Origin: an uncultured Verrucomicrobiae bacterium
GTDB lineage: Bacteria > Verrucomicrobiota > Verrucomicrobiia > Limisphaerales > J093
Assembly: GCA_937976685.1 (NCBI GenBank)
Contig: CALJWR010000243.1
Span: forward strand, 1-36,386
Direction: 5' to 3'
Length of the DNA stretch: 36,386 nt
Below the pieces are notes generated by a model. That model did not search any database and was not told the DNA's origin. It saw nothing but the letters and a program-made list of their open reading frames with translations. Positions 1 through 36,386 of this stretch are shown piece by piece; position 1 is the stretch's first letter, and the number at the start of each line of letters is the position of its first letter. A program made the translations under genes and the position numbers.

Positions 1-223
1 GAGCACAGGGCGTAGATCAACTGGCCGACGATGACCTCCGGGCCGTAACCCCGCCGCGTGTCCTTGCGGGGGGGCGAGGCAGGAGAGAGGGCGCAGCTTG
101 TTGTTGGAGGTCGAAGCGTCGGGTCATGGCCTCGACGGCGAGCAGGCCGGCGTGGAGGGAATGATCGGAGTTGGCGACCAACTGGAGCTTGAGCCGGGTG
201 TGTTTCTTGGTGAAGGCAGGCAT
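1..223 (-). pseudogene. N-terminal part of a frameshifted IS transposase, cut by window edge
   Basis: The minus strand starts with ATG at 223 and reads MPAFTKKHTRLKLQLV, then a 'SLHAGLLAVEA' stretch typical of the N-terminus of DDE transposases of the IS1380/IS4 kind. After RRFDL the similarity moves to a second frame (NNKLRPLSCLAP) and then, at a run of seven G on the plus strand (about 68-74), to a third frame (RKDTRRGYGPEVIVGQLIYALC). Each switch is explained by one extra base. The single-frame product would stop at 17-19. The rest of the gene, including the catalytic DDE residues, lies outside the window. The element is either inactive or carries sequencing errors in homopolymers. The family name is from memory of such N-termini and is moderately sure; that this is a broken transposase is more certain. 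Confidence 0.65.
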
Positions 224-392
224 CCGTTTTCAGACAATCCACGCCGAAATCAATTCACCACCCATCGCAAGCTCTTATCTCACTCGTGACGATTGAGGCT
301 TGAGGATCTGCCTGTGTCCGGCAAAGCACACCTTGACGGCGCGGAGGCCTGAGACTTAGCGTGGCTGCGTAACTTCCAGACGCGAATTCAGT

Positions 393-1250
393 ATGCGAAC
401 GACCTCTCTTGAAATCGAAACGCCAGCGGTTCGACGCGGCGGTTTCACCCTGATCGAACTGCTCGTGGTGATCGCGATCATCGCGATCCTTGCCGGGATG
501 CTGCTGCCAGCACTTTCCAAGGCCAAGGCCAAGGCGCAGTCCATCTCGTGCATGAGCAACTACAAGCAGCTCCAACTGGCCTGGGCGCTGTACGCCAACG
601 ACTACAACGACTTCATCGTTCCGAACGCCATTGGCTCGCGCAATGCCTGGATTGACGGCACCGGCAACAACCTCGCGTACTCGATGCCTGGCGCAACGAA
701 CATCATGACCATCACCAACGGCATGCTGTTCAAGTACAACTCCTCGGCGGCCATTTACGTGTGCCCGGGGCAGCGAGGCGTGCTGATCAGCGGCAAGGAA
801 AACATCCGTTTCAAGCCGGTGCGAAGCTGCTCGATCAGCGGTCAGATGAACGGTGGTACCGACGCCAGCGGCGGCGTGCCGGGTGGGCGCATTGATCCGA
901 TTGTCCTAGCGGGCAATCCTCCGGATGCGTTGGCGCACAAGAAGGTCTCGGACATCAACCGGCCGGGTCCCTCCCAGGCGTTCGTTTTCATAGACGAGGG
1001 CATCACGATTGATGACGGGTATTTCGCCGTGAAGGTCAATCAGGCGGAATGGCAGAACTACCCGGCGACCCGGCACGGTGGCTCGGCGTCGCTGTCGTTC
1101 GCGGACGGCCACAGCGAAATCTACAAGTGGCTCGAGCCGTCCACACTGCAACTGAACGTCAACAAGCCCTACACGGGTTTCGCGGGCACGCGGGCAGGCG
1201 ACCGTGACCTCGCCAAGCTGGCGCGCGCCTACATTGACCCGCCGCGGTAG
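393..1250 (+). CDS. Pseudopilin-like protein with N-terminal prepilin motif and H-x9-DG C-terminus
   Basis: This 285-residue protein has a short basic leader ending at G17, followed by FTLIELLVV and a hydrophobic helix (about 18-40). This is the type IV prepilin/type II secretion pseudopilin cleavage and N-methylation site, with the conserved Glu at mature position 5 (E22). Near the C-terminus is His followed by exactly nine residues and Asp-Gly ([12 protein letters not shown]), the H-x9-DG signature found in the expanded families of such proteins in Verrucomicrobia, Planctomycetes and Lentisphaerae. It should be inserted in the inner membrane and processed by prepilin peptidase; the cargo or role of these stand-alone copies is not known. 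No pilus or secretion genes are adjacent. No strong ribosome binding site precedes the ATG. A strong terminator follows directly. Confidence 0.9.
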
Positions 1251-1275
1251 ATCCGCCGGCCATCGCTCAAGCAAC

Positions 1276-1301
1276 CGCGCCCCGCTGGCGCGTTTTTTTT
1301 T
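1276..1301 (+). terminator. Intrinsic terminator after the pseudopilin-like gene
   Basis: A perfect 6-bp GC stem (CGCGCC at 1276-1281 and GGCGCG at 1287-1292) with a 5-nt loop is followed at once by nine T (1293-1301). It lies 25 bp after the stop codon at 1250. This is the clearest rho-independent terminator in the window. Confidence 0.9.
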
Positions 1302-1790
1302 GGGTGATCATCGAGCAGGTTCAGATCGGACGGGCGGGGGAAGACTACGCCGAGTGCGGATCACGCGGCGCCAGATGCAATCTAGGTTCGCGCTGGCCCT
1401 CGGCGGCCCAACCTCATTCAGGAACAGGCGGTCACTGGCTTGCGAACCGTCCGCCACACCTTGATCGCGCAGGTCGGTCGCAGAAGCGCCAGGAGCTGCA
1501 GACAGGGTGGTCCATCGCCGTCCGCAACGATCGTTGCCGCGAGCCGGCAGGCGGCAAGGCAGGGAGAAAAGGTTCTTGGCCGATCGAACGGTTGGTTGGT
1601 TCGAAAGGCGATCAATTGGGAACCGTGGGCCGGTAGTCGGTGGATTGCGGGTATTCTTGGGAGGTCGGGTTGGAGTTGGTGCCCGACCGGACCGTTGGCC
1701 GCGCGGCGCCATGGCGCCCCTTGCGGCTGGCTTTCGGGGACGGCGTCGTCCAGCATCTTCCCCGCCGCCGACAAACAAGAATCTCCGATC
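1302..1790. other. Gene-poor 489-bp stretch upstream of an oxidoreductase gene
   Basis: No reading frame here shows a recognisable domain. The frame of the downstream oxidoreductase stays open back to 1440, but its extra N-terminus is Arg/Gly-rich and unlike the family. A 14-bp perfect palindrome (GGCGCCATGGCGCC, 1705-1718) and a short inverted repeat CGAAC/GTTCG (1585-1603) are visible. The stretch may hold the promoter for the gene starting at 1791. Confidence 0.4.
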
Positions 1791-2897
1791 ATGAAGAGCA
1801 AGGGACGAGTCAAAGTGGGGATCATCGGATCCCAGTTCGAGGCAGATATTCACGCCGAGTCGTTTCGAATCATGCCCGACGAAGCCGAGATGGTGGCCGT
1901 CGCCTCCCCAACCCCGGGCAACGCCGAGCGATTTGCCCGCAGGCATGGCATTCCCCGTTTCTTCAGGGACTACCGCACCATGCTGGCCGAGTCGGACATT
2001 GAGATGGTGACCATCGCCGCGCCGAACGCGCTGCACGCGCAGATGACGTTGGATGCTGCCAATGCCGGCAAGCATGTCGTGTGTGAGAAGCCCCTCTGCA
2101 TGACTTTGGAGGAGGCCGACCTGATGATCGAAACGTGCCGCCAGCGGGGCGTCTTGTTGCTGTACGCCGAGGAGTTGTTCTTTACGCCAAAGTACGTCAA
2201 GGCGAAGCAAATGGCGGACGAGGGGGCGTTTGGCCGGGTGTACTTGGTCAAGCAGGCCGAGAAGCATTTCGGGCCGCATGCTCCGTGGTTTTGGGATGTC
2301 AACCGGTCCGGCGGCGGGGTGTTCATGGACATGGGTTGTCACGGCATCGCGTTTTGCTGGTGGTTCCTCGGCCGGCCCAAGATCAAGAACGTGCTGGCGC
2401 ACATGGGTACGTACGTGCATGGCGACAAGACCGAGGGCGAGGATGATGCGGTGTGCATCCTTGATTTTGAGGGGGGAGCCAAAGGGATGGTGGAAAACAG
2501 TTGGGCCCGGCGGGGTGGAATGGAGGACCGCGTCGAGGTGTACGGCGAAGGAGGCGTGACGTATGCCGACTTGCACATGGGCAACGCGCTTCCCACTTAC
2601 AGCGAATACGGCTACGGGTACGCAGTGGAAAAAGCGCCGACGACCAAGGGCTGGACCTACCCGGTCTTCGAGGAGTTATGGAACTACGGTTTTCCTCAGG
2701 AAATGCGCCACTTTGCCCGGTGCGTGCGGGGCAAAGACACGCCGGCGGTGACGGGAGAAGACGGGCGCGTTGTCCAGGAGGTTCTCCTCGCGGGGTATCG
2801 GTCTGCCGGGCTGGGGGCACGAGTGAACCTGCCCTTCCGGCCCGCGGGTGTGAAACGACCGATTGATCTTTGGCGGCAGGGTGGGGCCACCGGCTGA
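1791..2897 (+). CDS. Gfo/Idh/MocA family oxidoreductase (cytoplasmic)
   Basis: The product (368 residues) has the family layout: an N-terminal Rossmann fold (about 7-125), the CEKPL motif carrying the catalytic Lys, and a C-terminal alpha/beta domain with a D-M-G-C-H segment corresponding to the D-x-x-x-H catalytic region. Such enzymes oxidise or reduce sugars, inositols or related compounds with NAD(P). The dinucleotide loop is unusual: G13-S-Q15-F-E-A18 in place of G-x-G-x-x-G, so the middle Gly is Gln. There is no signal peptide, unlike the second Gfo/Idh protein in this window (24990-26279). The ATG at 1791 was chosen because the family fold begins right after it; the upstream extension is not family-like. 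It converges with hflX, 32 bp apart. The substrate cannot be told from sequence. Confidence 0.88.
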   Translation: MKSKGRVKVGIIGSQFEADIHAESFRIMPDEAEMVAVASPTPGNAERFARRHGIPRFFRDYRTMLAESDIEMVTIAAPNALHAQMTLDAANAGKHVVCEKPLCMTLEEADLMIETCRQRGVLLLYAEELFFTPKYVKAKQMADEGAFGRVYLVKQAEKHFGPHAPWFWDVNRSGGGVFMDMGCHGIAFCWWFLGRPKIKNVLAHMGTYVHGDKTEGEDDAVCILDFEGGAKGMVENSWARRGGMEDRVEVYGEGGVTYADLHMGNALPTYSEYGYGYAVEKAPTTKGWTYPVFEELWNYGFPQEMRHFARCVRGKDTPAVTGEDGRVVQEVLLAGYRSAGLGARVNLPFRPAGVKRPIDLWRQGGATG

Positions 2898-2929
2898 GAC
2901 TCCTGTTCGGCCTACCCGCGGGGATCGGA

Positions 2930-4219
2930 TCACAAGTCCGCCACGATGTACGGCGCGAATTCGCCCCGAAGGTGGGGGGGAATTCGGGCCTTGAACCGTG
3001 CCGCTTCGCCGAGGTAGCGACGACTCACGATCTGCGCGACTTCGTGGAGCCGCGATATGACCGTGGCGTCCTCATGGGGGATTGCGAGCTCCACGAAGTC
3101 CCGGACGGGACGGAGCCGGCTGCCCAGTTCCGCCAACAGAGCCGGAAATCCCTCGCCCGTCCGGGCGGACACAAACACGCTGTGCGGAAACCGTTCGCTC
3201 CAGCGCTCGAGTTCGCCGCGTTCCCCGAACCGGTCAATCTTGTTGAACACCATCAGCACCGCCTTTCCACCCGCCGCGAGTTCCCTGAGGACCGTGTCCA
3301 CCGCGAGAATCTGTTCTCCGGCGTGCGGGTGGCTGATGTCCACGACATGCAGCAGCAGGTCGGCGTTCACGACCTCTTCGAGAGTGGCCTTGAAGGCCTC
3401 GACCAGCCCGTGCGGCAGCTTGCGGATGAACCCCACCGTGTCGGAAACCAGGACATTCTGGTTGGTCGGCAGCCGTAATCGCCGTGTCGTGGGGTCAAGC
3501 GTGGCGAAGAGCTTGTCCTCCTCCAGTACGCTGGCGCCGGTCAGCGCGTTGAACAGTGTGGATTTGCCCGCGTTGGTGTAACCGACAATCGAAGCCAGCG
3601 GCCATTGGTTGCGCTGTCGTCCTTGACGTTGGGTGGTCCGCTGCCGCCGCACTTCTTCCAGTTCCCGCTTCAGCTTGTCTATGCGTTCCTGCACCTTGCG
3701 GCGGTCCGCCTCGAGCTGACTCTCGCCCTCGCCGCCGCGCATGCCGATGCCGCCCCGCTGGCGGGAAAGGTGGGTCCAAAATCGCGTAAGGCGGGGCAGG
3801 AGATGTTCGAGTTGCGCCAGCTCCACCTGCAGCTTGCCCTCCCGCGTTCGGGCCCGCTGGGCGAAGATGTCGAGAATCAGGTCCGTCCGGTCCAGGACCT
3901 TGCACCCGAAGATGCGCTCGAGGTTGCGGGACTGCGCCGGCGACAGCTCGTCATCGAAGATGACGGTATCCGCCGCCAGTTCCTCGCAACGCGCCGCCAA
4001 TTCGGCGGCCTTGCCCGTGCCGATGTACGTGGCCGCGACCGGACGTTCCAGTCGTTGCGTGCCCTCGCCGACGATCAAGCCACCGGCGGTCCGGGCGAGT
4101 TCGGCCAGCTCGGCGAGCGACTCGCCCACCTCCAGGGCGCCCCGCGTTTTGCAATCCGCGGCGATCAGGAACACGCGCTCGGTTTGCTTCTCGCGAGCGG
4201 TCGAAACAAGTGCTTTCAC
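2930..4219 (-). CDS. hflX: GTPase HflX
   Basis: This 429-residue protein matches HflX end to end. An N-terminal HflX-specific domain (about 15-125) is followed by a coiled linker with the glycine-rich GGIGMRGGEGESQLE segment (156-170), then the G domain: P-loop GYTNAGKS (213-220), switch II DTVGFIRKLPH, NKID for guanine specificity and SARTGEG. HflX binds the 50S subunit and is known to split stalled or hibernating ribosomes after heat or antibiotic stress. Length is usual. The start codon lies about 230 bp from the divergent corA start. There is no hfq or hflKC beside it, unlike in enterobacteria. Confidence 0.96.
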   Translation of the reverse strand: MKALVSTAREKQTERVFLIAADCKTRGALEVGESLAELAELARTAGGLIVGEGTQRLERPVAATYIGTGKAAELAARCEELAADTVIFDDELSPAQSRNLERIFGCKVLDRTDLILDIFAQRARTREGKLQVELAQLEHLLPRLTRFWTHLSRQRGGIGMRGGEGESQLEADRRKVQERIDKLKRELEEVRRQRTTQRQGRQRNQWPLASIVGYTNAGKSTLFNALTGASVLEEDKLFATLDPTTRRLRLPTNQNVLVSDTVGFIRKLPHGLVEAFKATLEEVVNADLLLHVVDISHPHAGEQILAVDTVLRELAAGGKAVLMVFNKIDRFGERGELERWSERFPHSVFVSARTGEGFPALLAELGSRLRPVRDFVELAIPHEDATVISRLHEVAQIVSRRYLGEAARFKARIPPHLRGEFAPYIVADL

Positions 4220-4452
4220 GCGGCGGGTTCAGGCGTGGCACTGGAGCGGTCGGCTGTGATTCGCTGCACCACTCGGGTCAACACGCGGTTTCCCAGATTT
4301 TGCCCCATGCGCCAAACCTACGGACCGAGGCTGTTGGCGTCAAACGCCCCACGGAATGGACTTCTGGCAGCCGGCGCTTGCCTCGGCTTCTTCCACGCCG
4401 CTACCATCCAAGACGCAGTCAGGACATTGACTCGGCTAGGAAACGCCAGACC

Positions 4453-5445
4453 ATGGTTCGCTCATTTGCCTTCACGACGCAGGGGCGCCTTCACACGAAG
4501 GACATTCCGCCCTTCCTGATGCCGACGTTGCTGGCGGATACGAATCTGTTCCTCTGGGTGGACCTGGAGGATCCCACCCCCGAGGAAGCCAAGTTTTATC
4601 TTGAGACCGTCTTCCACTTTCATCCGCTTTCGATCGAGGACTGCATCACGGAGAGCCAGTCGCCGAAGGTGGAGGAGTACTCCCCCAAGGAGGGCGACCA
4701 GTTCACACCCTATCTGTTCATGGTCATCCACGCGGTGGACTACAGCCGGAAGGACGGGGTGTTTGCGACCAGCGAACTGAATTTCTTCCTCGGGAGAAAC
4801 TTCCTCGTAACCTACCATCTCAAGCCGCTGAAAGCCGTTGCGATAGCGGCCGAGCGTTCCCTCAAGAGCAACGTCCACATTGCGCGCGCCCCCGACCGGG
4901 TGGCGCACACGTTGCTGGATCTGATCGTGGACAACTACAAACCGGCGTTGGAGGAACTGGCGCTGGAAATCGCGGAGTTGGAGGACGAAGTCTTGGCCCA
5001 CCCGGATAAGTCCGCGTTGAACCGGTTGCTCCAGGTCAAGAAGGAGGTGCTGCACTTGCGCCAGATTATCGGCCCGCAGCGCGAGGTGCTGGCACGATTC
5101 GCCTCGGGCGATTTCAAACTCATCCGCGCTCATCTGGTGCCGTACTACCGGGACGTCTATGACGGGTTGTTCCGCATTTACGAGTTGTCACAGAACTACG
5201 CCGACTCCCTGACGGGCATCCTCCAGGTGTACCTGAGCATGTCATCCAACCAGACCGGCGAGGTCATCAAGCTCCTGACGCTCATCACGGTGATCACCAC
5301 GCCGGTGATGGTGGTGGGAACCTGGTACGGGATGAACTTCCACAACATGCCCGAACTGGAGAAGGGTTACTGGGTCATCATCGGCATCACGTCCATCGCC
5401 ACTTTCGCCACCTACTGGTACTTCAAACATCGGAAGTGGTTCTGA
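4453..5445 (+). CDS. corA: CorA-family magnesium/divalent cation transporter
   Basis: The 330-residue product has the large acidic N-terminal cytoplasmic domain of CorA, a long helix rich in Leu, Glu and Lys (about 150-270), and two C-terminal membrane helices. The first helix ends in the selectivity motif Y-G-M-N (GMN at 293-295), followed by F-H-N-M-P-E and a second helix (about 303-323) with a basic C-terminal end (KHRKWF). CorA is a homopentameric inner-membrane channel for Mg2+ (also Co2+, Ni2+). The ATG at 4453 was chosen because CorA-type sequence starts here; the open frame extends upstream into the hflX start without similarity. A histidine kinase gene follows after 20 bp, so the two are probably co-transcribed. 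Confidence 0.93.
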   Translation: MVRSFAFTTQGRLHTKDIPPFLMPTLLADTNLFLWVDLEDPTPEEAKFYLETVFHFHPLSIEDCITESQSPKVEEYSPKEGDQFTPYLFMVIHAVDYSRKDGVFATSELNFFLGRNFLVTYHLKPLKAVAIAAERSLKSNVHIARAPDRVAHTLLDLIVDNYKPALEELALEIAELEDEVLAHPDKSALNRLLQVKKEVLHLRQIIGPQREVLARFASGDFKLIRAHLVPYYRDVYDGLFRIYELSQNYADSLTGILQVYLSMSSNQTGEVIKLLTLITVITTPVMVVGTWYGMNFHNMPELEKGYWVIIGITSIATFATYWYFKHRKWF

Positions 5446-5465
5446 CTGGAGCTGGTCGTTCGCCC

Positions 5466-6740
5466 ATGCCCACACGCAAGTCCACGTTTGCAGACAAGGT
5501 GCTCAGCCGCGTCGGCTTGCTGGACGCCGAGAGCGTGCAGACGGTGGTCAAACGGCTGGCGCGCGAGCGGGATTTCCTCGACACACTGTTCAACACGATT
5601 GAGGATGGCGTACTCGTCTTGGATGCGCAGGGGCGGATTGACTACTTCAATCTGGCCGTCACCCGCCTGTTGGGGTTGCAGCCGGAGAGCGCCCCCGGCG
5701 AGCCGCTCTCCCGTTACCTGCCGGAACTGGACCTCGACAAACTGCGCGACTTGGATCGTCACGGTGGTACGACCGGTGTCCGGTACGAGATCGAAATCGA
5801 GTATCCGCGACCGCGATTTCTGCGCGTGTTCGCCGCCCCGCTCGACGGCGAGGCGGCGGGCAGTTCGGGCCTCGCGCTGATCCTCCACGACGCGACGGAT
5901 CTTCGTCAAAAAACCGCCGAAGCCATCGAAAGCGAACGCGTCCAAGCGCTGACCTTGCTCGCGGGCAGTGTGGCACACGAAATCGGCAATCCCCTGAATG
6001 CGCTGCACATCCACCTGCAGTTGATGGAGCGCGAGTTGCGGAAGCTGCGGGCTCTCGGGGCGTCAGGGGACGGGCGAACAACGCCCAACCGCGCGGTGCC
6101 GGCCGTTGACGTGTTGGACGAGATTCGCGGAGTGGCGGACAAGCTGGACCGGTTCCTTGGAGTCGCCAAGGGCGAGATCACCAGGCTCGACTACATCGTC
6201 ACGCAATTCCTCCAGGCGCTGCGCCCCAGCCCGCCCAAAATCAAGCCAGGGTCTCTGAACGCCGTGGCTGCGGAGACCCTCGAGCTGCTCCGGCCGGAGT
6301 TCGAGAATCGCGGTCTCGAGATCGAGGAGCGTTTCGCCCGGCAACTGCCCGAGGCGCCCTTCGACGCCGCGCAAATCAAGCAGGCGCTCGTCAATCTGGC
6401 CAAGAACGCCATGCAGGCCATGACCCGTGGCGGCCGGCTGGTGGTCGAAACCGGTGTCATCGCGGACGGCGTCTGGGTCAGTCTGGCGGACACGGGCACC
6501 GGCATTCCGCGCGAGCAACTCACCCAGCTTTTCCAGCCCTTTTTTACCACCAAACAGAAGGGCACCGGCTTGGGACTCATGATCGTTTATCGGATCGTGC
6601 GCGACCACGGCGGGCGGATTGACGTGGAGAGCCAGCCGGGCCGGGGCACGACATTCCGGATCTGGCTTCCCCTTCAGGAACGCGGTCCGCGCCTGCTCTC
6701 CGCCTCGCCGGAAACCTCTTCGCCGCCGCGACCCGGCTGA
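5466..6740 (+). CDS. Soluble PAS-domain sensor histidine kinase
   Basis: This 424-residue protein has an N-terminal PAS domain (about 36-146), a dimerisation/phosphoacceptor helix with H171 in V-A-H-E-I-G-N-P-L-N, and a HATPase_c domain with N box (LVNLAKNAMQAM), G1 box (DTGTGIP), F box (FQPFFTTK) and G2 box (GTGLGL). This order resembles NtrB-like kinases. I see no membrane segment or signal peptide, so it should sense a cytoplasmic signal. No response regulator is adjacent; the only one in the window is at 17164-17853, far away and on the other strand. The ATG at 5466 sits 20 bp after corA; a GTG at 5436 that overlaps corA is the alternative start. Confidence 0.9.
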   Translation: MPTRKSTFADKVLSRVGLLDAESVQTVVKRLARERDFLDTLFNTIEDGVLVLDAQGRIDYFNLAVTRLLGLQPESAPGEPLSRYLPELDLDKLRDLDRHGGTTGVRYEIEIEYPRPRFLRVFAAPLDGEAAGSSGLALILHDATDLRQKTAEAIESERVQALTLLAGSVAHEIGNPLNALHIHLQLMERELRKLRALGASGDGRTTPNRAVPAVDVLDEIRGVADKLDRFLGVAKGEITRLDYIVTQFLQALRPSPPKIKPGSLNAVAAETLELLRPEFENRGLEIEERFARQLPEAPFDAAQIKQALVNLAKNAMQAMTRGGRLVVETGVIADGVWVSLADTGTGIPREQLTQLFQPFFTTKQKGTGLGLMIVYRIVRDHGGRIDVESQPGRGTTFRIWLPLQERGPRLLSASPETSSPPRPG

Positions 6741-6762
6741 ATTCCGGGACCATCCATCCCTT

Positions 6763-7611
6763 TCAACCGACCGCCAGCGGGTTCGGCTCAGGCTCGGACG
6801 GGCACCAGGCCGGCGGCGTCCAGCCCATCCACTCAACCAGGGCGGCGAGGCTGGCACGGATTTCCGAATCGCGCGTCGCTTTTTCTCGCGTCAGCGACCG
6901 GCGCAACGACAAGACGAGCGCGTCCGGTTTCATTGGTTCGAGGGCCTGTCGGGTGACTTCGCCGTTTTGCCGTTCCCCGATGGCCTCCTGGACGGCGACC
7001 AACCGGGCGAGCAGTTTGTCGGAAGCTTGACGGCGCCGGCCGAGAGTCAGCTCCCGGAGATACCGCCACCGACGGATGTGGCGGCGGAACTCGTGTTGCT
7101 CTGCGGCGGACATCTCCTCGTAGGTGAAAATCTGACTGCGGACGGCTTCCCGCAATCGCTTTTCCATCTTCTTACAACGCGTCTGCAGGCGTCGGGCGGC
7201 GGATTTGCCGGTCGCCACCAGTTGCAGCCCGGCGATCCAGTCCCGAGGCAGCGACCGCAGGCGGGCGCGGGTGGCGCGCCAGCGGCACTCGCGACGGGCC
7301 ATCAGCGACTCGGCCACATCGCGGGCGTCCGCTTTGGGAGCCACCCACTCGATTGCGACATCGGAATCCCGTATTCGGCCGGTCAGGCGGGCGGTGACAC
7401 GTGCCCAAACGCGAAATTGTTCGAGGTTTTCACCGTTAAGCAGCGGGCGGCCCGCGCGCAGCAACAGGCGGACCCGCCGGAGAGTGACCCGCAGACGGTG
7501 GATTTCCTCCGCATTGCCGCCGGCGCGGCAGGCCCGGGTCAGTTCGTCCAACTCACCCAGCAGCCGCCGGCATTGCTGCAGCCAGCGACGATGGAGTTTG
7601 GCGGGCTTCAT
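6763..7611 (-). CDS. CHAD domain protein
   Basis: The 282-residue helical, very Arg-rich protein carries the CHAD (conserved histidine alpha-helical domain) pattern: E-I-H-R-L-R-V-x-L-R-R-V-R near residue 40, and a second His-containing basic helix H-E-F-R-R-H-I-R-R-W-R-Y-L-R-E-L in the C-terminal half. CHAD domains bind polyphosphate and often accompany polyphosphate kinases or CYTH phosphatases. Neither is seen here. The ATG at 7611 is preferred over an upstream TTG at 7665. The 3' ends of the histidine kinase and this gene converge with only 22 bp between them. Confidence 0.85.
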   Translation of the reverse strand: MKPAKLHRRWLQQCRRLLGELDELTRACRAGGNAEEIHRLRVTLRRVRLLLRAGRPLLNGENLEQFRVWARVTARLTGRIRDSDVAIEWVAPKADARDVAESLMARRECRWRATRARLRSLPRDWIAGLQLVATGKSAARRLQTRCKKMEKRLREAVRSQIFTYEEMSAAEQHEFRRHIRRWRYLRELTLGRRRQASDKLLARLVAVQEAIGERQNGEVTRQALEPMKPDALVLSLRRSLTREKATRDSEIRASLAALVEWMGWTPPAWCPSEPEPNPLAVG

Positions 7612-7713
7612 GGCTGAGCACGTCGTTTCGGCGGTGAACGTCCCGTTCGTCCGTGCGGAATTCAATCCGCAATCTGCTACAATCCGGTGACAGCCCCGCC
7701 CGGCCCGGATGGG

Positions 7714-9279
7714 CTATTTCTTCAGCAGGGCGAACTCGATGGAATCCACGAGCGCCTGAAGGGAAGCCGTGATGATGTTCTCACTCACGCCCACGGTGCC
7801 CCACTCGCGGCGGCCGTCGCTGGACGTGATGAGCACGCGCGTCTTGGCCGCTGTGCCGGCCACGCCGTCCAGGATCCGCACCTTGTAATCGGTCAGCTCA
7901 ACGCGACGCAGTTCCGGGAAAGACCGGGCGAGCGCAGAGCGGAGCGCGCCATCGAGGGCGTTCACCGGGCCATCGCCCTCCGCCACGGTGTGATGAACCT
8001 TGGCGCCGACACGAACCTTGACCGTGGCTTCGCACACCGAGGAGGAGCCGTTGCTGCGCATTGAAACGTGGTAGGAATCCACCGTGAACAGCAGCTCCGG
8101 GTTGTGTTCCAGGATGCCCCGAATCAGGAGTGCGAGGGAAGCTTCGGCGGCCTCGAATTCGTAACCTTCGCTCTCCAGTTGCTTCACTTTGGCCGTGATG
8201 GCGCGCGTTTCGGGCGCATCCGGGGCGAGTTTGAAGCCCAGTTCTGCCGCCTTCATGAGGATGTTCGTGCGGCCCGCCATGTCGCTCACCAGGATCCGCC
8301 GCGCGTTGCCCACCGCCTGCGGGTCAATGTGCTCGTAACTACGTGCCACCCGATCAATCGCGTGAACGTGCATGCCGCCCTTGTGGGCGAACGCGGTCTG
8401 CCCCACCCACGGCTGGCGCGGGTCGTGGCGCAGGTTGGCGATTTCGTCCACGAACTCGGAAAGCTCCTTGAGTTTGGGCAGCGACCGCGCCGGCACACCG
8501 CTCCAGCCCAGTTTGAAATGGATCAACGGGATGATGCTGGTCAGGTTGCAGTTGCCGGTCCGCTCGCCGTAGCCGTTGATCGTGCCTTGGATGTGAGTCG
8601 CGCCGGCCTCGAGTCCGGCCAGACCGTTGGCCACGCCGAGGCCGCAGTCGTTGTGGGTGTGAACCCCCACGCGGGTGCTGAGGCTGTCTGTTGCGGCTTT
8701 CACGATGCGCGCGATGTCGCTGGGCAGGCAGCCGCCGTTGGTGTCACAGAGAGCCACGCATTCCGCGCCGGCCTTTTCGGCGGCCAGCCAGGTATCGCGG
8801 GCGTAATCGGGATTCTCTTTGTAGCCGTCGAAGGCGTGCTCGGCGTCGTAGAGGACCGTCTTTCCGTGGTCTTTGAGAAACCGAATGGTGTCGCCGATCA
8901 TGCCAAGGTTTTCGTCCGGTTTCGCCCGCAGCACCTCGGTCACGTGCAGCAGCCAGGTCTTGCCGACGATGGTGACCACGGGGGTTTCCGCCTCCAGAAT
9001 CTGCCGCATCAGCTCGTCCTTCTCCACAGCCACGCCCTTGCGCCGGGTCATGCTGAACGCGGTGATCCGCGCGTGCCGCCACTTGCGGCGCGCCGCCTGA
9101 CGGAAGAATTCGAGGTCTTTCGGATTCGCGCCGGGCCAGCCGCCTTCGATGTAGTGAACGCCAAATTGGTCAAGCCGCTCGGCAATGCGCACCTTGTCCG
9201 CCACGGAAAAGTTGATGCCCTCACCCTGGCTGCCGTCGCGGAGGGTGGTGTCGTAGATTTCGATCTGCCTTCGTTTCAT
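7714..9279 (-). CDS. cimA: (R)-citramalate synthase (long type)
   Basis: This 521-residue enzyme has a TIM-barrel of the HMG-CoA lyase/isopropylmalate synthase family starting with D10-T-T-L-R-D-G-S-Q-G-E-G and the metal-binding H-T-H-N-D-C-G motif, followed by N-G-Y-G-E-R-T-G-N. After about residue 390 comes a LeuA-type C-terminal allosteric domain. The length and the G-S-Q-G-E-G variant fit the long citramalate synthases of Leptospira and Geobacter rather than LeuA. It condenses pyruvate and acetyl-CoA to citramalate, the threonine-independent entry to isoleucine; isoleucine feedback through the C-terminal domain is expected from the family. No leuBCD genes are nearby. The upstream hydroxylase gene is on the same strand, 105 bp away. 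Confidence 0.93.
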   Translation of the reverse strand: MKRRQIEIYDTTLRDGSQGEGINFSVADKVRIAERLDQFGVHYIEGGWPGANPKDLEFFRQAARRKWRHARITAFSMTRRKGVAVEKDELMRQILEAETPVVTIVGKTWLLHVTEVLRAKPDENLGMIGDTIRFLKDHGKTVLYDAEHAFDGYKENPDYARDTWLAAEKAGAECVALCDTNGGCLPSDIARIVKAATDSLSTRVGVHTHNDCGLGVANGLAGLEAGATHIQGTINGYGERTGNCNLTSIIPLIHFKLGWSGVPARSLPKLKELSEFVDEIANLRHDPRQPWVGQTAFAHKGGMHVHAIDRVARSYEHIDPQAVGNARRILVSDMAGRTNILMKAAELGFKLAPDAPETRAITAKVKQLESEGYEFEAAEASLALLIRGILEHNPELLFTVDSYHVSMRSNGSSSVCEATVKVRVGAKVHHTVAEGDGPVNALDGALRSALARSFPELRRVELTDYKVRILDGVAGTAAKTRVLITSSDGRREWGTVGVSENIITASLQALVDSIEFALLKK

Positions 9280-9384
9280 GCCTGCCGGTGAATGCCGGCG
9301 CCGACCCTTCTAGGTGAAGCGGCCGGAACTGCAAAGTTCAAAAGCCCGCCACCCCGGAGAACCGTCGCGCTTCCGCGTGGGAGC

Positions 9385-9993
9385 TTACGCGGAGATCGGC
9401 TCGCCGGAGGTCCCGGGGTTGATCAGCGGCTGCACGTCGGGAACCGCGTCGCCGCGGGCCTGGCGAAAGCTGACTTTCGATCGGGGCAGGAGCGTGCCGA
9501 GAAGCAGGTCCGCCAGCGGCAGCACCACGTTGAAGTTCTTGCGCATGTAGCGGTGGTGCAGGAGATGGTGGCCGTTCAAGCGGAAGAAGATTCCGGATCG
9601 TTCCACGACGCGCCGGCGGGGCAGATGCATGCACCAGTGGAGGTACTCGTAAGCACCGTAGTACAGGGCGAACGCCAGGAGGGCACCCACCGCCAGCCCC
9701 CAAATTCCGAACGCATAAGCGATCGCCAGCACGGGCAGTTCACAGAGGGCGATCATGGCCGGGCCGTTCCACCAGGCCATCGGGATGGTTGCCTTGTCGC
9801 GTTCATTCAGCAGGTGGTACGACTCATCAGCCCGAAAGATCCGGTGGTGAATCAGGGCGTGCCGTTCGTACGGGTAACGAAACCCGCGCACTGGCCGGTG
9901 CATCACGTAGCGGTGGAGTGTCCACTCGAAGAAAGAGGCGAAGATCGTTCCTCCCACGATCCCAACGGCGGTCCAAAAAAAGAAGGTTAACAT
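9385..9993 (-). CDS. Membrane di-iron hydroxylase (fatty acid hydroxylase superfamily)
   Basis: The 202-residue protein has several hydrophobic helices and the eight-histidine signature of membrane fatty acid hydroxylases/sterol desaturases: H27-R-Y-V-M-H32, H45 and H49-H50, H119-W-C-M-H123 and H142-H-L-L-H-H147. These residues ligate two irons that use O2 to hydroxylate a lipid or carotenoid substrate. The short size and the first motif (E-W-x-L-H-R-Y-V-M-H) resemble beta-carotene hydroxylase-like and fatty acid 2-hydroxylase-like proteins, but the substrate cannot be decided. The ATG is at 9993; the methyltransferase gene diverges from it. Confidence 0.85.
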   Translation of the reverse strand: MLTFFFWTAVGIVGGTIFASFFEWTLHRYVMHRPVRGFRYPYERHALIHHRIFRADESYHLLNERDKATIPMAWWNGPAMIALCELPVLAIAYAFGIWGLAVGALLAFALYYGAYEYLHWCMHLPRRRVVERSGIFFRLNGHHLLHHRYMRKNFNVVLPLADLLLGTLLPRSKVSFRQARGDAVPDVQPLINPGTSGEPISA

Positions 9994-10135
9994 GAATGAT
10001 TTCCCCGGCAGCCGACAAAGTAGCGCGGGAACCGGCCGGGAGCGAAAACAAAATTACCGGCCAAAGACGCTGGGTTCCGGGTTTCGTCAAAGGGTCCCTT
10101 TGCAGGGCGATTTCTTCCTCGTACGCTGTCAGCCC

Positions 10136-10726
10136 GTGAACGAGACTCTGAATTCGTGGGAGCAGCGCTATCGCAGCGGCGGCGCGCACTGGGACCACGG
10201 CGCTCCCGCTCCCGGACTGGTGGACTTTCTCGCCGCCCATACCGGGCCCCAACGTGGATCGGTACTGGTTCCGGGTTGTGGCTTCGGCCATGACGTTCGG
10301 GCCTGGGCCGGAGCGGGTTACCGGGCCGTGGGCTATGACATCGCGCCGAGCGCCATTCGCGGGTGCCATGCCCGGGAACTGCCCGGCGCGACGGCTGCAG
10401 AGTATCGGGTGGGCGATTTCTTGCGCGACGCGCCTTTCGCGCAATTCGACTGGATCTTCGAGCACACGCTGTTCTGCGCCATCGCGCCGGAGGACCGGGA
10501 TGCTTATACCCGCGCGGTGGAGCGGTGGTTGCGCCCGAGGGGTGAGTTCTTGGCGGTTCACTACATCAATCCCGAGCACCCGGACGGCCCGCCGTTTCCC
10601 GTGAGCCGCGCGGAATTGCTGGACCGGTTCTCTCCGGCTTTCGATCTGCTCGCCGAATGGGTTCCCCGTTCTTATTCCCACCGCAGCGGGCGCGAATTGA
10701 TGCTGTGGTGGAAAAAGAAGGCCTGA
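10136..10726 (+). CDS. SAM-dependent methyltransferase, TPMT-like
   Basis: The 196-residue product has the class I SAM-binding loop V-L-V-P-G-C-G-F-G-H-D (44-53), an acidic end of strand 2 (Y-D-I-A, 67-70), and F-E-H-T-L-F-C-A-I-A-P, typical of the thiopurine S-methyltransferase/thiol or halide methyltransferase family. It ends in a short basic tail (WWKKKA). Start choice: the frame is open to an ATG at 9992, but that codon overlaps the start codon of the divergent hydroxylase, leaving no promoter, and the extension is not family-like. The GTG at 10136 gives the usual family length of about 200 residues. The methyl acceptor is unknown. Confidence 0.82.
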   Translation: MNETLNSWEQRYRSGGAHWDHGAPAPGLVDFLAAHTGPQRGSVLVPGCGFGHDVRAWAGAGYRAVGYDIAPSAIRGCHARELPGATAAEYRVGDFLRDAPFAQFDWIFEHTLFCAIAPEDRDAYTRAVERWLRPRGEFLAVHYINPEHPDGPPFPVSRAELLDRFSPAFDLLAEWVPRSYSHRSGRELMLWWKKKA

Positions 10727-10750
10727 GCTTCCGCGGGGACCTTCGACCGG

Positions 10751-12265
<1,515 letters not shown>

Positions 12266-12367
12266 GCCCGGAGGAAAGACCGAAAATGACCGGCACACAA
12301 GTCGCAGGTCGGCAGCGGCCAATCCTTTCTGGCCTGAGCCCGCCGCAGCCGGGACCCGCGACGTGGC

Positions 12368-13846
12368 TCAACGACCGCCCGCCGGCCGCACAGCGGCCCG
12401 GCCACTTGGGGCGGCCGGATTGTAGGCGGGATTGGGCGACGGGAACTTGGCGCCCACTTCTCGCTGCCAGGCGTGGAGCGCTTCGCGGAGGTGGGCAACG
12501 CGCCAGGGTTCCTTCGCCGCGAGGTCGGTTTGCTCGCCCGGGTCCGTCGCGAGGTTGAAGAGCTCCGCCCGGCCGTCCTCCAGCCACTCGATCAACTTCC
12601 ACTCACCGCGCCGAATGGCCGCGCTGGGCGCGCCTCCTTGATTGCCGTAATGGGGATCGTGCCAAAAGAGCGCGCGCTCGGGTGGGATCTCACCGCGAAG
12701 CAGCGGCAGGAGACTCTGGCCATCGAGGCGTTGACCGGTCTGGGGCTGCGAACCGGCGGCGTCCAGCAGCGTCGGGTAGAAGTCCGGGCTGCTGGCCGGA
12801 ACACCGATCTCCAGCCCCGGTCGAATCACGCCGGGCCAGCGCATCAACAAGGGAACCCGGATGCCGCCCTCATAGAGCCAACCTTTGCCGGCGCGGAGAG
12901 GGTGGTTCGATGTCGGCCAGCCTTCGCTGGTTGAGAGTCCGCCGTTGTCGCTGGTGAAGATGACCAGCGTGTTTCGGGCGAGGCCGAGTTCGTCCAGTTT
13001 GGCGAGGACTTTGCCGACGGCGAGGTCGAGTGCTTCGACCATCCCGGCATAGACCGGGTGATTCTGCGTCAAGCGGACATCCCGCTCGTGTTCGCGGCCC
13101 CACAGCTCCTCGAGGCCCAGGCGGGCTCGTTTGGCCTCGTATTTCCGCCGCAGGTCTTCGCGGGCCATCAGCGGGGTGTGAACCGAGTAGAACGCGAAGT
13201 ACGCGAAGAACGGCCGCTCGCGGTTCGCCTCGATGAATCGCACCGTCTCCGTGGCGAGGCGATCGGGCAGATGCTCGCCGGGCGGGCCGTCCGTGAGACG
13301 AGGATTGCCGTAGGGGGAGAAGTACTGACCGCCGCCGTAGGGGCCACCCCGGTCATTGCCGCCCTGGTTGATGTCGAAACCCTGATCTTCCGGCCAGAAG
13401 CCTTCGGGACCGAGATGCCATTTCCCGGCGAAGAAGGTGGCGTAGCCGGCTGCTTTCAGGCTTTTGGCGAGCGTGGGTGCCTCTCGGGAAAGGCGGTCGG
13501 TGAACGGGGCGGGCAGAAGCTTGGTGTTTCGTTTCCACTGCTCCGGCCGCGTTGGCGCGCCGATGTAGTCAGTGATGCCCCACCGTTGCGGCCACTGGCC
13601 GGTCAGCAGACTTGCTCGCGTCGGCGAGCAGACAGGGCACGCGGCGTAGGCGTCCGTGAACCGCGCCCCCTCCCGGGCCAGCCGATCCAAATGGGGCGTC
13701 TCGTAAAACGTGCTGCCGTAGCAGCCAAGGTCGCGCTGGCCCAAATCATCGGCCAGAAAGAACACGATGTTCGGTCTGGCGACCGCAGCCGCGCCCAGGG
13801 GCAGGCCAAGCAGGCAAACGAGGGAAAATCGCAGCATTGGTTTCAT
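12368..13846 (-). CDS. Exported sulfatase, arylsulfatase A-like
   Basis: The 492-residue protein has a Sec signal peptide (about 1-23), then R-P-N-I-V-F-F-L-A-D-D-L-G with the metal-binding Asp pair (33-34), and the formylglycine motif C73-S-P-T-R-A-S-L-L-T-G. This is the full arylsulfatase signature. F-T-S-D-N-G-G (middle of the protein) is the second metal/catalytic block, and L-R-A-G-K-G-W-L-Y-E-G-G-I-R-V-P is the usual segment after it. It should hydrolyse sulfate esters of sugars or aryl compounds in the periplasm or outside. The ATG at 13846 gives the best signal peptide. The iduronate-type sulfatase follows on the same strand; the two differ in sequence, so they likely act on different sulfate positions. 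Confidence 0.93.
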   Translation of the reverse strand: MKPMLRFSLVCLLGLPLGAAAVARPNIVFFLADDLGQRDLGCYGSTFYETPHLDRLAREGARFTDAYAACPVCSPTRASLLTGQWPQRWGITDYIGAPTRPEQWKRNTKLLPAPFTDRLSREAPTLAKSLKAAGYATFFAGKWHLGPEGFWPEDQGFDINQGGNDRGGPYGGGQYFSPYGNPRLTDGPPGEHLPDRLATETVRFIEANRERPFFAYFAFYSVHTPLMAREDLRRKYEAKRARLGLEELWGREHERDVRLTQNHPVYAGMVEALDLAVGKVLAKLDELGLARNTLVIFTSDNGGLSTSEGWPTSNHPLRAGKGWLYEGGIRVPLLMRWPGVIRPGLEIGVPASSPDFYPTLLDAAGSQPQTGQRLDGQSLLPLLRGEIPPERALFWHDPHYGNQGGAPSAAIRRGEWKLIEWLEDGRAELFNLATDPGEQTDLAAKEPWRVAHLREALHAWQREVGAKFPSPNPAYNPAAPSGRAAVRPAGGR

Positions 13847-13989
13847 GAGTGACGGCCGCCAGTCTAGCCTTTCCGGTCGGTGACGCACTCATTCGTTTTG
13901 GTGACCTCGCCGGCCCCGGAGCGAACCGCCCGTCTCCGACACCTTTTTTCGTGCCCGGAGCAGGTGGTTTCTCTTCTCTTGCTGTGGCC

Positions 13990-14768
13990 ATGCTTCAGGC
14001 AATTCACCCATTGCTGGCGGTTGGCGGCATCGTGTTGGCCCAGATCCTTCCGGCTCCCGCCGCTTCTGCGTCCAGCCTCCGTCTTCGATCCCGCCGCCGT
14101 CTATCAAGAGGCGTGCGCACCGTGTCATGGTGTTTCGGGTCGGGTGCCGGAGGGCGACCCGATGTTGCAGCACTTCAAGAATGGGCCGGCCGATTTTACC
14201 GATCCGCTCTTCAACAGCCGTGAACCGGCGTCGGACTGGTTTTTGGTGACCAAACACGGCGGGCCATCGTTGGCGTTGTCGAGTCAGATGCCCCGTTTCG
14301 CCGACGCGTTCAGCGACGAGGAAATCTCCGCCCTGGTCGCCTACGTCAAGCAGTTCCCGGAGGACCGGGGCTATCCACCGGGCGACCTTAACTTCTTCTT
14401 GCCGATCCGCACGATCAAGGCGTTCCCGGAGGACGAGGTCGTTCTTAAGATGCGTTACCAGGATACGGGCGCGTCGGAAGTTGGCGGAACATCGCGGAGC
14501 TGGAAAAGCGCATCGGTCGCCGGCATCAGGTGACCTTGGAGTTGATCCATGAGATCGAGGATGACGATGGTTCGCTGGCCGGGATGGAGGCGGGTTGGAA
14601 AACGGCGCTGACCCCGCAACTGCATTTCGGTCCGAGCCTCGGTGGTCATGTACGGCTCAACACCGGCGTCGAAATCCCGGTCAGCCGGCGGGATTACGAC
14701 TTCCGTGTCCACGCCATGTTGACTTGGGATTTCGCGGATGGTTGGTTTTGGAAGGGTGGTGAGGGAAC
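13990..14768 (+). pseudogene. Frameshifted cytochrome c / outer-membrane barrel-like fusion
   Basis: Three consecutive pieces of one protein lie in shifted frames. From ATG 13990 a signal peptide (M-L-Q-A-I-H-P-L-L-A-V ... A-A-S-A) is read. Near 14065-14085 the reading moves by one base to a cytochrome c domain with the heme-binding C-A-P-C-H motif and an axial Met in S-Q-M-P-R-F. Near 14470-14481 it returns to the first frame, giving W-R-N-I-A-E-L-E-K-R-I-G and a beta-strand-rich tail. The two shifts are opposite in sign. In bacteria such cytochromes carry a C-terminal barrel-like domain; here that domain is also shorter than I expect. The end is uncertain because the last frame runs into the convergent pseudopilin gene. 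It is either a decayed gene or one with two indel errors. Confidence 0.72.
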
Positions 14769-14771
14769 GGG

Positions 14772-15674
14772 TCACTCGGGCAGGCGCGTGGAAGCCCGGG
14801 CCTTGAGCCACTCAAGATCGCGGTTGCCCGGCAGGTACAGGGTGAGGTGGTTGGGAATCCACTTGGCCCGGGCCTGTTCCACCGTGGCCGGGTCGGCCCA
14901 TTTGCGCGTCTCCACGTGACCGTCCGCGAAGGAGGTTACCCCCGACTTCTCGTGCTCGGCGGAAGGCAGATGGAAAAACAATCCTTCGAGACTGCCGAGG
15001 TGAATCACGAAACCCGAATAGCAGATATTGCCGGGCGCCACGTCGAGGAAAAGCAGCGTCTGCGCCGGAGAACCGCTGGCCAGTTCGGCACCCTTGCGGA
15101 ACGTCCAGTACCGCGCGCTGTTGAAACCGGGGATCCACTCGGCCCAGCCGATGTAGGAGTTCAGCGAGTAGCTCCGCAGACGCGGATATTCGCGCCCGGC
15201 AATCTCCACTTTGCTGCGGTCGGCCGGGCATTTGTAAATCGCCGGATCGGCCAAATAGGGCGCAAAGCTGGCGAAGCGCGGATTGACCAGATAATCGCGG
15301 TTCGTCATGGCTCCGGGGTTTTGGTGCGCGTCGCCAACGACCCAAAGCCGGTGCCCCGCCAGCGTCTGTTCCGAGCCGGCGCCGTTTTCGGGCAAGAGGT
15401 CGTTGTGATCCGTCGCGTAAAGTGACCACGTGAGGGCAAGCTGCTTGACGTTGCTGACGCAGGCAATTTTCCGCGCCTTGGCCTTCACGCCGGCCAAAGC
15501 CGGCAGGAGCAGCCCCGCCAGGATCGCAATGATGGCGATGACCACCAGCAACTCAATCAGGGTAAATCCGGCCAGCGGAGGAGAAACCAAACCCGGCGCG
15601 GCGACGCGTCCGCCAAACCGCGCTCGCGGTTTGAGGGTGGACACGGCAACGGGGATGGCCAACGGGCACCGCAT
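14772..15674 (-). CDS. Pseudopilin-like protein with H-x9-DG C-terminus, long leader
   Basis: This is a second copy of the kind at 393-1250: 300 residues, a basic leader, G36, then F-T-L-I-E-L-L-V-V and a hydrophobic helix; the conserved Glu is E41. Near the C-terminus, His is followed by nine residues and Asp-Gly ([12 protein letters not shown]). The leader is 36 residues, much longer than in the first copy (17), so the true start could be an internal codon; the ATG at 15674 is the only ATG close to it. The two copies share the A-x-x-K-A-K-A segment after the helix and the N-x-K-Q-L-x-L-x-W-x-L-Y-A motif. It lies 100 bp downstream of kamA on the same strand. Confidence 0.88.
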
Positions 15675-15774
15675 TGTCGCCGTCAACGTAGCATTCCCTC
15701 TGCCGGCCCAAAAGGCCGGACGGAAGCGCCATTCATTTGTGCCCCAGGCTTGGGCTGAAGAAAGACGCGCCGAC

Positions 15775-17013
15775 TCAGACGAAGCCCGACTCGTTCGGGG
15801 GCGGCACCCCTTTGAACAGCGGCGTGCCGTCGGTGGCCTCCGGGTACTCAAAGATGCGACCTTCGAAGTTGCGGATCACCACGCGGTCTTTGTTGCGGCT
15901 GAGCACGTACTCAGGACTGACCGGCACCTTGCCGCCGCCGCCAGGCGCATCAATCACGTAGGTGGGCACGGCATAGCCGGTCGTGTGGCCGCGCAGCCCT
16001 TCCATGATTTGCAGACCGCGCCGGACGCTGGCCCGCAAGTGGGCCGAGCCGGCGATCAGGTCGCACTGGTAGATGTAGTAGGGCCGCACCCGGCACATCA
16101 GGAGCTTCTGCACGTGCGCCCGCATGACGGCCACGTCGTCGTTCACGTGGCGAAGCAGGACGGATTGGTTGCCGAGCGGGATGCCCGCGTCCGCCAGCCG
16201 CGCCAGGGCAGCCCGAACTTCGGTGGTCAGCTCCCTCGGATGGTTCGAGTGGATGCTGACGAACAGGGGGTGAAACTGCCGTAGCATCGCGCACAGTTCG
16301 GGCGTGATGCGCTGGGGCAGGAAAATCGGAATTCGGGAGCCGATCCGGAGAAACTCGACGTGCGGAATGGCCCGCAGCCGGCTGAGCAGATACTCCAGCT
16401 TTTCGTCGCTGAACAGGAGCGGATCCCCGCCGCTGAGCAGGACGTCTCGCACCTCGGGATGCCGCGCAATGTAGTCAATCTGGCGATCGAACTCGGGGTG
16501 AAAGTCGTAGCCGGTCGCGTTGCTTACGAGGCGCGAGCGCGTGCAGTAGCGGCAGTACGCTGCGCACCGGTCCGTGACCAGGAAGAGAACCCGATCCGGA
16601 TAGCGATGCACCAGACCGGGCACCGGGGAATGCGAATCCTCGCCGCAGGGGTCGGTCATTTCCCAGGGCGCGGTGTCCGTTTCTTCCAGCCGGGGAATGA
16701 CTTGCCGCCGGATGGGACAGTTTTCGTCGGACGGATCAATCAGGTTGAAGAAGTACGGCGTGATCGCCATGGCCAGCCGGGTGTCCGCCAGCACCGCCCC
16801 GGCGCGCTCCTCGGGCGTGAGCGTGGGAAGGAACCGCTCCAACTGCTCCAGACGCGTGATGCGGTGCTTGAGCTGCCAGCGCCAATCGTTCCAATCGGCG
16901 TCGGTCACGTTGGCCCAAAATCCTCGACCGGCGGACTGGAAAGCCTTCAGGGCGGAGAGTCGTGCGGGGTCGGGTGGTTCCCCGCCACCCTGAGATGCCT
17001 CTTCGGTCAACAT
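15775..17013 (-). CDS. kamA: Lysine 2,3-aminomutase
   Basis: The 412-residue protein matches clostridial lysine 2,3-aminomutase along its length. The N-terminus has W-N-D-W-x-W-Q-L-K, followed by [15 protein letters not shown] and the radical SAM cluster motif C150-A-A-Y-C154-R-Y-C157. R159 corresponds to the arginine that holds the lysine carboxylate. The segments Y-Q-C-D-L and [10 protein letters not shown] keep both Asp residues that bind the lysine side-chain amine and the PLP-binding Lys. It should convert L-lysine to L-beta-lysine with SAM, PLP and a 4Fe-4S cluster. The beta-lysine acetyltransferase AblB, which would make an osmolyte, is not adjacent. EpmB is a shorter relative; length and residues favour KamA. 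Confidence 0.93.
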
Positions 17014-17163
17014 CGCGGCGAACCATAGGAGGGGGAGGGGGCTTGTCAAGGGAACCGCCCGGCTTGCCAGATACCGCGCTGCTCTCGACCGTGCCGGGTC
17101 TTTGCTACCTTCGATGCTTGCCCGCCGATGCCTTGCGCCAAGCGCCGTCGGCGGCGGCGAAGA

Positions 17164-17853
17164 TCAGCCGAGACCGCCCGCAGGCCCGGCCGAGCTTGCC
17201 TCCTCTTCTTCGCCCGCCTCGCCCCCCTCCCACGGCGGGTAAAGCTCCGCAGGCAGTTCGCCGCGTCGAATCAACTCGTGCAGATCGCGGATGATGGTGC
17301 GGCGTGCCACGCGAAACCGGCGGGCCAGAGCGGAGATGTTCGGACGCTCGGTGGTCCCCTGAAGCTGGCGGCGGATTTCCGTCTGCCGGGCCAGCCGGTC
17401 GGTCGAGCGGCTGAGCAACTCCTCCACATCCACCCGGCGGGATCGCTCCAGCGCCTCGAACTGACGGATGATCTCGGCCTCACCGCAGTCGCGCAACGCC
17501 GTGGCGATGGTGCGCTTGAGTTCTTCCAAGTCCACGGGCTTGGTCAGGCAGTAGTGCGCCCGACGGGGCCCCTGGAGCGCCCCCATCTGCTGCGCCACCT
17601 CAAGCGCGCCCGACACGATGATGATCGGCACGTAGGGCAGCAGGTCCTTCATCTCGGGCAGGTAGTCCAGACCCAACTCGCCGCGGGCGAGCACGTGGTC
17701 CAGAATGATGACGTGCGGGCGCTCCTTCGGCAGCGACTGCAGGGCACGCGACGCGGTCTTCGCCCGAATCAACTCGTAGTCCTTCAAGGCCTCCTCGTAC
17801 AACTCGTATTGGAGGTCATCATCCTCAACGACCAGAATGCGCGGCCGGTTCAT
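17164..17853 (-). CDS. Orphan response regulator with C-terminal HTH
   Basis: The 229-residue protein begins with a receiver domain (5-118): acidic pocket E10-D11-D12, phosphoacceptor D52, switch S81 and K105 in T-K-P. A helical linker rich in charged residues (about 125-168) follows, and then a helix-turn-helix (172-200, S-A-L-A-R-R-F-R-V-A-R-R-T-I-I-R-D-L) resembling DeoR/HTH_11-type winged helices. The last 20 residues are acidic and Gly-rich. The receiver-linker-HTH order with a DeoR-like end is not one of the common OmpR, NarL or NtrC layouts. It is probably a DNA-binding regulator; no kinase is adjacent. The ATG at 17853 starts directly before the receiver fold. Confidence 0.85.
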   Translation of the reverse strand: MNRPRILVVEDDDLQYELYEEALKDYELIRAKTASRALQSLPKERPHVIILDHVLARGELGLDYLPEMKDLLPYVPIIIVSGALEVAQQMGALQGPRRAHYCLTKPVDLEELKRTIATALRDCGEAEIIRQFEALERSRRVDVEELLSRSTDRLARQTEIRRQLQGTTERPNISALARRFRVARRTIIRDLHELIRRGELPAELYPPWEGGEAGEEEEASSAGPAGGLG

Positions 17854-18326
17854 TTTGTTGAGAAAGTTGGTGCGGCCGGAAGCCGAGATCAAGATGTGCC
17901 GCCGGAGACACGGTGGCGCAAAACGGGTCGTCGCCGATCGCTTGGGCCGACTTCGGAGCTCCGTTGCCGGGCCTTCAGCCTCGCAAGCTCCGGTTGGCCG
18001 GGCTGGGACAGCGCAATTAACCAGCGAGCGGGCGGCGAGGGCTGAAGGGGGGCGCGGCGGCCCGCGTTCCAAGTCGCCCGGCGGCAAAGGTTCGTGGAGT
18101 TGGCGGCGGCCATCATGAGCGTATGACAGCCCGCCAGATGCTCACGCCCGGCGGGCTGCCCCTTGCCTATCCGTCGCCCGATGAAACTGCTGTCGGTTCC
18201 AGACCGAGCCGCCGGTCCGCCCACAGGTTCGGGCCGCGACTCGGAGCAGGACCACTCCCTTCGCTGCTGACTGCCCGGCCTACGGACCACGGGTCCGCTA
18301 GATCGCGGTGGATCCGGGCCGGAATG
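17854..18326. other. 473-bp intergenic stretch with a 9-bp GC hairpin
   Basis: I see no convincing gene between the response regulator and the subtilase stop codon. A perfect 9-bp inverted repeat (CAGCCCGCC at 18127-18135, GGCGGGCTG at 18150-18158, 14-nt loop) lies 170 bp beyond the subtilase stop. It has no T-run, so it is not a classical intrinsic terminator, but it could help end transcription or stabilise the mRNA. The rest is probably the response-regulator promoter region. Confidence 0.45.
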
Positions 18327-21047
18327 TTACTGGCCCATCTGACGGACGTGGAGGACCCGGTTGGTCATGGGAGTGGGCACAAAGACTTCGGTTTCGGGGA
18401 ACCGGCCAGCGAGGTTGGTCAGCACGAGGGCGGGCAGGGACAAGTTGCCCGTCGAGAGCACCTCGTAGCGGAATGCCGGACTGGAGGGGAAGCTGAGTCG
18501 CGAGAGGCGGTTGTTCCAGCGCACGAGGTCCACTTCGAGCGCCTCGTCGGTTCTGGTTGGATCGCGCCCAAGCACCTGCTCGCAGGCGTTGTTCCAGCCG
18601 TCACGGTCCGGGTCCTCGGCCGCTTTCGCTGCCAGCGAGCCAAACCAACGCGCCTCCCACAGGTCATCCAGGCCGTCACCGTCGCTGTCCGTGATGGGGA
18701 CGCCGGTGAGCTCCAACTCGACGCGATTCACCCGCCCCGCAACGCCCTGCCGTTCGTCACTGAACTCGACACGCCAGGTTCCCACTGTGGGTTCGAAGAA
18801 GTGCTGGACCGAATAGAAGTCCCACTCGTTGAGTGGCCAGAAGGTGTCATTGTTGTGGTGATGCAGCACGCTGCGGGTGCCGCTGGGCGAAACCAGCGTG
18901 ATCCGGACATCGCCGCGCCTCTGGTGGTTCATGCGCACTCGGAGGCGGACGTGTTCGCAGACAAGCGCGGTTGTTACGTTTAAGGTCAGCGCCAGCGTGC
19001 TGAGTTGCAGTCGCGCCCGGGTCCCGACGGCTTGCCCCAGGAAATCGCGCAGTGCCTGGCCTTCGTTCTGACTGATGAAGACGGCCGGAATGGGTGAGAA
19101 CTGGATGTCGGCGCCGTTCATGTACACGCGCTCGGCCCCGCCGGTGTTGTTCCAGATCACCGCGAAACTCGCTCCGGCCTCGGCGGCGAATCGAATCTTT
19201 TCCACGAAGAAGTTCCCCCCCCGCTGAATGAATGCCGCTCGGCCGCTGAGATCGCGTGAGATCGGCTCGAGGGCCTGCCCCACGTCAACCAGTTCAAGGG
19301 GACCGATCGGATCATCGGGGTGCGGGGCATCGCTGGGGTTGGCGGGGATGGACTCAAGACCCACCGGGACGCGGCCGCCGGAAATCAACACCCGCAGACC
19401 GTCATCCGGGATGCTTCCGCCCAGCGAGTTGGTCACGGTGACCCGAATCGGCGCGGGGCGATTGGACCATTGTCGCGCCAACCGCACGGCCAGCCCGGCG
19501 TCCGGGACCCCGTAGCCCGTGTTGTGGCTGACGCGCAGACCAGCGCCATTGGTACGAACGGCGGGATCTGCGGAGTCGGTCTGCCGGGCCGAGAGCAACA
19601 ACGCTTGTTGGACGTCGCGCAGGGCTAATTCGGGGTTGGCCGCCAACATCAGGGCCACCACGCCTGACACCTGCGGCGTGGAACCCGAGGTCCCGGAGAA
19701 TCCGGTCGCCCCGGAGCCATAGTCGCCGCCGCCGGCAGTGGATGCCCGGTTGTACCCGAGGGTGGCGCGTCGGTCCGTGGTGAACAGGGATGGGAAGTTG
19801 GTCAACCCACCGGGCAGTTCGACCGAGTCATCGCCACTCGGGGCCGCCACCAGCACACACGCGCCCGGCGTGGAGTAGGACGTTGCTCGTCCGTTGTTGC
19901 GAACGGCGCCAACGGTGATGACGCGCGGGTCGTTGGCGTAACCGTCGTCGTTGGCGTTGTTGAGCGAGGTTCGCTCGTTGCCGGCCGCGCGCACCATCAC
20001 GACGCCCTTCCCACCGCGCCCCCGGGTGACGGCGGTCTCGATGGCGGCGGATTCCACGGCGCTCAAGGGTAGTTGTTCCTCACCGGCGTTGCCCCAGCTA
20101 TGGTTTTGCACGCTCACTTGGTCCAGCGCGTACTCGAACATCCGGGCCACCTGATCTTCGTCCGCGAGGCTTCCGCCCGCACCGAAGATCACCCAGCTCG
20201 CCAGCGAGGCTTCCGGAGCCACGCCCAAGGCCCCCTGCCGATTGTCGCCAGTGGCAGCGAGCAACCCGGCCACGGCCGTGCCGTGTTCCAGCGAGTTGGC
20301 GGGGTGATTGCCGTTGGTGGAGCCGGCGAGAAAGTTGAAATGCGGTGCCCCGATGACTCGTTCCAGAAGGTCCGGATGCGGCAAGTCCACGCCGTCGTCG
20401 CCAACGGCGACCAACACGCCCGACCCGAGCGAGAACGGCCAGGCCGCACGCGCGTTGAGGTCGGTGCCCACGGGATGGCCGGTCAAGGGAGCGCGCTGTT
20501 CCAAATGCCATGCCTGCCCAAAGGAAGGATCGTTCGGCTGGGGTGCGTAGCGACCGTGAAGTTTGATGGGCCGTCGGCGAACCGGATGGCTCACCTCGAC
20601 CCCCGGAGCCGCCGCCAGACGGGCGGCTTCATGAACCGCGAGCCGCGCGTCTGGCGCGCGAAGCGTGAAGCCCGCCCGACCCCACGTTCGCTCCAGGGTC
20701 AACGGGCTTCCTTCTAGCAGCGGCCCAAGGTCCGTGCCGGTCGCGAGGTGGAGCAGTACTTGGGGGCCGAACTCGACCGACGCAGTGGTGCCGGCACGGC
20801 GGAGGGAGACCCATTCCTCGGAGCCGGTGAGGCGGGCTGCCGGTGCCGTGACCGTCGCCTCGTAGGCGCGAATCACCGGCTCGCGGAAGTGAATCAGCGC
20901 GGTCTCAGCAGCAAGGGACAGGACGGCGACCGTCAGCGGGAAGAGGAGGCAGCCCAGCCGTGAACGGGCGCGCGCAGTGCTCCGTGTGGCGGACCGGCGG
21001 GTCCCAGCGGGGGGCGGTTCAGATGGATGCGACGGCGATGTGGTCAT
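18327..21047 (-). CDS. Exported subtilisin-family (S8) protease with PA insert, P-domain and calcium-type tail
   Basis: The 906-residue protein has a membrane-directing segment (about 31-49, preceded by a basic stretch) and a propeptide-like region to about 170. The S8 catalytic domain follows with D217 (V-G-D-D-G-V), H255 (E-H-G-T-A-V-A-G), oxyanion N356 (A-A-G-N) and nucleophile S454 (S-G-T-S-G-S-T-P). A PA-like insert spans about 600-670, and a proprotein-convertase P-domain about 690-782. Two Asp-rich calcium-binding type repeats (D-S-D-G-D-G-L-D-D at 787-795 and D-P-D-R-D-G-W-N-N at 812-820) precede a C-terminal domain of unknown type. The D-D-G and P-domain arrangement resembles kexin-like bacterial subtilases. 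It should digest proteins outside the cytoplasm. It diverges from the S46 peptidase with about 210 bp between them. Confidence 0.92.
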   Translation of the reverse strand: MTTSPSHPSEPPPAGTRRSATRSTARARSRLGCLLFPLTVAVLSLAAETALIHFREPVIRAYEATVTAPAARLTGSEEWVSLRRAGTTASVEFGPQVLLHLATGTDLGPLLEGSPLTLERTWGRAGFTLRAPDARLAVHEAARLAAAPGVEVSHPVRRRPIKLHGRYAPQPNDPSFGQAWHLEQRAPLTGHPVGTDLNARAAWPFSLGSGVLVAVGDDGVDLPHPDLLERVIGAPHFNFLAGSTNGNHPANSLEHGTAVAGLLAATGDNRQGALGVAPEASLASWVIFGAGGSLADEDQVARMFEYALDQVSVQNHSWGNAGEEQLPLSAVESAAIETAVTRGRGGKGVVMVRAAGNERTSLNNANDDGYANDPRVITVGAVRNNGRATSYSTPGACVLVAAPSGDDSVELPGGLTNFPSLFTTDRRATLGYNRASTAGGGDYGSGATGFSGTSGSTPQVSGVVALMLAANPELALRDVQQALLLSARQTDSADPAVRTNGAGLRVSHNTGYGVPDAGLAVRLARQWSNRPAPIRVTVTNSLGGSIPDDGLRVLISGGRVPVGLESIPANPSDAPHPDDPIGPLELVDVGQALEPISRDLSGRAAFIQRGGNFFVEKIRFAAEAGASFAVIWNNTGGAERVYMNGADIQFSPIPAVFISQNEGQALRDFLGQAVGTRARLQLSTLALTLNVTTALVCEHVRLRVRMNHQRRGDVRITLVSPSGTRSVLHHHNNDTFWPLNEWDFYSVQHFFEPTVGTWRVEFSDERQGVAGRVNRVELELTGVPITDSDGDGLDDLWEARWFGSLAAKAAEDPDRDGWNNACEQVLGRDPTRTDEALEVDLVRWNNRLSRLSFPSSPAFRYEVLSTGNLSLPALVLTNLAGRFPETEVFVPTPMTNRVLHVRQMGQ

Positions 21048-21258
21048 TTTCGGTCAGACCAAAGTGCGGAAAGCTAGCGTCACCCGGCCGGGTGGAAAGC
21101 CCAACGTACGCGGTCTTCCGGTCGGGGCGAACACCGTTGAGCAACCCGATGTTGGCCCGCGCAAGTAACCGTCGGCCACAAATCCCATTTGCCATGGCGC
21201 GGGCTTCGGAACAGTTTCCGCCGCCGCGTCGCTTCGAAAAACGCGGTTTCACTCTGCC

Positions 21259-23352
21259 ATGCGTCCATTGAACCGTCGTGTCAGGACTGCCCTTTTGGGT
21301 ATCGCTGTTGTGATCACCTCCTTCAAGCCGCTCGCCGACGAAGGCATGTGGCTCTTCAACAATCCTCCCCGCCAGCAACTCAAGGAGCGCTATGGCTTCG
21401 AGATCGCCGACGCGTGGCTGGAACATCTGATGAAAGCCAGCGTCCGGTTCAATTCGGGTGGGTCCGGCTCGTTCGTCAGCCCGGACGGGCTGTTGATATC
21501 GAACCATCACGTGGCAGCCGACGCGCTGCAAAAACTCAGCACAGCCGAACGCAACCTCCTGCAGGATGGCTTCATGGCGCGCTCGCGCGCCGAGGAGATT
21601 CCGTGCGTGGATCTCGAACTGAACGTGCTGCAGAGCATCGAAGATGTGACCGCGCGGGTGAACGCAGCCGTGCCGCCGGACGCCGGACCGGCGGAGGCGT
21701 TGCTGGCCCGCCGGGCCGTGATCGCCGAAATCGAAAAGGAATCACGGGAGCGGACCGGCTTGCGCAGTGATGTCGTCACGCTGTACCAGGGCGGGGCCTA
21801 CCATTTGTACCGCTTCAAGCGCTATACCGACGTGCGGCTGGTGTTTGCGCCGGAGCAACAAATCGCCTTCTTCGGCGGCGACCCGGACAATTTCGAGTAT
21901 CCGCGCTACGTCCTCGACGTGGCCTTCTTCCGCGCTTACGAGAACGGCCAGCCCGCGCGAATCGAGCATTTCCTGAAGTGGTCTGCCAAAGGGGCCGCGG
22001 ACGGCGAACTGACCTTTGTGTCGGGCCATCCGGGGCGAACCAGCCGACTTCTGACCGTGGCCGAACTGGAGTATCTGCGGGATGTGGCATATCCCTATCA
22101 ACTCGACCTGCTGAAGCGGCGGGAAGTGCTCCTCTCGGTCTGGAGCGCGCGGAGCGAGGAAAACGCGCGGCGCGCCAAAGATGACCTGTTTGGCGTGCAG
22201 AACAGCCGCAAGGCACGGGACGGTGGAATTGCCGGGCTGTACGACCCGGTGCTGATGGGGCGCCTGGCCGCCAATGAGGCCGCCCTGCGCCAGGCCATGA
22301 ATGGCCGTTCAGAGTTTGCGGAGGCGCTCGCGGCGTATGACCGCATTGCCGCGGCGCAAAAGGAGATCGCCCGGCACGCACTGCGCTACCGGTTGCTCGA
22401 GGGGGCGCACGCCTTCAACGGCAGCCTGTTCGGCATTGCCCGGACTCTGCTCCGAGCCGGCGAGGAGCGGCCCAAGCCCAACGGCGACCGGTTGCCAGAG
22501 TTCCGCGATTCGGGTCGCGAATCGCTCGAGCTGGACCTCTTCTCCACCAAGCCGATCCACGACGAGTATGAGCAGTTGCTGTTGGCAGACTCGCTGTTGT
22601 TTCTGGCGGAGAAGCTCGGTTGGAACGACCCGACCGTGGGCGCCGTGCTGGCCGGCAAGGCCCCGCGGGTCCGCGCGGCGGAGCTGGTCCAGGGCACGCG
22701 GGTGAAAAACGTCGCCGTGCGAAAACAGCTTTACGAAGGTGGTGCCACTGCCGTTTCGGCGGCCGGAGATCCGATGATCGAACTGGCCCGTCTGGTGGAT
22801 GCCGAGGCGCGCGAGTTGCGCAAGGCCGTCGAAGCCCAGGATGAGGTGAAACGGCAGGCTCAGGCGGCAATTTCCAGCGCCCGCTTCGCGCTGCAAGGGG
22901 CCAGCGTTTATCCGGATGCCACGTTCACGCTGCGGCTGGCCTTCGGCCTCGTGAAGGGCTACGAGGAGGGCGGCAAGACAATCCCGGCCATGACCACCCT
23001 CGCCGGATTGTACGAACGGGCGGCGGAGATGAAGTCACGGCCCCCCTTCGACCTGCCGGAGCGCTGGCTGAAAAAGAAGCGCGCCCTCGATCTGCGGACC
23101 CCCTTCAACTTCGTTGGCACACACGACATTATCGGGGGCAACTCGGGCAGCCCGGTGGTGAACCGGAACGGCGAGTTCGTCGGGATCATCTTCGATGGGA
23201 ACATCCACAGCCTCGTGTGGGATTTTGCCTTCGACGACACGGTGGCCCGCAGTCTGAGCGTCCACAGCGCGGGAATCGTGGAATCCCTCCGCAAGGTGTA
23301 TCGGGCCAACGACCTCGTCGCGGAGCTCACGGGGAACCGGGCAAGACGCTAA
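21259..23352 (+). CDS. S46 family dipeptidyl-peptidase (DPP7-like)
   Basis: The 697-residue exported protein has a signal peptide (about 1-26). The S46 start follows: D-E-G-M-W-L-F-N, then N-H-H-V (82-85) with the catalytic His. The G-G-D-P-D-N-F-E-Y-P-R-Y segment leads to the catalytic-Asp region, and the nucleophile Ser is in G-G-N-S-G-S-P-V-V-N near the C-terminus. S46 enzymes release dipeptides from the N-terminus of peptides. Eighteen residues after the Ser is Gly (F-D-G-N), the position that is Gly in DPP7 (hydrophobic P1 preference) and Arg in DPP11 (acidic P1). It probably works after the divergent subtilase to feed peptide uptake, though no peptide transporter is adjacent. Confidence 0.92.
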   Translation: MRPLNRRVRTALLGIAVVITSFKPLADEGMWLFNNPPRQQLKERYGFEIADAWLEHLMKASVRFNSGGSGSFVSPDGLLISNHHVAADALQKLSTAERNLLQDGFMARSRAEEIPCVDLELNVLQSIEDVTARVNAAVPPDAGPAEALLARRAVIAEIEKESRERTGLRSDVVTLYQGGAYHLYRFKRYTDVRLVFAPEQQIAFFGGDPDNFEYPRYVLDVAFFRAYENGQPARIEHFLKWSAKGAADGELTFVSGHPGRTSRLLTVAELEYLRDVAYPYQLDLLKRREVLLSVWSARSEENARRAKDDLFGVQNSRKARDGGIAGLYDPVLMGRLAANEAALRQAMNGRSEFAEALAAYDRIAAAQKEIARHALRYRLLEGAHAFNGSLFGIARTLLRAGEERPKPNGDRLPEFRDSGRESLELDLFSTKPIHDEYEQLLLADSLLFLAEKLGWNDPTVGAVLAGKAPRVRAAELVQGTRVKNVAVRKQLYEGGATAVSAAGDPMIELARLVDAEARELRKAVEAQDEVKRQAQAAISSARFALQGASVYPDATFTLRLAFGLVKGYEEGGKTIPAMTTLAGLYERAAEMKSRPPFDLPERWLKKKRALDLRTPFNFVGTHDIIGGNSGSPVVNRNGEFVGIIFDGNIHSLVWDFAFDDTVARSLSVHSAGIVESLRKVYRANDLVAELTGNRARR

Positions 23353-23395
23353 CTCGGATACGTCACAGTTCGCATTCAACGCCAACCGATTGTCG

Positions 23396-23415
23396 CCGCC
23401 GGCGTGAGCCGGCGG
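23396..23415. repeat. Perfect GC hairpin between convergent genes
   Basis: CCGCCGGC (23396-23403) and GCCGGCGG (23408-23415) form a perfect 8-bp stem with a GTGA tetraloop. It sits between the stop of the S46 peptidase (23352) and the stop of the aminotransferase (23521), which face each other. No T-run follows on either strand. It may end transcription in both directions or be a dispersed extragenic repeat; I saw no second copy in the window. Confidence 0.5.
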
Positions 23416-23520
23416 AGGCGCGACCACGCTGCCCGGACCGCCACCTCACGGCTGGCGGCTGCCATGGGGATGAAATGTCTGGGTCAAAGGGATCGCCCGG
23501 CGCACAACGGGGCGTTGGGT

Positions 23521-24852
23521 TCAGCCGAGTGCGGCCCACACCTGGCAAATGCTGTCAACGAGGTGCTGATCCACCCGTTCGGTGAACTTCGGACCGACGC
23601 GGATCTGGACGAAGCGATCGAAGATTTCGAGCGTCTGGGGACAGGCTGCCGGCCCGTACTGAATCGTCCGGCCTTCGGCAGTCTGGAATGACGGCCAGGC
23701 TGGGTGTCGGGCACGCTTGGCCATCACCGCTTCTTCGACTGGCAAAAGGACGGACCCGACCAGCGTCGAGGCCGGCACGCTCCGCCGCCGCAACTCCGTC
23801 AGACACCGGTCGCGCGTGGTCTTATCCCGCACCTCGAAAAAGGCCGAATGGCCGATGTCGCCCGCCGGGTCGGGCTGCTGGCGCAAGCGAATGCCGGGCA
23901 GGTCGCGGATGCCGGCGTAGATGGCGCCGGCGTGACGTCGCAGGTCGGCAACCATGCGTTCCAGCTTGGGCAACTGCGCACCGAGCACCGCACCGGTCAG
24001 TTCGCTCATGCGGAAATTCTCCCCGGCAAAAACCGGTTCGCGGGCGCCGCCCGTCCGTTGCTCGAACAGGGGCCGATAGCCGCCCATGTCGTGGAAACGG
24101 ACCGCGCGCTCGTAGAGGCGAGGGTCATTCGTCACCAGCGCGCCGCCTTCGCCCGAGGTAATGGTCTTGTTGATCTGGAAGCTGTAAATGCCGATGTCCC
24201 CCAGCGAGCCAAGCTTGCGTCCTTTGTAACTGCCGCCCACGCATTGGGCGCAGTCCTCGACCACCGCGAGGTTTCGCCCGCGGGCGATCGCAAGAATCGG
24301 GTCCATGTCGCAGGGGCCGCCAAGCAAATGCACCGCGATCACAGCCTTGGTGCGGGGCGTGATCTTGCGAGCGAGGTCTTCGGGATCGAGCGTGAGCGAG
24401 CGGTCTATCTCCGCGAACACCGGCAGCGCGGCGCTGTGGACGACGCAGGTGTAATCCGACCACCACGTGTAGGCCGGCACGATCACGTCGTCACCGGGAC
24501 CAATTCCCAAGGCGGCCATCGCGCAGTCGAGCGCCGCCGTGCCGGAGGTGACGCCCAGCGCGAACTTCGTCCCCATATACTGCGCGAAGGCCTCTTCGAA
24601 CCCTTGCACCTTCCGGGGTTGGCCCGGTCCCCAGTAACGGAATGGCGAGGCTGTTTCGCACACCTCCAGCAGGGCGCGGCGTTCAGCGTCGTCGAAGTAC
24701 GCCGGGCCGACGAACCCGGGGTCGGTGTTCAGCGGCGATTCCGCCGCGGTCGCGCGAAGCCCCCCGCCAACGAGCGACGAGGACACCAGCGCGCCGGCAA
24801 CGAACTCCCGGCGGGTCAATCTGGCCGGAGAATCTGGACGAGGAGAATTCAT
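23521..24852 (-). CDS. Tat-exported DegT/DnrJ/EryC1/StrS-family PLP aminotransferase
   Basis: The 443-residue protein starts with a twin-arginine signal (T13-R-R-E-F, hydrophobic 18-31, cleavage about A-T-A-A). The full DegT fold follows: T-S-G-T-A-A-L-D (102-109) for the PLP phosphate, V-V-E-D200-C-A-Q with the Asp that binds the pyridine nitrogen, and the Schiff-base lysine K229 in S-F-Q-I-N-K-T-I-T-S-G-E-G-G. All key residues are kept, so it looks active. Relatives transfer an amino group from glutamate to nucleotide-linked keto-sugars in the cytoplasm, so a Tat signal is unexpected; folded cofactor-bound export is what Tat allows. The ATG at 24852 is the first that gives the whole signal. 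It diverges from a Tat-exported Gfo/Idh oxidoreductase. Confidence 0.9.
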   Translation of the reverse strand: MNSPRPDSPARLTRREFVAGALVSSSLVGGGLRATAAESPLNTDPGFVGPAYFDDAERRALLEVCETASPFRYWGPGQPRKVQGFEEAFAQYMGTKFALGVTSGTAALDCAMAALGIGPGDDVIVPAYTWWSDYTCVVHSAALPVFAEIDRSLTLDPEDLARKITPRTKAVIAVHLLGGPCDMDPILAIARGRNLAVVEDCAQCVGGSYKGRKLGSLGDIGIYSFQINKTITSGEGGALVTNDPRLYERAVRFHDMGGYRPLFEQRTGGAREPVFAGENFRMSELTGAVLGAQLPKLERMVADLRRHAGAIYAGIRDLPGIRLRQQPDPAGDIGHSAFFEVRDKTTRDRCLTELRRRSVPASTLVGSVLLPVEEAVMAKRARHPAWPSFQTAEGRTIQYGPAACPQTLEIFDRFVQIRVGPKFTERVDQHLVDSICQVWAALG

Positions 24853-24909
24853 GGTCACGAATGCGATTGGAAACGTGACGACCGTCGCACGAGCCGGCTC
24901 CGCGCACAA

Positions 24910-24936
24910 CGCGAAAGCCCGCGCGGGTGTTTCGCG
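24910..24936. promoter_or_regulatory. Nested inverted repeat between divergent Tat-exported enzyme genes
   Basis: CGCGAAA (24910-24916) and TTTCGCG (24930-24936) flank an inner palindrome CCCGCGCGGG (24918-24927). The structure is centred between the two start codons (24852 and 24990), where shared promoter and operator elements are expected. It is a candidate regulator-binding site or cruciform; no binding protein can be named. Confidence 0.4.
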
Positions 24937-24989
24937 CGCGCGAGAGAGTTCAACTTGTCGGCGCGGTGCGACCGGGGCAGGCTTGGGTC

Positions 24990-26279
24990 ATGAAGCAACT
25001 CTCTCGTCGTCGTTTTCTGGAAGCGTCCGCGCTGGGCGCTGCAATGGTCACGTCGTTCCCGTCCGTGGGGCGCGCGGCGGAGCCGGACCGGAAGTTGAAG
25101 CTGGGGCTCATTGGCTGCGGTTGGTACGGGATGGTGAACGTCGAGGCGGCATTCAAGGTGGGCAGCGTTGAAGTGGTCGCGCTGTGCGACGTGGACACCG
25201 AGCACTTGGAGCAGAGCGCCCGCAAAGTGGAGTCGCTGCAAGGCAGCCGGCCGAAGACGTTCAAGCGGCACGCCGATCTCCTCGCGGTGGACGGACTGGA
25301 CGCGGTGATCATCGCGTCGCCGCCCCAGTGGCACGCGCTGCAACTGATTGACTCGCTGAATCGCGGTCTGGATGTGTATTGCGAGAAGCCGCTGGCGTAT
25401 GACATCCGCGAGTGCCGGGCCATGGCGGATGCCGTGAAGCGCAGCGGGCGGATCGTGCAGATTGGTTTTCAGCGGCGGCAAAGCCCGGCGTTTCAGGCCG
25501 TCCGGGAGCATGTCAAGGCCGGCCACGCGGGGCGCATTGTTTGCGCCGAGGCGACGATCAACTACACGGCGGGCACCAAGGATCCCACGCCCCAACCGCC
25601 GCCGGCATCCCTGGACTGGGACCTCTGGTGCGGGCCGGCCCCGCAGATTCCGTACAGTCCCCAAGTGGGGCATTTCAACTGGCGGCTGGAAAAGACCACC
25701 GGCCACGGCCACCTCGTGGACTGGGGCATCCACCTGATTGATGCCGCCCGGATGATTCTGGGCGAGACGGCGCCGCAGACGGTGTCGGCCAGCGGGGGAC
25801 TGTACCATCTGCGGGGCAGGATCACGACGCCCGATGTGCTCACGGCGCACTTCGAGTTTGCCTCGTGCCCGTTGACCTGGCGGCACCGCCTGTGGGGCGC
25901 CGAGGAATACAGTCCGGAGGTTTCCAACGGCATCTTCCTCTACGGCGAAACGCAGACCCTCTTCGTCACGGACGACCGGTGGGTGGTGATTCCCAAGGGC
26001 AAGAACGCGGAGCGGCAGGTCAACCGGCAGGGGGCAGACACGGGCAAATTGCACGTGGCCGAATTCCTCAACGCGGTGCGTACCCGTCAGGCGCCCGGCT
26101 GCCCGGTGGAGCAGGGGGTGCATTCGACCACCGCCGTCAAGCTGGCCATGATCGCCTACGAGACCGGGGCGAAAATCGCGTGGGATGCCGGACGCGAGGA
26201 CATTGTTGGCAATCCGGCGGCAAGCGCGCTGCTCAAGCGCGAGTATCGTCAACCGTGGCAGCATCCTTACCGGGCCTGA
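24990..26279 (+). CDS. Tat-exported Gfo/Idh/MocA oxidoreductase
   Basis: The 429-residue protein carries a clear twin-arginine signal (S5-R-R-R-F-L-E-A, hydrophobic helix to about 25, cleavage near G-R-A-A). The Rossmann loop G-L-I-G-C-G-W-Y-G (39-47) follows, then C-E-K-P-L-A with the catalytic Lys, and D-W-G-I-H-L-I-D for the second catalytic block. Zymomonas glucose-fructose oxidoreductase is a known Tat-exported member that holds its NADP tightly and cycles it without release. A similar tightly bound cofactor is inferred here, as no free NAD(P) is expected outside the cytoplasm. It is divergent from the Tat-exported aminotransferase and upstream of a secreted protein and rhamnulokinase. 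Confidence 0.92.
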   Translation: MKQLSRRRFLEASALGAAMVTSFPSVGRAAEPDRKLKLGLIGCGWYGMVNVEAAFKVGSVEVVALCDVDTEHLEQSARKVESLQGSRPKTFKRHADLLAVDGLDAVIIASPPQWHALQLIDSLNRGLDVYCEKPLAYDIRECRAMADAVKRSGRIVQIGFQRRQSPAFQAVREHVKAGHAGRIVCAEATINYTAGTKDPTPQPPPASLDWDLWCGPAPQIPYSPQVGHFNWRLEKTTGHGHLVDWGIHLIDAARMILGETAPQTVSASGGLYHLRGRITTPDVLTAHFEFASCPLTWRHRLWGAEEYSPEVSNGIFLYGETQTLFVTDDRWVVIPKGKNAERQVNRQGADTGKLHVAEFLNAVRTRQAPGCPVEQGVHSTTAVKLAMIAYETGAKIAWDAGREDIVGNPAASALLKREYRQPWQHPYRA

Positions 26280-26309
26280 ATCTGAAGCCGGCTCGGTGAG
26301 GTCGGACGG

Positions 26310-26330
26310 ATTCGCGCCAATGGCGTGAAT
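26310..26330. promoter_or_regulatory. 21-bp near-perfect palindrome upstream of the secreted-protein gene
   Basis: ATTCGCGCCA and TGGCGTGAAT are inverted arms around one central A, with a single mismatch. The centre lies about 67 bp before the GTG at 26387 and about 40 bp after the oxidoreductase stop. Size and symmetry fit a dimeric regulator operator; the regulator is unknown. Confidence 0.35.
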
Positions 26331-26386
26331 TCCCGGTCATTCGAGGACACAACCGCCCGGGCTCGGGACACTTTTGCGATGAGGCC

Positions 26387-27829
26387 GTGAAAACAACGAT
26401 CGCAACGGGATATCTGGTGGTGGCGCTGGGGATTGCCGCGGGTGAGAGGGCGTCGGCGGCTAACGCGGCGGAGTTCTACCTGCCGGAGAACCCGAACTAC
26501 ACCATCGTGGCCTCAACCCTCGATTCGCTGCGGTTCACGGTGGACAAAACGCTGAAGCTCGATCGCTGCGGGCACCTCGTCTCCATCTCGAGCTTCGTGA
26601 ATCCCGAAGGCGAAATCATGGGCTGGCACGACTTTGGGAATCTCGAAGGCCCCGGCTGGGCCGCCAACGCGGTCGGGGGTGCGTGGGAAATCTGGTCGTG
26701 GGGCCGATTCACGGGCGACGCTTCCCGGCAGCGCCAGGCACTGCGGATCCTGGACCACGTCCTCGACTGCGGTTTCCTCAACGAACGCACGGGCTTTATC
26801 CGCGGCTATCGCGAGACCACCACCGGGCGCTTCGTGCTCAACTACAAGCAGAACTCCGAGTGGTGCTGCCCGGGCTCGCTGGCGAAAGTCGCCTTTCAGT
26901 TGCTCCGCTTTGCTGACGATCTGCCGGCGACCGACATCCGTCGCGACCGGATGCGTCGGATGGCGGTCCGGACGGCTGAGTGGATTGTGGCGAATGTTGA
27001 ACCAGTGACCAATGGCTGGTTTCCGCGGCGCACGACCGTGGATGGGAAGATCGTCCGGCGTTCGCCCGACGGCGGCGACGATCCCTTCTGGCAGACCAGC
27101 GCGGACGGTCTCTTCATCCTGCAACTGCAGGCGGCGTTGACCCAGCGGCGCCTGGCGGATTACCGGCGCCCGTTGCGCGAAAAGGTGGCGGTGTTCATGG
27201 GGGCCGGCGGCATCTTCGGGAGCATCAACCACGACACCTACGATCCGCACGAAAACGTGGCGTACTCGGTGGCGTTCCGGACGCTGCTGCTGGCGTCACG
27301 GGTCTTGAACGATCGCGCGATTCGACAGTTTGCCTACGACCGCTGTCTGGCCGGGCTGGATCAGTTCAAGATGACCGAGGATCGCAACACCGTCGCTACG
27401 AAGGGCCTCCTGTACATGGAGAAATCTTGGGACACAGCCTATCTGTGGGAGAATGCCGAGGCGGCGCTGGCGTATTTTGAAGCGGCGCAGGACTCCCGAC
27501 GCGAACGAACGAGGGCGCGGAGCTACGAACTCGACGGGCTGACCATCCTGCGGGCCGCGGCGAAACACCATTACGGCCCGCACGGCTTCCTCACCGAAGG
27601 TGTGGATTGGAACGACCACGTCGGGCAGCAGCATCACATCGGGCAGGCGAAGTACGGCGCGATCCAGTACACCGAGCCGTTCCTGAACAACCAGCACATC
27701 GCGGAACCCACGCTCTTCTACCTCGAGCACCTCGCCACCAAACGACGTCGCGGTAACCTGACCGAGTGGGTTGATTTGGAGGGCAACGTGCTCTGGTGCC
27801 GCGAGCGGCGGGAACCAACCCGGCCTTAG
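26387..27829 (+). CDS. Secreted protein of unrecognised family, probably all-helical
   Basis: The 480-residue product has a signal peptide (about 1-25, A-S-A-A) after a GTG start; no in-frame ATG fits the signal. The body is rich in Trp, Tyr, His and Arg, with repeated helices of about 40-60 residue spacing, such as would fit an alpha/alpha-barrel. Conspicuous motifs are G-W-H-D-F-G-N, Q-N-S-E-W-C-C-P-G, D-P-F-W-Q-T-S-A-D-G, N-H-D-T-Y-D-P-H-E-N-V-A and E-G-V-D-W-N-D-H-V-G-Q-Q-H-H. They could form a sugar-binding active site. Position after an exported oxidoreductase and before rhamnulokinase suggests carbohydrate processing, perhaps a glycosidase or lyase. I do not recognise the family. Confidence 0.75.
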   Translation: MKTTIATGYLVVALGIAAGERASAANAAEFYLPENPNYTIVASTLDSLRFTVDKTLKLDRCGHLVSISSFVNPEGEIMGWHDFGNLEGPGWAANAVGGAWEIWSWGRFTGDASRQRQALRILDHVLDCGFLNERTGFIRGYRETTTGRFVLNYKQNSEWCCPGSLAKVAFQLLRFADDLPATDIRRDRMRRMAVRTAEWIVANVEPVTNGWFPRRTTVDGKIVRRSPDGGDDPFWQTSADGLFILQLQAALTQRRLADYRRPLREKVAVFMGAGGIFGSINHDTYDPHENVAYSVAFRTLLLASRVLNDRAIRQFAYDRCLAGLDQFKMTEDRNTVATKGLLYMEKSWDTAYLWENAEAALAYFEAAQDSRRERTRARSYELDGLTILRAAAKHHYGPHGFLTEGVDWNDHVGQQHHIGQAKYGAIQYTEPFLNNQHIAEPTLFYLEHLATKRRRGNLTEWVDLEGNVLWCRERREPTRP

Positions 27830-27845
27830 ATTGTTGTTGTTCAGG

Positions 27846-27861
27846 AGCCGGAATTCCGGCT
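27846..27861. promoter_or_regulatory. 16-bp perfect palindrome upstream of rhaB
   Basis: AGCCGGAATTCCGGCT is perfectly self-complementary. It lies 17 bp after the upstream stop codon and 38 bp before the rhaB start. It could be an operator for rhaB or part of a terminator for the gene before it; no T-run follows. Confidence 0.35.
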
Positions 27862-27898
27862 TGTCGCTTCGGGGCACTTCGATCATCTCTGCCCGGCC

Positions 27899-29377
27899 AT
27901 GACTGAGAAGATTTACCTCGCCATTGACTTGGGAGCGGAAAGCGGCCGCGTGATTGCCGGGCGCTGGAACGGGCGCCGGATCCGGATCGACGAGATCCAC
28001 CGTTTCCCCAACGGACCGGTTTATCTGGGCGAAACGATGCGCTGGGACATCCTCCGGCTTTGGGGCGAGATTCAGGCGGGGCTCGCCATGGCCGCGAAGC
28101 GCTTTGGACGCCGTATCGTTTCCGTCGGTGCCGACACCTGGGGGGTGGACTTCGTGCTGCTCAGCCGGCGGGACGAGTTGCTGGGGCTGCCTTACCACTA
28201 CCGCGACGCGCGCACCAACGGGGCAATGCGACGGGCATTCCGCGTGGTGCCCCGGCAGGAAATCTTCGCGCAGACCGGTCTGCAATTCATGCAGCTCAAC
28301 ACGCTCTACCAGTTGCTGGAGTTCAAACGCGGGAATCCGGAGCTGCTCGAACAGGCGGACTGCCTCTTGATGATGGCCGACTTTTTCCACTGGGCGTTGT
28401 CCGGCGCGCGCGTGGTCGAGTTCACCAACGGCTCCACCACGCAATGCCTCAACCCGGTGACCCGCTGCTGGGCGGGCGAACTGCTCGACCGCTTCGAGCT
28501 TCCCAGGCGAATCTTTCCGAAGATCGTTCCGCCCGGATCGGCGTTGGGCACGCTGCGCGAATCCGTCGCTGCCCGGACGGGACTGGGGCGCATCAAAGTG
28601 GTCGCGCCGCCGACCCACGATACCGCCTCCGCCGTGGCAGCGGTGCCAACCGCGTCCACCGGCAGGCCGAATTGGGCTTATCTGAGTTCCGGAACGTGGT
28701 CCCTGATGGGCGCCGAGATCCAGCAGGCTTCCTTGTCGCCGCGCACGCTGGCGTTGAATCTGACCAACGAAGGCGGCGTGGACGGAACGTATCGGTTGCT
28801 CAAGAACATCATGGGGCTGTGGCTCATTCAGCAGTGCAAGCGGTCGTTCGACCGCGCTGGCAAAGCCCACAGCTATGCCGAGCTGGAGCAACTGGCGGCG
28901 GCCGCCCGGCCCCTTCGCTCGTTCGTGAACCCGGATGATCCCCGCTTCCTGAATCCGCCCGACATGCCGAAAGCGATTCAGTCGTTTTGCCGGGAGTCCG
29001 GCCAGCCGGTGCCTCGCTCAATCGGCGAACTCGTCCGGTGCGCCCGCGAGAGCCTGGCGCTTCGCTACCGCCACGTCCTTGCTTCTCTGGAGGAAATCAC
29101 CGGCGAGACGGCGGAGGCCATTCACATCGTGGGTGGCGGCTCCAAAGATCGCCTGCTCAACCAGATGACCGCCGACGCCTGCCGACGCCCCGTCATCGCC
29201 GGGCCGGTAGAGGCCACCGCGCTGGGCAACCTGCTGATGCAGGCACGAGCCGATGGCGAACTCGGCTCGCTGGCGGAACTTCGCGCCACCGTACGCGCGT
29301 CTGTCGAAGTCACGAGGTTCGAGCCTGTCGCACCCGAGGCGTGGGACGCAGCGGCGGAGCGAGCGCCCTTCGCGTAG
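27899..29377 (+). CDS. rhaB: Rhamnulokinase (FGGY kinase family)
   Basis: The 492-residue protein has the FGGY fold and rhamnulokinase features: A-I-D-L-G-A-E-S-G-R-V at the N-terminus, A-D-T-W-G-V-D, H-Y-R-D-A-R-T and G-L-Q-F-M-Q-L-N-T-L-Y-Q-L. The segment P-T-H-D-T-A-S-A carries the catalytic Asp, and the ATP-site part includes N-I-M-G-L-W-L-I-Q-Q-C and H-I-V-G-G-G-S-K-D. It should phosphorylate L-rhamnulose to L-rhamnulose 1-phosphate in the cytoplasm. The isomerase RhaA and aldolase RhaD are not in the window. With the preceding secreted protein and exported oxidoreductase, the locus points to use of a rhamnose-containing glycan. Start ATG at 27899. Confidence 0.93.
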   Translation: MTEKIYLAIDLGAESGRVIAGRWNGRRIRIDEIHRFPNGPVYLGETMRWDILRLWGEIQAGLAMAAKRFGRRIVSVGADTWGVDFVLLSRRDELLGLPYHYRDARTNGAMRRAFRVVPRQEIFAQTGLQFMQLNTLYQLLEFKRGNPELLEQADCLLMMADFFHWALSGARVVEFTNGSTTQCLNPVTRCWAGELLDRFELPRRIFPKIVPPGSALGTLRESVAARTGLGRIKVVAPPTHDTASAVAAVPTASTGRPNWAYLSSGTWSLMGAEIQQASLSPRTLALNLTNEGGVDGTYRLLKNIMGLWLIQQCKRSFDRAGKAHSYAELEQLAAAARPLRSFVNPDDPRFLNPPDMPKAIQSFCRESGQPVPRSIGELVRCARESLALRYRHVLASLEEITGETAEAIHIVGGGSKDRLLNQMTADACRRPVIAGPVEATALGNLLMQARADGELGSLAELRATVRASVEVTRFEPVAPEAWDAAAERAPFA

Positions 29378-29602
29378 GCCCCACAGCTTCTCCGGTTGCC
29401 GTCCGCCACGCCGGCGATCAGACGGGATTTCCCCGGGAGCCTTTCGACCGGAATGGTCCATCCTTCCGTGGCAAATTAGCGGGCCGATTTCAAGCCCCGC
29501 CTCCCTCCGACTGCGCCACGCCATGTCAAATCGCTGTAACCGGACGTTTGCCAGACCTTAACTGGTCATCGCGGAAACTCATCGTAGGCTCCTGAGGTCT
29601 GC

Positions 29603-30841
29603 ATGAGGGCCAAACCCCGCGGATTGGACGACAACCGGACGAGGCACACGGCGTCACCACAGCCCGCCGGCAGACGCCATCGCCCGTTCTCCGCCGGGCT
29701 TGCCGCGTTACTGCTGGTCGGTTGCGTTCAAATTCCCGTCCGGCAGGCGTGGATTCGCCCGACACCGGAGGAAGGCACATCGCGGGATCGCGCTGAGCGC
29801 GGGTCAAATTTGGCCGACGCCAACCGCCCGGGGACTTTAGTCCGCCGATTGGGCGAACTCGGGTTTTCAGACCGCGACCAGCCACCGATCATGCCCCACC
29901 GCACCGACCTCCCGGTCTTTGCCGAGCTCGCCAGCCACGTTTGGGTCACTCCTCGGTTCGTCGGCGAGGTCACAGAGAATCTCGAATTGGAGGTGCTGAC
30001 TTTCAATGTCCACGGTTTGCCCCGTTGGTTGGGAGGACCGCCGGCGGACCAGTTCGACCGGATCGCGGCGGCGATTCAGGAAGAGGCGGCCGACATCGTG
30101 CTGCTGCAAGAGGCATGGACGCGGGCCGCCCGGCGATCCTCGCCTCGTGGCCAAGGTTGGAACATCGCCACCGGTATTCGCGACGGCTCCTTTTTTGAAC
30201 AGAGCGGATTGGTTACCGCATCCCGGTTTCGGATCATCGGCGGAGAGTTTCGTCGTTTCAGTCGGGCGTCGTTTCCGGATTCCTTGGTCGAAAAGGGCGC
30301 GCTGAAAGTGACCTTGGAATTGCCCGGCGGCCAGCGGGTGAACGTGTGGAACGTCCATCTGCAGGCGGGCCGTGCGGCCCATGTCAGGACGCACCAGGTG
30401 GCGGAGTTGATCCGGTGGGTGCTTGGAGCAGCAGACGGTCAGGCGATGGACCTGGTCGGCGGCGATTTCAACTGCACGCCGGACAGCCCCGAGTACGGCG
30501 TACTGGCAGGCAGCTTGGGCGACGACATCCGCTGCCTTGACGGCCGGCCACACGAACCGACCTTCCCGGAGCACGCCAGAAATGGAAGGAGGAGCCGCAC
30601 ACTCGACTACGTGTTTTGGTCGCCGCGTGCCCCGTTGCGCGTGACGGCGGCTCGCAGCGAAGTGGTCTTTAACTCCGAACGAGCAGAGGAGCGGTTGTCG
30701 GATCATCTCGGCGTGAGGGCCTCGCTCGCGGTGGCGGCTTTGCCGGCGCCCGGACCCGTGATTTCTCCGTCGCTCGTTGGCCTCCAGCCCGAGGGCGTGA
30801 AGATCCGCCGGCTCCTGAAGCCCTTCCGCGAGACCGACTGA
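29603..30841 (+). CDS. Endonuclease/exonuclease/phosphatase-fold lipoprotein
   Basis: The 412-residue product has a basic N-terminus and a lipobox L-L-V-G-C41, so it should be lipid-anchored after signal peptidase II. The EEP (DNase I/sphingomyelinase-like) domain begins near 128: T-F-N135-V-H-G, L-L-Q-E170-A-W (metal-binding Glu), N-V-H-L-Q-A-G, G-G-D-F-N-C-T, L-D-Y-V-F-W and the terminal S-D-H-L-G-V. All catalytic and metal residues are present. The family includes sphingomyelinases, phosphoinositide phosphatases and nucleases; an external lipoprotein fits a phosphodiesterase acting on lipids or nucleic acids outside the cell, but the substrate is unknown. The gap of 225 bp after rhaB holds nothing recognisable. 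Confidence 0.88.
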   Translation: MRAKPRGLDDNRTRHTASPQPAGRRHRPFSAGLAALLLVGCVQIPVRQAWIRPTPEEGTSRDRAERGSNLADANRPGTLVRRLGELGFSDRDQPPIMPHRTDLPVFAELASHVWVTPRFVGEVTENLELEVLTFNVHGLPRWLGGPPADQFDRIAAAIQEEAADIVLLQEAWTRAARRSSPRGQGWNIATGIRDGSFFEQSGLVTASRFRIIGGEFRRFSRASFPDSLVEKGALKVTLELPGGQRVNVWNVHLQAGRAAHVRTHQVAELIRWVLGAADGQAMDLVGGDFNCTPDSPEYGVLAGSLGDDIRCLDGRPHEPTFPEHARNGRRSRTLDYVFWSPRAPLRVTAARSEVVFNSERAEERLSDHLGVRASLAVAALPAPGPVISPSLVGLQPEGVKIRRLLKPFRETD

Positions 30842-30863
30842 CGCTCGGAGCGCTGAGGGCGTG

Positions 30864-31487
30864 CTAGCAACGGCGCTTCGCCACGGCCACCAAGTTGGCC
30901 ACGCCCAGCCCTGTCACGATGGTCCCCAAACCCATCTGCACGCGGACCACGACGACTTTCCCGGCCCGGTCACCAAGCCGGGCACAGATCGTGGTAAGAA
31001 GGATCCAAGTCAGAGCGCCGCCGGCGAACACCGAAAGCGCCACGCCCAAACCCGCCCACCAGCCTACACCATGAAGATTCAGCCCGACCATCCAGACAGC
31101 CGCAAGCACGGTCATGAGCGTCGCGGGATTGATTCCGACGAGGGCGAAAGTCGGGGCAAAGCCGCGGGCAGCGGAGCCGGCCGCGCTAGCAGTCGGAACG
31201 CCGCGGCGGGCAAACCAGCACGCCCGCGCGCCCAGGGCGAGCAGCAGAACGCTCAATCCCAACTGAATCGGATTCTTCCACGCTGACAGACCGGCCCCAA
31301 GCATGTCCGGTTGACCGATCGCCGCGAAGCTCCAAAGGGCATGAGCGATCACGATGCCCATGGCGGAGGCGATTCCCGCCCGCTGGCCCGCGCTTAGAGT
31401 CCGGTGGACGCAAAGCATCCCGGCCGGTCCGAGGGGCAGCCTGCAAAGAGCCCCGGCGGCCATTCCTTTCAGAGCGATGATCAACAT
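30864..31487 (-). CDS. LysE/RhtB-family exporter-like membrane protein
   Basis: The 207-residue protein has about six hydrophobic segments and, in the first loop, L-P-L-G-P-A-G-M-L-C-V-H-R-T-L, matching the conserved G-P-x-x-x-x-x-x-x-R of the LysE amino-acid exporter superfamily, followed by a small-residue helix. Length is typical of the family. The transported compound is unknown; LysE members export basic or neutral amino acids. It converges with the EEP lipoprotein (23 bp apart). The ATG at 31487 starts shortly before the first helix. Confidence 0.8.
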   Translation of the reverse strand: MLIIALKGMAAGALCRLPLGPAGMLCVHRTLSAGQRAGIASAMGIVIAHALWSFAAIGQPDMLGAGLSAWKNPIQLGLSVLLLALGARACWFARRGVPTASAAGSAARGFAPTFALVGINPATLMTVLAAVWMVGLNLHGVGWWAGLGVALSVFAGGALTWILLTTICARLGDRAGKVVVVRVQMGLGTIVTGLGVANLVAVAKRRC

Positions 31488-31572
31488 CAAAAACGCGAGA
31501 CGAGTTCGGCGGCTCCCCGGCTTGGTTGCAGAGCCGGGCGCCGGCGGCGCGAGTAATCGGCCTTCCCGTCCG

Positions 31573-31622
31573 GGTGACAAGCTTTGCTTTGTGACATCTC
31601 GGTGACAGGCCCGCAGGTCACC
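31573..31622. promoter_or_regulatory. Cluster of GTGACA repeats between divergent genes
   Basis: GGTGACA occurs at 31573-31579 and 31601-31607, TGTGACA at 31590-31596, and the inverted form GGTCACC at 31616-31622. The cluster lies between the LysE-type gene (start 31487) and the radical SAM gene (start 31810). A further GC palindrome (CCGCGGCCGCGG, 31636-31647) follows. Together they look like a regulatory region; no regulator is known. Confidence 0.35.
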
Positions 31623-31809
31623 GCGTTTACGGTTTCCGCGGCCGCGGTTTCGTATCGGATCGGTGTCGCTCGGGTTACTGTTTGGTGTCCCGGCAAGGTT
31701 GAGCTTGCCGAAGAGGGCGGCAGTCCGGAATGACTTCCGACCTGATGATGGTCATGGACGAAACGACTTCTCTTTGTGCGGCCAGCTCCGGCCGCTCACT
31801 GGTTTGCCC

Positions 31810-32928
31810 ATGAAACTTCTGCGCTTCGCCAGCCTGCTCTCCCAAACTGCCGCCCGGCGGCGCTACGAGCTCGGGCTGCCGCGCTACCTCACCTACCTGG
31901 TGACGTTCACCTGCAACGCGCGCTGCATCATGTGCGACAGTTGGAAGAAACCGTCGCCCGATGATCTCACCGTGCCGGAGATCGAGCGCATCTTCCGTCA
32001 GTTGCCGCGACTGGACATGGTGCGGCTCAGTGGTGGCGAACCGTTCGCGCGCACCGACCTGCTCGACATCGTTCATCTGGCGCAGACGCATTTGCGCCCC
32101 ATGCGCCTCCACATCACCACGAACGGATTTTTGACCGATCGCATCGTGAAGCTTTGCGAAGCGCGGCGGCGTGACGTGCCGCTCCAGTTGCTGCTTTCAG
32201 TGGACGGCCTCGAAGCGAAACACAACGAGGTTCGGGGGCGCAGCAACGCCTGGACCACTGCCACCGCCACCCTCAAGGCCCTTGCCCCGCGGCGCCGGGA
32301 ACTCAACCTGACGCTCGGAGTCAACCAGACGATCGTGGATGCCGAGGGCGCTGAGCAGTATCGCGGCTTAAACGATTTCCTAAAACCCCTGGGCATCCGC
32401 CACCACGTAGTCATGGCCTACGACGCCAGCGCCACGTACAGCTTGCAGCAGGAGGTGGACCTCGCGCCGAAGGCCATCGGCGACTTCACGACCTTCGGCA
32501 GTTTCCAGCGCGAAGCCGTGGCCAAACTGTGGGACGAGGTGGAGCGGGACGTGTCGGAGTGGCCCTGGCTGGAGCGTCTGGCCAAGCGGTACTACATCCG
32601 GGGCATCCGCAACCGCGTGCTGCGGGGGGAAGGGGAGCCCAACCCCCGTTGTGTGGCGCTGAATGCCCACCTGCGCCTCTTGCCCAATGGGGACGTACCC
32701 ACCTGCCAGTTCAACACGAAGGTGGTCGGCAACCTGCGACGGCAGAGCTTTGCGGAGGTCTGGGCGAGTCAGGCCGCCGCCGCGCAGCGCGCGTGGGTGC
32801 GCCAGTGCCCCGGCTGTTGGGCTGAGTGCGAGGTGCTGCCCAACGCCATTTACACCGGGGATCTCTGGCGATTTCCTTGGCGGCGACCCGCCCGGCCGGC
32901 AATTCAACCGCATGGCTCCGGCGATTGA
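31810..32928 (+). CDS. Radical SAM/SPASM protein
   Basis: The 372-residue protein has the radical SAM cluster C35-N-A-R-C39-I-M-C42, the V-R-L-S-G-G-E-P glycine motif, and a C-terminal SPASM-like region: C-V-A-L-N-A-H, then L-P-N-G-D-V-P-T-C-Q-F and C-P-G-C-W-A-E-C, which can ligate auxiliary clusters. Such proteins modify peptides or act in cofactor or sugar synthesis; the target is unknown, and no precursor-peptide gene is seen beside it. It is unlike the anaerobic sulfatase maturase, whose motif is C-N-L-x-C-x-Y-C. The last 15 or so residues read out of frame through the phosphatase relic, so the original C-terminus may be lost. Start chosen at ATG 31810. Confidence 0.9.
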   Translation: MKLLRFASLLSQTAARRRYELGLPRYLTYLVTFTCNARCIMCDSWKKPSPDDLTVPEIERIFRQLPRLDMVRLSGGEPFARTDLLDIVHLAQTHLRPMRLHITTNGFLTDRIVKLCEARRRDVPLQLLLSVDGLEAKHNEVRGRSNAWTTATATLKALAPRRRELNLTLGVNQTIVDAEGAEQYRGLNDFLKPLGIRHHVVMAYDASATYSLQQEVDLAPKAIGDFTTFGSFQREAVAKLWDEVERDVSEWPWLERLAKRYYIRGIRNRVLRGEGEPNPRCVALNAHLRLLPNGDVPTCQFNTKVVGNLRRQSFAEVWASQAAAAQRAWVRQCPGCWAECEVLPNAIYTGDLWRFPWRRPARPAIQPHGSGD

Positions 32929-32995
32929 GGATCAAGGCGCCGACCCGGTCCTGCTGCAGGAGCCATGGATGGGTGCCGCAGATCTTCGGCACCAC
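32876..32995 (+). pseudogene. Relic of an EEP-phosphatase-like domain
   Basis: In a frame shifted against the radical SAM gene, this stretch reads L-G-G-D-P-P-G-R-Q-F-N-R, then A-I-E-D-Q-G-A-D-P-V-L-L-Q-E-P-W. It aligns with L-G-G-P-P-A-D-Q-F-D-R and A-I-Q-E-E-A-A-D-I-V-L-L-Q-E-A-W of the lipoprotein at 29603-30841 (residues 143-172), and the metal-binding Glu is kept. Nothing before or after continues the domain, so it is a short fragment left from a duplicated or decayed gene. It overlaps the 3' end of the radical SAM gene. Downstream to 33298 I see no gene; that stretch becomes AT-rich towards 33200-33260, a likely promoter region for the large repeat protein. Confidence 0.65.
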
Positions 32996-33220
32996 GGCTT
33001 CCTAGACCCGCGGCCTCGCGTGGTGGCGCTTTGTCTGCCGAGCCGCAAGCATCCGCCACAACGCTTTCCCGCAGCCGACAACGGCGCCTGTCGCTCCAGC
33101 AAAAGCACAATTTCCCCGGCCACCGATTCCATTCGTTCCTGTCGTCCCCGCAAACCGTGAACACGATTCGCCCGGTGATGATTGAACCGTCACCGCGGAC
33201 GAACGTAACAAACAGTTTGC

Positions 33221-33259
33221 TTGACGAAGCGCTGTGCTGGAAAAATCGTTATTCTCAGT
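33221..33259 (+). promoter_or_regulatory. AT-rich probable promoter region of the large repeat protein
   Basis: In an otherwise GC-rich window, 33206-33256 is AT-rich. It contains TTGACG (33221-33226), like a sigma-70 -35 box, and TATTCT (33250-33255), like a -10 box. Their spacing of 23 bp is too long for a standard promoter, so the exact boxes are uncertain. Confidence 0.3.
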
Positions 33260-33298
33260 ATGAAGGGCGCTTGTACTTTAGGATCTTCTACGGCATGG

Positions 33299-36200
33299 AT
33301 GGCCGTTAAGCTTGCCGGAGTTCCTCGTGGCAGGCATTTCGTGCCGTGGCTCTATCTGGCCTGGTCGGTGCTGGCCCAAGCGGCGACGGTCTCCTGGGAC
33401 GGCGGCGGGGACGGCGTGTCGTGGCAGGACGCGAGCAACTGGTCCGGCGACGCGCTGCCCGGCGCGGATGACGAGGTCAGCATCACCGCACCCGGCGCAA
33501 ACGTCACCTTCAGCACCGGGCAGGTCACCGTTCGCAGCCTGAACTGTCCGCGCACGCTGCGGCTCACGGGCGGGACGCTCGCGGTCAGGGGCGACGCGTT
33601 CTTCGGCGGCGGCGCCCTTCGGCTGGCCGGAGGCGAGTTCTCCGGCACGGCGCTCCTGCGCTTTGGGACGCTGGAGCTGGCCGGCCATGAGGCGGCGGCC
33701 GCCACGTTCATCCTCCAAGGTGCCTGCGATTTGCACGGCAGCATCGCCGCCGCGCACACGGTCTGGGTCCAGGGCTCGAATCCCGGCGGCCACGGCGTGG
33801 CCACGTGGCGCAGCGGCTGGCGGAACAAGGGCACGCTGCGGCTCGAGTCGGTCAGCAACACCTGGGCGTCGCGGCTCCTCCTGCCCGCCGACGCGCCGGC
33901 GGACGCCTTTCTCCTCAACGAGCCCGGCGCCACGCTGCAGGCCGTCCAGGGGGCCGGCGGCCCGCGTGAACTGGGCGCGCGGCTCGACAACCGCGGCCGG
34001 GTGCTCGTCACCGGCGGCGCCAGCCTTTCCCAATTCCTGGCCGGCGGCCCCGTGCTGCGCCTGCGCGAGGGCGGGCGCATCGAGGCCGACGCCACCAGCG
34101 AGTACGTCACGCGCGACGGCGAATTCCACTTGGACGGCGGCGGCCTCGTGGGGCGGGTGGTGGCGTTCAATTCCCGGTTGCGGCTGGACCGCAGCGCGGC
34201 CGGCTCCGGGCCGCTGGTGGCCGCCGGCAGATGCCTGCTGGAGGCCCACACCGCTTCGGCGGAGCTCTGGGTCCAGGGCAGCAACCCCTTCGCTCACGCC
34301 ACCCTCATCGCGATGACCGACGCGCCCATCGCCGGCCCGGTGCGGTTCGAGTCCATCCACAACACTTGGGCCAGCCATTTCCTGGCGTCGGAGGGCGCGC
34401 GCCTGCTGCCCGGCGGCGTGCTGCGCGCGGGGCGCGGATCGGGCGGCCCGCGCGAGTTCTCCGGCACCCTGAGCAACGCCGGTCGCATCGAGGTGGCCGA
34501 GGACACCGGCATCCTGTTCCGCGGGCGGTACATCGGCGCGGGCGGCGGCGTGAGCGGGCCGTTCCTGATCTTCAACTCCACCCTCGAGTTTGCCGCGCCT
34601 CCGGCCATGCCGCCGGACCGCCTGACCGTGGCCGGCAACGACAACCTCCTGCTCACCGGCATCCCCGCCGGCCAGACCCTGTTGCTGCAGGGCCGCAACG
34701 GCTTGGGCCACGCCGGACTGCGCATCACCAACGACGTGGCCGTGGCCGGCACGCTGGAACTGAACACCATCGAAAACACTTGGATCTCCGCCGTCACCCT
34801 GGCAGACGGCGCCACGCTCACCTTGCCAGCCGGCGGCGAGCTGCGGGTCGGACGCGGTGCGGGCGGCCCGCGCACGGTCTCCGGCCGCGTCGTCAACCAC
34901 GGCGCGGTCACGGTGGAGGACGGCATCTGGCTGCGCCTGGACGGGCAGCCGGCGGCGTTTGTGCAGGCGGGCGGCAGCATCACGGTGGGCGAGGGCGGAC
35001 GTTTCGAGCAGTTCGGCGGTCGGTTTGACTGGCAGGCCGGGCCTTTGAGCGGCGAGGTGTTGGCGATCAACGCCACGGTGAACGTGGCCGCAACGGTGAC
35101 CTCGCCCTCCACCCTGATCCTCGCGGGGACCACCGGCGTGCTTGAGGGCAACCATTCCCCGGCCGCCATCCTCTGGATCCGCGGCGAGAATCGCCACGGA
35201 CACGCCCACCTGCGCGTGCCGGCCACCGCGGTCAATCGCGGCGTGCTGCGGCTCGAATCCCGCGACAATACCTGGGCCTCCACGCTCGCAGCTGACGAGG
35301 GAGCTTCACTCATCAACGAGGGTGGCATCGAGGTCCGGCCGGGCAGCGGCGGCGCGCGCGAGTTCTTCGGCGACCTGGTCCACCGCGGAAGGGTGGAGGT
35401 GGCCGAAGGCACGCACTTGATGCTCAAGGGCAGCCTTGAGGCGGCGGGAGGACGCATCCTCGGCTCGCACGAACTGTGGCGCACCCGGCTGCGCGTCACG
35501 GCCGAGCCGGCCGAACCGGCGCTTTATCACCTGACCGGCCATGCCTGCGAGCTGCTGACCGACAACCTCCCGCGCACCACGCTGCGGGTGGAAGGCAACA
35601 ACCCCCGCGGCCATGCCGCGCTGCGCGTGCCGGACCATTTCGTCAACCGCGGCACGATCGAGCTCACCACCGCCAACAGCACCTGGAACTCCACCCTCCT
35701 CGTGCCCGAGGCCGGCAGCATTTCTAATGCGCCCGGCGGCCGGCTGCTGATAACTGTGGGTGCCGGCGGTCCCCGCACCATCACCGGCCCGGTGCGCAAC
35801 GCCGGCGAGCTGGAGGTCCGGATCCCCACGGCCTTCCAAGGCGATCTGGTGAACGCCGCCGGCGGCACGGTGCACGGCCACGGTATTCTGGACCTGGGAG
35901 GCCGAACGTTCCACAACGACGGCACGCTGCACGTGGGCGAACCTTACGGTGTCCTGCGCGTGATCGGAGCCTATGCCCAATCCGCCACCGGCCGCCTCGA
36001 GCTGGGTCTCGGCGGCTCGCCCGAGGAAGGGGGGCTCCAAGATCAACTGCTGGTGGACGGGGCGGCCCGGCTGGGCGGCCGCCTGGACGTGGTCGCTCCC
36101 GCCGGCTTCAGCCCGGCGGAGAACGAGGAATTCCTGCTCGTCCGGGCCGGCACACGCCTCGGGCAGTTCAATCCGCTGCACCGGCCCGCCGCACCGGCCG

Positions 36201-36386
36201 GCCTCGCCTTCAGCCCGCGCTATGACGCGACCGCGCTCCGGCTGTCCGTCGTCTCCGGCGACCCCTCGATCGAGCCGCCGCTGATCACGCGGCAGCCGGC
36301 CGGCCGGTTCGCGTTGGACGGCGCGGAGGTCACGTTCGAGGTCGCCGCCACCGGCGGCGCCCCGCTGGCCTACCAATGGCTGCGCA
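33299..36386 (+). CDS. Large exported beta-repeat surface protein, continues past window
   Basis: An open frame of at least 1029 codons runs to the window end. The signal peptide is F-V-P-W-L-Y-L-A-W-S-V-L-A-Q-A-A (about 14-29). Next comes W-D-G-G-G-D-G-V-S-W with N-W and P-G-A-D-D, typical of the start of autotransporter-like passenger domains. Five degenerate repeats begin near residues 155, 323, 461, 625 and 762. Their shared motifs are [LV]-[WLR]-[VIL]-[QRE]-G-x-N-x-x-[GA]-H, later [NS]-T-W-x-S, and G-G-[PA]-R, and the order implies stacked beta strands. From about 900 the sequence is like the end of a beta-helix passenger (G-G-R-L-D-V-V-A-P-A-G-F), followed by an Ig-like start (I-T-R-Q-P-A). 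An in-frame ATG at 33260 is an alternative start. The function is unknown; adhesion or glycan binding is a guess. Confidence 0.82.
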   Translation, partial: MAVKLAGVPRGRHFVPWLYLAWSVLAQAATVSWDGGGDGVSWQDASNWSGDALPGADDEVSITAPGANVTFSTGQVTVRSLNCPRTLRLTGGTLAVRGDAFFGGGALRLAGGEFSGTALLRFGTLELAGHEAAAATFILQGACDLHGSIAAAHTVWVQGSNPGGHGVATWRSGWRNKGTLRLESVSNTWASRLLLPADAPADAFLLNEPGATLQAVQGAGGPRELGARLDNRGRVLVTGGASLSQFLAGGPVLRLREGGRIEADATSEYVTRDGEFHLDGGGLVGRVVAFNSRLRLDRSAAGSGPLVAAGRCLLEAHTASAELWVQGSNPFAHATLIAMTDAPIAGPVRFESIHNTWASHFLASEGARLLPGGVLRAGRGSGGPREFSGTLSNAGRIEVAEDTGILFRGRYIGAGGGVSGPFLIFNSTLEFAAPPAMPPDRLTVAGNDNLLLTGIPAGQTLLLQGRNGLGHAGLRITNDVAVAGTLELNTIENTWISAVTLADGATLTLPAGGELRVGRGAGGPRTVSGRVVNHGAVTVEDGIWLRLDGQPAAFVQAGGSITVGEGGRFEQFGGRFDWQAGPLSGEVLAINATVNVAATVTSPSTLILAGTTGVLEGNHSPAAILWIRGENRHGHAHLRVPATAVNRGVLRLESRDNTWASTLAADEGASLINEGGIEVRPGSGGAREFFGDLVHRGRVEVAEGTHLMLKGSLEAAGGRILGSHELWRTRLRVTAEPAEPALYHLTGHACELLTDNLPRTTLRVEGNNPRGHAALRVPDHFVNRGTIELTTANSTWNSTLLVPEAGSISNAPGGRLLITVGAGGPRTITGPVRNAGELEVRIPTAFQGDLVNAAGGTVHGHGILDLGGRTFHNDGTLHVGEPYGVLRVIGAYAQSATGRLELGLGGSPEEGGLQDQLLVDGAARLGGRLDVVAPAGFSPAENEEFLLVRAGTRLGQFNPLHRPAAPAGLAFSPRYDATALRLSVVSGDPSIEPPLITRQPAGRFALDGAEVTFEVAATGGAPLAYQWLR

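Follow-up and report, generated by a model that had tools for sequence, protein, structure and literature searches.

Can a sugar aminotransferase of the DegT family work outside the inner membrane? The question is raised by a gene in the window (the whole 36,386-nucleotide stretch of DNA analysed here) whose product, P0001, carries a twin-arginine (Tat) signal ahead of a DegT-type domain. To our knowledge, the characterised DegT sugar aminotransferases are cytosolic. A literature search for a Tat-exported DegT protein found no description of one, which is weak evidence of novelty as few subscription journals were covered. The original prediction was that P0001 is exported and, it was suggested, that together with a Tat-exported oxidoreductase encoded next to it, it oxidises and aminates a sugar in two extracytoplasmic steps. 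We find that the export half of this proposal is real, and better supported than could be known at the time, and that the family does not conserve the two-step pairing.

A complete DegT active site behind a twin-arginine signal

The interval originally given for the gene was correct, and its strand, which had been left out, is the minus strand (Table 1); the plus-strand reading of 23521-24852 is interrupted by a stop. The Pfam model PF01041 matches P0001 with 266.8 bits against a gathering cut-off of 19.8. The N-terminus reads MNSPRPDSPARLTRREFVAGALVSSSLVGGGLRATAA followed by ESPLN and then the DegT-type domain, and its Tat-type signal, LTRREFVAGALVSSSLVGGGLRATAA, is presumably cleaved between ATA and AE. 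A false start or frame artefact was dropped as an explanation, as every orthologue whose 5' end is complete has core and signal in a single open frame.

The PLP site is complete and lies where it had been predicted, with K229 within FQINKTITSGEGG and D200 within VVEDCAQC. When 24 members of the P0001 clade were aligned with the other DegT proteins of our tree set (see below), S103-G104-T105, W130, D200, Q203, S224, K229, N279 and R281 were invariant in the clade (24/24), and E235, the glutamate of GEGG, was kept in 23 of the 24. From established knowledge of the family we take D200 to pair with the ring nitrogen of PLP, and W130 to occupy the position of the aromatic residue that stacks on the cofactor. 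With the catalytic residues invariant across the clade, we dropped the possibility of a dead enzyme. A sugar 3-dehydratase of the ColD/E1 type is excluded as well, because a histidine would replace the PLP lysine in such an enzyme and K229 is present in every member.

Table 1. Positions in the window of the Tat-DegT gene, its predicted features and the neighbouring oxidoreductase gene.
Feature	Coordinates	Strand	Evidence
Tat-DegT aminotransferase CDS, P0001, 443 aa	23521..24852	-	translation; PF01041 E 4.3e-79; family 48-77% identical
Predicted Tat signal peptide, residues 1-37, TRREFVAG..., A-x-A at ATA/AE	24742..24852	-	sequence; RR in 29/29
D200 codon	24253..24255	-	24/24 in clade and all other DegTs aligned
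K229 codon (PLP Schiff-base lysine)	24166..24168	-	24/24 in clade and all other DegTs aligned
Clade-specific C-terminal segment, residues 375-400	23653..23730	-	column comparison; candidate substrate-specificity region
Tat-signal Gfo/Idh/MocA oxidoreductase, P0003, divergent neighbour	24990..26279	+	PF01408 E 5.6e-19; TIGR01409 above cut-off

The signal is kept in a patchy family that spans four phyla

Searched with P0001, 84,980 species genomes yielded 16 loci, 57-69% identical, from Planctomycetota (mostly Phycisphaerae), Acidobacteriota and Omnitrophota. Within the window's own order the family was present in 9 of 319 other genomes (50-77% identity), and a sample of Phycisphaerae contained it in 10 of 298; a scan of a viral collection found no member. 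The Tat-DegT family thus spans four phyla (Verrucomicrobia-type, Planctomycetota, Acidobacteriota and Omnitrophota) and its distribution is patchy.

The 29 family members whose 5' end is complete all have an RRx[FL] motif and a hydrophobic stretch ahead of the DegT core, which bears out the predicted twin-arginine signal. These comprise 24 N-termini, two of them scored by eye, and five from a later set; the R-R pair is invariant and the flanking residues vary. For three loci the N-terminus could not be used, as L020 and L022 begin at the edge of a contig and L199 is joined to an unrelated repeat. Near position 480 of L199, the DegT core runs in frame with Sel1-like repeat sequence (YRKAAALGVTSGTTALD), a fusion that probably arose during assembly. 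Among relatives at least 48% identical and complete at the 5' end we found none without the twin arginines.

Eight orthologue N-termini were compared with the NCBIfam Tat model TIGR01409, and every one matched, two scoring over its curated cut-off and six under it. The N-terminus of the window protein itself gave no TIGR01409 match and stayed below the thresholds of the Tat HMMs tried, so that the motif and the orthologues are the grounds for calling it a Tat protein. The window's own genome encodes TatC (E 6.9e-50). Together, these data suggest Tat export of the window protein. With the twin-arginine signal kept in all complete relatives and the active site intact, P0001 is probably an exported, active PLP enzyme.

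P0001 resembles KdnA and has a putative substrate region of its own

We modelled residues 38-443 with AlphaFold2 from an input of 70 sequences, in which DegT proteins from viral contigs were added to the orthologues (pLDDT 93.7, pTM 0.93). The best PDB match of the model was KdnA, 8-amino-3,8-dideoxy-D-manno-octulosonate transaminase (PDB 5k8b), with a Z score of 51.0 over 380 residues at 2.3 Å, the next being 47.1; the best 50 PDB entries were DegT-type enzymes of aspartate-aminotransferase-type fold (Z 42.8-51.0). KdnA is also the best sequence match (profile E 2.6e-79, about 34% identity). The P0001 clade and KdnA-like proteins have in common an FRY motif near residue 72 and DPxGD at 328-332, both mostly absent from the other DegT proteins aligned, and R72, G331 and D332 are present in all 24 clade members. 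By its clustering with KdnA and by these two motifs, P0001 is a member of the KdnA-like DegT subgroup.

By its enzyme name, KdnA acts on a free sugar acid and not on a nucleotide-linked one. The premise of the original prediction, that DegT enzymes use only nucleotide sugars with glutamate as donor, is therefore too narrow. It is contradicted too by BtrR (PDB 2c7t), a DegT-fold protein whose PDB name is glutamine:2-deoxy-scyllo-inosose aminotransferase and whose substrate is a free cyclitol ketone, and by NtdA, which takes 3-oxo-glucose-6-phosphate (PMC8788734).

Unlike Tat-DegT, the KdnA chain in the PDB begins at the DegT core, without a signal. Moreover, the KdnA-type motif WH[IV]Y, with its H371, is replaced in the clade by P371 (24/24), followed by a conserved NKRxRHxxWPSF. 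On this replacement we rejected identity with KdnA itself, the enzyme of 8-amino-Kdo synthesis. In the clade-specific C-terminal segment, K379, H383, W386, P387 and S388 occur in 24 of 24 members and R382 in 22. From this pattern we infer that the segment sets a substrate different from that of KdnA-like enzymes, possibly an acidic one.

A proposed route to the envelope

We think it likely that P0001 is an active DegT PLP aminotransferase which the Tat system exports in folded form with its cofactor and which works in the envelope. The protein would fold and bind PLP in the cytosol, and the twin-arginine signal, identified by sequence and conservation, would then take the holo-protein to TatC for transport. 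Once the signal was removed, the mature enzyme would transaminate a keto- or amino-sugar that is not nucleotide-linked, as its kinship with KdnA and its location would have it. The ketone could come from any of the organism's many Gfo/Idh oxidoreductases, with no fixed partner. Such a route has a precedent in pyoverdine maturation, where the PLP enzymes PvdN and PtaA are exported folded by Tat, PvdN requiring cytosolic PLP binding for its transport, and they establish that periplasmic transamination exists (PMC6206403). Unlike Tat-DegT, neither is a DegT sugar aminotransferase, and their target is a siderophore of pseudomonads, in which they modify a glutamyl side chain (PMC6206403).

Two separate clades of Tat-DegT proteins

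We built a maximum-likelihood tree of 66 DegT proteins from family-bearing genomes with five PDB references, after the automatic signal label had been corrected by eye: a charge filter had missed L061 and L087, and L100 had been wrongly flagged. The 24 rows of the window family, every one with a Tat signal, form one clade (support 100/100), nested in a 100/100 group of 31 rows with KdnA and six signal-less cytosolic DegT proteins. A second all-Tat clade (13/13 with a signal, support 100/100) is placed near BtrR, its nearest reference, an enzyme of antibiotic biosynthesis that lies outside the P0001 clade. The layout of the second clade is a signal followed by KLAxxGGxPVR. Its members are L103 (G000:C240), L066, L069, L070, L071, L073, L075, L079, L087, L089, L091, L094 and L095. 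Both types of Tat-DegT co-occur in several genomes, that of the window included.

A single origin of both clades was rejected (p-AU 0.0005, a cost of 74 log-likelihood units) in a test that was framed after the tree had been seen and on a limited sample. Evidently, DegT enzymes have gained a Tat signal, or lost it, on more than one occasion.

Gene context and alternative readings

We looked for a conserved gene neighbourhood across the orthologue loci and found none, which means that the neighbours do not reveal the pathway. What they have in common is the processing of carbohydrates outside the cytoplasm and not membership of a single operon. In the window the Tat-DegT gene lies between the divergent gene for P0003 and, on its other flank, a convergent S46 peptidase gene. 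The plus-strand run 24990-29377 contains the P0003 gene, a gene at 26387-27829 whose product has an apparent signal peptide and no Pfam match, and an FGGY sugar kinase gene, and is possibly a sugar-use operon.

Secreted hydrolases are frequent near the orthologues, and they are consistent with a catabolic role, in which the exported DegT protein would deaminate amino sugars of the envelope or the diet, or an amine that an amidohydrolase had released; a keto acid would take up the nitrogen, and the resulting keto-sugar would be available for later use. A PF04734 ceramidase-like gene lies directly downstream of Tat-DegT in four loci: in L048 7311-11411 and L049 7683-11710 (minus strand), both Verrucomicrobia-type, Gfo/Idh, Tat-DegT and PF04734 genes follow one another in the same direction, and in L050 and L054 Tat-DegT is followed by the PF04734 gene. 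Other neighbours include a sulfatase (L056), a DUF2961 protein (L193) and GH2-/GH9-like proteins (beside L057 and L011). Transamination is reversible, which would allow this direction. However, no hydrolase family is common to all loci, and characterised DegT enzymes run toward amination. We regard a catabolic role as possible and, on this balance, somewhat unlikely.

The reading put forward in the original prediction was a dedicated extracytoplasmic pathway, in which a Tat-exported Gfo/Idh protein oxidises a sugar hydroxyl and Tat-DegT aminates the resulting ketone. Such chemistry is established in the cytosol, where in kanosamine synthesis of Bacillus subtilis the sugar 3-dehydrogenase NtdC oxidises and NtdA then aminates with glutamate (PMC8788734); the envisaged pathway would be a periplasmic analogue. 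NtdA has a DegT fold like that of P0001 but is a distant match (E 3.5e-24), and unlike the window pair NtdA and NtdC are encoded in an operon, act on a sugar phosphate and are cytosolic. The divergent Tat-Gfo/Idh gene favours the proposal at this locus, and a Gfo/Idh gene also adjoins the orthologue in L048, L049, L011 and L017, making 5 of 31 loci. Two further loci point the same way: L051, with a 3-keto-disaccharide hydrolase gene (PF06439) immediately upstream, and L064, where ThuA genes adjoin the orthologue. Gfo/Idh genes were found near 12 of 32 orthologue loci (469 kb) against 9 of 40 loci chosen arbitrarily from those genomes (780 kb), a density of 3.2 versus 1.7 per 100 kb that is biased in favour of the orthologue loci, as the search models were seeded from them.

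Against a dedicated pathway, 20 of the 32 loci have no Gfo/Idh gene within about 10 kb, several of these loci ending early at contig ends. L048 and L049 are close relatives of each other, and apart from this pair the adjacent Gfo/Idh proteins are mostly non-orthologous (28-47% identical where compared). The genomes carry 57-91 Gfo/Idh genes each, so about one chance adjacency is expected in 31 loci and the enrichment is at most mild. A check of co-occurrence had been suggested as a way to test the pairing; with flanks of about 1 kb searched, no member of the second Tat clade (0/13) lies beside a Gfo/Idh gene, as opposed to 8 of 28 cytosolic DegT genes. Together with the 5 of 31 loci in the window family, this comparison indicates that Gfo/Idh adjacency marks some cytosolic DegT proteins more than exported ones. 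We therefore discarded a conserved NtdC/NtdA-like pair of Gfo/Idh and DegT proteins: P0003 is a candidate partner of P0001 here, and the association is not conserved across the family. A dedicated two-step pathway seems to us improbable.

The eight cytosolic DegT genes that do lie beside a Gfo/Idh gene (L067, L068, L074, L076, L083, L088, L090 and L093) are candidates for NtdC/NtdA-like pathways.

That P0001 is not exported at all and works in the cytosol as KdnA does, with a twin-arginine segment that is vestigial or tethers the protein to the membrane, would fit the sub-threshold HMM scores of the window N-terminus. However, a relic would decay, and the conservation of the motif in every complete member from four phyla, in a separate second clade, and without exception among the 5'-complete relatives at least 48% identical counts heavily against this; we consider it very unlikely. 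A non-enzymatic PLP- or sugar-binding protein, for which the odd location speaks and nothing else does, is scarcely credible with all catalytic residues invariant.

Probable sugar transamination outside the inner membrane

That catalytically intact Tat-DegT proteins occur in four phyla, and that a second clade arose separately, implies that sugars are transaminated beyond the inner membrane. Extracytoplasmic sugar transamination may even be recurrent in Verrucomicrobia-, Planctomycetota-, Acidobacteriota- and Omnitrophota-type bacteria, through at least two independently evolved Tat-DegT families that would add amino groups to, or remove them from, free or polymer-bound glycans with periplasmic donors, a generalisation that we offer tentatively. 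Tat-DegT is a concrete, purifiable target for the handling of amino and keto sugars by glycan degraders that are mostly uncultured, and could tell whether exported glycans gain or lose amino groups. The window's genome also encodes a third Tat-DegT protein (L104, G000:C89:2000-5500), which sits on a long branch near cytosolic DegT proteins whose genes adjoin Gfo/Idh genes.
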